In this document: positions 1 through 64,000 of the stretch, one piece after another | Numbering within the stretch: the first letter of the stretch is position 1 | Layout of the letters: every line of letters begins with the position of its first letter | Assembly: GCA_017541665.1 (NCBI GenBank) | Contig: JAFXYP010000030.1 | Span: forward strand, 1-64,000 | From: Lentisphaeria bacterium | GTDB lineage: Bacteria; Verrucomicrobiota; Lentisphaeria; Victivallales; UBA1829 | Direction of reading: 5' to 3' | DNA length: 64,000 nt | Made by a program: the position numbers and the translations under genes | Notes under the pieces: model-generated | Database searches by the model: none | What the model was told of the DNA's origin: nothing | The model's input: only the letters and a program-made list of their open reading frames with translations

Positions 1-801
1 CTGCGTGTTCGCGTGCTTGCCGGCGAGGTTGTCCTTGCCCGCAGCGAGGTCGTCCACGAGCCAGTGGTGGCGGAACCGCTGCGCGAGCGCCTTGTGCGTC
101 TCGTCCTTCGTTTCCGCGTAGAGCTTCCAGAAGACTTCGCCCATGCCGCCGAACTCCATGTCGAGCATGCGCTGGCATTTCTTCTCGTCCAGCCCCTTCG
201 TGAGGCCGTCGACCCAGCGCGCGAAGTTCACCAGCACGTCCTTCGCCTGTTCGTTCCCGGCGACCTTCCACGCGTCGTAGAGCCCCTCGGCGATCTTGTG
301 CTGCGTGTACCACGGCGCCCAGGTGCGGTTGATGGTTTCCACGTCGCCGTCCTTCAGCGCCTCGAGCGCGCGGCGGGCGTTCCGCGACATGCAGCCGATG
401 TAGCCGGACTCGCCGTAGAGCTTCTGGCAGCGCGCCATCTCGCCGATGATGTAGTCCACGCGCTCCTTGAACCGCGTGTCCCCCGTGGTGGCGTACTCGA
501 GCGAAAGCGCCGTCAGGTAGTGCCCGAGCGTGTGCCCGGAGAGGTCGCTGCTCTCCCAGCCGCCGTAGACCGGGGCCTTCGGCGTCTCGCCGCAGTATTC
601 GTACATGCGCGCCATCAGGCGGTCCGGGCTCAGCGTGAGCAGGAAATCCGCGTTGCGCTTCTTGTTCGCGAGGAACGGGCTTTCGAGGAGTTCGACCTCG
701 TTGAGCTTGAACGGGACGGCGGGGGGTGCGCCGAACGTGAACGGGATGGACGATGCGATGGCGGCGGAGATGCAGAGACAGTGTTTCATGGCTTTGGTCA
801 T
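1..801 (-). CDS. Exported GH127-family (DUF1680) glycoside hydrolase, C-terminus cut by window edge
   Basis: GH127 enzymes are mostly beta-L-arabinofuranosidases acting on plant arabinan or hydroxyproline-linked arabinose. The first 267 residues are visible. A signal peptide is followed by the family's N-terminal signature: EVELLESPF, LTLSPDRLMARM, YGGWESSDLSGHTLGHYL, later MEFGGMGEVFWKLYAET and LAGKHANTQ. The zinc- and cysteine-containing catalytic region lies beyond the window. ATG at 801 is preceded by a GGAA-type ribosome site; an in-frame ATG at 789 is the alternative. It is transcribed away from the toxin-antitoxin genes, from a promoter at 901-929 bracketed by two identical AT-rich repeats. 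Family assignment is from recognised motifs; substrate is inferred. Confidence 0.87.
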   Translation of the reverse strand, partial: MTKAMKHCLCISAAIASSIPFTFGAPPAVPFKLNEVELLESPFLANKKRNADFLLTLSPDRLMARMYEYCGETPKAPVYGGWESSDLSGHTLGHYLTALSLEYATTGDTRFKERVDYIIGEMARCQKLYGESGYIGCMSRNARRALEALKDGDVETINRTWAPWYTQHKIAEGLYDAWKVAGNEQAKDVLVNFARWVDGLTKGLDEKKCQRMLDMEFGGMGEVFWKLYAETKDETHKALAQRFRHHWLVDDLAAGKDNLAGKHANTQ

Positions 802-879
802 GTCGGGTGGTTCCTGTATGGGGGAAAACGTGTTTTTGTTACAGGGCGGCTGGCGGCGGAATATGCCGGTTTGAGTCCA

Positions 880-951
880 ATTAAATTTTAAGAACGAAAC
901 AATATAGACCTGAAAGAAGGAAAAAGCAAATGGAAATACATTAAATTTTAA
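880..951. repeat. Pair of ATTAAATTTTAA direct repeats flanking a promoter
   Basis: The 12-mer ATTAAATTTTAA occurs at 880-891 and 940-951, exactly 60 bp apart (about six helical turns), one just downstream of the predicted start of transcription and one upstream of the -35 box of the GH127 promoter. The arrangement suits a looping repressor, but no binding protein is known. Confidence 0.5.
901..929 (-). promoter_or_regulatory. Sigma70-type promoter for the GH127 gene
   Basis: On the minus strand, TTGCTT (924-929) and TATATT (901-906) are separated by 17 bp. The leader to the ATG at 801 is about 95 nt. Two copies of ATTAAATTTTAA (880-891 and 940-951) flank it. Confidence 0.6.
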
Positions 952-1010
952 AGAAAAATGCGGCGGGGAAAGACGAAAAGCCTTTTTTGTATAAAACTAA
1001 ACACAATAGC

Positions 1011-1039
1011 TTGACAAAGTGATACAATTGCGTTATATT
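1011..1039 (+). promoter_or_regulatory. Consensus sigma70 promoter of the toxin-antitoxin operon
   Basis: TTGACA at 1011-1016 and TATATT at 1034-1039 with a 17-bp spacer. Only about 15 bp separate the -10 box from the AGGAGG ribosome site (1053-1058), so an autorepressing antitoxin bound here would cover both. Confidence 0.8.
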
Positions 1040-1061
1040 TGATGTTAAACACAGGAGGTGC

Positions 1062-1418
1062 ATGATGGCAACTACAACAAGTCGGGCTGTTCGCAGATCA
1101 TCAACCGCTCGTATTTCAAACAAGACCACCCGCAGGACTTCAGCTCCCCGGCAGAAGAGCTTCAGCGTGCGAACCGATCCGGCATTAAAAAAACAGGTTG
1201 ATATCTTTCTTGAAAACGTCGGCATGTCGATGTCGACGGCGATCAACCTTTACCTCAGAAAGATTGTTTTGGAGCAACGCATTCCGTTCGAAATCTCCCT
1301 TCCTCCGCTGGATCCGGAATCCCGGGCGGCGCTTCTGGAGGCGGAGGAACTCAAGAAGCCCGGTGTCGGCAAGGTGTTCAAGACCGTTGACGAGCTTCGC
1401 GAGGACCTGCTTTCATGA
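1062..1418 (+). CDS. RelB/DinJ-type antitoxin with basic N-terminal extension
   Basis: Antitoxin of a type II toxin-antitoxin module. It neutralises the toxin encoded next to it and probably represses their shared promoter. The 118-residue protein has a ribbon-helix-helix core starting near residue 32 (SFSVRTDPALKKQVDIFLE, then GMSMSTAINLYLRKIV), as in DinJ. DinJ itself is about 86 residues; here about 30 Ser/Thr/Arg-rich residues precede the core. AGGAGG lies 3 nt before ATG 1062 and 6 nt before the in-frame ATG 1065, so 1065 may be the true start. Stop and toxin start overlap as ATGA, implying coupled translation. Base composition is more AT-rich than the flanking operons. Confidence 0.85.
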   Translation: MMATTTSRAVRRSSTARISNKTTRRTSAPRQKSFSVRTDPALKKQVDIFLENVGMSMSTAINLYLRKIVLEQRIPFEISLPPLDPESRAALLEAEELKKPGVGKVFKTVDELREDLLS

Positions 1419-1696
1419 ATTATGAGATCAAACGCACCACGCAGTTCAAAAAAGATGTCAAACTCATGCTGAAGCAGGGTAAGAATATCCAGGCCCTGCT
1501 TGATGTCGTTGAATTGCTCAGGACCGATGCGCCTCTGCCGGATCAATGCCGCGACCATGCCCTGTCCGGGAACTGGTCCGGGAAACGGGAATGCCATATC
1601 GATCCCGACTGGCTGCTGATCTATGAAAAATGCGAGGGGCTTCTTCTGCTGACGCTCCTCAGAACAGGTTCGCACAGCACGCTCCTGCGAAAATGA
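1415..1696 (+). CDS. YafQ-family mRNA interferase toxin
   Basis: Ribosome-dependent endoribonuclease of the RelE superfamily, held inactive by the preceding antitoxin. The 93 residues match YafQ in length and layout: an N-terminal TTQFKKDVKL helix, then the active-site histidines in DHALSG (H48), ECHIDPDW (H61, with acidic D63 and D65) and TGSHSTLL (H87). All the residues expected for catalysis in YafQ-type toxins appear to be present, so the toxin is probably active. The start codon overlaps the antitoxin stop by 4 bp (ATGA). A hairpin-rich stretch at 1739-1810 follows and may end the transcript. Confidence 0.88.
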   Translation: MNYEIKRTTQFKKDVKLMLKQGKNIQALLDVVELLRTDAPLPDQCRDHALSGNWSGKRECHIDPDWLLIYEKCEGLLLLTLLRTGSHSTLLRK

Positions 1697-1738
1697 GCCT
1701 GCCGAGATTGCCCTGAAATAGTCGTTTCGGGCGTCTTT

Positions 1739-1810
1739 CTGCACATTTCTTTCTTCTTTCTGCCCATTTTTACTTGAAAAATAGGCAGAAGCGATGCTGT
1801 TTTTGTGCAG
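1739..1810. terminator. Nested inverted repeat between convergent genes, possible bidirectional terminator
   Basis: An outer pair CTGCAC (1739-1744) / GTGCAG (1805-1810) encloses an inner stem CTGCC-ATTTTT / AAAAAT-GGCAG (1760-1788). It sits between the YafQ gene (plus) and a convergent decayed gene (minus) and contains A/T runs on both sides. Function as a terminator is inferred from position. Confidence 0.4.
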
Positions 1811-1833
1811 CAAAAAAGATTCGGGAACGCGGT

Positions 1834-2205
1834 TCAGATTGTTGCCACCAAAAGAGATGCGAGTACCGCGAGAAGCAAAAAGAACATGGGATAGACTGCA
1901 AATGCCACCGTGGCAATCCGTAGATCACGATTCTTCCATTCGTTGAAATGGACCAGATAGAAGATCATTACGATGAGCAGGACCGGAATGAGGGATATCC
2001 ATGGAAGTCCGGTTTCGAACAAGACTGACAGAGGCCACAAGAGCGTCGTGTGTACCAGTATCAAGACAAAGCAAGACCAGAATACGTCGCCGAATCCACA
2101 GCTCCTGCTTCCGGTTCCGATAAAACAGGACGAAAAGCACGGTCGAGACGATGATGCCAGGCAAAGTGAGTATGACTGTTGGTATGGTCGTTCCTCGGTT
2201 TTCAC
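1834..2205 (-). pseudogene. Frameshifted small four-helix membrane protein gene
   Basis: Directly after ispE a GTG (2205) overlaps the ispE stop as GTGA, but no single frame encodes a sensible protein. The frame ending at 1834 carries three hydrophobic helices (around VFWSCFVLILVHTTLLW, LIPVLLIVMIFYLV, VYPMFFLLLAVLASLLVA). The first helix, IPTVILTLPGIIVSTVLFVLF, is in another frame between about 2190 and 2110 and is followed by RNRKQELW. Two compensating indels, near 2190 and near 2105, would restore a roughly 120-residue protein with four membrane segments. I do not recognise the family. Sequencing error is the main alternative to gene decay. Confidence 0.45.
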
Positions 2206-3059
2206 TCGGGGAGGAGGAAGCGAACACAAGGATCGAATTCAGAGGCGGCGCGGGCGTGGGCGGCGTGTGCGGCGGCATCGTCGCGGAAGAGCGCGAGGAT
2301 GGTCGGGCCGCTGCCGCTTACCATGGCGCGGAGCGCGCCGTGTTTGAGCAGGAAATCACGGAGGAGGACCAGCAGGGGAAATTTGACGAAGAGGGCGTGT
2401 TCGAGGTCGTTCCGCATGAACTGCGCGGCGGATTCGAAGTCGCGGCGGCGGAGGGCGTCGATCAGCTCATTCGTGCGGGGCGGCTCGGCGACGGCGCGGG
2501 CGAGGTCCATGTGCTGGTACGCCCATGCCGCGCTGACCGGGAACTGCGGCGCGGCGAGCAGGATCGGGAGGCGTTCGGGGAGGCCGTCGACGGGCACAAG
2601 GTGTTCGCCCGCCCCAGTCACGTGCGAGGGACGCGGATTCAGGAAGAACGGCACGTCCGCGCCGAGGGAGAACGCGATGGATTCGAGCCGTTCCTGCGAA
2701 AGCGCGCGGAAGCGTTCCTGAAGCAGGCGGAGCACGGCCGCACCGTCCGCGGAACCGCCGCCCATTCCGGCGGCGACGGGGATGTGTTTTTCAAGATGGA
2801 TGACGAGTCCCGGGACGTCCATTCCGGCGGCCTTGCAGTACGCGTAGACCGCCTTGCCGCAGAGGTTCTTCTCCGGTTCGAGCGGGACACCGGGCGCGTC
2901 GCAGCGGATGGCGACGCCGGACGCCGCGGGCGCGTCATCAAGCCGTATTTCGTCGGACGGATCGCGGAAGGGATAGAAGAGCGAATCCAGGTCGTGGTAG
3001 CCGTCGGGGCGTTTCGCGGTGACGGCGAGCGAGAGATTGACTTTGGAGCAGGTCAGCAT
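2202..3059 (-). CDS. ispE: 4-diphosphocytidyl-2-C-methyl-D-erythritol kinase
   Basis: Phosphorylates CDP-methylerythritol with ATP, the fourth step of the MEP isoprenoid pathway, in the cytoplasm. The 285 residues are normal for IspE. The N-terminus has the substrate-binding KVNLSLAVTAKRPDGYHDL segment, and the GHMP-kinase ATP loop PVAAGMGGGSADGAAV lies near residue 95; a C-terminal MVSGSGPTILALF glycine motif follows. It is the last intact gene of a minus-strand operon, 18 bp after the dehydrogenase gene. Two other enzymes of the pathway (dxr, ispG) lie at 35964-40053, so the pathway is split over two loci in this window. Confidence 0.95.
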   Translation of the reverse strand: MLTCSKVNLSLAVTAKRPDGYHDLDSLFYPFRDPSDEIRLDDAPAASGVAIRCDAPGVPLEPEKNLCGKAVYAYCKAAGMDVPGLVIHLEKHIPVAAGMGGGSADGAAVLRLLQERFRALSQERLESIAFSLGADVPFFLNPRPSHVTGAGEHLVPVDGLPERLPILLAAPQFPVSAAWAYQHMDLARAVAEPPRTNELIDALRRRDFESAAQFMRNDLEHALFVKFPLLVLLRDFLLKHGALRAMVSGSGPTILALFRDDAAAHAAHARAASEFDPCVRFLLPE

Positions 3060-3077
3060 CGAGGGGGACGAGCGGGA

Positions 3078-4076
3078 TTACTTCTTGAACTTGTACAGAC
3101 CGTACTTGTAGTTGTAGTCGTGGATCTCGCGGCAGATGGCATCGGCGACTTCGAGTGCGCGGAGGCCCTGTTCGCCGGTGACCTTCGGCGGGACGATCTT
3201 GCCGGCGACCTTCGTAGCGATCACGGCGTCGACGAAGTTGTTGATCTCGTCGGCGAGCGCGTTGGTGTGCGTGCAATTGATGTCCTTCTTGCCGACGCCG
3301 AGGAACCCCTTGCGGTAGATGACGCCCGTGCCGTTGGAGTAGTCCATGGAGATGTAGGAATCGGTCTGGAAGACGCGGAATTTGCGCATGACCTTCGCGC
3401 TGATGCGGCTGGCTGTGATGTTCGCCACGGCGCCGTTCACGAACTTGATGCGGACGTTCGCGATGTCCTCGGTGTTGCTGAGGATCGGCACGCCGACGGC
3501 ATCGAACTTCTCGATCTCCTGCCCGACCATGGTGAGCACGAGGTCGAGGTCATGGATCATGAGGTCGATGACGACGCTGACCTCGGTGCCGCGGCGGTGC
3601 TGGCCGGGACGCGGCGGGGGATATTTCGCGAGGCGGTGCGCCTCGATGAAGAGCGTGTTGCTGCGGTTCTTCTCCAGGAAGTCCATAGCGGGGTTGAAGC
3701 GTTCCACGTGGCCGACGGCGAGCACGACGCCCTTTTCGTTGGCGAGGCGGACCATCTCGCGGGCGTGTTCGACCTCGGAGTCGATGGGCTTCTCCACGAG
3801 CACGTGCTTGCCCTTCTGAAGGAGCGGCATGACGGTGTCGTAATGGAGCGTGGCGGGGACGGCGACCGTGAATGCGTCGCAGCTGTCCACGAGCTCGTCG
3901 AGGTCCTGGAACGCCCGGACATTGAACTCCCTGGCGGCGTCCGCCGCGACCTTCGGGGACGCGTCATAGATGCCGACGAGCTCGGCGTGGGGCGCGGTGC
4001 GGTACAGGTTGGTGTGGAATTTGCCGAGGACTCCGGTGCCGATGACGCCGACTTTCAGTTTGGGTTCGTTAGCCAT
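3078..4076 (-). CDS. Gfo/Idh/MocA-family NAD(P)-dependent dehydrogenase
   Basis: Cytoplasmic sugar-type oxidoreductase of 332 residues. The N-terminal Rossmann fold shows GVIGTGVLGKFH, and the family's catalytic EKPID motif is near residue 97, followed by VGHVERFNPA. The longer reading frame runs upstream without a start; ATG at 4076 has an AAGGAA ribosome site about 9 nt upstream. The gene lies between hldD (56-bp gap) and ispE (18-bp gap), so it is cotranscribed with envelope-sugar and isoprenoid genes, and a role in nucleotide-sugar or lipid A modification is plausible. The exact substrate cannot be read from the sequence. Confidence 0.88.
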   Translation of the reverse strand: MANEPKLKVGVIGTGVLGKFHTNLYRTAPHAELVGIYDASPKVAADAAREFNVRAFQDLDELVDSCDAFTVAVPATLHYDTVMPLLQKGKHVLVEKPIDSEVEHAREMVRLANEKGVVLAVGHVERFNPAMDFLEKNRSNTLFIEAHRLAKYPPPRPGQHRRGTEVSVVIDLMIHDLDLVLTMVGQEIEKFDAVGVPILSNTEDIANVRIKFVNGAVANITASRISAKVMRKFRVFQTDSYISMDYSNGTGVIYRKGFLGVGKKDINCTHTNALADEINNFVDAVIATKVAGKIVPPKVTGEQGLRALEVADAICREIHDYNYKYGLYKFKK

Positions 4077-4132
4077 ATTGAGGGGGTTCCTTGCGGTTGC
4101 CGCGTATGTCAGGTGTGTGGATGGATTCGGGT

Positions 4133-5137
4133 TCAGTTCGAGGGTTCGTCGCCGAGGTATTTGTCCGGGAGCAGGTAGCCCCGGACGTAATCCGCGACGG
4201 CTTCGGCGAGCGGGGTCCTGCCGCCGGTGAAGCCTGCGGAACGGAGCTTCGTCATATCGGCGCAGGTGTAATACTGGTACTTGCCGCGGAGAATCTCCGG
4301 CATGTCGATGTATTCGATGCGGCGGGGCTTGCCCATCGCGTCGAAGACTGCGGAAACGAGCTCGTTCCAGGTCTCGGCGAGGCCGCTCCCGGCGTTGCAG
4401 ATGCCGCAGAGCTCCGGGCGGTCGAGCAGGAAGAGGACCATCTCCACGATGTCCTTCACGTACACGAAATCGCGTTTCTGTTCGCCGTCGGCGTATTCGG
4501 GGCGGCAGGACTTGAAGAGCTTCACGGTCCCGGTGTCTCGGATCTGCTCGAACGCGCGGCAGACCATGCTCCGCATGGACCCCTTGTGGCGTTCGTTCGG
4601 GCCGAAGACATTGGTAAATTTCATCCCGGCGATGGAGTTGACGAGGCCGTTGCGGATGGCCCACAGGTCGAACATCTGCTTGGAGTAGCCGTACATGTTC
4701 AGCGGGCGGAGCGCCGGGATGCCGTCGAGGGCGTCGGAGTAGCCGCACTCGCCCGCGCCGTAGGTGGCGGCGCTGGACGCGTAGACGAACCGGACGCCGC
4801 GCGCGGCGCAGAGCGTGGCGAGGAGCTTGGTGCACTCGAAATTGTTGTGGACGAGGTAGGAGGCATCAAGCTCGGTGGTGGAGGAGCAGGCGCCGAGGTG
4901 GACGACCGCCTTTGCGGAGGCGGGGAGGCCGTTCGCCGCGAGCTCGCGGAAGAAATCGTCCTTTTCCATGTAGTCCGCATAGCGGAGGGCGCGGAGGTTT
5001 TTCCATTTTTCGGACTCGCCGAGGTGGTCGACGATCAGGATGTCGTCGATGCCCCTGCGGTTGAGTCCCCAGACGACGGCGCTGCCGATGAATCCGGCTC
5101 CGCCTGTGACGATGTATTGGGTGTTCGGGATGTCCAT
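4133..5137 (-). CDS. hldD: ADP-L-glycero-D-manno-heptose 6-epimerase
   Basis: Converts ADP-D,D-heptose to ADP-L,D-heptose, the donor for the inner core of lipopolysaccharide. The 334-residue short-chain dehydrogenase-type protein has the NAD loop VTGGAGFIGSAVV, the conserved VVHLGACSSTTE, the active-site region YASSAATYG and YGYSKQMFD (Tyr/Lys pair), and NVFGPNERHKGSM, as expected for HldD. ATG 5137 fits; upstream codons read from another gene's region are ignored. It is followed by the dehydrogenase gene and preceded by a lipoprotein gene (28 bp). A GT9 heptosyltransferase at 61166 would use the product, implying a heptose-containing LPS core. Confidence 0.95.
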   Translation of the reverse strand: MDIPNTQYIVTGGAGFIGSAVVWGLNRRGIDDILIVDHLGESEKWKNLRALRYADYMEKDDFFRELAANGLPASAKAVVHLGACSSTTELDASYLVHNNFECTKLLATLCAARGVRFVYASSAATYGAGECGYSDALDGIPALRPLNMYGYSKQMFDLWAIRNGLVNSIAGMKFTNVFGPNERHKGSMRSMVCRAFEQIRDTGTVKLFKSCRPEYADGEQKRDFVYVKDIVEMVLFLLDRPELCGICNAGSGLAETWNELVSAVFDAMGKPRRIEYIDMPEILRGKYQYYTCADMTKLRSAGFTGGRTPLAEAVADYVRGYLLPDKYLGDEPSN

Positions 5138-5165
5138 GGGAACGGTAAATCGGGTGGGAAGGTTG

Positions 5166-5561
5166 TTACCAGTTGTATATGGCGGAGCCGCGTCCGAGGA
5201 GGGATTCACTGCGGCGCGGGTCGCTGCTGTTCCAGGGGAAGACGGTGTTGTCGGCATTGTCCTGCAGGCGTTCGCTCACGTTGCCGAGGCGTTCGCGTTT
5301 TTCGACGCTGTGGACGTGGGAGAAGAACCCTTCGCCGGATTCCTCCTCCTCGGCCTCCTGCTGCATTTGCGCGCGGAGCCGGGCGCGGCGCGCGTAGTAG
5401 TCCGCGACTTCCTCCGGCGACATATTCGCGATCTGTTCGGGCGTAAGTTCGGCCATCTGCTGCCTCTTTTTCGCCTCGGTGGAGGCGCAGGACGATGCGC
5501 AGAGGAAGGAAACCGCGCATGCGGAAACGATCAGGAGCGCGAGTTTCGATACAAGTTTCAT
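5166..5561 (-). CDS. Small putative lipoprotein of unknown function
   Basis: Protein of 131 residues. A lysine-containing start (MKLVSKLALL) and hydrophobic stretch end in CASSC, a relaxed lipobox; an earlier VSAC is an alternative modification site. The mature part is highly charged, with ELTPEQIANMSPEEVADYYA, an Arg/Gln/Glu-rich helix and a C-terminal segment with NTVFPWNSSDPRRSESLLG. I do not recognise a family. It lies 17 bp after the SpoIIE-type phosphatase gene and 28 bp before hldD, so it is in the same operon. Envelope location is inferred from the signal. Confidence 0.7.
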   Translation of the reverse strand: MKLVSKLALLIVSACAVSFLCASSCASTEAKKRQQMAELTPEQIANMSPEEVADYYARRARLRAQMQQEAEEEESGEGFFSHVHSVEKRERLGNVSERLQDNADNTVFPWNSSDPRRSESLLGRGSAIYNW

Positions 5562-5578
5562 GGCTTGGGTTCCTTTCT

Positions 5579-6988
5579 TCAGATGAGGGGAGAGATGACG
5601 ACGACGGTGCGGTCGTCCTGTTCGCCGTTGGCGGGGGCGAAACGGTCGACGCTGTCCATGATCTTCGCGACGGCTTCGCGGGGGGATTCCTGCGCGACGC
5701 AGGATGCCATGAAGCAGTCCTTGATCCGCTGGATGCCGAACTGTTCCCCGTCCGCGTTTTCCGCCTCGTTGATGCCGTCCGTGAACATGATGATCGACAT
5801 TTCCGGGCCGAACTGGGTGTTGAACGTGTCGTATTCGGTGAGCTCGGACGGGAAAAGCCCGAGGCCGGCGCCGTTCGGGTTGATGCTGCGGATGTGGTTG
5901 CGGACGTACAGAATGAGCTCGGTGTGCCCGGCGCGCGCGTATTCGAGCGTGTTCTCCTTTTTGTTCAGCAGGCAGACGGCGAGCGTGATGTAGCGGCCGT
6001 CGCCCATGTCGCGGAAGAGGTTGTCGTTCAGCTCGAACAGCATGGCTTTCAGCGTGGTGAAATGCGGGATGTTGGCGCGGATGAAACTGCGCGTCATGGC
6101 CATGATGAGGCATGCCGGGATGCCCTTGCCGCATGCGTCGCCGATCACCACGAGCAGGCGGTTGGAGTCGATCTCGACGAAATCGTAGAAGTCGCCGCTG
6201 ACCTCCTTCGCGGCGCGGGAGACCGCCTGAATGGAGAAGCCGCCCCATTGCGGGCAGTCCGGCGGGAGCAGGGACCGCTGGAGCGTGCGCGCGAATTCGA
6301 GTTCCTGCGAGATGCGCTGCTGCTGGCTGAGGCGGTCGTACATCTCCATGATGTTGCGGGCGAGGATGACCGGGCCGGTGAGGAGGCTCAGGCGGTTGAT
6401 CTGCTCCTGCGTGAAGAATTTCCGATGCGGCGCCGAGCTGTTCGATGCGCAGATGATCCCGATGAGGAGCTTTTCGTAGATCATGGGGACGGCGATGAAC
6501 GTCTTCACGGTCTCGGTGTGCGTGATCTTCGTCAGGAGCGGGTGGCGCGGGTCGCTGATGAGCAGGGATTCGTGCGCGAGCACCGTGGAGAGGATGAGGT
6601 CGGCCAGGTCGCGCGGCGGGGTGCTTTTCGCCTTTTCCGCGGCGTCCGGGGCGTTGATGTCGCAGGGCAGGGGGCGCGAGAGCTGGAGCGGGTAGTGCGG
6701 CGTCATGCCGGACGGGTAGAACGCGCCGTCGCGATAGAGGTAGACGCAGACGGAATCCGCCTGGATGAGGTCGGACAGGTATTTCGCCGTGACGCGCATC
6801 CATTCGCTCTTGTCCTCGGTCTGGCGGACGCCGCGCGAGAACATGGTCAGATAGCTGTTCGTCTGGGCGTTGGTATGGATCGCGCTCTCCAGCTTGCTGC
6901 GAAGCAGGGCGATCTTGATGCGCTGATACAGCGCGATCAGCCCGACGACGAGCAGCAGGGCCAGCAATCCCGTGATGATCCAGAACAT
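5579..6988 (-). CDS. Membrane-anchored GAF-SpoIIE (PP2C-type) serine phosphatase
   Basis: Likely an RsbU-like protein phosphatase that acts on anti-anti-sigma (STAS) proteins. The 469-residue protein has one N-terminal membrane helix (ITGLLALLLVVGLIALY), a GAF-like sensor of about residues 60-220, a coiled segment ending in ISQELEFARTLQRSLLP, and a C-terminal SpoIIE domain with VSGDFYDF, VVIGDACGKGIPA and FTDGINEAEN carrying the metal-binding aspartates. Start is ATG 6988 with GGAG 8 nt upstream; a TTG further up is less likely. It is the first gene of a five-gene operon driven from 7023-7051. No partner STAS or anti-sigma gene is adjacent. Confidence 0.87.
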   Translation of the reverse strand: MFWIITGLLALLLVVGLIALYQRIKIALLRSKLESAIHTNAQTNSYLTMFSRGVRQTEDKSEWMRVTAKYLSDLIQADSVCVYLYRDGAFYPSGMTPHYPLQLSRPLPCDINAPDAAEKAKSTPPRDLADLILSTVLAHESLLISDPRHPLLTKITHTETVKTFIAVPMIYEKLLIGIICASNSSAPHRKFFTQEQINRLSLLTGPVILARNIMEMYDRLSQQQRISQELEFARTLQRSLLPPDCPQWGGFSIQAVSRAAKEVSGDFYDFVEIDSNRLLVVIGDACGKGIPACLIMAMTRSFIRANIPHFTTLKAMLFELNDNLFRDMGDGRYITLAVCLLNKKENTLEYARAGHTELILYVRNHIRSINPNGAGLGLFPSELTEYDTFNTQFGPEMSIIMFTDGINEAENADGEQFGIQRIKDCFMASCVAQESPREAVAKIMDSVDRFAPANGEQDDRTVVVISPLI

Positions 6989-7022
6989 GAGACAAACTCC
7001 AACAAGTTTCAAATTAACTCTA

Positions 7023-7051
7023 ACTATACCCCGTCAATGCGCTTTCTTCAA
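7023..7051 (-). promoter_or_regulatory. Sigma70-type promoter of the phosphatase-hldD-ispE operon
   Basis: TTGAAG (7046-7051) and TATAGT (7023-7028) on the minus strand with a 17-bp spacer, about 35 bp before ATG 6988. Confidence 0.75.
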
Positions 7052-7157
7052 CCGGAAAATGAAGAAATCTCCGACTTTTTTCTATATTTTTCGCGCAGGG
7101 GCGCGATTTTTCGCCGTTTTTGGTGTATTTTTGCAGATTCGTGTAGAAAACTGACAC

Positions 7158-7192
7158 GAAAAAGCCGACGCCGCGGGGATGCGGACGCCGGC
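7158..7192 (-). terminator. Rho-independent terminator of the GH115 gene
   Basis: Read on the minus strand, a GCCGGCGTC... stem of about nine pairs (two G-U) is followed by TTTTT. It is about 50 bp past the GH115 stop codon. Confidence 0.8.
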
Positions 7193-7243
7193 AGGAATGT
7201 TTGCTGTGGTTGTGAGGAGGAAAGGTGTTGCCGCCGAGGGCGA

Positions 7244-9973
7244 TCACTCCGGTTTCTTCGGCAGGTAGACGGCGCGGATGGAAACGCCGGGATCGACTGC
7301 GCGGACTGTGAACGTGTTCTGCCCCTGTTTGAGGTTTTTCATCGGGACGACCACGCGGGCGAAATTGTCGAGGATCAGCGTGCTGCGCGGGCCGTTCTCC
7401 TCCTTGAGGCTGTCGGAGTTCGGGACGGCGACGGTCTGGAGGTAGTTGCCGTTCAGCCAGACGGACACGCGGGTCTGCCTGCCGGGGTAGAGCGCGTAAG
7501 ACGGGATGAAGTCGATCAGGGCGTTTGCCTCGGATTTATCTGTTTCGAAAGCGAACTCGAGGCCGGGAGCATTTTCGTCCTTTTCGTCGAAGGAAACGTC
7601 CGGGGAGGCGGGGACGAGCGCCCAGCTGCCGGTGGTGTAGGATGCGCCTTCGTCGTCCCTGTTCCAGCCGGTTCCCACGGGCTCGTCGTAAGGCTTCTCC
7701 ATGCCGCTGAATCCCGCCCAATGCGGTTTCGGGCTGTCGAAATCATTGTCGAAGTGGCTGTTTTTTGCCACGGCCTGCCGGATGAGGTCGGCGGACCAGC
7801 CTTTCTTGTGGTCGGTGTTTCCGAAATGCCACCCGCGGCCGTCGTTCCACGGCCACTGCATGTGGGTCCACCATTCGTTGTTGGTCGTGCGGTTGCGGAC
7901 GGTGTCGGGGAGGAAGCCCGCCCATTTGCCGTCCTTGAGCTTGCCGAAGCGTTCGCGGTTGGCGTCGATGGCCTGGATGTACGGTTCGGCGGCGGCGCGG
8001 AGGTCTTTGTTTTCTTTTGCGGCCTGGCGGCAGGCGAGGAAGACGAGTCCGGCGTTGCCGAGGTACTGTGCCTGATATCCGGCGATCTCGAACCAGGCGT
8101 CCGCCAGTTCCGGCGTTTCCATCTGCCGTTCGGCGTTTTTCGCCTCGGAGATCAGGGTTTCATACTGTTTCTTCAGCGGTTCGATCTGGTCGTCGCGGAG
8201 ATCGTTCGCCCATGTGCGGGACATTTCCTCGGGCTTGCGGAAGGCGCCGAGCTGGAAATAATCCATGAGCGTCCAGACCGCGTCGGCTTTTTCCGTCCGG
8301 TACGAATCCGACGTGTCCTTCGCGAAGTTCTTTTTCACGAAATCCGCCAGGAATGCGCCCTGGTCCAGTTTGTCGGGATTCATGAAATACCTGCCCGACT
8401 TATCCAGGGGTGCCGTGATTATGCCGCGTGAGGTCCTGGTGGGATCCCATGCGAGGCGGGCGAAATAGTCCACGCCGATCTCCATAAGCTTCAGGTCGCC
8501 GACGTTCAATACCCACAGGTCGCGGGCGTTGTTGTCCCAAGCCTTGCGGAGTTCCAGCTGCATGAGCGCGGGCGGGGTGGTGTTCAGCTCGCAGTAGGAA
8601 TGCGGCCCGCCGTAGTAGGAGATATGGTAGTACACGCCGGAACCGCCGGAACGCTTCTGTTCCTCCGGGTTGCTCAGGCGGCGGATGTAGCCGTAATTGT
8701 CATCGACCCAGACGAGCGTGACGTCTTCGGGGACCTCAAGTCCGGCGTCGTAGATGGCGAGGACCTCCTTGTAGGGGACGAAGCACTGGGCGATCGGGCC
8801 CCATTCCCTGCTCACGCCCGCGTCGAGCATGGCGCGCTGGTTCGCGATCGCCTTCGAAACGAGCGCCTTCTTCTCGTCCATCGTGTTCGCGCCCGCCATG
8901 GCGGAGTCGTGGATGCCGCGGATGCCGAGCGTCCAGACGGCCTCCTTGTCGCCGCGTTCGTCAACGCTTTCCTTCCAGTAGGAGTCGATCTTCGCCTGGT
9001 TCGTGATGTAGTTCCACTCGCCGTCTTCCTTCTTCCAGTGGCAGTTGTTGCGGAGCATGGGCTCGCAGTGGCTCGCGCCCATCACGATGCCGTACCGGTC
9101 GGCGAGCACGGGGTTCTCCGGCACGGCGCCGAACTCGACGCTCACGTCGTGCATGGCGGGCCAGAAGTAGTTCATGCGGAGCCGGAGCATGAGCTCGAAG
9201 ATCTTTTCGTTGGTCTTCGGCCCGATGCGCCCGAAGCCGTCCTTCTCGAAGTTGTTCTTCGCCCACTCGTGAAGCGCCCAGTCCTCGTCGTTGATGAAGA
9301 TGCCGCGGTATTTCACCTTCGGGGCGTCGATGAATTGTCCGAAATCGGTTCCATTATTGTACGGACCGACGAACCAGAGCGTGTCGGCATGTCGCGGGGG
9401 GACGTCCGCCCACCAGTTCCACGGGGACATGCCGCAGTCTTCGGAAAGCTGCATAAGGCCGTAGGCGGTGGCGCGGCGGTCGCTGCCGATGATGATGAGC
9501 GCGTTGTTCGCATCGATCGACCTGGTCAGGCTGTCGTTCTTTTGGCCTTTTGCCGTGTAGAGCGTGTGTTCCCACTTGCCCCTGATCCCGGAAACGTCGA
9601 TCCCGTATTCCGCGACGAGTTTGTCGATCAGCGGGCTGTGTCCGAGTGTGCCCGCGATGACGATGTCCTCCTTCATTTTGCCCGGTTCGATCCTGCTTCC
9701 GAGTACGGCGGCGTCCTCGCGTCCGGTGACTGCCTTCAGGTCGGAACAGAACATTGCGGCGGCTTTCTTCACGCATTCGTAGTCCGCGTCATCCACGATG
9801 ACCTGAAGCGTCGAGGCATTTTTATTGTCCGCGAGCGTGACGATCGGAATGTATACGCCCTGCGGCAGTATGCTGCCATCGGAGGTGACGCCCGCGACGG
9901 ACGCCTGAAACGGAATCGCGGCGCAGCAGACGGTTGTTGCCGCGGCGAATTTGCGGAAGGTGCGGAACGGCAT
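7244..9973 (-). CDS. Exported GH115 alpha-glucuronidase
   Basis: GH115 enzymes remove (4-O-methyl)glucuronic acid side chains from xylan. The 909-residue protein starts with a signal peptide (MPFRTFRKFAAATTV...FQASVAG). Family hallmarks include SPWNWWADVPP, FINDEDWALHEWA, LRMNYFWPAMHDV, MGASHCEPMLR, VWVDDNYGYIRRL and VYYHISYYGGPHSY; the last 150 residues match the beta-rich C-terminal domain. Start ATG 9973 has AAGGAG upstream; an earlier in-frame ATG lacks one. It is monocistronic, with its own near-consensus promoter and terminator. With the GH39, GH127 and GH5 genes nearby it suggests hemicellulose use. Mode of linkage specificity is inferred from the family. Confidence 0.93.
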   Translation of the reverse strand: MPFRTFRKFAAATTVCCAAIPFQASVAGVTSDGSILPQGVYIPIVTLADNKNASTLQVIVDDADYECVKKAAAMFCSDLKAVTGREDAAVLGSRIEPGKMKEDIVIAGTLGHSPLIDKLVAEYGIDVSGIRGKWEHTLYTAKGQKNDSLTRSIDANNALIIIGSDRRATAYGLMQLSEDCGMSPWNWWADVPPRHADTLWFVGPYNNGTDFGQFIDAPKVKYRGIFINDEDWALHEWAKNNFEKDGFGRIGPKTNEKIFELMLRLRMNYFWPAMHDVSVEFGAVPENPVLADRYGIVMGASHCEPMLRNNCHWKKEDGEWNYITNQAKIDSYWKESVDERGDKEAVWTLGIRGIHDSAMAGANTMDEKKALVSKAIANQRAMLDAGVSREWGPIAQCFVPYKEVLAIYDAGLEVPEDVTLVWVDDNYGYIRRLSNPEEQKRSGGSGVYYHISYYGGPHSYCELNTTPPALMQLELRKAWDNNARDLWVLNVGDLKLMEIGVDYFARLAWDPTRTSRGIITAPLDKSGRYFMNPDKLDQGAFLADFVKKNFAKDTSDSYRTEKADAVWTLMDYFQLGAFRKPEEMSRTWANDLRDDQIEPLKKQYETLISEAKNAERQMETPELADAWFEIAGYQAQYLGNAGLVFLACRQAAKENKDLRAAAEPYIQAIDANRERFGKLKDGKWAGFLPDTVRNRTTNNEWWTHMQWPWNDGRGWHFGNTDHKKGWSADLIRQAVAKNSHFDNDFDSPKPHWAGFSGMEKPYDEPVGTGWNRDDEGASYTTGSWALVPASPDVSFDEKDENAPGLEFAFETDKSEANALIDFIPSYALYPGRQTRVSVWLNGNYLQTVAVPNSDSLKEENGPRSTLILDNFARVVVPMKNLKQGQNTFTVRAVDPGVSIRAVYLPKKPE

Positions 9974-10058
9974 GGGGGGGACTCCTTCGTTTGATCCCGG
10001 GCGGGCGGATGTGCTGCATGCGCCCGGACCGGACATGTTCTTTGATACGTTTTTCTTT

Positions 10059-10087
10059 ACTATAGCCCGGCGGGACGGTTATGTCAA
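10059..10087 (-). promoter_or_regulatory. Near-perfect sigma70 promoter of the GH115 gene
   Basis: Minus strand TTGACA (10082-10087), 17-bp spacer, TATAGT (10059-10064), with an 85-bp leader to ATG 9973. Confidence 0.82.
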
Positions 10088-10205
10088 GGCGCTGGACGTC
10101 TTTCCCGATAAAAAAAATAGAATCGTTTTTCCCTGTCTGACCGTCCGGATCGGGGCGATATCCGGGAAAAATCGAAAATAACGTTAAAAAATAGGAGAAA
10201 ACGGT

Positions 10206-10234
10206 TTGAAATATGCGCATGCGGGTATTATATT
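10206..10234 (+). promoter_or_regulatory. Sigma70 promoter of the prepilin-like gene
   Basis: TTGAAA (10206-10211), 17-bp spacer, TATATT (10229-10234), leaving a leader of about 115 nt before ATG 10354. Confidence 0.75.
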
Positions 10235-10353
10235 ACAGCAAACAAGTGTGCGAAACGCATCATTTTTCCTGCCGCGAGGCGGTTTTGAGGCGGATCCGCA
10301 TTTCCCGTACGCGTTATCAACAATTATCAATACTCAAACGAAAGGACGACACC

Positions 10354-11274
10354 ATGAAATCACGTTCCTCCAAACAGTTTACCCTGATCGAGCTCCTGGT
10401 CGTGATCGCGATCATCGCGATCCTCGCCGCAATGCTCCTGCCCGCGCTCGGAAGCGCCAGAAGAACGGCGAGAATGGCGCAGTGCACCTCGAACTGCAAG
10501 CAGTTCGCCCAGTCGAACCACCTGTACGCCACGACCTTCAACGGTTACGTGACCCCGATCACGAACTGGGGCGACGAGCACGGGACCAACATCTGGCCCG
10601 CCCTCCTCTGGAACCAGCTCGGAGCCAGCGTGATGCCTTCGGATCAGGAGCACCAGTCCTACCAGGCTTCCTGGGGGTCCCCCGTGAACGCCTCCAAGAT
10701 GTTCGAATGCCCCGCCGACGAAGGTCTCAAGACTCTTGAGCCGATGGATATGCCGAAGCTCTCCTACGCCATCAGCCGCAACGCCGTGTTCAACCTGACG
10801 AGCACCACGTACGACTCCATTACGAAAGGCGCAAAGAACAGGACTTCGAACTTCAAGGATCCCTCTCACATGATCTATGTGTGCGACACCAACTGGAGCG
10901 AAGGCCGCGGACATGACCAGCAGTACGCCCGCCTTTACAGCCACAACAAAGTCAGCGACTTCAAGTTCATGTCCGGCAGCGTCGTGCACGCATACGACCA
11001 GGCGGTTCTCGGCTACGAAGACAACAGTCAGGGCCGCAGCATGTCCAAGTATCTGGCAGCACCCCAGCCCAGGCATGTGGGTGTGACCTGGAACTACTCC
11101 TTCATCGACGGCCATGCGGCGAACCTCCACCCCGAACAGACCCATGCCAAAGATGGCAAACCGGAACTGACGGGAAAAGGAACGCTGGAAGGTGATGTCG
11201 TCGGCAAACACACGCCCAACGGGATGTGGACCTTCAACCACAAGGACTGGGGCGGAAACGTCGGCAACAACTGA
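10354..11274 (+). CDS. Prepilin-like protein with type II/IV leader (H-X9-DG group)
   Basis: 306-residue protein whose short basic leader MKSRSSKQ is followed by [18 protein letters not shown], the prepilin-peptidase site and hydrophobic helix of pseudopilins. Near the C-terminus, a histidine and an Asp-Gly pair ([16 protein letters not shown]) resemble the H-X9-DG box of prepilin-like proteins that are strongly expanded in Lentisphaerota and Planctomycetota, here with ten residues between. Cleavage and assembly or anchoring at the inner membrane are expected. ATG 10354 is chosen because the leader must be short; AAAGGA lies about 10 nt upstream. It is monocistronic with its own promoter and terminator. 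The biological role of these expanded families is unknown. Confidence 0.9.
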
Positions 11275-11308
11275 TCCGACTCTGCTTCTATCTGAAAGAA
11301 ATGATTTG

Positions 11309-11347
11309 CTCCGGTGCGGCCTTCGATGCCACGCCGGAGTTTTTTTG
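11309..11347 (+). terminator. Rho-independent terminator after the prepilin-like gene
   Basis: CTCCGG...CCGGAG hairpin with further imperfect pairing inside, then a seven-T run. Confidence 0.85.
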
Positions 11348-11428
11348 CGTCGACGGGGCAGGGGGAGATTTCGGATGAAGGGGGGGGAAGAGGGGAGCGC
11401 CGACAGTGCCTTTCAGGCGGGCGCTGCG

Positions 11429-14400
11429 TCACGCCAGGAGGAGACTGTCCTGTTTGAAGAGGCTGCTGTCGGTCGGGAGGCATCCGGTGTCGGCTGCAGC
11501 TGAGGAGAAAGTGTCGTCCGTCCGGGCGACGGTGAGTTCATTCTGCCTGGGGCTGATGCCGATGTCGGAGGCGGAGGCGCTCCGGTCGTCCATCTCCGGC
11601 ATTTCGAGCGCGGAGCTGTTTGCAGGGGCAAAGGATGCGAAGGCGTTGTAGTACACTTCGGTGTCCTTCTTCGCGCTGCCGGCCTGCATCACGACGAAAT
11701 ACCGGACCGTCGCGCCGGTCGCTTCCTTGACCTTGAGTTCCCTGGAGTTCGAGCCGGCTTTGGTGTCCTTGTCCGTCTTCACGCTCAGCGTGCCGACGGA
11801 GCTCTTCGCCCACTTGCCGTTTTTGAGCGTGTATTGGAAGAGCGCGAGCTTCGAGGTCACGCCGCCGGTGCCGCAGGTCTCGACCGCGAGCGTGACGGTC
11901 CCCTTGTCGAAGAACACGAGTTCGGCGCAGTCGTACTCGTCGCCGAAGCCGACGAATCCTGTGTATGTCCTGCCGTCGACCGTCTCCCCGATCGTCACGG
12001 AATCGCCTTCGAGGTCGACCTCCATGTCGATGCGTTTCTGTTCCCCGGCGATCTCCGTGGAGCGGAGGCCCGTTTTGATCTTGCCGGCGGCGTCAAGCGG
12101 GCTGCCGTTCGTGCCGAAGTCGGCATATCCGTACAACTTGCTGTCGACGGTCACGCTGTAGTATGCGTTGCCCTTCTTGTCCGTGCTCTCCACGGACACG
12201 TAATATCCGGCCGGATCGCCGGCCGCCGCGCCGACGCCGAGGCGGTCGAGCCGAATTGCCTTCTGGCTCGATGCCGAATCACCCTTGTTCACGTTGAGTG
12301 TGACTGTCTGGAGGGTCTTCATAACCCAGGCGCCGGTCTTCGCGTTCCGGCTCAGGCTGTAGACCTTGAGCTTCACGTTCCCGGTGGCCCTGACCGTGAA
12401 ACTCAGCTGCACGGGCTGCGTCGCCGACAGCTTCACGAAGTCGGATGTGTCGCCGAATCCGACGAAGTTCGAGTAGTCCTTGTTGAGCCTGAGCTTGCCG
12501 TCCTCGCCGAAATTGTTGTCGAACTGGACCGGCGTTTCGGTCGCGGTCCCGGTGATCGTCACGGGCAGGAAAGCCGCGGTCTTCTCCGAAGGAAGCTTTT
12601 TGTCCAGCAGGGGGCCGTTGTTCCACCCGTCATCCCCGTCGTCGTAGAAACAGCAGGCGTCCTGATCGAGCGTCACCTTGTAATACGCCGCGCCGCCTTT
12701 TTTCGCGTTCGTGGACTGCATGGAGATGTAGTAGTCGCCCCTTTCGAGCATCAGCGAACCGGTCTTCCCCGAATACCGGTTCTTCTTCAGGATCGCGGTC
12801 GTCTGGAGCGTCTTCACCGTGTACTTGCCGTCCTTGCCCTCGACGAGCTTCTGGATGATGAACTTCGCCGCATCCGTGGCGTCGATGAGGAAGCTCAGTT
12901 TCGCGGCGTGGTCCAGCGTGATCTTCGCGTAGTCCGCCACGTCGCCGAATCCGACGAAATTGCGCCTGCCGTCCTTCGAGACGGAGCCTTCGGAGTCCAG
13001 CAGGATCTCCTCCATGGTTCCGGACGTCAGCGCCGCCGGGACGGTGTCCTTGATCTTCGGGTTCGGCGTCTTGTTTTCGCACAACTTGTTGTTCCAGCCG
13101 CAGTCGGCGTGGTTGGCCGTCCCGGCAGCCCCGACCGTGAGGGTCAGGACGCGGTCCGAGAGGTTCAGCGAATACCCCGTGCCGTTGATGTCGACGGACT
13201 GCCCGACCGAGAACGTGCCGAGCGCCGCGCCGGCGGCGTCCAGGACGGAGAGGCTTGTCTCGAATTCCGGCGCGTCGTCCGCGAGGATGTACAGGCCCTT
13301 TGCCTGCGTGCCGGAGACCGTGAGCGTGAAGAGCGGCGATCCCTGGATGCACGAAAGCCCTTTTGCGCGTGCGTCCGCGCCCGGCTTGAGGTTCGAAATA
13401 TCGAAGTCGAGGGTCGAACCGTCTTCGAAAAAGACGCCGGCGTCCGGCGCAAACACCATCCGTCCGGTCGCGGACCCCCCGGCGAAGACGTACATGCCCC
13501 CGCCCGCCTCGACCGTGATCCCGGCTGCGGTTCCGCCGGCGGAGACATGCAGGAGCCCGCCGGAGACCACGGTGTCCGTGAGCGTGCGGCCGGGAAGGAC
13601 TGCGGCGGTTTTCCCCTCGGAGAGGACGAAGCCGGACGAGACGATGTTGGAAACGGTGCGGGAGGCGACCACGGATTCGTTGTCCGATGTGTCGACCGCC
13701 TTGAAATAGACGGTCGCGTTGTCCTCCACGGTCACCCCGTCCGCGTATTCGAGCCATTCGCCGTTCGCGCCGATCCGGTACAGTTTGGATGCCAGCGCCA
13801 CGTCGTCATGGTAATCCGCGGTGAGGACGACCCGGCCGCAGGTCGGTTCCGTGACGTCTGCCCTGATGTTGGAGACGGTCGGGGCGACGGCATCGACCGG
13901 AACGTGCTCCGAAACAGTCAGCGTCAGTGCGCCGTCATTGAGTTTCAGCAAGTAGTCCGAATCGTTGATGCAAACGGTTGTTCCGGTCGTTAGCGAACCG
14001 AGCATGGTCCCGTCCGTACCCCGGACTGAGATGGACTTACTGAACTTGCCGACGCCGTCCGCAAGCCGGTAGGACCCGTGCGCCTGCGAGCCGGAGACCG
14101 TGAGCGTGTAGACGGGGTTCCCCTTGAACAGGGAGAAATCGTTGAGGAACGCGGCCCCGCCGGGCGCCGCGCCGGACAGGTCGAAATCCATGATGCCGCC
14201 TCCGCTGATCCAGGCGGACGCCCCGTTTTCGAGGGTGACCTGCCCGGTGAGCCTGCCGCCGGGTTCGACGATGAGCCTGCCGCCGGATGCGACGACCGCG
14301 TTCGAGGCCGTGCCGCCGTCGCAGATGAAAGCCGAACCGCGCGAAAAAACGCTGGTGTCCGCCGCCGTGCCGCCGCTCGAAACATAGAAATTCCCAAAGC

Positions 14401-15859
14401 CGAAGACGTTCGTGGCGGATGCCTGCCCGCCCTGCGAGACGATGAATTCGCCGGGGATCCACCGGATGCTTTCCGATGTGCTTTCGGTGACGAGCCCGCG
14501 CAGGACGGTGCCGGAAGCGGTCCCGTCCTTCAATGTGAGGTTGGCTCCGCCCTGCACGTAGCAGTCCTGCACATTCTCCTTCGAATCGACCACGACCATG
14601 TTCGCCATGGCGACGACGGTCGTGCCGGGTTTGAGGACGAGGATGTCCGTTTCCGCCGCATTGTTGGATCCGCTCAGTTCCTGGACTTCGTTTCCCTCGT
14701 CCAGAACGACGCGGACATTGTGCATGCCCACGGCAAGTTCGCTGAGGGGGATGCCGGTCACGGTCCGGGCGGATTCCCCGGAGATGGATCCGTTGGTCGA
14801 AGAGCTGACGGGGATGCCGTCGACGAAAACGGATACGCCGAACTCCCCGGATTCCTTCGTGCCGAGGTTGGAAACGGTGAAGCTGAGGAAGACGGTGTCT
14901 CCGGCGAAACAGTAGTCCGCGGACTCCGTCGTATCCGGTGCGCCTGCCACGATGAGCTTATTCCAGTCGCTCCCGGCGATGTTGTCGAATGCCAGGTCCA
15001 CGCTGCCGTTCACGTTGATCCCGATGACGGTGATGGCCTGAAGCGGCCGGTCGACCTTGTCGAAGCGGTAGGTGCCGCCCCACTGCATGCGCCTGCCGGA
15101 CACATAGCAGTCGTCGAAAATGATTTCCTGCGTACCGGCGTTGTATCCGTATCCGACCATGGAGTGCCCGCTGATGGAGACCATCACCGGACGGCCGGAG
15201 TCGATTTCGTTCATGTAGTCGGCGAACGTGAAGCTGCCGCCCGCGACGTCGACCACGTAAGTGCCCGTGATCTCGTAGTCCAGCGCGTATCCGCGGGACT
15301 GCACGTACAGGTCGAGACCGTACAGCATGGTCGTGTCGACATGGCGGACGTTGCGCGTCGTGGAGCCCGCGGTGATCTCGAGATAGCTGGCGTTCTTGAA
15401 AATGTCCTCAAGCGAGGAGTAGGAAATGGTCGTGGAGAGGTTGTCGTTGCCGCGCCAGTACTGGCCGGTCCCGAGGTAGTCGGCGATGCAGTCCCAGTTG
15501 CTCGTGTCGATCGTCTTGTTGTCGGACTTGAACGAGTATTTCAGCTCCTGGGCGGGCGTCGTCTCCTTGCCGCCGCGGGAATGGAACCGCGAGACGAAGC
15601 TTTCCGTGGCGGTCGCCCGCCCCAGCACGGTGTCGAAGGCGTTCATGTTGTAGGCATTGCCGTCTGTGCCGCGCGACTTCGAGTCCACATCTCCCTCGAT
15701 CATGTTCGAGAGGTCGGCCCCGCGGTATCCGTAAAGGTCGTAGTACCCCAGGACCATCGCGACGGCGGTCGGCGTGCAGCCGTACATGTATTCGGCCTCC
15801 GGCACGACCAGCGCGAGGAGGACGTCGCCATTGGCGTCTGTGCTGGTGTAAGTCGGCAT
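11429..15859 (-). CDS. Giant multidomain protein: C39-like peptidase domain, CARDB, AIDA-like repeats, PPC-like repeats
   Basis: 1476 residues with no signal peptide. Residues 1-285 resemble the papain-like C39 family: YGCTPTAVAMVLGYYD (Cys28), SGHSMVGYGYN (His232) and IIFDDCY (Asp249/250). A CARDB-type Ig domain covers about 295-410. Residues 430-540 hold AIDA-like SSGGTA repeats. Two copies of a 115-residue module (about 537-650 and 797-910; DFDLS/DFDIS, LTVSGSQA, LADG, LTLTV) enclose an Ig-like domain (655-745). Three PPC-like repeats follow (about 920-1070, 1078-1245, 1250-1415), each with FVGFGD. The tail ends in DSLLLA. ATG 15859 has AGGAG 6 nt upstream. A related protein at 31113 carries RTX repeats, so type I secretion is a reasonable guess. 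Whether the C39-like domain is a protease is unproven. Confidence 0.8.
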   Translation of the reverse strand: MPTYTSTDANGDVLLALVVPEAEYMYGCTPTAVAMVLGYYDLYGYRGADLSNMIEGDVDSKSRGTDGNAYNMNAFDTVLGRATATESFVSRFHSRGGKETTPAQELKYSFKSDNKTIDTSNWDCIADYLGTGQYWRGNDNLSTTISYSSLEDIFKNASYLEITAGSTTRNVRHVDTTMLYGLDLYVQSRGYALDYEITGTYVVDVAGGSFTFADYMNEIDSGRPVMVSISGHSMVGYGYNAGTQEIIFDDCYVSGRRMQWGGTYRFDKVDRPLQAITVIGINVNGSVDLAFDNIAGSDWNKLIVAGAPDTTESADYCFAGDTVFLSFTVSNLGTKESGEFGVSVFVDGIPVSSSTNGSISGESARTVTGIPLSELAVGMHNVRVVLDEGNEVQELSGSNNAAETDILVLKPGTTVVAMANMVVVDSKENVQDCYVQGGANLTLKDGTASGTVLRGLVTESTSESIRWIPGEFIVSQGGQASATNVFGFGNFYVSSGGTAADTSVFSRGSAFICDGGTASNAVVASGGRLIVEPGGRLTGQVTLENGASAWISGGGIMDFDLSGAAPGGAAFLNDFSLFKGNPVYTLTVSGSQAHGSYRLADGVGKFSKSISVRGTDGTMLGSLTTGTTVCINDSDYLLKLNDGALTLTVSEHVPVDAVAPTVSNIRADVTEPTCGRVVLTADYHDDVALASKLYRIGANGEWLEYADGVTVEDNATVYFKAVDTSDNESVVASRTVSNIVSSGFVLSEGKTAAVLPGRTLTDTVVSGGLLHVSAGGTAAGITVEAGGGMYVFAGGSATGRMVFAPDAGVFFEDGSTLDFDISNLKPGADARAKGLSCIQGSPLFTLTVSGTQAKGLYILADDAPEFETSLSVLDAAGAALGTFSVGQSVDINGTGYSLNLSDRVLTLTVGAAGTANHADCGWNNKLCENKTPNPKIKDTVPAALTSGTMEEILLDSEGSVSKDGRRNFVGFGDVADYAKITLDHAAKLSFLIDATDAAKFIIQKLVEGKDGKYTVKTLQTTAILKKNRYSGKTGSLMLERGDYYISMQSTNAKKGGAAYYKVTLDQDACCFYDDGDDGWNNGPLLDKKLPSEKTAAFLPVTITGTATETPVQFDNNFGEDGKLRLNKDYSNFVGFGDTSDFVKLSATQPVQLSFTVRATGNVKLKVYSLSRNAKTGAWVMKTLQTVTLNVNKGDSASSQKAIRLDRLGVGAAAGDPAGYYVSVESTDKKGNAYYSVTVDSKLYGYADFGTNGSPLDAAGKIKTGLRSTEIAGEQKRIDMEVDLEGDSVTIGETVDGRTYTGFVGFGDEYDCAELVFFDKGTVTLAVETCGTGGVTSKLALFQYTLKNGKWAKSSVGTLSVKTDKDTKAGSNSRELKVKEATGATVRYFVVMQAGSAKKDTEVYYNAFASFAPANSSALEMPEMDDRSASASDIGISPRQNELTVARTDDTFSSAAADTGCLPTDSSLFKQDSLLLA

Positions 15860-15901
15860 GCTGATCTCCTGCTCCCGGGCTGAAACTGCAATTAATTCTA
15901 T

Positions 15902-15929
15902 ACTATACAGTCTTTCGTGTCTTTTGCAA
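15902..15929 (-). promoter_or_regulatory. Sigma70-type promoter of the giant C39-domain gene
   Basis: Minus strand TTGCAA (15924-15929), 16-bp spacer, TATAGT (15902-15907), about 42 bp before ATG 15859. Confidence 0.7.
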
Positions 15930-16000
15930 GCGACGGTACTTCTCTTTTCCGGAATTTGTGGTCATGGGCGGGGAGTGCATGGCTCTGATCCGGGAAACAT

Positions 16001-16036
16001 AAAAAACGCCCCCGTTCCGGGATGGAGCAGGGGCGT
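16001..16036 (-). terminator. Rho-independent terminator of the 601-residue lipoprotein gene
   Basis: Minus strand ACGCCCC...GGGGCGT stem followed by TTTTTT, about 35 bp after the stop codon at 16073. Confidence 0.88.
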
Positions 16037-16072
16037 GGGTAGAATCCGTAAAACGGAAAAGAGGAGCGGACG

Positions 16073-17878
16073 TCAGTCCTCCAGGATCTTGTCGATGGCG
16101 GCGGCTTTCTTGAGGAGGTCGGCCGCGGCCTTGTCGGAGATGCCGAAGGTGTTGACCGCGGCTTCCATGGCATCGGCATGACCGTCGAAATTGCCTTCGA
16201 GGAATTTCACGGAGCCGTCGCCGAACGCGATGAAGATGCCGTCGAAGAAATCGTTGGGGTCTTCATAGAAGACGATGGTCTCTTCCGGGTTGTCGGCCTT
16301 GGCCGCGGCTTCCGGGGAGATGAGGACGGTGAACGGGAACTCTTCCGCGGCGTCATCGGTCGCCATTTCCTGCTTCGCCTCGTCCCACTTCGCGAAGACC
16401 GCGCCGCTGCCGTCCTCCGCGATGGCGAAGAAGACGCAGGGGCTTTCCGGGATCGTCGCTTCCTTCAGCAGTGCGAGCGCGGCGGTGGCGCCGAACTGGC
16501 GGTTCAGCTGTTCGATGTCGTCGACATCGGAGCCGCCGACGTTTTTCATGACGGTCATGATGCTCTGCGCGATCGGGCCGAGATAGGGCAGGACGCCGGA
16601 GACGACGCCCGCGACCGTGCCGGAGTTCAGGAGCGCGACCTGGAGATCGGACGTGATCGTGGTGAAGAGGAGGCCGTCGGCGCTGATCTGCGCGGTGTAG
16701 AGGATGCTGTGGAGGTTCTGGTTGAGGAAGATGGAAGGATCGGCCGTCGGGACCGCTCCGCCGGTGATGCCGGCCGCTGCCGAGTTGATCACGCCGGCGA
16801 GGCTGGCGATGGTCTTGAAGTAGTCCTCGGAGACCCAGGAGAAGCTGGAGAAGTCTTTGCTCGCGAGCGCAAGCATTTTGGCGAATTCGGCGTTGGAGGT
16901 CAGGTCGGAGCCCTTGCCGGCGATGCGGTCGCGGATGGCGGCCTCGTCATTGGTGGCGATGAGGTAGTTTCCGGCCTGGAAGATCGCGATGCCCTCGACG
17001 GGGACGAACTTGCCGTCCTTCACGAGCTCGGGGCTGGACTGGGTGAGGAAGTTCTCCAGCGCTTTCCAGCAGAGATCGCTCTTCGTGGTGAGGATGAGCG
17101 CGAACTTCGGGATCATGGACATGATGGCGGCTTCGGGGGCTTCCCCCTCGGTCGCGCCCTGGAGGTCTTCCTCCTTGAACTCGCGGCCTTCCGCATAGAA
17201 CGAGATGCCGGAGATGCAGTCCAGGAGCTTGTCGGGCTGGATGCCGGAACTGGCGAGCGCGGAGATCTGCTGGTCGACGACCGCCATGGTGTCCTCATCC
17301 AGGATGGAACGGACCTTCTTGTCGATGAACGCATAGAGCGCGCCGGGCTCAAGTTTCGTGGTGACGGCGATGGCGGATTTCGGGGAGGCGAGCTTGAGCT
17401 CGGGAGCCGGGCCGTTCGAGGCGGCGCCGACCATGTCCCAGAACAGTCCCTTGTGCTCCGGCGCATACTCGAAGTCGATGCAGCGGTAGTAGTCGCCGTT
17501 CTTCTTGACGCTGGAGCCGCATCCGAGGAAGGTCTTCAGGCCGAATTCGTCGCCGACGAAACCGCGGATGGCGTCGAAGATCTCCTTAGCCTGGGGGACT
17601 TCCTCCGGGATCAGGGTGCCGAACGAATCAAACATCTTGTCGACCATCTGGTAGGCCGCGGCGCCGTCCGTGAAGCTGTAGGCGATGCCGCCCTTTTCGA
17701 GGCGGCCTGTGGTGATGTCGAAGACGGCGTTTCCGGTGCCGGCGGCTGCGGCGGATGCGGAACCGGTGCTTCCGGCGGCTGCCTCTGCGGCTTCTTCCTT
17801 GCCGCAGCTGATGCATGTGACCGCGGCGAGGGCGGATACCGCGAACGCGGCGATCCAGGCGAATTTCGAGTGTTTCAT
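16073..17878 (-). CDS. Large alanine-rich lipoprotein of unknown function, DUF3352-like
   Basis: 601 residues. The N-terminus (MKHSKFAWIAAFAVSALAAV, then TCISCGKEE) is a lipoprotein signal with serine just before the modified cysteine, followed by an Ala/Gly/Ser linker. The rest is a soluble alpha/beta protein. Segments such as GIAIFQAGNYLIATNDEAAI and SNAEFAKMLALASKD recall DUF3352 proteins, which have this periodic layout and unknown function; that match is tentative. GGAG lies 8 nt before ATG 17878. It is monocistronic, with its own promoter (17972-17999) and terminator. Anchoring in the cell envelope is inferred from the signal. Confidence 0.75.
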   Translation of the reverse strand: MKHSKFAWIAAFAVSALAAVTCISCGKEEAAEAAAGSTGSASAAAAGTGNAVFDITTGRLEKGGIAYSFTDGAAAYQMVDKMFDSFGTLIPEEVPQAKEIFDAIRGFVGDEFGLKTFLGCGSSVKKNGDYYRCIDFEYAPEHKGLFWDMVGAASNGPAPELKLASPKSAIAVTTKLEPGALYAFIDKKVRSILDEDTMAVVDQQISALASSGIQPDKLLDCISGISFYAEGREFKEEDLQGATEGEAPEAAIMSMIPKFALILTTKSDLCWKALENFLTQSSPELVKDGKFVPVEGIAIFQAGNYLIATNDEAAIRDRIAGKGSDLTSNAEFAKMLALASKDFSSFSWVSEDYFKTIASLAGVINSAAAGITGGAVPTADPSIFLNQNLHSILYTAQISADGLLFTTITSDLQVALLNSGTVAGVVSGVLPYLGPIAQSIMTVMKNVGGSDVDDIEQLNRQFGATAALALLKEATIPESPCVFFAIAEDGSGAVFAKWDEAKQEMATDDAAEEFPFTVLISPEAAAKADNPEETIVFYEDPNDFFDGIFIAFGDGSVKFLEGNFDGHADAMEAAVNTFGISDKAAADLLKKAAAIDKILED

Positions 17879-17971
17879 GGGGATATCTCCTTGGTGAAAT
17901 ATGGGTTAATTGTAAATGAAAATGAGTTGTTTCTCCCCACAGGCGAACGTCTGTGCGGAGCCAATTCTATA

Positions 17972-17999
17972 AATCTACACCACAAGGCTTTTTTTTCAA
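17972..17999 (-). promoter_or_regulatory. Sigma70-type promoter of the 601-residue lipoprotein gene
   Basis: Minus strand TTGAAA (17994-17999), 16-bp spacer, TAGATT (17972-17977). Confidence 0.5.
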
Positions 18000-18174
18000 A
18001 CGGATACCGAAGCAATTAAAACATAATTCAGAAAAAAAGAAAAAAGAATGAAATTGCGGCCGGGAACGGCATCGGGTTGCGCGGCTTTCCCGTGAAAAAG
18101 GGCAGGGGGCGCATGGACCGGATGCGGAAAGGCGGAAAACGGCGGCATTTTTCGGTTTTTTTCAAGTGTCGCTC

Positions 18175-18202
18175 TTGATTTTTCTGCTGCATCGCCTATT
18201 GT
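18175..18202 (+). promoter_or_regulatory. Sigma70-type promoter before the 18252 gene
   Basis: TTGATT (18175-18180), 16-bp spacer, TATTGT (18197-18202), 50 bp before ATG 18252. Confidence 0.6.
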
Positions 18203-18251
18203 TTTTAATGCATCTTTTTCCCGCACATCCTTTCTGAAAGGGGTTGAAACC

Positions 18252-18782
18252 ATGACACATGATGAAATCAAAGCGTTCATCGCGGACCGCACCCGCGAAG
18301 GACATAATCTCTCCAAAATCCAGGACATGCTCGCCGAACGGGGCGTGAAGATGACGTTCATGGAACTGCGCCTCATCGCGTCCGAGATCGAAACGTCGTT
18401 CTGGCAGCAGTCCGACCCGAAGCCGGAACCCGCCCCCGAACCGAAACAGGCGACGCAGGAACCCGCGCCCGCCGATGAGACGGACAATTTCCCGGAGGAC
18501 GAACCCGGAGCGGAAGAGCTTCCCCCGGACGATGCGGCTGCAGGCGAAGCCCCCGCCGCGGATGGGGAAGCGAAGCCGCGCGGCCGTACCACCGTCACGC
18601 TCGACCAGCTCGCGCGGCCCGGATTCCTGGCGACCGGCGGCGTGCAGTTCGGCTCCGGTGCGAGCGGGAACTGGTGCCTTGACCAGATGGGCCGCCTGAT
18701 GTTCGAGAAGCTCGAAGGCAAGCCCGACCGCCAGGACCTGCAGGAATTCCAGCTGGAGCTCCAGCGCATGTTTGCGAACTGA
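18252..18782 (+). CDS. Acidic protein of unknown function with helical N-terminal domain
   Basis: 176 residues, no signal peptide. Residues 1-50 (TRE..NLSKIQDMLAERGVKMTFMELR) read like a small helix-turn-helix or winged fold in which an index of positions alternates charged and hydrophobic residues. Residues 55-105 are a Pro/Glu/Ala-rich acidic linker. Residues 108-176 form a second conserved-looking block (TVTLDQLARPGFLATGGVQF, then WCLDQMGRLMFEKL) ending in LQRMFAN. I do not recognise the family. GAAAGGGG precedes ATG 18252. It is 68 bp before mscS in the same direction, so cotranscription is likely. DNA binding is only a guess. Confidence 0.75.
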   Translation: MTHDEIKAFIADRTREGHNLSKIQDMLAERGVKMTFMELRLIASEIETSFWQQSDPKPEPAPEPKQATQEPAPADETDNFPEDEPGAEELPPDDAAAGEAPAADGEAKPRGRTTVTLDQLARPGFLATGGVQFGSGASGNWCLDQMGRLMFEKLEGKPDRQDLQEFQLELQRMFAN

Positions 18783-18850
18783 TCCGTTTTTTTCCTGTTT
18801 TCAACTGTAAAACTCACATATTTCCTCCAAAAACAAGAAAGGTGTTTGCC

Positions 18851-19867
18851 ATGATCCCCTATGCCCTGATCGCCGCGACCGCGGAAGCCGTCGAGACCGT
18901 CGCTTCCGCCGCAGAAAAAACTGCTGCTGCCCCCTCCGCCACGACTGTCCCGCAGAAACAGTCCCTCCTCGAAAGCCAGCTGAACGAGGCCGACAGTGTG
19001 GTCCGCCAGATCCAGGAGCAGGGCACCGGGTTCTTCTCGAACCTGTGGGATAAACACAGCGACGACGTGATCCGGTTCGTGAAGGTCGTCATCCTGACGC
19101 TCGTCGTGCTTGTGGCCGCGAAACTCATCTCCATGGCGGTGCGGAAGATCATCGCCCGCTCGTTCAAGAAGTTCGAGGGCGACGAATCCCTCACGCACGC
19201 CACCTACACGATCGTCCGCACGCTCATCTGGGTGATCGCCATGCTGATCATCCTCGACCTCTTCGGGTTCAACACCGCCAGCATCCTGACCGTGCTCGGC
19301 GCCGCCGGCCTCGCCATCGGCCTCGCCATGAAGGATTCGCTCAGCAACATCGCCGCCGGCATCATGCTCCTGATCCTCCGCCCGTACAAGCTCGGCGACT
19401 ACATCGACTGCGGCAGCGTCAGCGGCACCATTCAGCAGATGGGGCTCTTCTCCACCGTGCTGAAGACTCCGGACGGCCTCTTCATCTCCGCCCCGAACAG
19501 CGTGGTCTTCGGGACGCCGATCAAGAACTATTCGCGCAACCCGACCCGCCGTTCGGACATCACGGTCGGCATCGCGTACGCCGATTCGCTCCCCGTCGCC
19601 GTAAAGGCGTTGATGGAGATCATGGAGCAGGAGCCGATGATCCTGAAGGATCCCGCGCCGGAAGTGCTCGTGGCGGAACTCGCCGACAGCTCCGTGCAGC
19701 TCACGCTCCGCTACTGGACCGCCACCGAGAACTACTGGCCCGCCTACTGGACCGTCAAGGCTCAGCTCAAGCCCGCCATCGAAAAGGCCGGACTCAACAT
19801 CCCGTTCCCGCAACGCGTCGTCACGTTCGTCAACGCCCCGGACGCGAACGCGAAGCCCGGCGCGTAA
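18851..19867 (+). CDS. mscS: MscS-family mechanosensitive channel
   Basis: Small-conductance channel that opens under membrane tension and releases solutes on hypo-osmotic shock. 338 residues: an N-terminal region that may include a signal-like segment (PYALIAATAEAV), then three membrane helices (about 75-100, 120-145, 150-180). The pore helix shows GAAGLAIGLAMKDSLSNIAAGIMLL, as in MscS TM3, followed by RPYKLGDYI and the beta domain with NYSRNPTRR. ATG 18851 is used with GAAAGG about 10 nt upstream; a GTG at 18842 is in frame but less likely. Two strong hairpins after the stop (19875-19978) probably end the transcript. Confidence 0.92.
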   Translation: MIPYALIAATAEAVETVASAAEKTAAAPSATTVPQKQSLLESQLNEADSVVRQIQEQGTGFFSNLWDKHSDDVIRFVKVVILTLVVLVAAKLISMAVRKIIARSFKKFEGDESLTHATYTIVRTLIWVIAMLIILDLFGFNTASILTVLGAAGLAIGLAMKDSLSNIAAGIMLLILRPYKLGDYIDCGSVSGTIQQMGLFSTVLKTPDGLFISAPNSVVFGTPIKNYSRNPTRRSDITVGIAYADSLPVAVKALMEIMEQEPMILKDPAPEVLVAELADSSVQLTLRYWTATENYWPAYWTVKAQLKPAIEKAGLNIPFPQRVVTFVNAPDANAKPGA

Positions 19868-19874
19868 TCTCAAG

Positions 19875-19978
19875 CGCCGCCGCCCGTTTCCGCTTCGGAA
19901 ACGAGCCCGGCGTGTAAGAGAAAGAGAGAAGAGCCTGCCAGTCTGTTTCATCCCGGGCCGCCCATTGGCGAGCCCGGG
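19875..19978 (+). terminator. Two GC-rich hairpins after mscS
   Basis: Stem one pairs CGCCG/CGGCG outside CGTTTCC/GGAAACG (19875-19912). Stem two pairs CCCGGGC/GCCCGGG (19952-19978). Neither has a long T run, so termination is probable but not certain. The rest of 19979-20238 has no gene I can support; it holds short GAGC-type repeats around 20117-20160. Confidence 0.5.
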
Positions 19979-20238
19979 ATAATAAGTCTTATGAGACCTG
20001 TTTGACCTATATTTTCCCCCCCCCGGTAATTACTGTCCGCATCCCGCCTCGTCTGAGGAGAAAAAGCCCTGAGTCCCGGTTTTCGATTTTGCGTTCGCGG
20101 TAAGTAAAAGGATGTCGAGCATAAGCGAGCTTACCGAGGAGCGCAGCGACCACCGGACGCAAAGCATTCATTTCTGATGTGACGGATTCGCTTTGGTACG
20201 AGCCAGATGCCTTTTTACAGATTATTTCCCTTTCCTGC

Positions 20239-20267
20239 TTGACAATCGAAATTCCATGTGGTATTTT
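20239..20267 (+). promoter_or_regulatory. Sigma70 promoter of the DUF262-HNH gene
   Basis: TTGACA (20239-20244), 17-bp spacer, TATTTT (20262-20267), 68 bp before ATG 20336. Confidence 0.75.
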
Positions 20268-20335
20268 GAAATCGTTTCTTAACGAAACCATCAACCCCGT
20301 CCATCCCCAAAGACGCAATCAACCGGAGAGCCAAA

Positions 20336-21688
20336 ATGAACCAGGAAGAAGAAAACGACATCATTTTTGAAACTGATATTGACCAGTCAGATGAAGAATG
20401 TGTTGGACACGATATTGAACAGCGGGAAGTTTACTACCAGCCGGCTGACGACAGGGTGATCAATTTGTATCGTTCCTGGAAAAATGGAGAGCTGATTGTT
20501 CAGCCGGATTTCCAACGCCTGTATGTCTGGGATGCCCAGAAGGCGACAAGCCTCATCGAATCCGCTTTGATAGGAATCCCTCTCCCTGTCATTTACCTGT
20601 TCGAGGAGGACAGAATAAGAAAATCCGTTATAGACGGCCAGCAGCGCCTGACAGCCTTCTTTTCATTTCTCGACGGAACCTTTCCCGACGGTTCAGAATT
20701 CAAACTTCGGAAAATGCAGGTCTTTCCGGAACTGAAAGGCAAGCTGTTTTCACAGCTGGATAGAGAATACAGAAAACGCATAGAAGAGTGTTCAATTCGG
20801 ACTGTCACTTTTCTGAAGAATTCAGATCCAGAGCTTAAGTTTAACGTTTTTGAACGGCTTAACACGGGAGCAGTCGCCCTTAATGACCAGGAATTGAGGA
20901 ATTGCATTTATCACGGGGCATATAATAAATTGCTGAAAGAACTCGCTTCTGATCCGGATTTCAAGTATATTCTCGGAATAGAAGGAAAAGAGAGAAGAAT
21001 GCAGGATGTTGAACTCGTGCTGCGTTTCTGCGCATTCTTAAATAAGACCTACCTCAACTACAAACCTCCGATGAGAAGCTTCCTGAACGAAGAAATGAGG
21101 GAGAATCGATTTTTGACGAAAGAAAAGGCGGATAAGATCAGGGCGGCCTTCAAAAACACCGTTTCCCTTATTAAATCCATGCGGGGAGAAAAGGCTTTTC
21201 GGCGGTACAATGTCGGGACGCAGGATAAGACAGCCGGCGACTGGGAGCCCAAGAAATTCAGCGCATCCCTGTATGACGTCCTTATGTTCGGATTTGCCGA
21301 CAAGGACAAGAATCTGGTGATGAGGAACCTGGATGCCATCAACGAGGCTTATGTCGACCTCATGTCAAATGATAAAGTCTTTTGTGAAAGCATCGAACGT
21401 TCGACGAGCAGTCAACAGGCTGTGAGGAAACGTTTTGACATCTGGCGCATGACCCTTGACTCGATCCTCGATGAAGATTCCAAACAGCCGCGATGTTTTT
21501 CCAAAGCGTTGAAACAACGTCTATTTGAAAAGAATCCGACCTGCGAAATCTGCGGACAGGAGATCAAAACCATAGATGATGCGGCGATTGACCATATCGA
21601 ACAGTATTGGAGAGGGGGACAAACGATCCCCGAAAACGCCCGTTTGGCTCATCGCTACTGCAATTGCCACCGGAACCGGAATGATTGA
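20336..21688 (+). CDS. DUF262 (GmrSD N-type) protein with C-terminal HNH nuclease domain
   Basis: 450 residues. Residues about 40-150 form a DUF262 domain, a ParB/Srx-like NTPase fold, with IVQPDFQRLYVW, GIPLPVIYLF and the signature SVIDGQQRLTAFF. A helical middle follows. The C-terminus is an HNH/Cys4-type nuclease: CEICGQEI, AIDHIEQYWRGG, RLAHRYCNCHRNRND. In GmrSD, BrxU and SspE, DUF262 plus nuclease cuts modified or phage DNA, so a defence role is likely. It is much more AT-rich than its neighbours, has its own promoter, and stands alone among core genes, suggesting acquisition by transfer. GGAG lies 7 nt before ATG. Target specificity is unknown. Confidence 0.88.
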   Translation: MNQEEENDIIFETDIDQSDEECVGHDIEQREVYYQPADDRVINLYRSWKNGELIVQPDFQRLYVWDAQKATSLIESALIGIPLPVIYLFEEDRIRKSVIDGQQRLTAFFSFLDGTFPDGSEFKLRKMQVFPELKGKLFSQLDREYRKRIEECSIRTVTFLKNSDPELKFNVFERLNTGAVALNDQELRNCIYHGAYNKLLKELASDPDFKYILGIEGKERRMQDVELVLRFCAFLNKTYLNYKPPMRSFLNEEMRENRFLTKEKADKIRAAFKNTVSLIKSMRGEKAFRRYNVGTQDKTAGDWEPKKFSASLYDVLMFGFADKDKNLVMRNLDAINEAYVDLMSNDKVFCESIERSTSSQQAVRKRFDIWRMTLDSILDEDSKQPRCFSKALKQRLFEKNPTCEICGQEIKTIDDAAIDHIEQYWRGGQTIPENARLAHRYCNCHRNRND

Positions 21689-21727
21689 CTCCACCGGGGC
21701 GCAATAATACCGTAACTTGTTTCCCGT

Positions 21728-22291
21728 TCAGTTTTCGGCGGGGGCGTCCTGAGCGGAGTCCCGGCACAGGACGTTCATCGCCATCTTGAAGAGGGAGAAG
21801 GTGACGTCGGCGTCGTAGGCGGCGCGGTGGGGCTGGCCGGGGAAATTGTCCGGCACGGGGAACTTCGTGCGGAGGAATTCGAGGCTGTAGCTGGAAAGAC
21901 CGGGGTAGGCGCGGCGGAAGATCGGGATGCTGTCGTAGGCGCCGCCGGGGATCAGCTCCATGCCGCAGCGCGCGAGGCTCTCCTGCATGAACGACAGGTC
22001 GAACCGGGCGTTGTGCGCCACGAGGCGCGATTTCCGGGCGAAATCCATGAACTTGAACCCGGCCTCCTTGAACTTCGGAGCATCCGCGACCATTTCGTCG
22101 TCGATGCCGGTGAGCGCGGTCAGGCGCGGCGGGATCGGCACGCCCGGGTTCACGAGCGTCTGGAACCTCGAGATGGAGCCATCGAGCTCCACGCGGACCG
22201 CGCCGATCTCGATGATGCGGTCTCGGATCGCGCTGAACCCGGTCGTTTCGAGGTCGAAGACGGTGAACGGTCCTGTGCTGAGCCAGTTCAT
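21728..22291 (-). CDS. DnaQ-like 3'-5' exonuclease (DEDDh family)
   Basis: 187 residues with the exonuclease motifs in order: FDLETTGFS (Exo I, Asp and Glu), LVAHNARFDLSF (Exo II Asp) and PHRAAYDADVTF (Exo III His and Asp). It is the size of a stand-alone epsilon-like or RNase T-like proofreading exonuclease, without a polymerase domain. It may serve as the replicative proofreader or in DNA repair; sequence alone cannot decide. It lies 39 bp after glgP on the same strand and may be cotranscribed. Its end faces the DUF262-HNH gene with a 39-bp gap. Confidence 0.9.
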   Translation of the reverse strand: MNWLSTGPFTVFDLETTGFSAIRDRIIEIGAVRVELDGSISRFQTLVNPGVPIPPRLTALTGIDDEMVADAPKFKEAGFKFMDFARKSRLVAHNARFDLSFMQESLARCGMELIPGGAYDSIPIFRRAYPGLSSYSLEFLRTKFPVPDNFPGQPHRAAYDADVTFSLFKMAMNVLCRDSAQDAPAEN

Positions 22292-22330
22292 GGGGGGATT
22301 CCCGAATCTCTGCGTCCGCCGGGGCGGCCG

Positions 22331-24817
<2,487 letters not shown>

Positions 24818-24956
24818 GGTTTGGAAACTCCTTCTGCAAAGGTAGGGGAAAAACGGTGTCTTTTGCCGGGCGGTGCAGTTGCCCGGCGGATGCGCGGACC
24901 CGGCGCAGGATGTCCCCCCGACACTTCGGGTGCGCGCATGCAATTGCAACAAATAT

Positions 24957-24985
24957 AATATACTCCTGAAAGCCGCCGTTTTCAA
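24957..24985 (-). promoter_or_regulatory. Sigma70 promoter of glgP
   Basis: Minus strand TTGAAA (24980-24985), 17-bp spacer, TATATT (24957-24962), 140-nt leader. Confidence 0.75.
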
Positions 24986-25112
24986 CCCGGAATGCCCTTC
25001 GCGGGAGGAAAAACATCGGATCACGGTCGTCCCGGACAGGCGGGGGCTGCGTTAAAAAACGATGCAAAAACCGATCGGGAAAGGAAAAAGCCTGTTTTCC
25101 GTCCCGGCGGTC

Positions 25113-25140
25113 TTGATTTCAACCGTTTCAAGTCTATATT
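25113..25140 (+). promoter_or_regulatory. Sigma70-type promoter of the glycine cleavage operon
   Basis: TTGATT (25113-25118), 16-bp spacer, TATATT (25135-25140). The leader before ATG 25225 is about 80 nt and shows no glycine riboswitch. Confidence 0.65.
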
Positions 25141-25224
25141 ATTTTGATACGTTTTTTTTGACAGCAACCGCAAGTCCCGGCATATCCTGTTTCCCCGGCA
25201 TCAGCTCAAGAAAGGCATCTCTCC

Positions 25225-26331
25225 ATGGACGAATCTCTTCTGAAAACCCCGTTGGCCGATGAACACGTCGCACTCGGCGCACGCATGGTTCCCTTTGCCG
25301 GCTGGTACATGCCGGTCCAGTACAAGGAAGGCATCCTCGCCGAACACAAATACACCCGGGAGCACGTCTCCCTGTTCGATATCTGCCACATGGGCGAGTT
25401 TACCGCCGCCGGACCCGGCGTGGCGGAGGCGCTCGACGCGGCGCTGGCGCGGTCCGTGGCCGACCAGAAGGACGGCGTCTGCCGCTACAATTTCCTGCTG
25501 AACGATGCGGGCGGCGTAATCGACGACCTGATCGTGTACCGGATGGGCGCGGAGGAGTTCTTCATCGTGGTGAACGCGGCGCGGATCGCGGTCGACTTCG
25601 CCGAACTCCGCAAGCGGCTCCCCGCTTCGGTGAAACTGGAGAACCTGTCCGATGCCACGGCGAAATTCGATCTGCAGGGGCCGGATTCCCTGAACGTGCT
25701 CGTTTCGCTCGGTCTGGACGCCGCCGCCCTGCCGAAGTATTATCATTGGGCGAAGTTCAACCTCTTCGGACTGGACATGCTCATCAGCCGAACGGGCTAC
25801 ACCGGCGAGCTCGGATTCGAGCTGTACTTCGATGCGGCGCACGCGGTCGATGTATGGCGGAAGCTGCTGGCGTGCCCGGGCGTGAAGCCCGCCGGACTCG
25901 GCGCGCGCGACACGCTCCGACTGGAAATGGGCTACCCTCTGTACGGCGACGAGATGGACGAGGCGACCACCCCGGTCGAAGCCGGGTTCGGGGCGCTGCT
26001 GAAACTCGACAGGTCCGCCCGCACGTTCGTCGGGTCCGGCGCGCTCCGCTCCAACCCGCCGAAAAAGCATCTGCGCGGGATCGTCCTGGACGGCCGCCGC
26101 GCCGCCCATACCGGGACGCCCCTGCTGCTCGGCGGTAAACAGGTCGGCACGATCACGTCCGGCACGTTCGCGCCCTCGCTGGGGTGCGCCGTGGCGATGG
26201 CCTACCTCGACGCCGGAGCGGAGGTCCAGGAGGACGCGGAGTTCGACGTGGAGCTCCACCGCGCCGTCGTGAAGGCGAGGCTCTCCCCGCTGCCGTTCTG
26301 GACGCACGGCACGGCCAATCCGAAGGCATGA
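25225..26331 (+). CDS. gcvT: Glycine cleavage system T protein (aminomethyltransferase)
   Basis: Takes the aminomethyl group from the lipoylated H protein and hands it to tetrahydrofolate, releasing ammonia. 368 residues, the expected size. Recognised blocks include MVPFAGWYMPVQY, HVSLFDICHMGEF, NAARIAVDF, LQGPDSLNVL, ISRTGYTGELGFELY and LGARDTLRLEMGYPLYGDE, the last typical of the folate-binding C-terminal part. Start ATG 25225 has AAGAAAGG upstream. First gene of the operon gcvT-gcvH-gcvPA-gcvPB, followed by gcvH after 63 bp. Confidence 0.96.
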   Translation: MDESLLKTPLADEHVALGARMVPFAGWYMPVQYKEGILAEHKYTREHVSLFDICHMGEFTAAGPGVAEALDAALARSVADQKDGVCRYNFLLNDAGGVIDDLIVYRMGAEEFFIVVNAARIAVDFAELRKRLPASVKLENLSDATAKFDLQGPDSLNVLVSLGLDAAALPKYYHWAKFNLFGLDMLISRTGYTGELGFELYFDAAHAVDVWRKLLACPGVKPAGLGARDTLRLEMGYPLYGDEMDEATTPVEAGFGALLKLDRSARTFVGSGALRSNPPKKHLRGIVLDGRRAAHTGTPLLLGGKQVGTITSGTFAPSLGCAVAMAYLDAGAEVQEDAEFDVELHRAVVKARLSPLPFWTHGTANPKA

Positions 26332-26394
26332 ATCCTTTTCCCGTCAATTCAACCTTTTTTTGCAACCATATCAACCTATCATCAGGAGAAAACC

Positions 26395-26763
26395 ATGGCG
26401 AAATATTACGCTGAATCGCACGAATGGATCGAACTTGACGGCACCACGGCCAAGCTCGGTATCTCCCAGTACGCCGCCGACTCCCTCGGCGACATCACCT
26501 ACGTCGAAATCCCCGCGTCCGGCAAGGCCGTTTCGGCGGGCGACGTACTCTGCACGGTCGAATCCGTGAAGGCCGTTTCCGACGTCTATGCGCCCGTCGC
26601 CGGTACCGTCGGCGAAGGCAACGCCGACCTCGAAGCCGATCCCGGCGCGCTCAACGCCGACCCGGAAAACACCTGGATCTGCAAGCTTGAAGGCGTGGAT
26701 GCGGGTTCCTTCGACGGCCTGATGGATGCCGCCGCGTACGCCAAGTTCGTCGAATCTCTCTGA
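26395..26763 (+). CDS. gcvH: Glycine cleavage system H protein
   Basis: Carries the lipoyl arm that shuttles the aminomethyl intermediate between P, T and L proteins. 122 residues. ESHEWIEL is the typical start, and VESVKAVSDVYAPVAG holds the lipoylated lysine (K59). NPENTWICKLE-like sequence (NADPENTWICKLE) marks the C-terminal part. AGGAGA lies about 7 nt before ATG 26395. Between gcvT and gcvPA in the same operon. Confidence 0.97.
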   Translation: MAKYYAESHEWIELDGTTAKLGISQYAADSLGDITYVEIPASGKAVSAGDVLCTVESVKAVSDVYAPVAGTVGEGNADLEADPGALNADPENTWICKLEGVDAGSFDGLMDAAAYAKFVESL

Positions 26764-26803
26764 TCCGTTTTCCCTTCCATCCACCATCAGAAAGGCAAAT
26801 GCC

Positions 26804-28141
26804 ATGCCTTACATCCCGAATACCGACGCCGACCGGCGGGAGATGCTCGCCGCGGCGGGATTTGCGTCCGTCGAGGATATGTGGGAGAAGGCCGGGGTGA
26901 AATTCCCCGCGCCCAAGCTCGACGGCATCCCCGAAGGCAAATCCGAGTTCGAGGTCATGTCGTATCTTTCCGGCCTCGCCGAAAAGAACGCCACGCACCT
27001 GATCAATTTCGTGGGCGGCGGCTACTACGACCACATCATCCCGGCGGCCGCCGACGCCATCGCAGCGCGCGGCGAATTCTACACCGCGTACACGCCCTAC
27101 CAGCCCGAGGCGTCCCAGGGCACGCTCCAGGCCATCTACGAGTACCAGACCGCCATCTGCCGCCTGACCGGCATGGAGGTCTCCAATGCCAGCCTCTACG
27201 ACGGCGGCACCGCCCTCTTCGAGGCCATGATGATGGCCGCCCACATCACGGGGCGCCGCCAGGTCGTGATCTCCGCTGCCGTTTCGCCCATCTACCGCTG
27301 CATGATCGAATGCTACTGCCGGAACCTGGACCTGGAACGCATCGAGATCCCGGACGGACACGGCACGGATTCCGCGCTGGACGCCGTCATCGCCGCCGTG
27401 ACCGACCGCACCGCGTGCGTGATCGTGCAGTATCCGAACTTCTTCGGCGAGGTAGAGGACCTGGCCGGGCTCGTGGCCGCCGCGCAGGCGAAAGGCGCGC
27501 TGGCGGTCTGCTCGGCGTATCCCGTGGCGCTCGGCTGCCTGAAGACGCCCGGCGAAATGGGATTCGACATCGTGACCGGCGAGGGGCAGAGCCTCGGCAT
27601 CCCGCTGAGTTTCGGCGGCCCGTACCTCGGATTCATGGCCGTGAAGTCCAAATACATGCGCAAGATGCCCGGCCGCGTGGTCGGACGCACCGTGGACCTG
27701 AACGGCAAGACCGGCTACGTGCTGACACTCCAGACCCGCGAACAGCACAACCGGCGCGAACACGCCACCAGCAACATCTGCTCCAACGAGAGCCTGTGCG
27801 CGCTGAACGCCCTCATCTACCTGTCCCTGTGCGGGAAGGAGGGATTCCGCCGGGTCGGCGAACTCTGCATGTCGAAGGCCGTCTACGCCCGCGAACAGCT
27901 CCTCGCGATCCCGGGCGTGACGCCCGTCGGGTCCGGCGCGTTCTTCAACGAGTTCGTGATCGAGACCCCGCTGGACGGCGCGGAACTGGTCGGCAAGCTC
28001 ATCGACAAGGGCTTCGCCGCCGGATTCCCGCTCGGACGGTATTACCCCGAACGCAAGAACCAGATCCTCGTGGCCGTGACGGAAAAGCGCACCCGCGAGG
28101 AGATCAAGGCGCTTGCCAACGCGATGGAGGCACTGTTATGA
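26804..28141 (+). CDS. gcvPA: Glycine dehydrogenase (decarboxylating) subunit 1
   Basis: N-terminal half of the two-subunit P protein, which decarboxylates glycine with pyridoxal phosphate. 445 residues with PYIPNTDADRREML, GGGYYDHIIP, FYTAYTPYQPEASQGTLQ, YEYQTAICRLTGMEVSNAS and GRTVDLNGKTGY, all typical of GcvPA. Start ATG 26804 has AAAGG upstream. The stop overlaps the gcvPB start by 4 bp (ATGA, 28138-28141), indicating coupled translation and equal amounts of both subunits. Confidence 0.96.
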   Translation: MPYIPNTDADRREMLAAAGFASVEDMWEKAGVKFPAPKLDGIPEGKSEFEVMSYLSGLAEKNATHLINFVGGGYYDHIIPAAADAIAARGEFYTAYTPYQPEASQGTLQAIYEYQTAICRLTGMEVSNASLYDGGTALFEAMMMAAHITGRRQVVISAAVSPIYRCMIECYCRNLDLERIEIPDGHGTDSALDAVIAAVTDRTACVIVQYPNFFGEVEDLAGLVAAAQAKGALAVCSAYPVALGCLKTPGEMGFDIVTGEGQSLGIPLSFGGPYLGFMAVKSKYMRKMPGRVVGRTVDLNGKTGYVLTLQTREQHNRREHATSNICSNESLCALNALIYLSLCGKEGFRRVGELCMSKAVYAREQLLAIPGVTPVGSGAFFNEFVIETPLDGAELVGKLIDKGFAAGFPLGRYYPERKNQILVAVTEKRTREEIKALANAMEALL

Positions 28142-29595
28142 AGCTGATCTACGAAACGGGCCGTGCCGGGCGTTCCGGCGTCGTCCTCCCGAAGTGCGAC
28201 GTCCCCGCCGCCTCCGCAGTCCCCGCCTCCCTGCGCCGCGTCGAACCCGCGGGCCTGCCCGAGGCGTCCGAGCTTGAGGTCGTGCGCCATTTCACCGGGC
28301 TCAGCCGGATGAACATGAGCGTGGACACCAATTTCTATCCGCTCGGGTCCTGCACCATGAAGTACAACCCGAAGTTCCACGAGAAAGTCGTGCGCCTTGC
28401 CGGGTTCGCCGACCTGCATCCGCTCCTGCCGCAGCTCCGCCGCGGCGGCGTGCTGGTCCAGGGCGCGCTGATCGTGCTGCACGAGACGGAACGCATGCTC
28501 GCCGAGCTTCTCGGGTTCTCCCAGATGACGATGCAGCCCATGGCGGGCGCCCACGGCGAACTCACCGGCTGCATGCTGATCGCCGCCTACCACCGCGCCC
28601 GACGCGACACCGCCCGCAAATACATGCTGATCCCGGACGCCGCGCACGGGACGAACCCGGCGAGCGCGACCGTGGCAGGATTCACGACGAAGGTCGTGCC
28701 CAGCGACGCGGACGGCAACGTGGACCTGAACGCGCTGAAGGCGATGCTGTCGCCCGAGGTGGCCGGCATCATGCTGACCTGCCCGAACACGCTCGGGCTC
28801 TTCGATCCGAACGTGTCCGAGATCTGCAAGCTCGTGCACCAGGCCGGCGGCCTCTGCTACTGCGACGGCGCGAACTTCAATGCCATCGTCGGCCGCGTCC
28901 GCCCAGGCGACATCGGATTCGACGTGATGCACGTGAACCTGCACAAGACGTTCTCCACTCCGCACGGCGGCGGCGGCCCCGGCTCCGGCCCGGTCGGCGT
29001 CTCCATCAGCCTCGTGCCGTACCTGCCCACGTCCCGCGTGATCCGGCGTTCCGACGGCATCTGCTGCCTGGAGTACAACTACCCGGAATCCATCGGCTAC
29101 ATTGCGCCGTTCTACGGCAATTTCGGCGTGATCCTGCGCGCTTACGCTTACCTGCTTACGCTCGGCCGCGAGGGGCTCGTCCGGGTCAGCGAAAACGCCG
29201 TCCTGAACGCGAACTACGTGGCGTCGCAGCTTGAAGCGTACTACGACCGCAAGTACAAACGCCCCTGCATGCACGAATGCGTGCTCTCCGGCAAACGCCA
29301 GCTCGATTCGAAGGGCGTCCACACGCTCGACATCGCCAAGGGGCTCATCGACCGCGGCTTCCATCCGCCCACGATCTACTTCCCGCTGATCGTGCCGGAG
29401 GCCATCATGATCGAGCCGACCGAGACCGAGTCCAAGGAGATGCTGGACGCCTTCATCGACGCCATGAAGGACATCGCCCGCGCTGCCGAGGACGACCCGG
29501 AATCCCTGCATGCCGCGCCTGTCACGACCCCGGTGCGCCGCCTTGACGAGACGCTCGCGGCCCGCAAGCCGGACCTGAAGTTCACCGGCGACTGA
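28138..29595 (+). CDS. gcvPB: Glycine dehydrogenase (decarboxylating) subunit 2
   Basis: C-terminal half of the split P protein and bearer of the cofactor. 485 residues, with FYPLGSCTMKYNPK, AGAHGELTGCMLI, DAAHGTNPASA, NTLGLFDPN and the PLP lysine in VNLHKTFSTPHGGGGPG. It ends the gcv operon; no lpd (L protein) gene is adjacent, so that subunit must come from elsewhere. A perfect GCAGGC/GCCTGC hairpin begins right after the stop. Confidence 0.96.
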   Translation: MKLIYETGRAGRSGVVLPKCDVPAASAVPASLRRVEPAGLPEASELEVVRHFTGLSRMNMSVDTNFYPLGSCTMKYNPKFHEKVVRLAGFADLHPLLPQLRRGGVLVQGALIVLHETERMLAELLGFSQMTMQPMAGAHGELTGCMLIAAYHRARRDTARKYMLIPDAAHGTNPASATVAGFTTKVVPSDADGNVDLNALKAMLSPEVAGIMLTCPNTLGLFDPNVSEICKLVHQAGGLCYCDGANFNAIVGRVRPGDIGFDVMHVNLHKTFSTPHGGGGPGSGPVGVSISLVPYLPTSRVIRRSDGICCLEYNYPESIGYIAPFYGNFGVILRAYAYLLTLGREGLVRVSENAVLNANYVASQLEAYYDRKYKRPCMHECVLSGKRQLDSKGVHTLDIAKGLIDRGFHPPTIYFPLIVPEAIMIEPTETESKEMLDAFIDAMKDIARAAEDDPESLHAAPVTTPVRRLDETLAARKPDLKFTGD

Positions 29596-29930
29596 GCAGG
29601 CAACGCCTGCGCAGCCGTAGTGTCTGGCTTCGCTCGAGCACGGGACGTGAGAAGTACCCCGTGTGCGAGCGCAGCCGGACACTGTATCGGCACCGCTGCG
29701 GTGTGCTCTCGTCAAGCAGAGCATGGTAACGGCACCGTAAAAAAATAGGACGAATATGACATATAGGTCGTATCCGGCTTATTCGACCTATTCGACCTGT
29801 CTCCTCCGCCCCATCCGCCATATCTGTCCCCCCCCTGTCCGCGCCTCGCGGCTCCGTAATCAGTCGAGCGTGAGCGAGGCTGCCACGGCGGCGAAGCCGC
29901 CCCCAGCAAAGCGGGGACGCGAGCGCGTCC
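29596..29930. repeat. Hairpin-rich non-coding stretch after gcvPB
   Basis: At least four structures lie in this gene-free stretch: GCAGGC/GCCTGC (29596-29610); a 65-bp imperfect palindrome from AGTGTC to GACACT (29619-29683) whose arms match in blocks GGCT/AGCC, CGCTCG/CGAGCG and CACGGG/CCCGTG; GGCGGC/GCCGCC (29887-29901); and GGACGC/GCGTCC (29915-29930). Nothing in 29596-30325 looks protein-coding. The pattern resembles REP-like intergenic repeats or transcription stops. Confidence 0.6.
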
Positions 29931-29988
29931 TTCCCTGCCTGCTTCTCCCCCGAAGTCGGGAAATTCCTGAAAAAAACGAGGAATCCGT

Positions 29989-30016
29989 TTGATTTTTCTC
30001 CGACTGCATGTAAATT
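29989..30016 (+). promoter_or_regulatory. Possible sigma70 promoter upstream of the nested palindrome
   Basis: TTGATT (29989-29994), 16-bp spacer, TAAATT (30011-30016). A transcript from here would include the palindrome at 30090-30229 before reaching ATG 30326. Confidence 0.35.
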
Positions 30017-30089
30017 GTTGTTTGGAACCGGGTTCCGCTTCCGCGAAATCCGCTTTCCAAGCTCATTACATCGGTTATTTCAGCAAAAA

Positions 30090-30229
30090 GCACGTGAAAA
30101 CCGACCAAGTTTAGCAATAGCCTTTTTGCTCATAGGATTGAAATACCAGCAGGAGCATTGTGTCCTTGTGCCTTGCTGGGCGTTTCTTTGTCGTTCTATG
30201 AGCAGGTTCTTGGTCGGACCTTCACGTGC
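30090..30229. repeat. 140-bp nested inverted repeat (possible structured RNA or element remnant)
   Basis: Four paired blocks nest inside each other: GCACGTGAA/TTCACGTGC (30090-30098 with 30221-30229), CCGACCAAG/CTTGGTCGG (30101-30109 with 30209-30217), TGCTCATAG/CTATGAGCA (30127-30135 with 30196-30204) and CCAGCA/TGCTGG (30146-30151 with 30174-30179). Transcribed, it would fold into one long interrupted hairpin. It lies about 100 bp before the AT-rich gene at 30326. Confidence 0.65.
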
Positions 30230-30325
30230 ACGCATGGGGAAGCGTCCGGCTTTTTTTATTTTCCGGGCATCTCCTCGTGCGAAGCATCTCAAGCAACCTC
30301 CATCAACCCACACAAGGAGTCCCCA

Positions 30326-31000
30326 ATGAAGTTCGACGTGAAAGATTTCCAATCCCGATTTCCCGAAATGAAACCATTTATTGGCTCTGATTATGAAAGA
30401 GCAAAAGAAAAAGGGTGTGCCTTGCTTGTGATCGGAGAGAGTCACTATTTGCCGAAAGGAAGCACAAAGCATCTAAACCTGGATTGGTACTCTCTGGATG
30501 ATACACGTCTGGATGAAGATGAAAAAGAGTATATTTACACAAGCAAACTGATCAAAGATGATATTTCCAAAAGAGATTTTCAAAGAGAGCATAGTATATG
30601 GAAAAATGGATATCAGCAAATAAACAATGCGGGACCAAAACTTCCAAATTATATTGACTGTTTCAAGTACACGATTTTTTACAATTTCTACTTGCGTCCG
30701 GCAAACAAGGGAAACTCGATCAAAGAACTAAGAACACACGACGATGACGTAATCTCCAATGAGTATTTCGATTGGATGGTTAAGACTTATTCGCCCACCG
30801 GCATTCTTTTCTTTTCGCGATTTGCATACGATAACTGTTGGGCAAAAAATGATCTTCATATTCCAGTTGTCGCAACTCCACATCCCGGATGTCGTTGGTG
30901 GAATCGAAAGAGCGGCAAATATGGCGGACGATACGGACGGGATATTATCGAAGATGTCATGAAAGGAATGAATTGGAATTGGGTTCATCAATGTCATTAA
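30326..31000 (+). CDS. AT-rich orphan protein, possibly uracil-DNA-glycosylase-fold
   Basis: 224 residues, cytoplasmic by lack of signal peptide. I do not recognise the family. Two segments recall the uracil-DNA-glycosylase fold: CALLVIGESHYLP near residue 31, where that fold has its GxDP loop, and VVATPHPGCRWWNRKSG near the C-terminus, where it has its His-Pro motif. This is weak and unproven. AAGGAGT precedes ATG 30326, which is preferred over an upstream GTG-like frame. The gene is clearly more AT-rich than the gcv and metY genes around it and lies between the palindrome and the adhesin-like gene, suggesting recent gain. Confidence 0.7.
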   Translation: MKFDVKDFQSRFPEMKPFIGSDYERAKEKGCALLVIGESHYLPKGSTKHLNLDWYSLDDTRLDEDEKEYIYTSKLIKDDISKRDFQREHSIWKNGYQQINNAGPKLPNYIDCFKYTIFYNFYLRPANKGNSIKELRTHDDDVISNEYFDWMVKTYSPTGILFFSRFAYDNCWAKNDLHIPVVATPHPGCRWWNRKSGKYGGRYGRDIIEDVMKGMNWNWVHQCH

Positions 31001-31112
31001 CGACCGAGATGAAATAATCAAGGGACTGAAAAACAGAACTTGAATCCCGTGTAGTGTTTTCAACCGTCATTGCAACAATCTTTTTGCCAATTCTCATAAG
31101 GGTTTTTCAAAT

Positions 31113-33983
31113 ATGCAATATAACATTTCCGACGGTATTACCAGCGAAGGAATCGTCCTTGATGGCAGCGACGATTTTATGATCGTCCTTGAAGGCGGCA
31201 TAGCGAATAATACCACTGTCAAGGTCGGCTTCGGCCATAGGCTTGGGCTCTATGTTTCCAGCGGTGGCACGGCAAACAAAACCACCGTCAATTCCGGCGG
31301 TTGGATGCTTGTCTCCAGCGGCGGAACGGCAAACAACACCACTGTCAACTCAGGCGGCATGATGGCTGTCTTCAGCGGTGGAACGGCAAACGACACGATT
31401 GTTTATTCTGGTGGCAGTCTTGATTTCTATCCTTCAGCAACAATTAACCGCGCAACAGTCAACTTTGGCGGAAAAATGAGGCTCAATGAGTTGGATGCTA
31501 TAGAAATCAAGGAAAATGGAGGTTATGTGGAAACTGTTTATTATTATGATGATGATGAAAAAAAAAGAGTTACCTTTGTCTCAAATACTTTCAGTGGGAT
31601 AGAACTCATCAATAATTCAGCCTCAGTCCATTCCGGCACAACGGCAAACAACACGATCGTCAATTCCAGCGGCATGCTAATCATTTGGGACGGCGGTGTT
31701 GCAAACGGAACAACTGTCAAGTCCGGCGGTCGGCTCTTTGTCTGCAGCGGCGGCACAGCAAACGACACATTTATTATAAAGAAGGAAAGTATTTATGATT
31801 TTGGAGGGGTAGTCGAAAGCGGCGGAACGGCAAACAGAACAACCCTTGATGATGGTATGCTGTGTATTTCCAGCGGCGGAACGGCGAATAACACAATCAT
31901 CAATTTTGGCGGTTACATGTACGGTTATGAGGCAAACAACACGATCATCAATTCCGGCGGCAGCATGTACTTTTATGAGGCAAACAACACGATCGTCAAT
32001 TCCGGCGGCGAGCTCGAGGTTTCCTGCATGGCAAGTAACACCTACATCAACTCCGGAGGATCTCTTTGGTTTGCTGTAGGGGCTTCGGCAACAATCGCCT
32101 TCAACCCTTGGCAGGGGAGCATTGACCCGGATGTCAAGGAATACATTTCTTATTTGGATCGCGATGCGAACGTCTATTACGGTGGAAGTTTAGGTTTTCT
32201 CAGCAAGGCCGACGTCATGGATTCCATGAACATCATGTCGGGATACAGTGCGATCGTTTATTCCGGGGGCATCATACGCAATACAAAGATATACGCCGCC
32301 GGAACCGTAGAGGTCTTGAGCGGCGGCAAGCTCACCGGTAAAATGAATTTCCTGGGCGGGGCAATCGTCTCCGTCGAAAAAGGAGCCATACTGGATTTCG
32401 ACCTGACGCAGACCGCAGCGGGCGGGAAAGCGATTCTAAACAACTGGTCGCTGATCCAGGGAACGCCGGATTGCGTCCTCACGGTCGGCGCAAGTCAGGC
32501 GTCCGGCATCTACAAGCTCGCGGACAATGCGGACGATTTCGATGGAACAATCACCATCAAGAACACTGTCGGCGAATCGCTCGGCACACTCGCTCTTGAT
32601 CAAACAGTTACGCTTGGCGATACCGACTATACGCTGACCGTTTTGGACGGCATTCTTTCGGTTGCAGTTGGGACGATTGAGCCAGTAGTCCCGAGCTCGC
32701 CGACTGGGCTCAGGGCTTTTGTGGATGGTCAGGATATCGCATTCGTTTGGAGCTTTGATGATCTCTCCGAGATCAAGGAATTTATTGTGAAATACACGCT
32801 TGAAGGGCAGATGTTCTCTGTCACGACTAATGGGACAAACTATGTGCTGAACAATGCTGACTTCGGTTCATACAGCTGGAGCGTGCAGGCGGTGGACTTC
32901 GCGGGCAACGAATCCGCCGTGACCGCCGGCAATGCGTTCAAGGTGTCCGAATTCAAGCCGTATACGGTCGAATACAGCACGGACAATTTCGAGCACACGA
33001 TCCGGATCACGGTCCCCTCGCCCACGCTCAATGCATTCCGCATGCCCGGCGGCACCTACCGGATGCGCGTCATGGCGGCGGACACCGGCGAATGGTTGGA
33101 GGGCGATCCCATCGAAGCCGAAACGTTCGATGATGCCCCGCAGCTCGTCAAGTCCGACGCGGACGGCAATGCGGACGTGTTCTTCGCCACTCCGTCCGGC
33201 ACGTGGGACAGCCGCTATGCCGCGAAGCACACCGGGTTCGCCGGCGAGTGGGCGGGGACCGGCGAGGTCGTTTCCGCGTGCGGCAAGGGCAGGATCCGGG
33301 ACCTTTTCTTCGGTTCCGCCGACCCAAGTACGCTGTTCCTGACCGACTCGGAAAACGGGGACGCCCTTTTCCTGGACGACGTTTTCACCGGGCTGCCGGA
33401 AGAGATCAAGGAGGAGCAGCCTGCCAGGCTGTTCAGGATCCAGGAGATCTATGGCGGCGCAGGCGACGACATCGTGGACATGACCAGCCAGCGTTGCGAA
33501 TACATCGGCGACGGCCTGACGATCCGCGGCGGCGACGGCGATGACGTGATCTGGGCAGTCAAGGGCGACAATATGCTCTTCGGCGACGACGGAAACGACC
33601 GCATCGTGGGAGCGTCCGGCAACGACGTGATCGTCGGCGGCATCGGGAACGACTCCATGCACGGAGGCGGCGGCGACGACGTGTTCGCGTTCTGCGACAA
33701 CTGGGGCGCGGACACGGTGGAACAGCTCGAAACCGGCACGGTCACGCTCTGGTTCGCGTCCGGCGACGAATCGAACTGGAACGAGGAAACGCTGACCTAC
33801 ACGGACGGCGAAAACAGCGTCACGGTCTCCGGCGTCACGGCAGAACAAATCATGCTCAAATTCGGTTCCGGGGACACTCCCGAAGACGCCGCTCAATTCG
33901 CCGCGCTCTCCGGCATCGGCGCGTTCGACGCCTTTACCTCGCAGAGGATCTTCGAGGAATCCGGCACGGGCATCCTGGCTTGA
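31113..33983 (+). CDS. AIDA-repeat protein with C-terminal RTX calcium-binding repeats
   Basis: 956 residues, no signal peptide. Residues 25-410 are AIDA-like repeats of about 20 residues built on SSGGTANNTTVNSGG. Residues 403-520 match the 115-residue module found twice in the protein at 11429 (DFDLTQ, LTVGASQASGIYKLAD, LGTL). An FN3-like domain covers about 525-615. RTX nonapeptides occupy 780-865 (GGAGDDIVD, GGDGDDVIW, GDDGNDRIV, GGIGNDSMH, GGGGDDVFA). The end is GTGILA. RTX repeats plus no leader point to type I secretion; no exporter is in the window. Base use changes sharply near 32870: AT-rich repeats in front, GC-rich behind. The start has only a weak AAGGG site. Confidence 0.88.
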   Translation: MQYNISDGITSEGIVLDGSDDFMIVLEGGIANNTTVKVGFGHRLGLYVSSGGTANKTTVNSGGWMLVSSGGTANNTTVNSGGMMAVFSGGTANDTIVYSGGSLDFYPSATINRATVNFGGKMRLNELDAIEIKENGGYVETVYYYDDDEKKRVTFVSNTFSGIELINNSASVHSGTTANNTIVNSSGMLIIWDGGVANGTTVKSGGRLFVCSGGTANDTFIIKKESIYDFGGVVESGGTANRTTLDDGMLCISSGGTANNTIINFGGYMYGYEANNTIINSGGSMYFYEANNTIVNSGGELEVSCMASNTYINSGGSLWFAVGASATIAFNPWQGSIDPDVKEYISYLDRDANVYYGGSLGFLSKADVMDSMNIMSGYSAIVYSGGIIRNTKIYAAGTVEVLSGGKLTGKMNFLGGAIVSVEKGAILDFDLTQTAAGGKAILNNWSLIQGTPDCVLTVGASQASGIYKLADNADDFDGTITIKNTVGESLGTLALDQTVTLGDTDYTLTVLDGILSVAVGTIEPVVPSSPTGLRAFVDGQDIAFVWSFDDLSEIKEFIVKYTLEGQMFSVTTNGTNYVLNNADFGSYSWSVQAVDFAGNESAVTAGNAFKVSEFKPYTVEYSTDNFEHTIRITVPSPTLNAFRMPGGTYRMRVMAADTGEWLEGDPIEAETFDDAPQLVKSDADGNADVFFATPSGTWDSRYAAKHTGFAGEWAGTGEVVSACGKGRIRDLFFGSADPSTLFLTDSENGDALFLDDVFTGLPEEIKEEQPARLFRIQEIYGGAGDDIVDMTSQRCEYIGDGLTIRGGDGDDVIWAVKGDNMLFGDDGNDRIVGASGNDVIVGGIGNDSMHGGGGDDVFAFCDNWGADTVEQLETGTVTLWFASGDESNWNEETLTYTDGENSVTVSGVTAEQIMLKFGSGDTPEDAAQFAALSGIGAFDAFTSQRIFEESGTGILA

Positions 33984-34024
33984 ACGCAAGCACAAATCAA
34001 GAGATTCAAAACAAAAGACGTGTT

Positions 34025-34062
34025 CCCTCGCCGCTCCGACATGGACGGCGGGGGGATTTTTT
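34025..34062 (+). terminator. Rho-independent terminator after the RTX protein gene
   Basis: CCCTCGCCG/CGGCGGGGG nine-pair stem (one G-U) followed by TTTTTT. Confidence 0.85.
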
Positions 34063-34094
34063 CGGGAAAAACGGGAAGAAAGGGCGGTTTGGAG

Positions 34095-34123
34095 TTGAAA
34101 AACGCCCGAAAGCATGGTATTGT
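34095..34123 (+). promoter_or_regulatory. Sigma70 promoter of the metY operon
   Basis: TTGAAA (34095-34100), 17-bp spacer, TATTGT (34118-34123), 58 bp before ATG 34181. Confidence 0.72.
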
Positions 34124-34180
34124 ATGGAATATTGTTTTTTATAATTAACGTAATACTTGCAGAAACAAGGAGCGCAATCC

Positions 34181-35458
34181 ATGAATTCCAGAAACTGGAA
34201 ACCCGAAACGCAGGCCGTCCATTGCGGCTGGACCCCGAAGAACGGCGACCCCTGCCAGCTTCCCATCTTCCAGAGCACGGCTTATAAATACAGCGACGCG
34301 CAGAGCGTGGCGGACCTCTTCGACCTGAAGTCTGACGGATTCTTCTATTCGCGCCTCGCCAATCCGACCGTCGCGGCGTTCGAGACCAAGATCGCCGAGA
34401 TGGAAGGCGGTGTGGCGGCCGTGGGGGTGACCTCCGGCCAGACCGCGAACATGCTCGCCATCATGAACGTCTGCCCCGCCGGCGGACACGTCCTCGCCAG
34501 CGCGGCCCTCTACGGCGGCACCGTGACGCTCTTCACCATGACACTGAAGCGCATGGGCGTGGAAGTGACCATGGTCCCGCACGACGCCACCGCGGACGAG
34601 ATCGTGGCGGCTGCCCGCCCGAACACCCGCGCGCTCTTCGCCGAGACCCTGACGAACCCGAGCGTGTGCGTGCTGGATTTCGCCGCGTACTCCGAAGCCG
34701 CGAAACGCCTCGGTGTGCCCCTGATCGTCGACAACACGTTCGCCACGCCCTACCTGTGCCGCCCGTTCGACTTCGGCGCGGACATCGTGACGCACTCCGC
34801 CACGAAGTACCTCGACGGCCACCAGACGAGCATCGGCGGCGTGATCGTGGAGAAGGGCGACTTCAACTGGTCGAACGGCAACTTCCCCGAATTCACCGAG
34901 CCGGACGTGAGCTACCACGGCCTGGTCTACACGAAGGACTTCCCCGCCGCACCGTTCTCTACCAAGCTCCGCGTGCAGTGGGTCCGCGACACGGGTGCCA
35001 TCCTGCCGCCCCTGAACGCTTTCCTCATCAACCTCGGCATGCAGACGCTCCACCTCCGCATGGACCGCCACAGCTCGAACGCGCTCGAAATGGCGAAGTT
35101 CCTCCAGGCGCATCCGAAAGTCGCGTGGGTCAACTACCCCGGCCTTGAGGACAGCCCCGAACACGAGCGCTGCAGGAAGTACCTGAAGGCGGCCAGCGGC
35201 GTGCTCTGCTTCGGCGCGGTCGGCGGCAAGGAGGCCAGCGTCCGCGCGATCGACTCCCTGAAGCTCGCATCCATCGTGGTCCACGTGGCAGACGTCCGTA
35301 CCATGGTGCTGCACCCGGCCAGCATGACCCACCGCCAGCTCTCCGACGAACAGCTCGCGGCGGCTGGCGTGCCCCCGGACCTCATCCGCCTGTCCGTCGG
35401 CATCGAGGACATCGGCGACATCAAGGCCGATTTCGAACAGGCGCTGGCGAAGATCTGA
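34181..35458 (+). CDS. metY: O-acetylhomoserine sulfhydrylase (PLP, Cys/Met metabolism family)
   Basis: Makes homocysteine from O-acetylhomoserine and sulfide, entering methionine synthesis. 425 residues. PLP-family blocks: [44 protein letters not shown] and the cofactor lysine in [10 protein letters not shown]. The insertion after that lysine ([13 protein letters not shown]) is characteristic of the sulfhydrylase branch rather than cystathionine gamma-synthase. ATG 34181 has AAGGAG upstream. It is followed by dtd after 20 bp. A sulfide-based methionine route fits an anaerobic gut bacterium. Confidence 0.9.
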
Positions 35459-35478
35459 ACGGAACCGGGACCACACGC

Positions 35479-35967
35479 ATGAGAGTGCTGCTTCAGCGGG
35501 TCCGCCAGGCGTCCGTGACCGTGGCAGGCGAGACCGTCGGCTCCATCGGGCGCGGCATCCTGCTCTTCCTCGGCGTCACGCACGGCGACACGCGCGCCGA
35601 TGCCGACTGGCTCGCGAAAAAGGCCGCCGGGCTTCGCATCTTCGAGGACGAGGCCGGCAAGATGAACCGTTCCCTGCTGGACGTCGGCGGGGGCGCGCTC
35701 GTGGTGTCGCAGTTCACCCTCTACGCCGACTGCCGCAAGGGACGCCGTCCTGGTTTCGATCTGGCGGGCGATCCGGCGGCGGCCAATGATCTTTATGAAT
35801 ATTTCGCGGAACGCCTGAAGGCCGAAGGCGTCGTCCGGGTCGAGACCGGACGCTTCGGCGCGGACATGCTCGTCTCGCTCGAAAACGACGGTCCGGCGAC
35901 GTTCCTGCTCTCCCATCCCTGGGAATATGCCGTGACCTCGAATCCGAACGGGGAGGCGGACGAATGA
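35479..35967 (+). CDS. dtd: D-aminoacyl-tRNA deacylase
   Basis: Hydrolyses D-amino acids wrongly attached to tRNA. 162 residues, slightly longer than usual because of a C-terminal tail. [18 protein letters not shown] is the classic start; the catalytic SQFTLYAD motif and the cross-subunit NDGPATFLL motif are intact. The stop overlaps the dxr start (ATGA, 35964-35967). Confidence 0.95.
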
Positions 35968-37118
35968 ACGTTTGCAGCCTCGCATTGCTCGGGTCCACCG
36001 GGTCCATCGGCAAAAGCGCCCTCGCGGTCGCCCGGGCCCTCCCGGACCGCATCCGCGTCTCCCTGCTCGCCGCAGGGAAGAACTGGGAGCTTCTGGCGGA
36101 ACAGGCCCGCGAGTTCCGTCCGGACTGCGTATGCCTGGAGGATCCCGCCCATCTGGACGACCTCTGCAATGCGGTCCCGGCCGGATGCAAGGTGATTTGC
36201 GGGCGCGAAGCCCTCTGCGAGGCAGTTGCCGCGCCGGGGATCACGACCGTGCTGTGCGCCATCGTCGGCACGGGCGGGCTTTTCCCGGTCCTGAACGCCA
36301 TCCGGGCGCACAAGACCATCGCGCTTGCCAGCAAGGAGGTCATGGTGATGGCGGGCCGCCTGGTCACGGCTGCCGTGAAGCAGTTCGGCGCCCGCATCCT
36401 GCCTGTCGACAGCGAGCACAGCGCGCTCTTCCAGTGCCTGGAGGGACGTTCTCCCTCCGAGGTCGCGCAGCTGATCCTGACCGCCAGCGGCGGACCGTTC
36501 CGCAATACTCCGCTGTCCGAAATGGACCGGATGACTTGGGAACAGGCCCTGGCGCATCCGACGTGGTCGATGGGGCCGAAAGTGACCGTGGACTCCGCTT
36601 CGCTGATGAACAAGGCGCTGGAGATGATCGAGGCGCGCTGGCTCTTCGACGTGGAGTCTCCCCGGATCGAGGTGCTGGTCCATCCGCAGAGCATCGTGCA
36701 TTCGCTCGTGCGGTTCCGCGACGGCGCCCTGATGGCGCAGATGAGCATCCCGGATATGCGGTTCCCCATCCAGTACGCGCTGACCTGGCCGGAACATACG
36801 GCGTCGAATCTGCCGCAGCTCGACCTCGCCGAGATCGGCACGCTCACGTTCGAGCGGCCCGACGAATCGCGGTTCCCGTCGCTCGGTTTCGCCCGCACCG
36901 CGCTTGAGGCGGGCGGCGCTCTGCCGGCGGTCCTGAACGCGGCCAACGAGATCGCATTCGAACGGTTCCGCGCAGGGACCATACGTTTTACCGACATCTG
37001 GAGGATCGTGGAGCGGACCATGGACGCGCTGGGACGGTGCGGCGACGGGACGCTCGAAGAGGTCCTGGAGGCGGACACCATGGCGCGCGAATACGCCCGC
37101 GGGCTCGTCCTGCCCTGA
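35964..37118 (+). CDS. dxr: 1-deoxy-D-xylulose 5-phosphate reductoisomerase
   Basis: Second and committed step of the MEP pathway, making methylerythritol phosphate with NADPH. 384 residues. [13 protein letters not shown] is the NADPH loop, SKEVMVMAG and [13 protein letters not shown] are metal/substrate blocks, [12 protein letters not shown] is the flexible loop, and [12 protein letters not shown] is also conserved. Start overlaps dtd by 4 bp. rseP follows 45 bp downstream and then ispG, a common gene order. Confidence 0.97.
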
Positions 37119-37163
37119 TTGTTGCAACCAGCGAATAGAAATTGAAAAGGAGTTTTTGAGTAT

Positions 37164-38939
37164 ATGGACACACTGATCCTGATCGCGTCGGTCGCCCTGA
37201 TGGTGATCTTCTTCGGCCTGTGCATCATCGTGCACGAGTTCGGGCATTTTATCGTCGCCAGGCTCTGCGGCCTTCACATCGAGGCGTTCTCCGTCGGGTT
37301 CAAGAAGATCTGGGGCAAGAAGATCAACGGCGTGGAGTACCGCATCGGGTGCATCCCGTGCGGCGGCTATGTGGACCTGCCGCAGATCGACTCCACCAGC
37401 GACGAAATCACCGACAGCGAGGGCAATCCGCTCCCGCACGCCGAACCGTGGAAACGCATCGCGACCGCATTCGCCGGCCCGCTCTTCAACATCATTTTCG
37501 GGCTCGTCCTGGGCGTGGTGATCTGGATCGTGGGACTGCCGCAGCCCGACACCGACCGCTATACGGAGTTTACCGTGCGGAGCGTCCCGGAGGACTGCCC
37601 CGAGTACCGCGCCGGCCTGCGCGAGGGCGACCGCATCGTGAAACTGAACGGAAATACGTTCGAACTGAGCTGGAACGAGTTCATGCAGAAGATCATGCTG
37701 AACGACGACAACGTGAAGCAGGTCGTGCTGGAGATCGTCCGCGACGGACAGACGTCCGAGATCGCCTATACCCCGGCCGTCAACGACAAGCTCATGCCAG
37801 GCGAAAGCGTCGCCCTGCCGTTCTTCCAGCCGGAAATGCGCGTCTACGTCTATCCGCTCCCCGGGTCCCCTGCAAAGGAGGCCGGGATCCAGCCGGAGGA
37901 CCGCGTGACCGCGATCGACGGCGAATCCGTCTACGGCACCGACGACCTGATGAGCCGCATCAATTTCTCCAACGGAAAGACGCTCACCCTGACCGTGGAG
38001 CGCGACGGGAAGCAGCTCGAAATCCCCGTGACGCCGAAGAAGATCCCCGACATCAAGCCGCGTCCCCAGGTCGGGATCTATTTCTCGACCGCGAATGCCC
38101 GTTGCGAAGTGGAGGAGACCATCCCCGGGATGCCCGCGGCAGGCGTCCTGCTGCCCGGCGACGTGATCACGTCGTTCAACGGCGCGTCCATCGAGGACGA
38201 CCCCGCTGCGTTCTCCAAGCTCGTTTCCGTCAACGGCGACAAGGAGATCGCGCTGACCGTGGAACGCGGCGGCGAAAAGCTTGAAGTGAAGCTCACCCCC
38301 CGCATCGTCGTCCCGCATGAGATCGGCGTGAGCTTCTACCGCATCGAACACCCGACCCCGTGGAAACAGTTCTGCAACGTCCTGAAAATGACGCAGCGCA
38401 CGCTGAAGAGCCTCGGCCACACGATCCAGAGCAAGGTCGGCCAGGACACCGGCTACACCACCATCGGCGTGCAGAACCTCTCCGGCCCGCTCGGCATCGG
38501 CCGCTACATGATCATGACCTTCCAGGGGTCCTTCATGCGCGGGCTGTACCTGGTCGTCGTCATCAGCTTCTCGCTCGGGCTCTTCAACCTCCTGCCGATC
38601 CCCGTGCTGGACGGCGGCCACATCATGATCGCGCTGATCGAAATGGCGATCCGCCGCCCGGTCCCGACGAAGCTGGTCCAGCCGGTCACCTATTTCTTCA
38701 TGTTCGTCCTGATCGGGTTCATGGTGATCGTGTCGTTCTTCGACGTCAAGAAGATGATTCCCCAGCGGTGGACGAACGCGCTGGAGCTGAAGATCCACCG
38801 CGCGGCCGGGGAAATGGAGGACGGCGGAGCGGAGGCGGAGCCCGGGATGCCGGAAGCGTCCGCCGATGCGTCCGAAAACGCGGAAAGCGAAAAGAACCAG
38901 GCACAGACGGAGGCGGAAATTGAAACGGCGGCCGAGTAA
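37164..38939 (+). CDS. rseP: Site-2 zinc metalloprotease, RseP type, with three PDZ domains
   Basis: Inner-membrane protease that cuts transmembrane proteins such as anti-sigma factors or signal peptides. 591 residues against about 450 in E. coli. Zinc site HEFGH at residues 24-28 in the first helix and the third ligand in NLLPIPVLDGGH (475-486). Three PDZ-like domains are visible between: about 136-205, 226-292 and 303-380 (GLREGDRIV, GIQPEDRVTAI, LLPGDVITSF). E. coli RseP has two. A Glu/Ala-rich tail of about 50 residues ends the protein. AAAAGGAG precedes ATG 37164. The end overlaps ispG. Confidence 0.93.
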   Translation: MDTLILIASVALMVIFFGLCIIVHEFGHFIVARLCGLHIEAFSVGFKKIWGKKINGVEYRIGCIPCGGYVDLPQIDSTSDEITDSEGNPLPHAEPWKRIATAFAGPLFNIIFGLVLGVVIWIVGLPQPDTDRYTEFTVRSVPEDCPEYRAGLREGDRIVKLNGNTFELSWNEFMQKIMLNDDNVKQVVLEIVRDGQTSEIAYTPAVNDKLMPGESVALPFFQPEMRVYVYPLPGSPAKEAGIQPEDRVTAIDGESVYGTDDLMSRINFSNGKTLTLTVERDGKQLEIPVTPKKIPDIKPRPQVGIYFSTANARCEVEETIPGMPAAGVLLPGDVITSFNGASIEDDPAAFSKLVSVNGDKEIALTVERGGEKLEVKLTPRIVVPHEIGVSFYRIEHPTPWKQFCNVLKMTQRTLKSLGHTIQSKVGQDTGYTTIGVQNLSGPLGIGRYMIMTFQGSFMRGLYLVVVISFSLGLFNLLPIPVLDGGHIMIALIEMAIRRPVPTKLVQPVTYFFMFVLIGFMVIVSFFDVKKMIPQRWTNALELKIHRAAGEMEDGGAEAEPGMPEASADASENAESEKNQAQTEAEIETAAE

Positions 38940-40053
38940 CCGGGTGCATGTCGGACGCGTCGCCGTCGGCGGCGGCGCCCCGGTGTCCGTGCAGTCCATG
39001 ACGAACACGCGCACCTCCGACGCCGACGCCACGCTCGCGCAGATCCGCGAACTGGCCGGACTCGGCTGCGACATCATCCGCTGTGCCGTGCCGGACATGC
39101 CGTCCGCCGAGGCCATGCGCCGCATCGCGGCGGAATCCCCGATCCCGGTGATCGCCGACATCCATTTCGACTGGCGCCTGGCGCTGGAGTCCATCCGCGC
39201 CGGGGTCCATGGCGTCCGCATCAACCCCGGCAACATCGGCGGCGCGGACCGCGTCCGTGCCGTGGCGGAGGCCGCGGGCAAAGCCGGGATCCCGATTCGG
39301 GTGGGCGCGAACACCGGCAGCCTGCCGAAAGGCATGTTCGAGGCGAAACTTGCCGCCTGCGGAGACCATGACGAGGCGATGGCGGAGTCGCTCTGCGAGG
39401 CGGTCGGGGAACAAATACACATTCTGGAGTCCTGCGGATTCCAGGACATCAAAGTCTCCCTGAAGGCCAGTTCCGTGCCGGTCATGGCCGCCGCCTACCG
39501 CAAGTTCGCGGCGCGTTCGCCGTACCCGCTGCACCTCGGCGTGACCGAGGCGGGGACCGCATCGCGCGGGATATTGAAAAGCGCCGCCGGGATCGGCGCG
39601 CTGCTGCTCGACGGCATCGGCGACACCATTCGCGTGAGCCTGACCGCGCCGCCGCGCGAGGAAGTCAAGGCCGGCATCACCCTGCTGGAAGTCTGCGGCC
39701 TGCGGGACGCATATCCCGAAATCGTGTCGTGCCCCACCTGCGCCCGCACCGAATACGACCTGATCGGCATGGCGGAGCGCGTGGAGGAGCTTGTGGCTTC
39801 GCTGAAAGCTTCCGGCCGCCGCATCGGCCTGAAGAAGATCGCCGTGATGGGATGCGTGGTGAACGGGCCCGGCGAAGCGAAGGATGCCGAGTTCGGACTG
39901 GCCGGATCGAAGAACGGCTTTGTGGCGCTTTTCCGGAAGGGGGTGCCGTTCGCGAACCTCCCGCAGGAGGAGGCGTTCCGAGTGCTGGAGCAGGAGATCC
40001 TTTCCTCCGCATCGGACGCGGCGAGTAGTGCTGCGGACGGGGAAGGGACGTGA
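38920..40053 (+). CDS. ispG: 4-hydroxy-3-methylbut-2-enyl diphosphate synthase (flavodoxin/ferredoxin)
   Basis: Iron-sulfur enzyme making HMBPP from methylerythritol cyclodiphosphate, the sixth step of the MEP route. 377 residues. VSVQSMTNTRTSDADAT, ADIHFDWRLAL, RINPGNIGG and the cluster cysteines in SCPTCARTEYDL and MGCVVNGPGEA are intact. The start is TTG at 38920, inside the rseP 3' end: it gives the family's usual beginning (KRRPSNRVHVG) and has GGAGG 6-7 nt upstream. GTG 38944 is the alternative. Translational coupling with rseP follows. The exported flavodoxin-like genes at 48135 and 48863 are not obvious partners. Confidence 0.95.
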   Translation: MKRRPSNRVHVGRVAVGGGAPVSVQSMTNTRTSDADATLAQIRELAGLGCDIIRCAVPDMPSAEAMRRIAAESPIPVIADIHFDWRLALESIRAGVHGVRINPGNIGGADRVRAVAEAAGKAGIPIRVGANTGSLPKGMFEAKLAACGDHDEAMAESLCEAVGEQIHILESCGFQDIKVSLKASSVPVMAAAYRKFAARSPYPLHLGVTEAGTASRGILKSAAGIGALLLDGIGDTIRVSLTAPPREEVKAGITLLEVCGLRDAYPEIVSCPTCARTEYDLIGMAERVEELVASLKASGRRIGLKKIAVMGCVVNGPGEAKDAEFGLAGSKNGFVALFRKGVPFANLPQEEAFRVLEQEILSSASDAASSAADGEGT

Positions 40054-40081
40054 TTTTTTGGATGTTTTCGCAAAAAAACGG

Positions 40082-40110
40082 TTGTATTCCGCCGTTTTGC
40101 ATGATATAGT
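40082..40110 (+). promoter_or_regulatory. Sigma70 promoter of the pseudopilin pair
   Basis: TTGTAT (40082-40087), 17-bp spacer, TATAGT (40105-40110), 38 bp before ATG 40148. Confidence 0.72.
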
Positions 40111-40147
40111 ACGTAATGGAAAAAACAACAGTCATCGGGAGAATGCC

Positions 40148-40675
40148 ATGAAACGCGTCAAAAAAAACTTCACATTGGTCGAGCTTCTTTGCGTGATTAT
40201 CGTGCTTGCCCTGCTCGCGGCGCTTTCCATCAAGATTACGCAGGTCGCCTATCGCCGTGCCGACACGACGAGGACGAACGCGATCCTGGAAGCCGTCCGC
40301 GCCGGAAACGAACAGTACAAGGTAAAGCACGGGTATTATTTCCCCCACGGCGGGGAAACCCGGGACGGGCAATGGAAACAGATCGAGCTTTATTCGAAAA
40401 ACACCGCGGGTGATATCGCGGAAAACGCCGGCGCGAAGGAGCTGCTCGGTGACGCCTACGAGACATGCCTGAACGCCGCGCTCGCGGAAGGAAAGACCGT
40501 CCTGCTGGATGCCTGGGGCACTACGATCCGTTACCGTTCGCCCGGCATCTACAATACGACTTCTTACGACCTGTATTCCGTCGGCCCGGACAAGGGCGTC
40601 GGCGATCAGGCCAACAAAAAGACAACTCCCGGGCTCGGCGACGACATCGCGAACTTCAAAGCCCCCGGCGCCTGA
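40148..40675 (+). CDS. GspG-like type II secretion pseudopilin
   Basis: 175 residues with a leader MKRVKKN and [19 protein letters not shown], where prepilin peptidase cuts before Phe. The C-terminal part has [12 protein letters not shown] and [14 protein letters not shown]...DDIANF, as in GspG major pseudopilins (DxWG and the calcium-binding GxDG loop). It may therefore be the major pseudopilin for the ATPases and GspF encoded at 54290-60114. Position in a separate operon from them is unusual for a compact gsp cluster but normal in this phylum. Next gene starts after 37 bp. Confidence 0.87.
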
Positions 40676-40712
40676 AGAAAGAACCAACCCTTCTCCATAA
40701 GGAAACAATACC

Positions 40713-41309
40713 ATGAAAACATCTTCCTGCAAAAGATTTACATTGATCGAGCTTCTCGTCGTCATCGCCATTATCGTGATTCTCGCCGGTCTCCTCTTCC
40801 CCGCCCTCGGCACGGTCCGCAACAACGCCAAGAAGTCCAAGGCGCACAGCGAATGCCTGTCCCTGAAGGCCGCCATCCTCATGTACGAGACGGAGTTCTC
40901 CCAGTGGCCCGCGAAAGTCTCCGGGACCAGCGACAGACGCCTGAGCGACAGCGAATACATCGATATGTGCCGTTTCCTCACCTGCGCGGACAAGAACAGA
41001 AAGAATGCCAAGAACATGGTTTTCTTCGAAGCCGGTGTGGGCTACAATCCCGACCAGGGCATTCTGGATCCGTGGGGTAACCCGTACAGGGTCATCCTCG
41101 ACGTCAATTTCGACGGCAGGATCGAAAACAGCGCCGACGAGGCGATCAAGCCTGCAAACAAGTACAACGGACGTAACGAAAGCCTGGACCTCAGCACCCG
41201 GGTGGCCGTCTACTCGATCGGCGTCAGCACGGATCCCGAAGAGGGCGGTTCCAACAATGTCAATATCAACGACCTGGCCGCACGGAAGAAACTCGTCATC
41301 AGCTGGTGA
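40713..41309 (+). CDS. Pseudopilin, GspG/H-like
   Basis: 198 residues. MKTSSCKR is a short basic leader before [18 protein letters not shown], the prepilin site and membrane helix. The globular part has [19 protein letters not shown], which recalls the calcium-binding region of GspG-type proteins, and no other recognised domain. It follows the GspG-like gene by 37 bp with its own AAGGAAA ribosome site, so the two are likely cotranscribed. Subunit role (major or minor) cannot be decided from sequence. Confidence 0.85.
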
Positions 41310-41346
41310 TGCGCGCCCCGTGTTTTTCCGCAAGACCTGAATCCGT

Positions 41347-41358
41347 ACGGACGTCCGT
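41347..41358. repeat. Perfect 12-bp palindrome between pseudopilin and RicT genes
   Basis: ACGGACGTCCGT followed by GGTTTTG; too short to call a terminator with confidence, could be a weak stop or protein-binding site. Confidence 0.3.
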
Positions 41359-41420
41359 GGTTTTGTTCCGCGGATGTCCTGCCGGAAATCCATGATGTAA
41401 AAAAAGAGATCGGACAACGT

Positions 41421-42635
41421 ATGGACATTGTTTACGGGATCATGCTGGACAACGGCTCCGGGTACAACGCCCGGTGCGATTCTTCGCTCGGGCTTCATAT
41501 CGGCGACTTCTGTGTGATCCGCAAGGATTTTTATCTGGACTACGGCCAGATCGTGAAGCAGTTCGACGCGCCGCCGCCGGAGGCGACTCCCGCCGCGCCC
41601 GTCGAGGAGGAACGCGAATCGGGCGGGACCGTCTTCTCCGCCAAAAAGAACGAGATCTACGCGATCCTGCGTAAGGCGACCGTGGTGGACCAGGGCAAGG
41701 CGAACGAGAACAAGATGCGCGCGAAATCCGCCCTGCGGATCACCGGCCAGTACGTGGACCGTCTCGGGCTGCCCATGAAGCTGATCAACGCGCATTATTC
41801 CTACGACGGCAAGCTTATTACGGTGCAGTTCAGCGCCGAGGGGCGTGTGGATTTCCGCGAGCTCGTGAAGTTGCTCTCGCAGGAATTCAACACGCATATC
41901 GAACTGCGCCAGATCGGCGTGCGCGACGAGACCGCCATCCTCGGCGGCATCGCGAACTGCGGACGCCCTCTCTGCTGCTGCCAGTTCCTGAAGGATTTCG
42001 CCTCCATCAACGTGAAAATGGCAAAGGAGCAGGACCTCTCGCTCACGCCATCCACGATCTCCGGCATCTGCGGCAGGCTGAAATGCTGCCTGAAGTACGA
42101 GCATGAAGGCTACCTGGAGCTGGAGAAGACCATGCCGCGCCGCGGCGAACTCTGCGAGTGCAAAGACGGGCGCGGGCGCGTCGTCGACCGCAACCTCCTG
42201 ACGCAGAAAGTCACGATCCAGCTGGACGACTCCACGCACACCGTGGTCTGCCCCGCTTCCGAAGTCTCGGTTGTGTACCTCGACAAATACAAGCTTCGCG
42301 GCGCCGCGGGGCAGGGGGACTCCGCAAAGCAGAACCAGAATCCGTCCGGCGGAGATGCCGCGAAACCGTCCTCCGAGGGAACTGCGCCCTCCCAGCAGCA
42401 GAAGCCCGCTCGGCAGGGCGCCCCGGACGGACAGAACCGCCCGCACGGGCAGCCGCGGAAACAGGGCGAACGTCCTCCGCGTCAGCCGGGCGACCAGCGT
42501 CCGCAGAACCGTCCGCAGCAGAATCCGAACCGGCCTCCGCGTCCGCAGCGCCAGGACGGCGGCAACCGCGATGGCAACCGGGACGGCGGCAAGCCCCACG
42601 GCAACCAGCCTCCGCGCCGTCCTCCGCAGGGCTGA
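41421..42635 (+). CDS. RicT/PSP1-domain protein with long basic Pro/Gln/Arg-rich tail
   Basis: 404 residues. The PSP1 core covers about 1-290 with [13 protein letters not shown], the cysteine signature [16 protein letters not shown] and [15 protein letters not shown]. In Bacillus RicT (YaaT) works with RicA/RicF in RNA maturation and binds Fe-S clusters through such cysteines. From about residue 295 on, the protein is a low-complexity tail of Pro, Arg, Gln, Gly and Asn, like RNA-binding tails. RicA and RicF are not encoded next to it. Start 41421 has GGACAAC-type weak ribosome site. A hairpin terminator at 42675 follows. Confidence 0.88.
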
Positions 42636-42674
42636 ATAGCCCGGACGATCATCCGATTGTTCGATCCGTATTTC

Positions 42675-42705
42675 GCCGCCCGGCATGGATCCCGGACGGC
42701 TTTTT
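42675..42705 (+). terminator. Rho-independent terminator after the RicT gene
   Basis: GCCG-CCGG/CCGG-CGGC hairpin with a TTTTT run. Confidence 0.85.
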
Positions 42706-42792
42706 CGTCTTCCGTTTGTCTCATTTTCCGTCCGGCAACCCACATGCGCGCGCGAAAATGTGGAAAAGCGCATGAAACAGCCTGAAAAAGTC

Positions 42793-42821
42793 TTGAAAAC
42801 AGGCTCATTTTCATGTATAGT
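42793..42821 (+). promoter_or_regulatory. Sigma70 promoter of the hisF operon
   Basis: TTGAAA (42793-42798), 17-bp spacer, TATAGT (42816-42821), 56 bp before ATG 42877. Confidence 0.78.
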
Positions 42822-42876
42822 AATAGGATAGATTTTTTCGCCGTTTCCGGCAACCGAAGAAAGGAGCTTCACGAGA

Positions 42877-43638
42877 ATGCTTGCCAAACGTATCATACCC
42901 TGCCTGGACGTGAACAACGGACGCGTCGTAAAAGGGGTGCATTTCGTGAGTCTCGTGGATGCGGGCGATCCCGTGGCCGCCGCCGTGGAATACAACCGGC
43001 AGGGGGCCGACGAGCTGGTCTTCCTCGACATCACCGCCAGCAGCGACGCCCGCGCCAGCGTGGTCGACGTGATCGCGAAGACCGCCGACCAGGTGTTCAT
43101 CCCGCTGACCGTAGGCGGCGGCATCCGCACCGTCGAAGACATCCGCCTGATGCTGAAATCCGGCGCGGACAAGGTGTCGCTGAACACCGCCGCGGTATTG
43201 AACCCCGACCTCATCAAGGCAGGGTCCGACCGGTTCGGCGCGCAGTGCATCGTGCTGGCGATCGACGCCCGGCGCGTCCCCGGCGAAAACCGCTGGGAGG
43301 TCTACACGCACGGCGGCCGCCGTCCGACCGGCATCGACGCGCTCGAATGGGCCGTTCGCGGCGTAGGGCTCGGCGCGGGCGAGATCCTGCTTACCAGCAT
43401 GGACACCGACGGCACGAAGGCCGGGTACGATTGCGAACTTACCGCCGCGGTCGCCGACGCCGTGCCGGTGCCCGTGATCGCGTCCGGCGGCGCGGGCGAC
43501 CTCGCCGACCTCGCCGACGTCATCGAAAAAGGCCGCGCGGACGCCGTGCTCGCCGCCAGCATCTTCCATTTCGGGACGTACACCGTGGGCGACGCGAAAC
43601 GCTACCTCGCCGGGCGCGGCATCCCGGTCCGCATCTGA
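42877..43638 (+). CDS. hisF: Imidazole glycerol phosphate synthase subunit HisF
   Basis: Cyclase subunit that uses ammonia from HisH to close the imidazole ring in histidine synthesis, also releasing AICAR. 253 residues, a TIM barrel with the catalytic aspartates in [13 protein letters not shown] (Asp11) and LAIDARRV (about Asp130). GGGIRT and SGGAG phosphate loops are present. AAGGAG lies 10 nt before ATG. No other his gene is near, so hisF stands apart; the malic enzyme gene follows 30 bp later. Confidence 0.97.
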
Positions 43639-43668
43639 ACAACAAACCATCTTTTTGGAGAACATACC

Positions 43669-45009
<1,341 letters not shown>

Positions 45010-45027
45010 ATCAGCGAGGTACATACC

Positions 45028-45879
45028 ATGACACAGGTCATCCATTCGATTTCCGAACTCCAGCAGTGGTCCCGCGACGCGCACAAGGCGGGGAAGACAG
45101 TCGGACTCGTCCCGACGATGGGGTTCCTGCACGACGGACATCTCTCCCTGATCGACGCGGCCCGCGCGAACGGCGCGGACGCCGTGGTCATCTCCATCTT
45201 CGTGAACCCGATCCAGTTCGGCCCGAACGAGGATTTCGCGAAGTATCCGCGCGATTTCGAACGCGACCGCGCGCTCTGCGAGGCACGGAACGTGGACGTG
45301 ATCTTCGCGCCCGGCGTGGAGGACATGTACCCCGAACCGCTGACCTGCCACGTCTACGAGAACACCATTTCCAAAAATCTCTGCGGCAAGTCGCGCCCGA
45401 TCCACTTCGAGGGTGTGACCACGGTCGTCTCGAAGCTCTTCAATGCCGCGCTGCCGGACCTGGCGGTGTTCGGGCAGAAAGACGCCCAGCAGGCGGCGAT
45501 CATCCGCCGCATGGTCCGCGACCTGAATTTCCCGATCAGGATCATTACCGCGCCCATCGTGCGCGAGGCGGACGGCCTCGCCATGAGCTCGCGCAACAAA
45601 TACCTCTCCGAAGACGAGCACCGGCGCGCGCTCGCGATCTCCCACAGCCTCTTCCGCGCGCAGAAGACGTTTGCGGCCCAACCCGGCGTCACGGCGGAAA
45701 AACTGATCGCCGACATCCGCGCCGAGATCACGGCGGCGGGCGGCGCGGTGGAGTACGTCGAGCTGACCGACTCGGACACGATGCTGCCTGCGGCCGTGCT
45801 CGAACCCGGAAAAAACTTCACGATCGCGGTCGCGGCGAAGTTCGGCAGCACCCGCCTGATCGACAACATCCAGCTCTGA
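45028..45879 (+). CDS. panC: Pantothenate synthetase
   Basis: Joins pantoate and beta-alanine with ATP to make pantothenate, the start of CoA synthesis. 283 residues. ATP-binding TMGFLHDGHLSLI, the pantoate site NPIQFGPNEDFAKYP, and the later blocks VFGQKDAQQ and MSSRNKYLS are all present. A GAGG site precedes ATG. The type III pantothenate kinase gene coaX lies at 53524, so two steps of CoA synthesis are in this window although panB and panD are not. Confidence 0.97.
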   Translation: MTQVIHSISELQQWSRDAHKAGKTVGLVPTMGFLHDGHLSLIDAARANGADAVVISIFVNPIQFGPNEDFAKYPRDFERDRALCEARNVDVIFAPGVEDMYPEPLTCHVYENTISKNLCGKSRPIHFEGVTTVVSKLFNAALPDLAVFGQKDAQQAAIIRRMVRDLNFPIRIITAPIVREADGLAMSSRNKYLSEDEHRRALAISHSLFRAQKTFAAQPGVTAEKLIADIRAEITAAGGAVEYVELTDSDTMLPAAVLEPGKNFTIAVAAKFGSTRLIDNIQL

Positions 45880-45922
45880 GGAGCGAAACAACCCTGCACG
45901 GCAGACAAAGGACGGAACAGAC

Positions 45923-48028
45923 ATGGCAGACGGCGTGAAACACGAGCATTGGGGCAGTTCCTTCGGATTCATCATGGCGGCAGTAGGTTCCGCCATCGGG
46001 CTCGGCAACGTGTGGCGTTTCCCCTACATCACGGGGGAGAACGGCGGCGGGGCCTTCGTCCTGATCTACCTCCTCTGCATCGCACTGGTCGGCCTGCCGG
46101 TGATGCTGGCGGAACTCGCCATCGGACGTGCCTCGCAGGGCGATCCGATCAAGGCGTTCAAGCATTTCGCGATCCGGTCGCCGCGCCTACCGAAGGTTGC
46201 ATCCGGGTTCGGCCTGGGGCTTGCCGCCGCGCTCGGCGCGTCCGGCAACTACGGCATGGCGGTTTTCCTGGTTGTCATCAGCATCCTGATTTACCATTAC
46301 GGCTGGTCGGCGGCGGGGTTCTCCTGCACGCTGGTGGCGGGGCTGATCCTGTCCTACTACGCGATCATCGGCGGCTGGATCTTCCTGTACACGTGGAAAT
46401 CGTTCGCGCATGAGCTCGTTTTCGCCTCGCCGGAAAAGGCCGGTGCGTACCTCGACAGCGTGTCGTCCAACGGCTGGCTGTCATCCGGGATGACGGTGGC
46501 ATTCATGCTCGCTTCGGCGGCGATCTGCTGGTTCGGCGTGAAGAAGGGCATCGAACAGGTCTCGAAGATCATGATGCCGCTGCTTTTCGTGCTCGTCCTG
46601 GTGCTGGTGATCCGCAGCGTGACGCTCCCCGGCGCGTCCAAAGGCGTGGAGTTCTTTTTGAAGCCCGACTTCGGCAAGATCAACGGCTCGAGCATCCTTG
46701 ACGCCCTCGGGCACGCGTTCTATTCGCTGAGCCTTGGCATGGCGATCCTCATCACCTACGGAAGCTACCTGAGCAAGCAGCGCAACATCCTGAAGGCGTC
46801 GCTCTGGATCATCTTCTTCGACACGCTCATCGCCCTGCTTGCCGGACTCGCCATCTTCCCCGCGCTCTTCGCGCAGGGCGGCAATCCGGGACAGGGGCCC
46901 GCGCTCGTGTTCAATACCCTGCCGATCACGTTCGAATCCATCCCCGGCGGCCTCGGCTGGCTCTGGAACGGCATGTTTTTCCTGCTTCTGGCGATCGCCG
47001 CGCTGACCAGCGGGCTGAGCCTGCAGGAGGCGGTCGTGTCCAGCTTCATGCAGAACCTGAACCTCTCGCGCCGTGCCTCCGTCATCCTCTCCACCGTGCT
47101 GATCACCGCCTTCGGATGCGTGATCTCGTTCAGCGTGAACGACTGGTCGGGGCTTTCCGGGCTGCACGGGCTGCTCACGAAGCTCTTCGGCGGCGTGAAG
47201 GGAAGCCTCTTCGATCTGGTCGACTATGTTGCCAGCAACTGGATCCTGCTCCTGAACGGCCTCGCGGCGGCGTTCTACGCCGGCTGGGTCTGGGGCACCA
47301 ACGGTGCGGCACGCGAACTCTACCGCACCGGCGCCGACCTGAGGGGGCTTTCCAAGCTCCAGAAGTTCAACCGCACGCGCCTCCCGGTCATCTCCTGGTC
47401 CGTATTCATCCGTTTCATCTCGCCCGTGCTGATCTTCGTGACGTTCCTTTCCGCCGCCGGATTCTTCAAGAAAATGCAGGAGCCCCAGCCTGCAGAGGAA
47501 GCGCCCGCTGTGGAGGAGACGCAGGCGGCAACCCCGGCGCCGCAGTCCGTGGAGGCTCCCCCCGCCGAACCTGCGCCGTTCCACCGCATGAAAGGCACCG
47601 CCTGGCATCCGGAACAGTGGTGGAACAGCTCCGACCGCACTGGTTTCGCATTTTCCGCCAGCATCCGTTTCTCTGCTGTTCCCGAGGCTCCGGTCCCCGT
47701 TCTTTCCGTATGGGACGGGTTCGACCTATCCGTGTCCCCGGACGATTCCCTCGTCTTTACGGTCGACGGCGTGTCCTATGCGGTCGTCCGGGAGGACGGC
47801 GAGGCGTTCTTCCCCGCGAACCGGTGGGTGAAACTGGGGGTCTCGTGGGATCCCGCGAAGAAACGTCTGCTGGTCAGCCGCAACGGCAGTCTGCTTCAGG
47901 TGAAGAAACTTGAGGCTGCGCCCGTGCCGGCAGCATCCGAAACGGTTTTCGACATCTTCTGCGACCGGCTGTATCCGCACGCTCTGGATGCGGAGCAGGT
48001 TGCCCGGATTTCCGCGCAGGGACTTTGA
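45923..48028 (+). CDS. Sodium:neurotransmitter symporter-family transporter with C-terminal LamG-like domain
   Basis: 701 residues. Residues about 1-500 are a LeuT-type SNF transporter, with SSFGFIMAAVGSAIGLGNVWRFPY as the unwound TM1 sodium/substrate site, ENGGGAFVL, and about eleven membrane helices. These carry amino acids with sodium. A Pro/Glu linker (about 505-545) leads to a 150-residue C-terminal domain with FAFSASIRFSA, VLSVWDGFDLSVS, NRWVKLGVSWDPAKKRLLVS, typical of a LamG/concanavalin-like fold. I know of no standard SNF transporter with such a domain. With eleven helices the domain would face the periplasm. Substrate is unknown. Confidence 0.9.
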   Translation: MADGVKHEHWGSSFGFIMAAVGSAIGLGNVWRFPYITGENGGGAFVLIYLLCIALVGLPVMLAELAIGRASQGDPIKAFKHFAIRSPRLPKVASGFGLGLAAALGASGNYGMAVFLVVISILIYHYGWSAAGFSCTLVAGLILSYYAIIGGWIFLYTWKSFAHELVFASPEKAGAYLDSVSSNGWLSSGMTVAFMLASAAICWFGVKKGIEQVSKIMMPLLFVLVLVLVIRSVTLPGASKGVEFFLKPDFGKINGSSILDALGHAFYSLSLGMAILITYGSYLSKQRNILKASLWIIFFDTLIALLAGLAIFPALFAQGGNPGQGPALVFNTLPITFESIPGGLGWLWNGMFFLLLAIAALTSGLSLQEAVVSSFMQNLNLSRRASVILSTVLITAFGCVISFSVNDWSGLSGLHGLLTKLFGGVKGSLFDLVDYVASNWILLLNGLAAAFYAGWVWGTNGAARELYRTGADLRGLSKLQKFNRTRLPVISWSVFIRFISPVLIFVTFLSAAGFFKKMQEPQPAEEAPAVEETQAATPAPQSVEAPPAEPAPFHRMKGTAWHPEQWWNSSDRTGFAFSASIRFSAVPEAPVPVLSVWDGFDLSVSPDDSLVFTVDGVSYAVVREDGEAFFPANRWVKLGVSWDPAKKRLLVSRNGSLLQVKKLEAAPVPAASETVFDIFCDRLYPHALDAEQVARISAQGL

Positions 48029-48066
48029 TTTTCCGCCGATCTTCCGTTTTTTTTGCGGACGTCCGC

Positions 48067-48094
48067 TTGAAAACGCCGGAATCGGTGGTATAGT
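48067..48094 (+). promoter_or_regulatory. Sigma70-type promoter of the flavodoxin lipoprotein gene
   Basis: TTGAAA (48067-48072), 16-bp spacer, TATAGT (48089-48094), 41 bp before ATG 48135. Confidence 0.72.
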
Positions 48095-48134
48095 TTTGTG
48101 ATAAAAACCAAACTCAACTGAAGGAGTCGTTCTT

Positions 48135-48749
48135 ATGAAACTGAAACATGCTTTCATGCTCGCCGCATCCGCCGTCCTGTCCGCCGCCGCATTTTTCGGC
48201 TGCAACTGCGACGGGAATTCCTGCTCCGACGACGCGCCCGCGAAGGCCGCCGCGAAGACGAAACCGCTGGTGGTGTACTGGACGTGGTCCGAGACGCACA
48301 ACACCAAGGTCGTCGCCGAAATGCTCCAGCAGAAGACCGGCGCCGACATCAAGCTGATCGAAATGGTCACGCCGTATCCGTCCGACTTCGGCGGGGCGGC
48401 CCAGGCCGGCCAGAACGACCTCCGGCAGCCGAAGGCCCCGGCCATCAAGGAAATGGACCTCGACCTCTCCAAGTACGACCCGATCTACGTCGGTACCCCG
48501 ATCTGGTTCTCCACCTATGCGCCGCCGGTCCGCACGTTCCTCCAGTCCTACGATTTCAAGGGCAAGACCGTCGCGCTCTTCTGCACGCACGGACAGGGCA
48601 ATCCTGCCACGTTCACCTATCTCCGCGACGCGAAGGCCGCGGTCCCCGAGATCGACTACTTCGCCGATGTCTTCGCGTTCAAGGGCACGGATGCCGCGAA
48701 CGCCGGTCCCGCCCTCGACGCCTGGATCGAAAAAGTCAACGCGAAATAA
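48135..48749 (+). CDS. Exported flavodoxin-like lipoprotein
   Basis: 204 residues. The signal MKLKHAFMLAASAVLSAAA ends in FFGCNCDGNSC, a plausible lipobox with several cysteines. The mature part is a flavodoxin fold: VVYWTWSETHNTKVVAEML (FMN phosphate loop, Thr-rich), YDPIYVGTPIWFSTYAPPV and VALFCTHGQGNPATF. Flavodoxins are normally cytoplasmic; an envelope-anchored one implies electron transfer or FMN-dependent chemistry outside the cytoplasm. AAGGAG precedes ATG. Followed by a second flavodoxin-type gene after 113 bp. Confidence 0.88.
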   Translation: MKLKHAFMLAASAVLSAAAFFGCNCDGNSCSDDAPAKAAAKTKPLVVYWTWSETHNTKVVAEMLQQKTGADIKLIEMVTPYPSDFGGAAQAGQNDLRQPKAPAIKEMDLDLSKYDPIYVGTPIWFSTYAPPVRTFLQSYDFKGKTVALFCTHGQGNPATFTYLRDAKAAVPEIDYFADVFAFKGTDAANAGPALDAWIEKVNAK

Positions 48750-48862
48750 GCCGCAATCAACCGAACCGATGAAGGCGGACCGGACCGTTCTCCGGCTCGC
48801 CTTTTTTCATCTTCATTTTTATCTTTCCTCTCCATACGCACCGCCAGAAAGGAACCCGGACC

Positions 48863-49480
48863 ATGCATGTACTGTTGCTCAACGGCAGCCCGAACGCCGA
48901 GGGCTGCACCTTCACCGCGCTCGGCGAGATCGCTGCCACACTCAAGGAGGAGGGCATCACCTCCGAAGTCTTCCAGCTCGGCAAAAAGCCCGTGCGCGGC
49001 TGCATCGCCTGCGGCGCCTGCCGTGAACGCGGCGAATGCGCGTTTCAGGACGACGCCCTGCCGGCGCTCGTCGAGGCGGTCAAACGCGCCGACGGCATCG
49101 TGATCGGTTCGCCCGTGTACTATGCCGGGCCGAACGGGGCGTTGTGCGCGCTGCTGGACCGCCTTTTCTTCTCCGCCGGATCGTTCCTGAAGTCCAAGCC
49201 CGGCGCGGCAGTGGTGAGCTGCCGGCGCGGCGGCGCGAGCGCGTCGTTCGACCGCCTGAACAAATATTTCACGATCAGCCAGATGCCGGTCGTGTCCTCC
49301 CAGTACTGGAACTCCGTGCACGGGTTTACGCCGGACGACGTCCGCAAGGACGCCGAAGGGCTCCAGACCATGCGTACTCTGGCGCACAACATGGCGCGGA
49401 TGCTCCGCATGGAGGCCACCACGCCGAAGCGTGAAAACGAGGAGGAACACCTGTGGACGAGCTTCCACGACGGGAAGTAA
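48863..49480 (+). CDS. NADPH-dependent FMN reductase / flavodoxin-family protein
   Basis: 205 residues, cytoplasmic. LLNGSPNAEGCTFTAL is the FMN phosphate loop, then GCIACGACRERGEC, a cysteine-rich stretch typical of iron-sulfur flavoprotein-like reductases, and GIVIGSPVYYAGPNGALCALLDR. The four cysteines could hold a cluster or disulfides, as in Isf-like proteins. AAAGGAA precedes ATG 48863. The 113-bp gap before it holds no gene. Its donor and acceptor are unknown. Confidence 0.87.
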   Translation: MHVLLLNGSPNAEGCTFTALGEIAATLKEEGITSEVFQLGKKPVRGCIACGACRERGECAFQDDALPALVEAVKRADGIVIGSPVYYAGPNGALCALLDRLFFSAGSFLKSKPGAAVVSCRRGGASASFDRLNKYFTISQMPVVSSQYWNSVHGFTPDDVRKDAEGLQTMRTLAHNMARMLRMEATTPKRENEEEHLWTSFHDGK

Positions 49481-49517
49481 GCTGCCCGGCGGACACGGCC
49501 CGGACGGGGATCCCGAC

Positions 49518-50261
49518 ATGAAAAAAGCTCTGGACGAACTGGCATACGGCGTGGACTGCGCCTTTCGCGGGATCCGGATTTTCTTCACGCGCCCGCGTCT
49601 GTGGCCGTACGCCCTGCCGCCGCTGCTGCTCGTCCTGCTGCTGTATGCAGGGATCCTGTTCGCACTCATTTTCTGGGCCGCTCCCGGGTTCCGGGAATGG
49701 CTCGCGGGGATTTCCTTCCCCGGATGGCTGTCATGGCTTCAGACGACGCTGGACTGGTGCCTGAAGCTTTTCTTCTGGATCGTCATCCCGCTTGTCCTGT
49801 TCTATTTCATCGGGACCTTCTACGAGATGTTCGGCAACATGCTGTTCGACATCCTGGTCGATGCGTTCGAGAAGGAAGACTATCCCGAACATCCCGGCGC
49901 GGTCCAGCCGTACAGCCGGGTCCTCCGCCTCACTTCGGGGTTCATCCTGCTTACGGTTGTGTCCTATCTGGTCTATTTCATGCTGTTCTGGATCCCGGTC
50001 GTCGGATTCCTGTTCCGCGGCGCGATCTGCGGACGGTCGTATCTTCACGACAGCTCCGTCCGCCAGGGACTCCCCGTATCCGTGCTGAAAAAACAGGTCG
50101 CGAAGAACCGTCTGTCCGTGCTTGGGTTCGGCATCGTGGCGCGGTTCGCGGAGTCGATCCCGTTCCTGATCCCCGGACTCGTGATCGGCGGCTCGATCCT
50201 GTACCACACTCGGCTGCTGAAGGACACTCCGCCGAAGGAAAGGGCCGGGCTTAACGCCTGA
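49518..50261 (+). CDS. EI24/CysZ-like integral membrane protein
   Basis: 247 residues. Hydrophobic helices at about 25-55, 75-105, 140-175 and 190-220, with AYGVDCAFRGIRIFFTRPRLWPY near the start and VGFLFRGAICGRSYLHD. This layout matches the EI24 domain, which in E. coli CysZ imports sulfate. Sulfate transport is possible given metY at 34181, but direct evidence is lacking. Start ATG 49518 has GGGGA upstream; codons further up belong to the preceding gene region. A terminator hairpin follows for the convergent gene. Confidence 0.8.
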   Translation: MKKALDELAYGVDCAFRGIRIFFTRPRLWPYALPPLLLVLLLYAGILFALIFWAAPGFREWLAGISFPGWLSWLQTTLDWCLKLFFWIVIPLVLFYFIGTFYEMFGNMLFDILVDAFEKEDYPEHPGAVQPYSRVLRLTSGFILLTVVSYLVYFMLFWIPVVGFLFRGAICGRSYLHDSSVRQGLPVSVLKKQVAKNRLSVLGFGIVARFAESIPFLIPGLVIGGSILYHTRLLKDTPPKERAGLNA

Positions 50262-50265
50262 GCAA

Positions 50266-50292
50266 GAAAAATGCCGGACGGGATTGTCCGGC
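50266..50292 (-). terminator. Rho-independent terminator of the rubredoxin-domain lipoprotein gene
   Basis: GCCGGAC/GTCCGGC stem with a T run on the minus strand; may also stop the plus-strand transcript. Confidence 0.8.
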
Positions 50293-50325
50293 GCGGAAAA
50301 ACAGAAAAAGAGGAGAAGGCGGGTC

Positions 50326-50985
50326 TTATTCCGAAACCGTAACGAAGGTGCCTTCCTCGCGGGGCGGGAGTTCCCCGTTCTGCAGTTTGAAGGCCCTGTT
50401 CTTGTCGGAATGGCAGACGGGGCAGTTTTCCTCGGGTTCCGTCGTCTCGATGTAGCCGCAGACGGGACAGAGGTAGAAATCCACGGAGGGCTCCTCTTCC
50501 GCATCGGGATCGATCATCTTTTCGATCCCCGTGTCGGATTCCAGCACCTTGTTCGTGATTTCGAGCGCGATCAGGACTTCCCGGAGTGTTTTCTCCGGAT
50601 CGGCCTTGAGGAGGGTCTCCCTGTATTCGTCGAGGGGGGGGAGAACGATCGTCCGGGGGTTCATCTCAATGGCGTAGGAGGCCGTGGAAATTTTATCCAT
50701 CTTGTGTTTTTTCAGCAGGATATTGATGATCGTCTCATGCCGGTCGGCGAGAATCTGCTGGGAATTGGCGAGCGCGAGATAAATCTCCTTGTCCTTGGAA
50801 TCCGCCGCCGCGGACCTGCAGCGTTCGACGCAGGCGACGAGCTCCGCCTGGGTTTTCTGCATGAGGCGCAGCGTGTCCGGGTCGACGGTGCGTTTGTTCT
50901 GGATATTTTTTCCGCAGGCACACAGGCAGAGGACTGCACAGCAGACGGCAGTCAGGATTGCTGCGGAGGAAAGAAATCTTTTCAT
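50326..50985 (-). CDS. Lipoprotein with C-terminal rubredoxin-like domain
   Basis: 219 residues. The signal MKRFLSSAAILTAVCCAVL ends in CLCACGKN, with a lipobox LCAC. Residues about 40-150 are helical (IYLALANSQQILADRHETI). Residues 175-205 carry YLCPVCGYIETTEPEENCPVCHS, the two CPxC knuckles of a rubredoxin or rubrerythrin C-terminal domain that binds iron or zinc. Start ATG 50985 has GGGAG upstream; the longer frame lacks one. It is monocistronic with its own promoter. A metal-binding envelope lipoprotein of this build is unusual. The helical part could be a degenerate ferritin-like rubrerythrin domain, but no metal-ligand pattern is clear. Confidence 0.78.
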   Translation of the reverse strand: MKRFLSSAAILTAVCCAVLCLCACGKNIQNKRTVDPDTLRLMQKTQAELVACVERCRSAAADSKDKEIYLALANSQQILADRHETIINILLKKHKMDKISTASYAIEMNPRTIVLPPLDEYRETLLKADPEKTLREVLIALEITNKVLESDTGIEKMIDPDAEEEPSVDFYLCPVCGYIETTEPEENCPVCHSDKNRAFKLQNGELPPREEGTFVTVSE

Positions 50986-51046
50986 AAAAGCGGGACTCCC
51001 GGGAAATCTGACGGAGATCATACTCATTTTATTGACGGATGCTATA

Positions 51047-51074
51047 AAGATACATCGTTTTCCCGAAAAATCAA
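51047..51074 (-). promoter_or_regulatory. Sigma70-type promoter of the rubredoxin-domain lipoprotein gene
   Basis: Minus strand TTGATT (51069-51074), 16-bp spacer, TATCTT (51047-51052). Confidence 0.55.
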
Positions 51075-51138
51075 CTGAAAACGCCTTTTTTTTTCGTGTT
51101 TGTGGCGGAATACGGACCGTTTGCTCCCGGTTATCCAT

Positions 51139-51167
51139 TTGCATTTGCGGAATGTCCATGCTATATT
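51139..51167 (+). promoter_or_regulatory. Sigma70-type promoter of the GH5 gene
   Basis: TTGCAT (51139-51144), 17-bp spacer, TATATT (51162-51167), 53 bp before ATG 51221. Confidence 0.65.
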
Positions 51168-51220
51168 AGGCTCGCGTTTTCAATAATGTGAATGCTGGTT
51201 TCAAAAGAAAGGCGGTCTGT

Positions 51221-52318
51221 ATGTCCGGGCTCCATTTTCCCTCCGCGTTGAAAAAACTGTTCCTTCTTTTCTCGGTCTGCATGTGCGTATGCGGAATCTC
51301 CTGTGTTTCGTCGGAAGACGGGGCCGGGAGCGAGGGGATGGCGTTCGTGTCCGGGATGGGGCTGGGTTGGAACCTCGGCAACACGTTCGACGCCTGGCCG
51401 AACGCCGGCGGCCGGCGTGCCGGCCTGGAGACGGAGACCTCCTGGGGCAACCCCCGGACCACGCGCAAGCTGATCAAGTTCATCAAGGAACAGGGGTTCG
51501 ACACGATCCGCATCCCGGTTACCTGGGGACCGCATACGGGCGACGCGCCGGAATACACGATTGATCCGGCGTGGATGTCGCGCGTGGAGGAGGTCGTGGA
51601 CTGGGCCCTGGCGGAAAAGCTGTACGTGATCCTCAACATGCACCACGAATCCTCCTGGCTGGAAAAGGCGTCGAAGGATTACGAGGGGACCATAGCGCAG
51701 TACCGTGCCGCATGGCGTCAGATCGCGACGAAGTTCCGCGAACGCACCGACCACCTGATCTTCGAGTCGATGAACGAGATCGACTTCAAGGACCTGCCGG
51801 TCGGGGAAAATGGCGCGCTCGTGAACCGGATCAACGGGGAGTTCGTGAAGATCGTCCGTGCGTCCGGCGGGGCGAACAAAAAACGCTGGCTCCTGCTGCC
51901 CGGGATCGGCGCCGACCTCGACAAGGCCTGCGATTATCTGGTCCTGCCCGACGATCCGCGCTGCATCGTGTCCGTGCATTACTACCTGCCGCCGCAGTTC
52001 GCCATCGCCACGCCCGGCACGAGCTGGGGCTACCAGTACAACTGGGGATCCGCCGCCGACCTCGAGACGATGAAGGCCAGCTTCGCAAAACTGAAGGAGC
52101 TTTATCTGGACAAGGGGATCCCCGTCATCATCGGCGAGTACGGCTGCCTGCTGCGGAACAAGGACCGCGCCAGCCGCATCTCCTATTTCCGCTCCATCGT
52201 GCGCCTGTCGCGCGAAAACGGCATCTGCCCGGTCTTCTGGGACAACGGCGAAGAGCTCGACCGCCGGGCGTTCGTCTGGCGCCAGGAGGGCGTCCTGCCC
52301 GCCCTGACGGGGAAATGA
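51221..52318 (+). CDS. GH5-family endoglucanase-like enzyme, probable lipoprotein
   Basis: 365 residues. The signal is followed by a cysteine in CGISCVSSED, so surface anchoring is likely although the lipobox is imperfect. GH5 motifs: GLGWNLGNTFDAW, GFDTIRIPVTWGPH, ILNMHHESSW, the acid/base Glu in FESMNEIDF and the nucleophile Glu in VIIGEYGCL. GH5 covers cellulases, mannanases and others; the start GWNLGNT is usual for endoglucanase subfamilies. ATG 51221 has GAAAGG upstream; an earlier GTG at 51188 is less likely. The stop overlaps the next gene (ATGA). Confidence 0.92.
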   Translation: MSGLHFPSALKKLFLLFSVCMCVCGISCVSSEDGAGSEGMAFVSGMGLGWNLGNTFDAWPNAGGRRAGLETETSWGNPRTTRKLIKFIKEQGFDTIRIPVTWGPHTGDAPEYTIDPAWMSRVEEVVDWALAEKLYVILNMHHESSWLEKASKDYEGTIAQYRAAWRQIATKFRERTDHLIFESMNEIDFKDLPVGENGALVNRINGEFVKIVRASGGANKKRWLLLPGIGADLDKACDYLVLPDDPRCIVSVHYYLPPQFAIATPGTSWGYQYNWGSAADLETMKASFAKLKELYLDKGIPVIIGEYGCLLRNKDRASRISYFRSIVRLSRENGICPVFWDNGEELDRRAFVWRQEGVLPALTGK

Positions 52319-52824
52319 CCGGTGCTCGCATGAAGATCGTCCCCGCCGAATTCGAGCGCCATGCCCTGCAGATGCTGGACCTGCTGAACGATGCGGTCCT
52401 CCATACGACCTGGGTGTACGATTGCGATCCGCACCCGGAACCGTACATGCGGGAGTATTTCGACTCGCATGCCGAGGGGAATTATCCGGTCCTGGCGGCG
52501 GAGTCCGACAACGGCGCGTTTCTGGGGTTCGCCTCCTGCGGCCCGTACCGGCATCATCAGGGATACCTGCACGCCGCGGAGCTGTCCGTCTACGTCGTGC
52601 CTTCGGCGCGCCGTACGGGCGTCGGGATGGCATTGATGGCGGCGCTGGAGGAGGAAAGCCGTCGCCGGGGCATCCACACGCTCATCGGCGTGATCGACGC
52701 CGGGAACCTGCCGAGCATCGCGTTCCACCGGAAATGCGGCTACGAATATGCCGGGACCATCCGCGAGGCCGGCTGGAAATTCGGCCGATGGCTCAGCATC
52801 TTGTATTATCAGAAAATCCTCTGA
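52315..52824 (+). CDS. GNAT-family N-acetyltransferase
   Basis: 169 residues, cytoplasmic. The acetyl-CoA loop is SARRTGVGMALMAALEEE and the C-terminal NLPSIAFHRKCGYEYAGTIREAG is typical of GNAT enzymes, closest in look to phosphinothricin-type acetyltransferases. Start ATG 52315 overlaps the GH5 stop by 4 bp; ATG 52330 is an in-frame alternative. Substrate is unknown. Coupling with a polysaccharide hydrolase may be fortuitous. Confidence 0.88.
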   Translation: MTGARMKIVPAEFERHALQMLDLLNDAVLHTTWVYDCDPHPEPYMREYFDSHAEGNYPVLAAESDNGAFLGFASCGPYRHHQGYLHAAELSVYVVPSARRTGVGMALMAALEEESRRRGIHTLIGVIDAGNLPSIAFHRKCGYEYAGTIREAGWKFGRWLSILYYQKIL

Positions 52825-52842
52825 TCCGGGCCGGGCTCAAGC

Positions 52843-53508
52843 TCAGGGGCGGAGATCCGCCCGCCGCGCCTCGGTGACGAACGCGCGGCAGAGCAGGGCG
52901 CTTTCCGTACGGTCCGAAGCTGTCTTGACTCCGGTGTTCACATCCACCGCGTAGGGGCGGACGCGTTCGATGGCGCGGGCGACGTTTGCCGGAGTCAGCC
53001 CGCCCGCGAGGATGACCGGGACCGGCGATTCCTGCACGAAACGCGCGGCGCGGATCCAGTTCCCCGTGAGCCCGGTGCCGCCGACCTGTCCGGTCTTCGC
53101 GTTGAGCGTGTCGATCAGGTATGCGTCGATGAACGGCGCATAGTCGGCATGTTCGAAGAACGTGTCCTGCGGCTCGGGATGAACCGCCCGCACGAGCTTG
53201 GCGCACGGAGGCAGTTTGTCGCGGATCAAGGAAACCTCCTCCGGCGTGGATTCCCCGTGGAGCTGGATGTTGCAGATCGCCGCGGCTTCGGCCAGGTCGA
53301 GGATTTCCTCCGGCCTGGACAGATGCGTGACCAGCCACGGCTGGACGAACGGGGGAAGGGATCGGGCGAGACGCCGCGCGGTGCATGCGAGGATGAAATC
53401 CGGCGAGGGATGCACCTGCCCGACAAGGAACCCGACGGCGTCCGGCGAAGCGGAAAGCGCCGCCTTCAGATCCGTTTCGTTCCTGATGCCGCAGATCTTG
53501 ATCCTCAT
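52843..53508 (-). CDS. trpF: Phosphoribosylanthranilate isomerase
   Basis: Third step of tryptophan synthesis after anthranilate is formed, an Amadori rearrangement in a TIM barrel. 221 residues. KICGIRNETDLKAAL has the catalytic Cys near residue 6 and the general acid Asp lies in YLIDTL; AGGLTPANV is the phosphate loop. No other trp gene is near. It follows coaX by 15 bp on the minus strand and its end faces the acetyltransferase gene with an 18-bp gap. Confidence 0.95.
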   Translation of the reverse strand: MRIKICGIRNETDLKAALSASPDAVGFLVGQVHPSPDFILACTARRLARSLPPFVQPWLVTHLSRPEEILDLAEAAAICNIQLHGESTPEEVSLIRDKLPPCAKLVRAVHPEPQDTFFEHADYAPFIDAYLIDTLNAKTGQVGGTGLTGNWIRAARFVQESPVPVILAGGLTPANVARAIERVRPYAVDVNTGVKTASDRTESALLCRAFVTEARRADLRP

Positions 53509-53523
53509 GAGAAACCTGAACCT

Positions 53524-54228
53524 TCAACCGAAAAGCAGTTCGACTCCGCGCAGGGTGAAGTCGTCCCCGCCGTCGGTCATGCCGGCGAGTTCCGGCGCAC
53601 GGAGGAAGAACGCGCGGTCGCCTCCGCATGCATAGACCGTGGGGCGGCATCCCAGCATCTTTTCGACGCGCGCGAGGAACCCCGCCACGGCATCGACCGC
53701 GGCGGCGTCGGTGCCCAGCCGGATGGCGTCGACGGTGTTCGCGCCGGGGCAGGGGGGCAGTTCGTCCGCGAGTTCGACGACCGGGAGTTTCGACGTGTAG
53801 AGGTTGAGGGCGCGGCGCGTGAGTGTGCGTCCTGGGAAGATCGCGCCGCCGAGGAAGCGCTTCTGATCGTCGACGACCTCCGCGGTGATGCAGGTACCGA
53901 AATCAAGGGAAACCGCCGGGAGAACGGCTCTTCTGGTCAAGTGAACGGCATTCGCGATGCGGTCCTGTCCGAGCGTCGATGTGTCGACAAGTGAGAAGTC
54001 CACGAATTTCGATGCGGCCTCCGGTGTCACCATGCGGGCGTTGATGTCCTTCAGGACCGGGAACAGCCGTTCGACGACGCATGCGGCGCCGATGAATGAC
54101 AAGTCGTCCGTGTGGATCATCTCCGGCGAAAAATCAGCCGTATTGACCGTGTCCGAGAAATTGAGACGGTCGGGCGCGATGTAGAGGATCTGCGTGTGTG
54201 TGTTTCCGATGTTCAGGTAGCATCGCAT
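53524..54228 (-). CDS. coaX: Type III pantothenate kinase
   Basis: Phosphorylates pantothenate, the first step from vitamin to CoA. 234 residues. The ASKHA-type phosphate loops are NIGNTHTQ at the start, GQDRIANAVHL, and SLDFGTCITAEVVD; FLGGAIFPGRTL is also typical of CoaX. GGAGG lies 9 nt before ATG 54228. trpF follows after 15 bp. A terminator at 54250-54275 separates it from the secretion operon upstream, so it needs its own promoter or read-through. Confidence 0.94.
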   Translation of the reverse strand: MRCYLNIGNTHTQILYIAPDRLNFSDTVNTADFSPEMIHTDDLSFIGAACVVERLFPVLKDINARMVTPEAASKFVDFSLVDTSTLGQDRIANAVHLTRRAVLPAVSLDFGTCITAEVVDDQKRFLGGAIFPGRTLTRRALNLYTSKLPVVELADELPPCPGANTVDAIRLGTDAAAVDAVAGFLARVEKMLGCRPTVYACGGDRAFFLRAPELAGMTDGGDDFTLRGVELLFG

Positions 54229-54249
54229 GGGAGCGAACCTCCGGCAAAG

Positions 54250-54275
54250 AAAAAAGGTCCCGCCGAAGCGGGACC
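54250..54275 (-). terminator. Rho-independent terminator of the secretion/pilus operon
   Basis: GGTCCCGC/GCGGGACC perfect eight-pair stem with a four-base loop, then TTTTTT on the minus strand, just after gspF. Confidence 0.92.
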
Positions 54276-54289
54276 GTAAACGAAGCGGA

Positions 54290-55552
54290 TCAACCGCCGC
54301 CGAGGGTCTGGATGATGGTGATCAGCGGGCTGAACAGGGCAATGACGATACCGCCGACGATGACGGCCAGGAAGACGATCATCAACGGTTCGATCATGGA
54401 TGTCAGGGCGCTGACGGCATTGTCGACTTCCTCGTCGTAGGTGTCGGCGATCTTTTCGAGCATGTCGGGGAGCTTGCCCGTTTCCTCGCCGACCTCGATC
54501 ATACTGATGACCATGTCGGGGAAGATCTTGGTGGACTGGAGCGGGGGCGCCATGGGTTCGCCTTCCTTCACGGCGTCGTGGACCTGCTGGACGGCCTTTG
54601 CGACGAGCTCGTTGCCGGCGGTGTCGCGGACGATCTGGAGCGCGTTCAGGACGGGGACGCCGGATCCCATGAGTGTGCCGAGCGTACGGGAGAACTTGGA
54701 GATGGCGGTGCGGGAGACGAGCATCCCGACGACGGGTGCGTTGTAGATGCCCTTGTCGTAATAGAACCGCCCCTTCTCGGTTTTCAGGGCGAATTTCGTG
54801 GCGATGATGAGGACGACCACGATGACGATGGCGATGACGATGTTGTTCTGGAGCCACCGGCTGACGCCCATGACGAACCGGGTGATGGCGGGCAGCTGCG
54901 CGCCGTCGAGCATTTCGGCGAACATGGCCTCGAATTTCGGGACGATGAAGATCATGAGGAAGATGGTAATGCCGATGGCGATGGAGAGCACGATCGCCGG
55001 GTACACCATGGCGGATTTGACCTTGCCCGCGATCTTTGCGGCCTTTTCGCGGAATCCCGCGAGTCGGGTCAGGATCAGTTCGAGCTTGCCGGCGGCCTCG
55101 CCGGCGCGGACCATGTTCAGGTAGAGTTTGTCGAACGACTTCGGATGCTGGGCGAGCGCCTCGGAGAAGGTGGAGCCGCCTTCGACGGAGGCGGCGACCT
55201 TGCCGAGGATGGTCTTCACGGAGGGGTTTTTCGCCTGCCGTTCGAGCGTCTTGAGCGAACGGATCAGCGGGAGGCCGGCGTCGAGCAGGATGGCGAGCTG
55301 ACGGGTGAAGACGGTCAGGTCCTTGCCCTTCATGATGACCGGGCCGAGGTTGATGTTCAGGCCTTTCTGGGCGGAGGGGCCTTTTGCTTTTTCCTTTTTG
55401 CCCTTCTCCGCTTTCGCGAGTGGCTTGATGGAGGTGGGGAACATCCCCTGTTCTTTCAGGAACGATGCGACGGCTTCCTCGCTTGCGGCTTCGTGCTGTC
55501 CCTTCTGCTCCTTACCGGATGCATCCATCGCGGTGTATTGGAAGATCGGCAT
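54290..55552 (-). CDS. gspF: Type II secretion/type IV pilus inner-membrane platform protein
   Basis: PulF/PilC-family polytopic protein on which the ATPase drives pseudopilus or pilus assembly. 420 residues: a soluble start with IFQYTAMDASGKEQKGQ, then two copies of the T2SF domain (about 120-245 and 320-415), each with GxAxxxGxxL-like and G(E/A)xxGxLExxL-type signatures (MVRAGEAAGKLELIL, MIEVGEETGKLPDML) and hydrophobic helices. GGAG is 8 nt before ATG 55552. Last gene of the operon of two GspE/PilB-type ATPases, PilT and GspF. Confidence 0.93.
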   Translation of the reverse strand: MPIFQYTAMDASGKEQKGQHEAASEEAVASFLKEQGMFPTSIKPLAKAEKGKKEKAKGPSAQKGLNINLGPVIMKGKDLTVFTRQLAILLDAGLPLIRSLKTLERQAKNPSVKTILGKVAASVEGGSTFSEALAQHPKSFDKLYLNMVRAGEAAGKLELILTRLAGFREKAAKIAGKVKSAMVYPAIVLSIAIGITIFLMIFIVPKFEAMFAEMLDGAQLPAITRFVMGVSRWLQNNIVIAIVIVVVLIIATKFALKTEKGRFYYDKGIYNAPVVGMLVSRTAISKFSRTLGTLMGSGVPVLNALQIVRDTAGNELVAKAVQQVHDAVKEGEPMAPPLQSTKIFPDMVISMIEVGEETGKLPDMLEKIADTYDEEVDNAVSALTSMIEPLMIVFLAVIVGGIVIALFSPLITIIQTLGGG

Positions 55553-55596
55553 TTTGTGAACTCCAGGTTATATGGGAAAGATGTCGTGAGCTTGAA

Positions 55597-56664
55597 TCAG
55601 ATGTTTGTGCCGGCGAGGGTCTGGACGATGCCTTCGGGGTCCTGCGCCTTCGTGATGACTTCGCCGTATGAGACCATGCCCTTCTTGTAGAGCTCGACCA
55701 GGTGGGAGTCGAGGGTGTTCATGCCGTACTTCGCGCCGGTCTGGATGTCCGAGGTGATGCGGAAGGTCTTGCCGTCTCGGATCAGCGCCTGGATGGACGG
55801 CGTGGTGATCATGATCTCGAATGCGGCGACTCGTCCGGGCTTGTCGATGCGGGGCAGGAGGACCTGGGAGATGACGCCGACGAGGCCGGCCGCCAGCTGC
55901 GTGCGGATCTGCGGCTGCTGGTTGGTCGGGAAGGCGTCGACGATACGGTCGACCGTGGGGGCCGCGCCGGTGGTGTGCAGAGTGCCGAAGACCAGGTGTC
56001 CGGTTTCGGCAGCGGTGACGGCGGCTTCGATGGTGACCAGGTCGCGCAGTTCGCCGACGAGGATGATGTCGGGGTCCTGACGGAGGGCACGGCGGAGCGC
56101 TTCGGAGAAGCTCGGGACGTCCGCTCCGACTTCACGCTGGATCACCACGCTCTTCTTGTGGTGGTGGTAGAATTCGATGGGGTCCTCGACCGTGATGATG
56201 TGCACGGCGCGCTCCTCGTTGATGACGTTGATCATCGAGGCGAGCGTGGTGGACTTGCCGGAACCGGTCGGGCCGGTCACGAGGATCATGCCGCGGGGGC
56301 GGTAGAGCAGGTCCTTGATGCTCGGCGGGAGTCCGATCTTGTCCAGCGGCATCATCTCGTTGGGGATCTGGCGGAGCACGGCGCCGATGCAGCCTTTCTG
56401 CTTGAAAGCGCTGACGCGGAAACGCGCGCGGTCGCCGAATGCGAAACCGAAGTCGGAACCGCCGTCTTCCGCGAGCTGCTGAAGGTGGCGCGGGGAGGCG
56501 ATCGATTTGACCAGCGCTTCCGTGTCCTCCGGCGTAAGCACGGGGAGGTCGAGCTGGGTCATTTCCCCGTGGAGGCGGATCACAGGTGCGACGCCGACTT
56601 CGAGATGCAGGTCGCTGCATCCCTCGGTAACGACGAGATCCAGTAATTCATCCATTTCAACCAT
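55597..56664 (-). CDS. pilT: PilT-type retraction ATPase
   Basis: Hexameric ATPase that depolymerises type IV pili. 355 residues with [16 protein letters not shown], the Walker A loop [16 protein letters not shown], the Asp box [35 protein letters not shown] and [13 protein letters not shown], all diagnostic of PilT rather than GspE (no N-terminal GspE_N domain and no Cys4 zinc site). Presence of PilT indicates a retractable pilus rather than only a type II secretion system. 21 bp after the first GspE gene in the operon. Confidence 0.95.
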
Positions 56665-56685
56665 GTTGAGGGCCCTTTATGCTTA

Positions 56686-58365
56686 TTAAGTGTATTTGAG
56701 AACTTCTTCCATCGTGGTCTCGCCGTTCAGGATGGCGCGGATGCCGTCCTCGCGCATGGTGGTCATGCCGAGTTCGCGCGCCTTGTCGCGGATGACGACG
56801 GCGGGTGCGGAATCCAGGATCAGGGAGGAGATCTTGCTGCTCATGCACAGCAGTTCGGTAATGGCTTTGCGTCCCTTGTACCCCGTGTTGTTGCAGGTCG
56901 GACAGCCTTTGCCGTAGTAGAACTTGTTGTCGCCGATGTCCTTCCTCTGGAGCCCGAGGAGCTTCAGGTCGTCCTCGGTGGGGACGAACGCCGTGCGGCA
57001 ATGCGGGCAGATGCGGCGGAGAAGCCGCTGGCCGAGAATGGCGATCAGCGAGGCGGTGATGAGGAAGGGCTGAACGCCCATATCGATCAGACGGGTTACG
57101 GCGCCGGCGGCGTCGTTGGTGTGCAGCGTGGTGAAGACCAGGTGTCCCGTGAGGGAGGCCTGGACCGCCATTTCCGCCGTTTCGATATCGCGTGTTTCGC
57201 CGAGCATGATGATGTCGGGGTCCTGACGGAGGAAGGCACGGAGCGCGCGGGCGAAGGTCATGCCGATCGCGTCGTTGATCGGGAGCTGGACGATGCCTTC
57301 GAGGTCGTATTCCACAGGGTCTTCCGCGGTAAGGATCTTGTCTTCGACCTTGTTGATCTCCTTCAGGGCGGAGTACAGTGTGGTCGTCTTGCCGGAACCG
57401 GTCGGTCCGGTGATGATGAAGATGCCGTTCGGCATGGCGATGATTTCGCGGATCTTCTTCAGGGTGTCTTCGTTGATGCCGAGGACGTCGAGGTCGAGGT
57501 TGACGACGGAGCGGTCGAGCACGCGGAGCACCACGGATTCGCCGTGGGAGGTCGGGAGCGTGGAGACACGGAGGTCGATGGGGCGGCCGGCGATCTTGAG
57601 CTGGATACGGCCGTCCTGAGGCTTGCGGCGCTCGGAAATGTTCAGGCCGGAGAGGATCTTCACGCGGCTGATGACGGGGATGGCGAGGCTGCGCGGCGGC
57701 GGGGACATCTCGTACAGGGCGCCGTCGATGCGGTACCGGATCTTGAATTCGTGCTCGAACGGCTCGAAGTGGATGTCCGATGCCTTGTCGCGGATGGCCT
57801 GGTAGAGGACGGCGTCGACGAACTTGATGATAGGGGCCTTGTTCGCGTCTTCCTCGGCATTCGCGTAGGCGTAGTCGGAGCCTTCCGCGGCATCCATTTC
57901 GGACAGCAGGTCGTGCACGCTGTTGATGTCGACGGGATAGTATTTGTCGATGAACTTGTCGATCTGCTTTTCTTCGGCCAGGACGATCATCACGTCCTTG
58001 CCAAGCACGAAACGCATTTCGTCGGCGATCTGGTAGTTCAGAGGGTTGCGGACGGCGAGCGTCACGGTGGATTCGTCCGCCTCGATCGGGACGACGCCGA
58101 GCATGCGGACGTTGTCCGCGTCGACGAGGTCAATGACCTCCTTCGGCACCTCAAGCATGGTGAGATCGACGACCGTCGTGCCGAGGCTTTCCGCGATGTA
58201 GTTGAGGATTTCGTTTTCGGAGAGGATTTGGAAGTCGATCAGGATCTGCTGAAGCGATTTCCCCGTGCGTTCGTATTCCTCCTCGGCTTCCTTCATGTTC
58301 TGGGGAGAACACGCGTTCGCGTTCAGGAGGATGTCCTTCAGGGTTTGGTTTTCGGAGTCAAGCAT
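56686..58365 (-). CDS. GspE/PilB-type assembly ATPase, copy 1
   Basis: 559 residues: GspE_N-type domain (about 1-150) then the core ATPase with ILSGLNISERRKPQDGRIQ, Walker [51 protein letters not shown] and SLTGHLVFTTLHTNDA. The zinc site is CPHC...CPTC near residue 460. It powers pseudopilus or pilus extension. It sits 27 bp after a second, clearly diverged GspE gene, so the two may serve different systems or form mixed motors. ATG 58365 has GGAT upstream. Confidence 0.93.
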   Translation of the reverse strand: MLDSENQTLKDILLNANACSPQNMKEAEEEYERTGKSLQQILIDFQILSENEILNYIAESLGTTVVDLTMLEVPKEVIDLVDADNVRMLGVVPIEADESTVTLAVRNPLNYQIADEMRFVLGKDVMIVLAEEKQIDKFIDKYYPVDINSVHDLLSEMDAAEGSDYAYANAEEDANKAPIIKFVDAVLYQAIRDKASDIHFEPFEHEFKIRYRIDGALYEMSPPPRSLAIPVISRVKILSGLNISERRKPQDGRIQLKIAGRPIDLRVSTLPTSHGESVVLRVLDRSVVNLDLDVLGINEDTLKKIREIIAMPNGIFIITGPTGSGKTTTLYSALKEINKVEDKILTAEDPVEYDLEGIVQLPINDAIGMTFARALRAFLRQDPDIIMLGETRDIETAEMAVQASLTGHLVFTTLHTNDAAGAVTRLIDMGVQPFLITASLIAILGQRLLRRICPHCRTAFVPTEDDLKLLGLQRKDIGDNKFYYGKGCPTCNNTGYKGRKAITELLCMSSKISSLILDSAPAVVIRDKARELGMTTMREDGIRAILNGETTMEEVLKYT

Positions 58366-58392
58366 GATATGGGATCCGTGTGGTTAATTGCG

Positions 58393-60114
58393 TTATTCTT
58401 CGTCGCCGACTGTGACTGCGAGGACTTCCGTGACTGTGGTAGTCCCGGCGGCGGCTTTCCGGAGTCCGTCTTCGCGCAGGGTTCTCATGCCGCTCTGGCG
58501 CGCCGCGGAACGGAGCTTGTCGGAACTTTCCTTGTTGTAGATAAGGTACTGCATATCCTCGGTGATGAGGAAGATCTCGTAGATGCCCATACGTCCCTTG
58601 TACCCGGTGCCGCCGCAGGCGGGGCAGCCGCGTCCGTGGACGAGGTTCGCGGAGTCGAGGTAGTCCTTGTCGAGGTTGAGGAGCCGGATTTCGTCGGGAG
58701 TCGGCTTGTAGGGCTCCATGCAGTTCTTGCAGACGCGGCGGACGAGTCGCTGTGCCATGATGGCGCGTACGGAGGATGCCACGAGGAAGGGCTTCACGCC
58801 CATATCGATCAGACGGGTCACGGAGCTCGGTGCGTCGTTGGTGTGCAGCGTGCTGAAGACCAGGTGACCAGTGAGGGATGCGTTGATGGCGATGTCGGCG
58901 GTTTCCAGGTCGCGGATTTCACCGACCATGATGATGTTGGGGGCCTGGCGGAGCATGGCGCGCAGAGCGTTGGAGAAGGTCATCTGGACGATCGGGTTCA
59001 CCTGGACCTGGTTGATGCCGCTGAGCTGGTATTCGACAGGGTCCTCCACGGTGATGATCTTCCGGTTCGGCTTGTTGATGGTGTTCAGGAACGCGTAGAG
59101 GCTGGTGGTCTTGCCGGAACCGGTCGGGCCCGTGACCAGGAAGATGCCGTCCGGCATGGAGATGATGCGGTCGATCTTCTCCTGGTCGTCCGTATAGAAG
59201 CCGAGCTTCGGGATGTCGAGCTGGATGCTGGACTTGTCGAGGATACGCATGACGATGGATTCGCCGTGCGTGGTGGGGATGGTCGAAACACGGAGGTCGA
59301 GTCCGACGCCGGAGACCTCGATCTGGATACGTCCGTCCTGCGGCACGCGCTTTTCGGAGATGTCCATCTTGGACATGATCTTGATACGGCTGATGATGTT
59401 CGTCTGCAGGTATTTCGGCGGACTTTCCATTTCGCGCAGCGCGCCGTCGATGCGGTAGCGGATGCGGAATTTCTTTTCCATCGGCTCAAGATGAATATCG
59501 GATGCTCGGAGCTTGAAGGCATTGTAGATGAGCAGGGAGACGAGCTTGATGATCGGGGCGTCGTCTTCGGTGTTCGCGGCTTTCGCCGCTTCCTTTGCCG
59601 CCTCGTCCTCGTCCGTCTGGACGACCTCGAGCTTGGAAGTGTCGACGCTGCCGACGTAGGAATCCACGGTGCCCTCAAGTCCGCCGTAGCTGGATTCGAG
59701 GATCTTCTGGATCTGCTTCGCCGGGGCGATGACCGCCTCGACGTCGCGTTTCAGCACATAGCGCAGCGAGTCGATGGTCTCCATGTCGGTCGGATCGGAC
59801 ATGGCGACGGTCAGGATGTCGTCGTGAAGCATGACGGGGACGACATGGTACTGCCGGGCGGTTTCCGCGGGAAGCTCCTGAATGACTTCGTCCGGGATGA
59901 CGAACGTCGAAAGGTCGATGGTCTCCAGCCCGTATTGCTGGGCGAGCATGTTGGTGATTTCCTGCTCGTCGACATAGCGCAAGGACTTCAGGGCGTCGAG
60001 AATATCCAGTTCGCCGTCGGATTCGGCGACTTTTTTCCATCCCTCGTCTATCTGCTCCTTAGATACGAAACCGTTCTCCTGAAGCAACTCCAAAACATAA
60101 TCACTGTCAAGCAC
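58393..60114 (-). CDS. GspE/PilB-type assembly ATPase, copy 2
   Basis: About 573 residues. The GspE_N domain (EITNMLAQQYGLETIDL) is followed by ISEKRVPQDGRIQ, Walker [70 protein letters not shown], and zinc cysteines CKNC...CPAC. First gene of the operon. Start is uncertain: GTG 60114 has GAGG 8 nt upstream, while a TTG at 60120 is closer to the site. Promoter at 60158-60186. The paralog is only moderately similar to copy 1 outside the ATPase motifs. Confidence 0.92.
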   Translation of the reverse strand: MLDSDYVLELLQENGFVSKEQIDEGWKKVAESDGELDILDALKSLRYVDEQEITNMLAQQYGLETIDLSTFVIPDEVIQELPAETARQYHVVPVMLHDDILTVAMSDPTDMETIDSLRYVLKRDVEAVIAPAKQIQKILESSYGGLEGTVDSYVGSVDTSKLEVVQTDEDEAAKEAAKAANTEDDAPIIKLVSLLIYNAFKLRASDIHLEPMEKKFRIRYRIDGALREMESPPKYLQTNIISRIKIMSKMDISEKRVPQDGRIQIEVSGVGLDLRVSTIPTTHGESIVMRILDKSSIQLDIPKLGFYTDDQEKIDRIISMPDGIFLVTGPTGSGKTTSLYAFLNTINKPNRKIITVEDPVEYQLSGINQVQVNPIVQMTFSNALRAMLRQAPNIIMVGEIRDLETADIAINASLTGHLVFSTLHTNDAPSSVTRLIDMGVKPFLVASSVRAIMAQRLVRRVCKNCMEPYKPTPDEIRLLNLDKDYLDSANLVHGRGCPACGGTGYKGRMGIYEIFLITEDMQYLIYNKESSDKLRSAARQSGMRTLREDGLRKAAAGTTTVTEVLAVTVGDEE

Positions 60115-60157
60115 GTTCAAAACCTCATTTGGTGAAAAGAAAAATAAATACCGCTAA

Positions 60158-60186
60158 AAAATACGGCATGATTGCCGATTTTTCAA
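60158..60186 (-). promoter_or_regulatory. Sigma70 promoter of the secretion/pilus operon
   Basis: Minus strand TTGAAA (60181-60186), 17-bp spacer, TATTTT (60158-60163), 43 bp before GTG 60114. Confidence 0.7.
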
Positions 60187-60248
60187 GTCGAAAAGTGAAC
60201 GAATCTGAAATTATTGAAGAAAAAATCGGTTTTTTCTTCCTTTTGCTC

Positions 60249-60277
60249 TTTAAAATCGCACCCGGATGTGGTATATT
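60249..60277 (+). promoter_or_regulatory. Sigma70-type promoter of the phosphoesterase gene
   Basis: TTTAAA (60249-60254), 17-bp spacer, TATATT (60272-60277), 50 bp before ATG 60328. Confidence 0.6.
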
Positions 60278-60327
60278 CATAAAATGTTTTTTTCAAGAAT
60301 ACGAACCAGTCGGACCCCGGACATGCG

Positions 60328-61140
60328 ATGAAATATGCGATCCTGAGCGATATCCACGCCAACCTTGAAGCGCTGGAGACAGTGCTTGCCCGCTGCCGTG
60401 AATTGGCGGTGGACTCCTATCTTTCACTCGGCGACATCGTCGGCTACAACGCCAGTCCGCATGAATGCCTTGAGATCATGCGGTCGCTTCCCGTCGTGGC
60501 GTTCGTCAAGGGCAACCACGACGAATACGCGTCCAACGGCGACACCGTCATGGCCGGATTCAACCCCCATGCGAAAAGCGCGGTCCTGTGGACGCAGAAC
60601 ATGCTTTCCTCCGAGGAACACGCCTTTCTGGCAGGACTCCCGTACAAGATGCAGGTCCGCGGGACGCCGTTCACCGCCGTCCATGCATCTTTGGACAGCC
60701 CCTCGGAATGGGGCTATATTTTCGACATCCACCAGGCGATGGACAATTTCTCCTACCAGTATACGCAGCTCTGTTTCTGCGGGCATTCCCACGTCCCGAT
60801 CGCATATTGCAAGAAAATGCTCGCCCGTCCCGGCGAACTGCCCGTCGACGAGCTGAGACTCTGGGCGGTCAAGCCGGATGAGGAAGGGATGATGTTCCAT
60901 TCCGACGAGGCCGATGAGATCGTGCTGCCCATTCAGGCCGGATGCAAATACCTGATTAACGTCGGCAGCGTTGGACAGCCCCGCAACCGCGATCCGCGGG
61001 CGTCGTTTGCCGTGTACGATTCCGAACAGCACACGCTTACGCGGTACCGTCTGCCGTATGACATCGCCGGGACGCAGGAAAAGATCCGCGCCGCCGGATT
61101 GCCGGAATGCCTGGCCACCCGCCTGGAACACGGAATGTAA
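60328..61140 (+). CDS. Calcineurin-like metallophosphoesterase
   Basis: 270 residues, cytoplasmic. The metal-binding motifs appear in order: AILSDIHANLEAL (DxH), LGDIVGYN (GDxxxY), VKGNHDEYA (GNHD), AVHASLDSP and FCGHSHVPI (GHxH). The set matches the YfcE/diadenosine-type phosphoesterases; the substrate is not clear. A phosphatase acting on nucleotides or sugars is likely. It lies 25 bp before the heptosyltransferase gene and is probably cotranscribed with it. Confidence 0.93.
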   Translation: MKYAILSDIHANLEALETVLARCRELAVDSYLSLGDIVGYNASPHECLEIMRSLPVVAFVKGNHDEYASNGDTVMAGFNPHAKSAVLWTQNMLSSEEHAFLAGLPYKMQVRGTPFTAVHASLDSPSEWGYIFDIHQAMDNFSYQYTQLCFCGHSHVPIAYCKKMLARPGELPVDELRLWAVKPDEEGMMFHSDEADEIVLPIQAGCKYLINVGSVGQPRNRDPRASFAVYDSEQHTLTRYRLPYDIAGTQEKIRAAGLPECLATRLEHGM

Positions 61141-61165
61141 TCTTCGAACAGGAGGATGCCGAAGG

Positions 61166-62227
61166 ATGCCTTCGGCGGACGCCGCCATGCGTTATCTGAT
61201 CGTAAAACCAAGCAGTCTGGGGGATATTCTGCACGCGATGCCCGCCGTTTCGGCTTTGGCGAAAGCCTGTCCGGACGTCAGCGTGGACTGGGTCGTGAAA
61301 CCGGCGTTCCTCGAACTGCCGCTTTATCTGCCGTGCGTTCGCCGGACCATTCCGTTCTACGACGGCAGATTTCGCAAGCCGCTTCAGTTCCTGCCCGCGC
61401 TCCTCAGCCTGCGCGCCGATCTCCGGCGCGAAGCCTACGACGCCGTGATCGATCTTCAGGGGCTGATCCGCAGCGCATTGATCGGACGCCTGTCGGGATG
61501 TGCCGTGCGGGCCGGTTCCGCGTCGCCGAGGGAACACTTCGCGATGCATTTCTATACGCGGCTCCTGAAGGGTCGCGAGAAGCCGGGCCATGCGGTGGAC
61601 ATCAACAACACGATGATGCAGGATTTCCTCGGACGCGACGGCCTCGATTTCAGCCTGGACCTGCCCGTGAACGAGGAGACAGCGGGACGCGCCCGCATGA
61701 CCGTCGCGGAGGCGTTCGGCGGGACTCTGCCGGAACGCTTCGCGCTCATCGCGCCGGGCGCACGCTGGGAGACCAAGAAATGGCCCGCGGAATTCTTCTC
61801 CGCCGTGATCGCGTCCGTTGCCCGCCGGGAGCCGGGTATGCGTTTTCTGCTCGCCGGGTCCCGCGACGAGATGCCGGATGCCGAGACCATACTGGCGAAG
61901 AGCAGCGGATTGCCCGTCGTTTCCATCTGCGGGAAAACGAGCGTCACCGAGTTGTTGGAAGCCGTGCGCCTGTCGTCGCTCGTGATCTGCAACGACAGCG
62001 GTCCGATGCATATGGCAGCGGCGCTCGGCGTGCCTGTCGTGGCCATGTTCGGGCCGACGGATCCCGCCCTGACCGGGCCGTATTGCGAAAAAAAATCCGT
62101 GTTTGTTCCGGAAATCGCTTGTATTCGCTGTTTTTTGCGCTACTGTAATGATTCACGATGTCACGCGTCGGTCGATCCGGAAGCGGTCGCCGCGGCGTGC
62201 TCCAACCTACTTCCGAAAAGGAGCTGA
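61166..62227 (+). CDS. GT9 heptosyltransferase, WaaC/WaaF-like
   Basis: 353 residues, inner-membrane-associated glycosyltransferase of LPS core. MRYLIVKPSSLGDILHAMP is the family N-terminus, and the C-terminal half has GARWETKKWPAEFF, CNDSGPMHMAAALGVPVVAMFGPTDP and a cysteine-rich end (CIRCFLRYCNDSRC). ATG 61166 with GGAGG 10 nt upstream is used; ATG 61187 lacks a site. Donor would be ADP-L,D-heptose, made by hldD at 4133. Which heptose position it adds is unclear. Confidence 0.93.
   Translation: MPSADAAMRYLIVKPSSLGDILHAMPAVSALAKACPDVSVDWVVKPAFLELPLYLPCVRRTIPFYDGRFRKPLQFLPALLSLRADLRREAYDAVIDLQGLIRSALIGRLSGCAVRAGSASPREHFAMHFYTRLLKGREKPGHAVDINNTMMQDFLGRDGLDFSLDLPVNEETAGRARMTVAEAFGGTLPERFALIAPGARWETKKWPAEFFSAVIASVARREPGMRFLLAGSRDEMPDAETILAKSSGLPVVSICGKTSVTELLEAVRLSSLVICNDSGPMHMAAALGVPVVAMFGPTDPALTGPYCEKKSVFVPEIACIRCFLRYCNDSRCHASVDPEAVAAACSNLLPKRS
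62119..62146 (+). promoter_or_regulatory. Possible internal promoter before the exported 62231 protein
   Basis: TTGTAT (62119-62124), 16-bp spacer, TACTGT (62141-62146), inside the end of the heptosyltransferase gene, 85 bp before ATG 62231. Confidence 0.35.
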
Positions 62228-62230
62228 ACC

Positions 62231-63307
62231 ATGTTTTCCAAGCTACGCCATGTCTTTGCGGCTGTCTGTTTTTTATTTTTGATCCCGCTGTGCGTCCGAG
62301 CCCAGGTGGCGATCGTCGTCAAGCCCGTGCAGATCAATTACCTTCAGTATGAATCGGTGTTCGTGCGCGTTGCCATGCGGAACCTTTCCGCGCATCCGTT
62401 GGCGTTCGGGGAGAACCTCGGCCTCAAGGGGAATCTCCAGTTCGAGATCCGCCGTTCCGACCGCAACGATCCGAGTTTCGTTCGTTCGCCTAAGGATGCG
62501 GCGCTTCCCGATATGACCGGAGTGATCCTGCCTCCCGGCGGCGAGAAGTCCTACATGTTCAACCTCAGCAAGCATTACGATCTCCGATCCACCGGCCGCT
62601 ATTCCGTCAAGGCCGTCCTGCGCCATCCCCAGTTGACGACCCCCTACCAGTCCAAGGAGGTGCATTTCAACATCGTGCGCGGAAATCTGATCTGGTCGCG
62701 CACGGTCGGACTGCCGACGCTGGACGACGATCCCGACAACGGCGACAAAGCCGATGCGGACGGCGTGAAGGAGGAAAAACGCCCGACGATCAAGACGCGC
62801 GAATACCGCATCCTGAGCTATTTCACGGGCAAATCCAACATCTACTGCCTCACGCTTGAGGACAAGGACAACCTCTACATGCTCCGCCATATCGGCTATG
62901 ACCTGGGCCCCGACCTCCGTCCGAAATGCGAGATCGATTTCCTGTCCCGACTCAATGTCCTGCTTCCCGCCAGCACCAAAGTGTATGCCTATTACCAGTA
63001 CAATACCGACGGCAATCTCGAAAACCGTCAGATCCTGATGAAGGACAACAAGCCCCCGCGCCTTGTGTACGACCCGGATACCGGCATCGTGAAGGTCGTC
63101 GGCGGCCGCGAGGCGCGCAAGGACGTCGATTACGAGGAGATCCGCGACATCCAGTTCCTTGAGGATATGCGCGACCCGAAGAGCTCCCTGCTTGACGAAC
63201 CGCTTGATTCCGATGCCATCCTCGGTCCCGAATCCGTTGGTGCGAAGGAGGCGGCGGACAAGGCCGGGGAACGAAACGGGGGAAAATCCCTTCTGGAAGG
63301 GTTCTGA
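62231..63307 (+). CDS. Exported protein of unknown function
   Basis: 358 residues. A signal peptide (MFSKLRHVFAAVCFLFLIPLCV, then RAQ) is typical for Sec export with cleavage after RA. Mature residues 25-150 look like a beta-sandwich (YESVFVRVAMRNLSAHPLAF, GKNLGL-type segments, KHYDLRSTGRYSVKAVL). Residues 160-185 are an Asp-rich linker, followed by DNLYMLRHIGYDLG and a C-terminal acidic tail. I do not recognise the family. It starts 4 nt after the heptosyltransferase stop, so it is translated with it, though an internal promoter is possible. Terminator at 63337 follows. Confidence 0.8.
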   Translation: MFSKLRHVFAAVCFLFLIPLCVRAQVAIVVKPVQINYLQYESVFVRVAMRNLSAHPLAFGENLGLKGNLQFEIRRSDRNDPSFVRSPKDAALPDMTGVILPPGGEKSYMFNLSKHYDLRSTGRYSVKAVLRHPQLTTPYQSKEVHFNIVRGNLIWSRTVGLPTLDDDPDNGDKADADGVKEEKRPTIKTREYRILSYFTGKSNIYCLTLEDKDNLYMLRHIGYDLGPDLRPKCEIDFLSRLNVLLPASTKVYAYYQYNTDGNLENRQILMKDNKPPRLVYDPDTGIVKVVGGREARKDVDYEEIRDIQFLEDMRDPKSSLLDEPLDSDAILGPESVGAKEAADKAGERNGGKSLLEGF

Positions 63308-63336
63308 GCGGTCCGCTTTTCAATTCGCTTTTTCCT

Positions 63337-63368
63337 GCGGCATGGAGAAGGTTCCATGCCGCTTTTTT
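63337..63368 (+). terminator. Rho-independent terminator after the exported 62231 protein
   Basis: GCGGCATGG/CCATGCCGC perfect nine-pair stem followed by TTTTTT. Confidence 0.92.
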
Positions 63369-63443
63369 CGTCCGTATCCGGCATTTTTCCGGGAGGCGGG
63401 GCGATTTTGTTCAAAGAAAATATGAAATCCTGCAAAAAGTGTA

Positions 63444-63471
63444 TTGGAAAATGATTGGAACGTGCTATTGT
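63444..63471 (+). promoter_or_regulatory. Sigma70-type promoter of the GH39 gene
   Basis: TTGGAA (63444-63449), 16-bp spacer, TATTGT (63466-63471), about 100 bp before ATG 63573. Confidence 0.6.
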
Positions 63472-63572
63472 AAATCCGTCACAGAAAATATGGAAAGGCA
63501 TTCGATGCCATAACCCCATGCTCCGGCGCCGCAGTCCGCCGTCCGGACGAATCAACAGGAGAAACGATTCCC

Positions 63573-64000
63573 ATGAGCTCGAACAAAAAGACCCCCGTCC
63601 CAAAGAATGCCATGAAAAACGCATCCTCCTCAGCCGGGAATGCCGCAGGGAAGAAGAAGGTAACGGTCCCCGAACTCTGGCCGGGTGAAACCGCCCCGGA
63701 ACGCTTCATCGAAGCCGATTTCAAGACGGAAAAAGGTGCGCGTTCCGATGTCTGGCGCGACTGCGTCGGGGCAGGGCGCATCGGCGAGGGCCTGCGCGAT
63801 ACGTGGCGCAAACAGCTCGCGAAGTGCAAAAAGGAACTCGGATTCCGGTATCTGCGTGCGCACGGCCTCTTCCACGACGAAATGCGCGTGTACAGTGAGG
63901 ACAAGGCCGGCAATCCGGTCTACAACTTCATGTACATCGACGATGTGTTCGATTTCCTGCTTTCCATCGGCGTCAAGCCGTTCGTCGAGCTCAGCTTTAT
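63573..64000 (+). CDS. GH39-family glycoside hydrolase, C-terminus cut by window edge
   Basis: The visible 142 residues start with a Lys/Ser/Ala-rich leader without a signal peptide, then VPELWPGETAPERF and WRDCVGAGRIGEGLRDTWR, FRYLRAHGLFHDEM and YIDDVFDFLLSIGVKPFVELS. This is the N-terminal part of GH39 enzymes (beta-xylosidases and related). The catalytic glutamates lie beyond the window. AGGAG precedes ATG 63573. Lack of export signal suggests it finishes oligosaccharides inside the cell, unlike the exported GH115, GH127 and GH5 enzymes. Substrate is inferred from the family. Confidence 0.9.
   Translation, partial: MSSNKKTPVPKNAMKNASSSAGNAAGKKKVTVPELWPGETAPERFIEADFKTEKGARSDVWRDCVGAGRIGEGLRDTWRKQLAKCKKELGFRYLRAHGLFHDEMRVYSEDKAGNPVYNFMYIDDVFDFLLSIGVKPFVELSF

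Follow-up and report, generated by a model that had tools for sequence, protein, structure and literature searches.

A multi-copy structured RNA family of Lentisphaerae bacteria with mutually exclusive conserved helices, a likely leader switch ahead of exchangeable accessory genes

The nested palindrome at positions 30090–30229 of the window (the whole 64,000-nucleotide stretch of Lentisphaeria DNA analysed here) is not a terminator, nor is it a MITE; it forms the core of a hitherto undescribed family of structured RNAs with its own σ70-type promoter, and this family is used repeatedly in gut and rumen Lentisphaerae bacteria. Judged from sequence, the RNA is likely to work in cis, as a leader switch governing accessory genes that can be exchanged. 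If so, bistable leader RNAs of a new family would be in use several times per genome in poorly studied bacteria of the rumen and gut. It is an open question how a host brings newly acquired genes under control, and the same leader placed before interchangeable accessory genes would answer it directly and in a testable way; for ligand discovery, the conserved apical domain of the RNA (P5) would offer a concrete target.

The conserved unit and its distribution

The original prediction described a palindrome of four ordered block pairs with unequal loops, and all of these are present; between blocks 2 and 3, a loop of 17 nt faces one of 4 nt. The RNA fold of the plus strand (−67.1 kcal/mol vs −45.1 ± 3.9 in dinucleotide shuffles) is 5.7 standard deviations better than expected (z = −5.7), with none of 200 shuffles equalling it; the minus strand gives z = −5.4. 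Because the blocks are kept by compensatory changes in 50 relatives, their pairing is far beyond chance. The location is indeed gene-free, between the end of the gene for a glycine dehydrogenase P-protein subunit (about 29595) and a gene start at 30326. The predicted coordinates hold for the palindrome itself and are too narrow for the conserved unit, which extends from 29989 to at least 30281. Its parts, and the gene that follows, are:

29989–30016, plus strand: σ70-type promoter, TTGATT-16-TAAATT
30020–30062, plus strand: 5′ hairpin P0
30082–30090 (AGCAAAAAG) with 30122–30130 (CTTTTTGCT), plus strand: helix P1
30090–30098 (GCACGTGAA) with 30221–30229 (TTCACGTGC), plus strand: helix P2, block pair 1
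30101–30109 (CCGACCAAG) with 30209–30217 (CTTGGTCGG), plus strand: helix P3, block pair 2
30127–30135 (TGCTCATAG) with 30196–30204 (CTATGAGCA), plus strand: helix P4, block pair 3
30140–30144 with 30182–30186 and 30146–30153 with 30172–30179, plus strand: apical domain P5 with a conserved loop, including block pair 4 (CCAGCA 30146–30151 with TGCTGG 30174–30179)
30204–30209 (AGGTTC) with 30216–30221 (GGACCT), plus strand: helix P6, a local hairpin
30213–30219 (GTCGGAC) with 30244–30250 (GTCCGGC), plus strand: terminator-like helix T
30251–30257, plus strand: U-tract
30231–30249 with 30263–30281, plus strand: hairpin P7, its loop holding the U-tract
30271–30275, plus strand: anti-Shine–Dalgarno (anti-SD) CTCCT, within the 3′ arm of P7
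30314–30319, plus strand: Shine–Dalgarno sequence (SD) AAGGAG of the downstream gene, 6 nt 5′ of its ATG at 30326
30326–31000, plus strand: downstream gene (224 aa), of patchy occurrence, with a weak uracil-DNA-glycosylase-like fold match

The promoter (TTGATTTTT...GTAAATTG) is kept in nearly all copies in the genus while its flanks differ, and where a copy has no GC-rich repeat next to it, its DNA homology starts at the promoter. Transcription would start near 30020. Hairpin P0 shows both-side changes in 13 of its 17 pairs, with only 69% of cells paired, and a conserved unpaired stretch, ATCGGTTATTTC, separates it from the palindrome. Sequence conservation within the family is highest in P5. 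The U-tract occurs in nearly all copies, and at some orthologous loci homology stops there.

The GC-rich repeat in the window (29843–29930, ...GAGCGTGAGCGAGGC...CGGCGAAGCCGCCCCCAGC...GGACGC..GCGTCC) is of a type that also lies just 5′ of many RNA copies in the genus, sometimes twice. Directly 3′ of gcvPB there is a separate G+C-rich imperfect hairpin of 77 nt (29613–29689), whose match to a miRNA-precursor model is below the cut-off and reflects no more than a generic hairpin; at two other loci (L117 and L122), gcvPB is likewise followed by G+C-rich sequence of a similar kind.

The genome from which the window derives has five full-length copies of the RNA, and its congeners have one to eight each, according to searches with a covariance model derived from 54 copies (its E-values are rough); as the genomes are metagenome bins, these copy numbers are lower bounds. 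In the phylum, 37 of 194 sampled genomes carry the RNA, nearly all of them members of two families within a single order, with single, weaker matches in the rest of the class and phylum. An exact DNA pattern search also gave matches in the rumen Lentisphaerae bins RUG12414 and RUG555, while exact patterns and blastn revealed no copies in phage, plasmid and IMG/VR collections. Two weak, short covariance-model matches on the minus strand of the window (60115–60255; 15.1 and 6.5 bits) are probably due to chance. Several copies per genome, a conserved promoter and massive covariation thus bear out the earlier suggestion of a structured RNA, rather than a single-copy sequence devoid of covariation.

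No Rfam 15 family matches above its gathering threshold in the window or in 19 loci with copies; over the palindrome, the best weak match is suhB (17.6 bits vs a cut-off of 41). A literature search yielded nothing that matches this RNA. 6S RNA (RF00013) was considered and rejected: its model has no match in 21 relatives while control genomes do match, and the copy number is wrong.

Covariation and two incompatible folds

Across 50 copies, 87.8% of cells pair in the palindrome structure count, and both-side changes affect 350 cells, compared with 120 in shuffles and 46–73 when the partner is slid; these counts rest on alignments inspected by eye, without optimisation. P2 and P4 are each 96% paired, with compensatory changes in 8/8 counted pairs and 8/9 pairs, respectively. 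P3 is 99% paired; its CCAAG/CTTGG is nearly invariant, and in four of its pairs as many as 25 of the 50 copies show compensatory changes. Block pair 2, to which the original prediction could assign no function, is helix P3, one of two mutually exclusive options in a conserved choice.

The other side of this choice involves helices that cannot coexist with those of the palindrome, namely P1, P6 and helix T. P1 (95% of cells paired) crosses P2 and P3 and has bases in common with P4. At positions that belong to P1 only on at least one side, G–C is replaced by U–A in nine copies and by A–U in seven. P6 (99% paired) is a local hairpin that encloses the 3′ strand of P3 and excludes P3; the one pair that belongs to P6 only is T–A in 78 matches, C–G in 20 and mixed in none, with four loci present in both input sets and possibly counted twice. 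Helix T (83% paired), which the U-tract follows, has an invariant 3′ arm; it covaries little, and some copies carry mismatches in it. Since P2/P3/P4 and P1/P6 have bases in common and both sets covary, they bear the signature of a bistable RNA switch; mutually exclusive conserved helices of this kind are what membership of the cis-regulatory leader switches implies.

Switching in the window would need help or be kinetic, as the long-range fold exceeds the best terminator fold in stability by 5 kcal/mol and the best P1+P6 fold by 18 kcal/mol. When prefixes of increasing length are folded, P1 and P5 appear first, followed by P4, P3, P2 and P7. Two other arrangements were considered. An HDV-like nested pseudoknot was rejected, as common bases and loop geometry would make P1 incompatible with P2/P3/P4; pairing between a 5′ A-tract and the U-tract was left as unsupported.

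Beyond the U-tract: P7, the Shine–Dalgarno sequence and the downstream genes

The two arms of P7 match better within than between copies: none of 5000 permutations was as good for 82 copies, again none for the distant copies, and 95 of 5000 for the genus alone, in tests that treat copies as exchangeable although related copies are not independent. P7, like P6, was discovered by inspecting the very sequences later used to test it, and all support is comparative. The copy-specific matching of the arms argues that selection acts, at the RNA level, on sequence 3′ of the putative terminator. In addition, the 3′ arm is complementary to the SD of the following gene, and the copy's own SD is favoured (2 of 5000 permutations as good; mean pairing energy −10.0 kcal/mol with the own gene vs −8.8 with others). 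In the window this arm pairs with AAGGAG at −15.0 kcal/mol, and CTCCT can pair with the SD. This statistical fit to the gene's own SD identifies a candidate expression platform, which in a leader switch acts on either the ribosome-binding site or a terminator.

At six loci (L026, L028, L029, L045, L061 and L062) there is a short reading frame, M(L)LSVRP..., about 45–55 nt 3′ of the U-tract that is conserved. Its SD lies within the anti-SD hairpin and it contains an internal GCCGG/CCGGC hairpin; it may encode a leader peptide or else belong to the RNA itself. At six loci from other genera of this order (L089, L090, L096, L099, L105 and L113), a conserved GCTGGATTTCGCAGCAGAAAGTTGTGG motif is located just 3′ of P7.

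The first substantial downstream gene is co-oriented with the RNA in 80 of 89 scored cases (46:4 in the genus, where the four exceptions have a reverse-oriented next gene, and 34:5 among distant copies). The gaps between RNA and gene contain no promoter-like pair above the shuffled level. The RNA is hence placed as a leader switch would be, just upstream of a co-oriented gene for which no separate promoter is seen above chance.

These observations bear on the strongest rival, a stand-alone, multi-copy small RNA that would end at the U-tract and act in trans, with the neighbouring genes merely carried along. The unit's own promoter, the U-tract after a G+C-rich arm, the several paralogues per genome, and the 5′ hairpin with its conserved single-stranded ATCGGTTATTTC stretch would all suit such an RNA. 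However, P7 is under selection although its 3′ arm lies 3′ of the U-tract, and the SD-matched anti-SD, 80:9 co-orientation and the absence of a second promoter also speak against it; a trans-acting RNA is therefore rather unlikely.

The downstream genes are usually accessory and belong to many unrelated families without a common pathway. Their products include AIDA/RTX adhesin-like, zinc-ribbon/TM2 and Sel1 proteins, PD-(D/E)XK nucleases, an Eco57I-type methylase, GmrSD, caspase-LRR and FGE-sulfatase proteins. At orthologous sites the leader is common and the gene behind it differs, and in several pairs homology ends at or soon after the U-tract. In five congeners, the gcvPB–metB gap consists of a short intergenic region only, and the window's unit is absent; in two genomes (G001 and G004), the gap holds a different gene, for an adhesin, with its own promoter, and no RNA was found there. 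A large AIDA/RTX-repeat adhesin-like gene of the same type lies in the window at 31113–33983. The gene directly behind the window's RNA has homologues in three of the 194 phylum genomes, its own included, and none in the congeners scanned. Its protein has no Pfam match and no relatives in a search of a genome contig collection; the best PDB matches of a low-confidence model belong almost all to the uracil-DNA-glycosylase superfamily (E = 0.014 at best). This gene was probably acquired.

Such exchange of genes behind constant flanks and RNA, the five congeners in which the unit is absent from the orthologous gap, and the accessory type of the cargo could also reflect a DNA recombination or insertion site used for cassette swaps, resembling either integron attC or the attachment sites that lie at RNA-gene 3′ ends. 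The imperfect palindrome with its unequal bulges and adjoining accessory genes does recall attC. Nevertheless, the ends of the palindrome lack the RYYYAAC/GTTRRRY core, and no integron integrase (IntI) scored above the TIGR02249 cut-off in any of 13 genomes, which have only other tyrosine recombinases. The conserved promoter, the RNA covariation, the U-tract and the SD match point to an RNA, and homologous recombination between leaders of about 80% identity would account for the swaps, which makes a dedicated recombination site improbable.

It is more improbable still that the RNA is a component of a defence or toxin–antitoxin unit, as in type III systems. The parts do occur in the same order (promoter, folded RNA, terminator or U-tract, protein gene), and a resemblance to defence genes is seen in some of the genes downstream (GmrSD, Eco57I-type methylase, caspase); yet the RNA is a single unit without tandem repeats, and the proteins fall into many unrelated families and clusters rather than a common toxin family. 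A mobile element of the MITE-like or another non-autonomous kind (or one end of it), which the original prediction had also proposed and which several dispersed copies might suggest, can be dismissed almost entirely, since the window site has neither terminal inverted repeats nor target-site duplications at boundaries that can be compared with five empty congeneric sites, and the copies, whose common block is the promoter-plus-RNA unit, are few, old and 20–25% diverged, with pairing preserved by compensatory change.

A processive antitermination leader of the RfaH/UpxY/LoaP type was likewise rejected: most genomes of the genus have a single NusG. At one locus (L027, G004:C1:181200-188400), two proteins with a NusG N-terminal domain are encoded downstream of the RNA copy.

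Proposed mode of action and likeness to known systems

Sequence statistics support both helix sets, P7, the anti-SD/SD match, the co-orientation and the lack of a second promoter, and a cis-acting leader switch remains the likely reading. The promoter would give rise to a transcript that forms the 5′ leader of the next gene and adopts either the long-range hairpin P2–P3–P4 or the alternative set of P1, P6 and helix T. With the long-range hairpin in place, helix T would be blocked and P7 would fold around the U-tract; GGGGA in the 5′ arm of P7 would then occupy the anti-SD, leaving the ribosome-binding site free and the gene on. Without the long-range hairpin, helix T could take the 5′ arm of P7, and transcription may stop at the U-tract, the presumed terminator; the anti-SD, once released, could pair with the SD and turn the gene off. 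The palindrome would thus correspond to the on state, an assignment based on which helices exclude each other.

The balance between the folds would be set by a signal, be it a metabolite, a tRNA, a protein or temperature, and P5 is the best candidate for its sensor. The nearly invariant CCAAG/CTTGG of P3, the 3′ strand of which would become a loop when P6 forms, may point to a further partner, one possibility being the NCCA end of a tRNA. A broader reading is more tentative: the RNA may constitute a new riboswitch-like class that works as a portable module, in which a common sensor RNA places acquired defence and surface genes under one signal (a second messenger, a tRNA or stress), and each gene brings its own P7 3′ arm and anti-SD.

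Acido-Lenti-1 RNA (RF01687) was also described from Lentisphaerae and is listed as not cis-regulatory (PMC2864571); the present RNA does not match it at the Rfam threshold. In its parts, the unit resembles riboswitches and attenuators that sequester the SD or form intrinsic terminators: it has a promoter, an aptamer-like apical domain, alternative helices, a U-tract, an anti-SD/SD pair and a gene. In contrast to known examples, it belongs to no Rfam class, and its downstream genes have no common metabolic pathway. Like T-box leaders, it would control the next gene, and P6 would expose a UUGGN loop as candidate partner for tRNA NCCA; unlike T-boxes, it has no Rfam T-box match, and the genes that follow are not aminoacyl-tRNA or amino-acid genes.

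Cyclic-di-GMP riboswitch regulons comprise many copies per genome, located before unrelated, often surface or accessory genes. Although the RNA described here does not match the cyclic-di-GMP Rfam model and differs in architecture, it resembles these regulons in being placed, in many copies per genome, ahead of unrelated genes.
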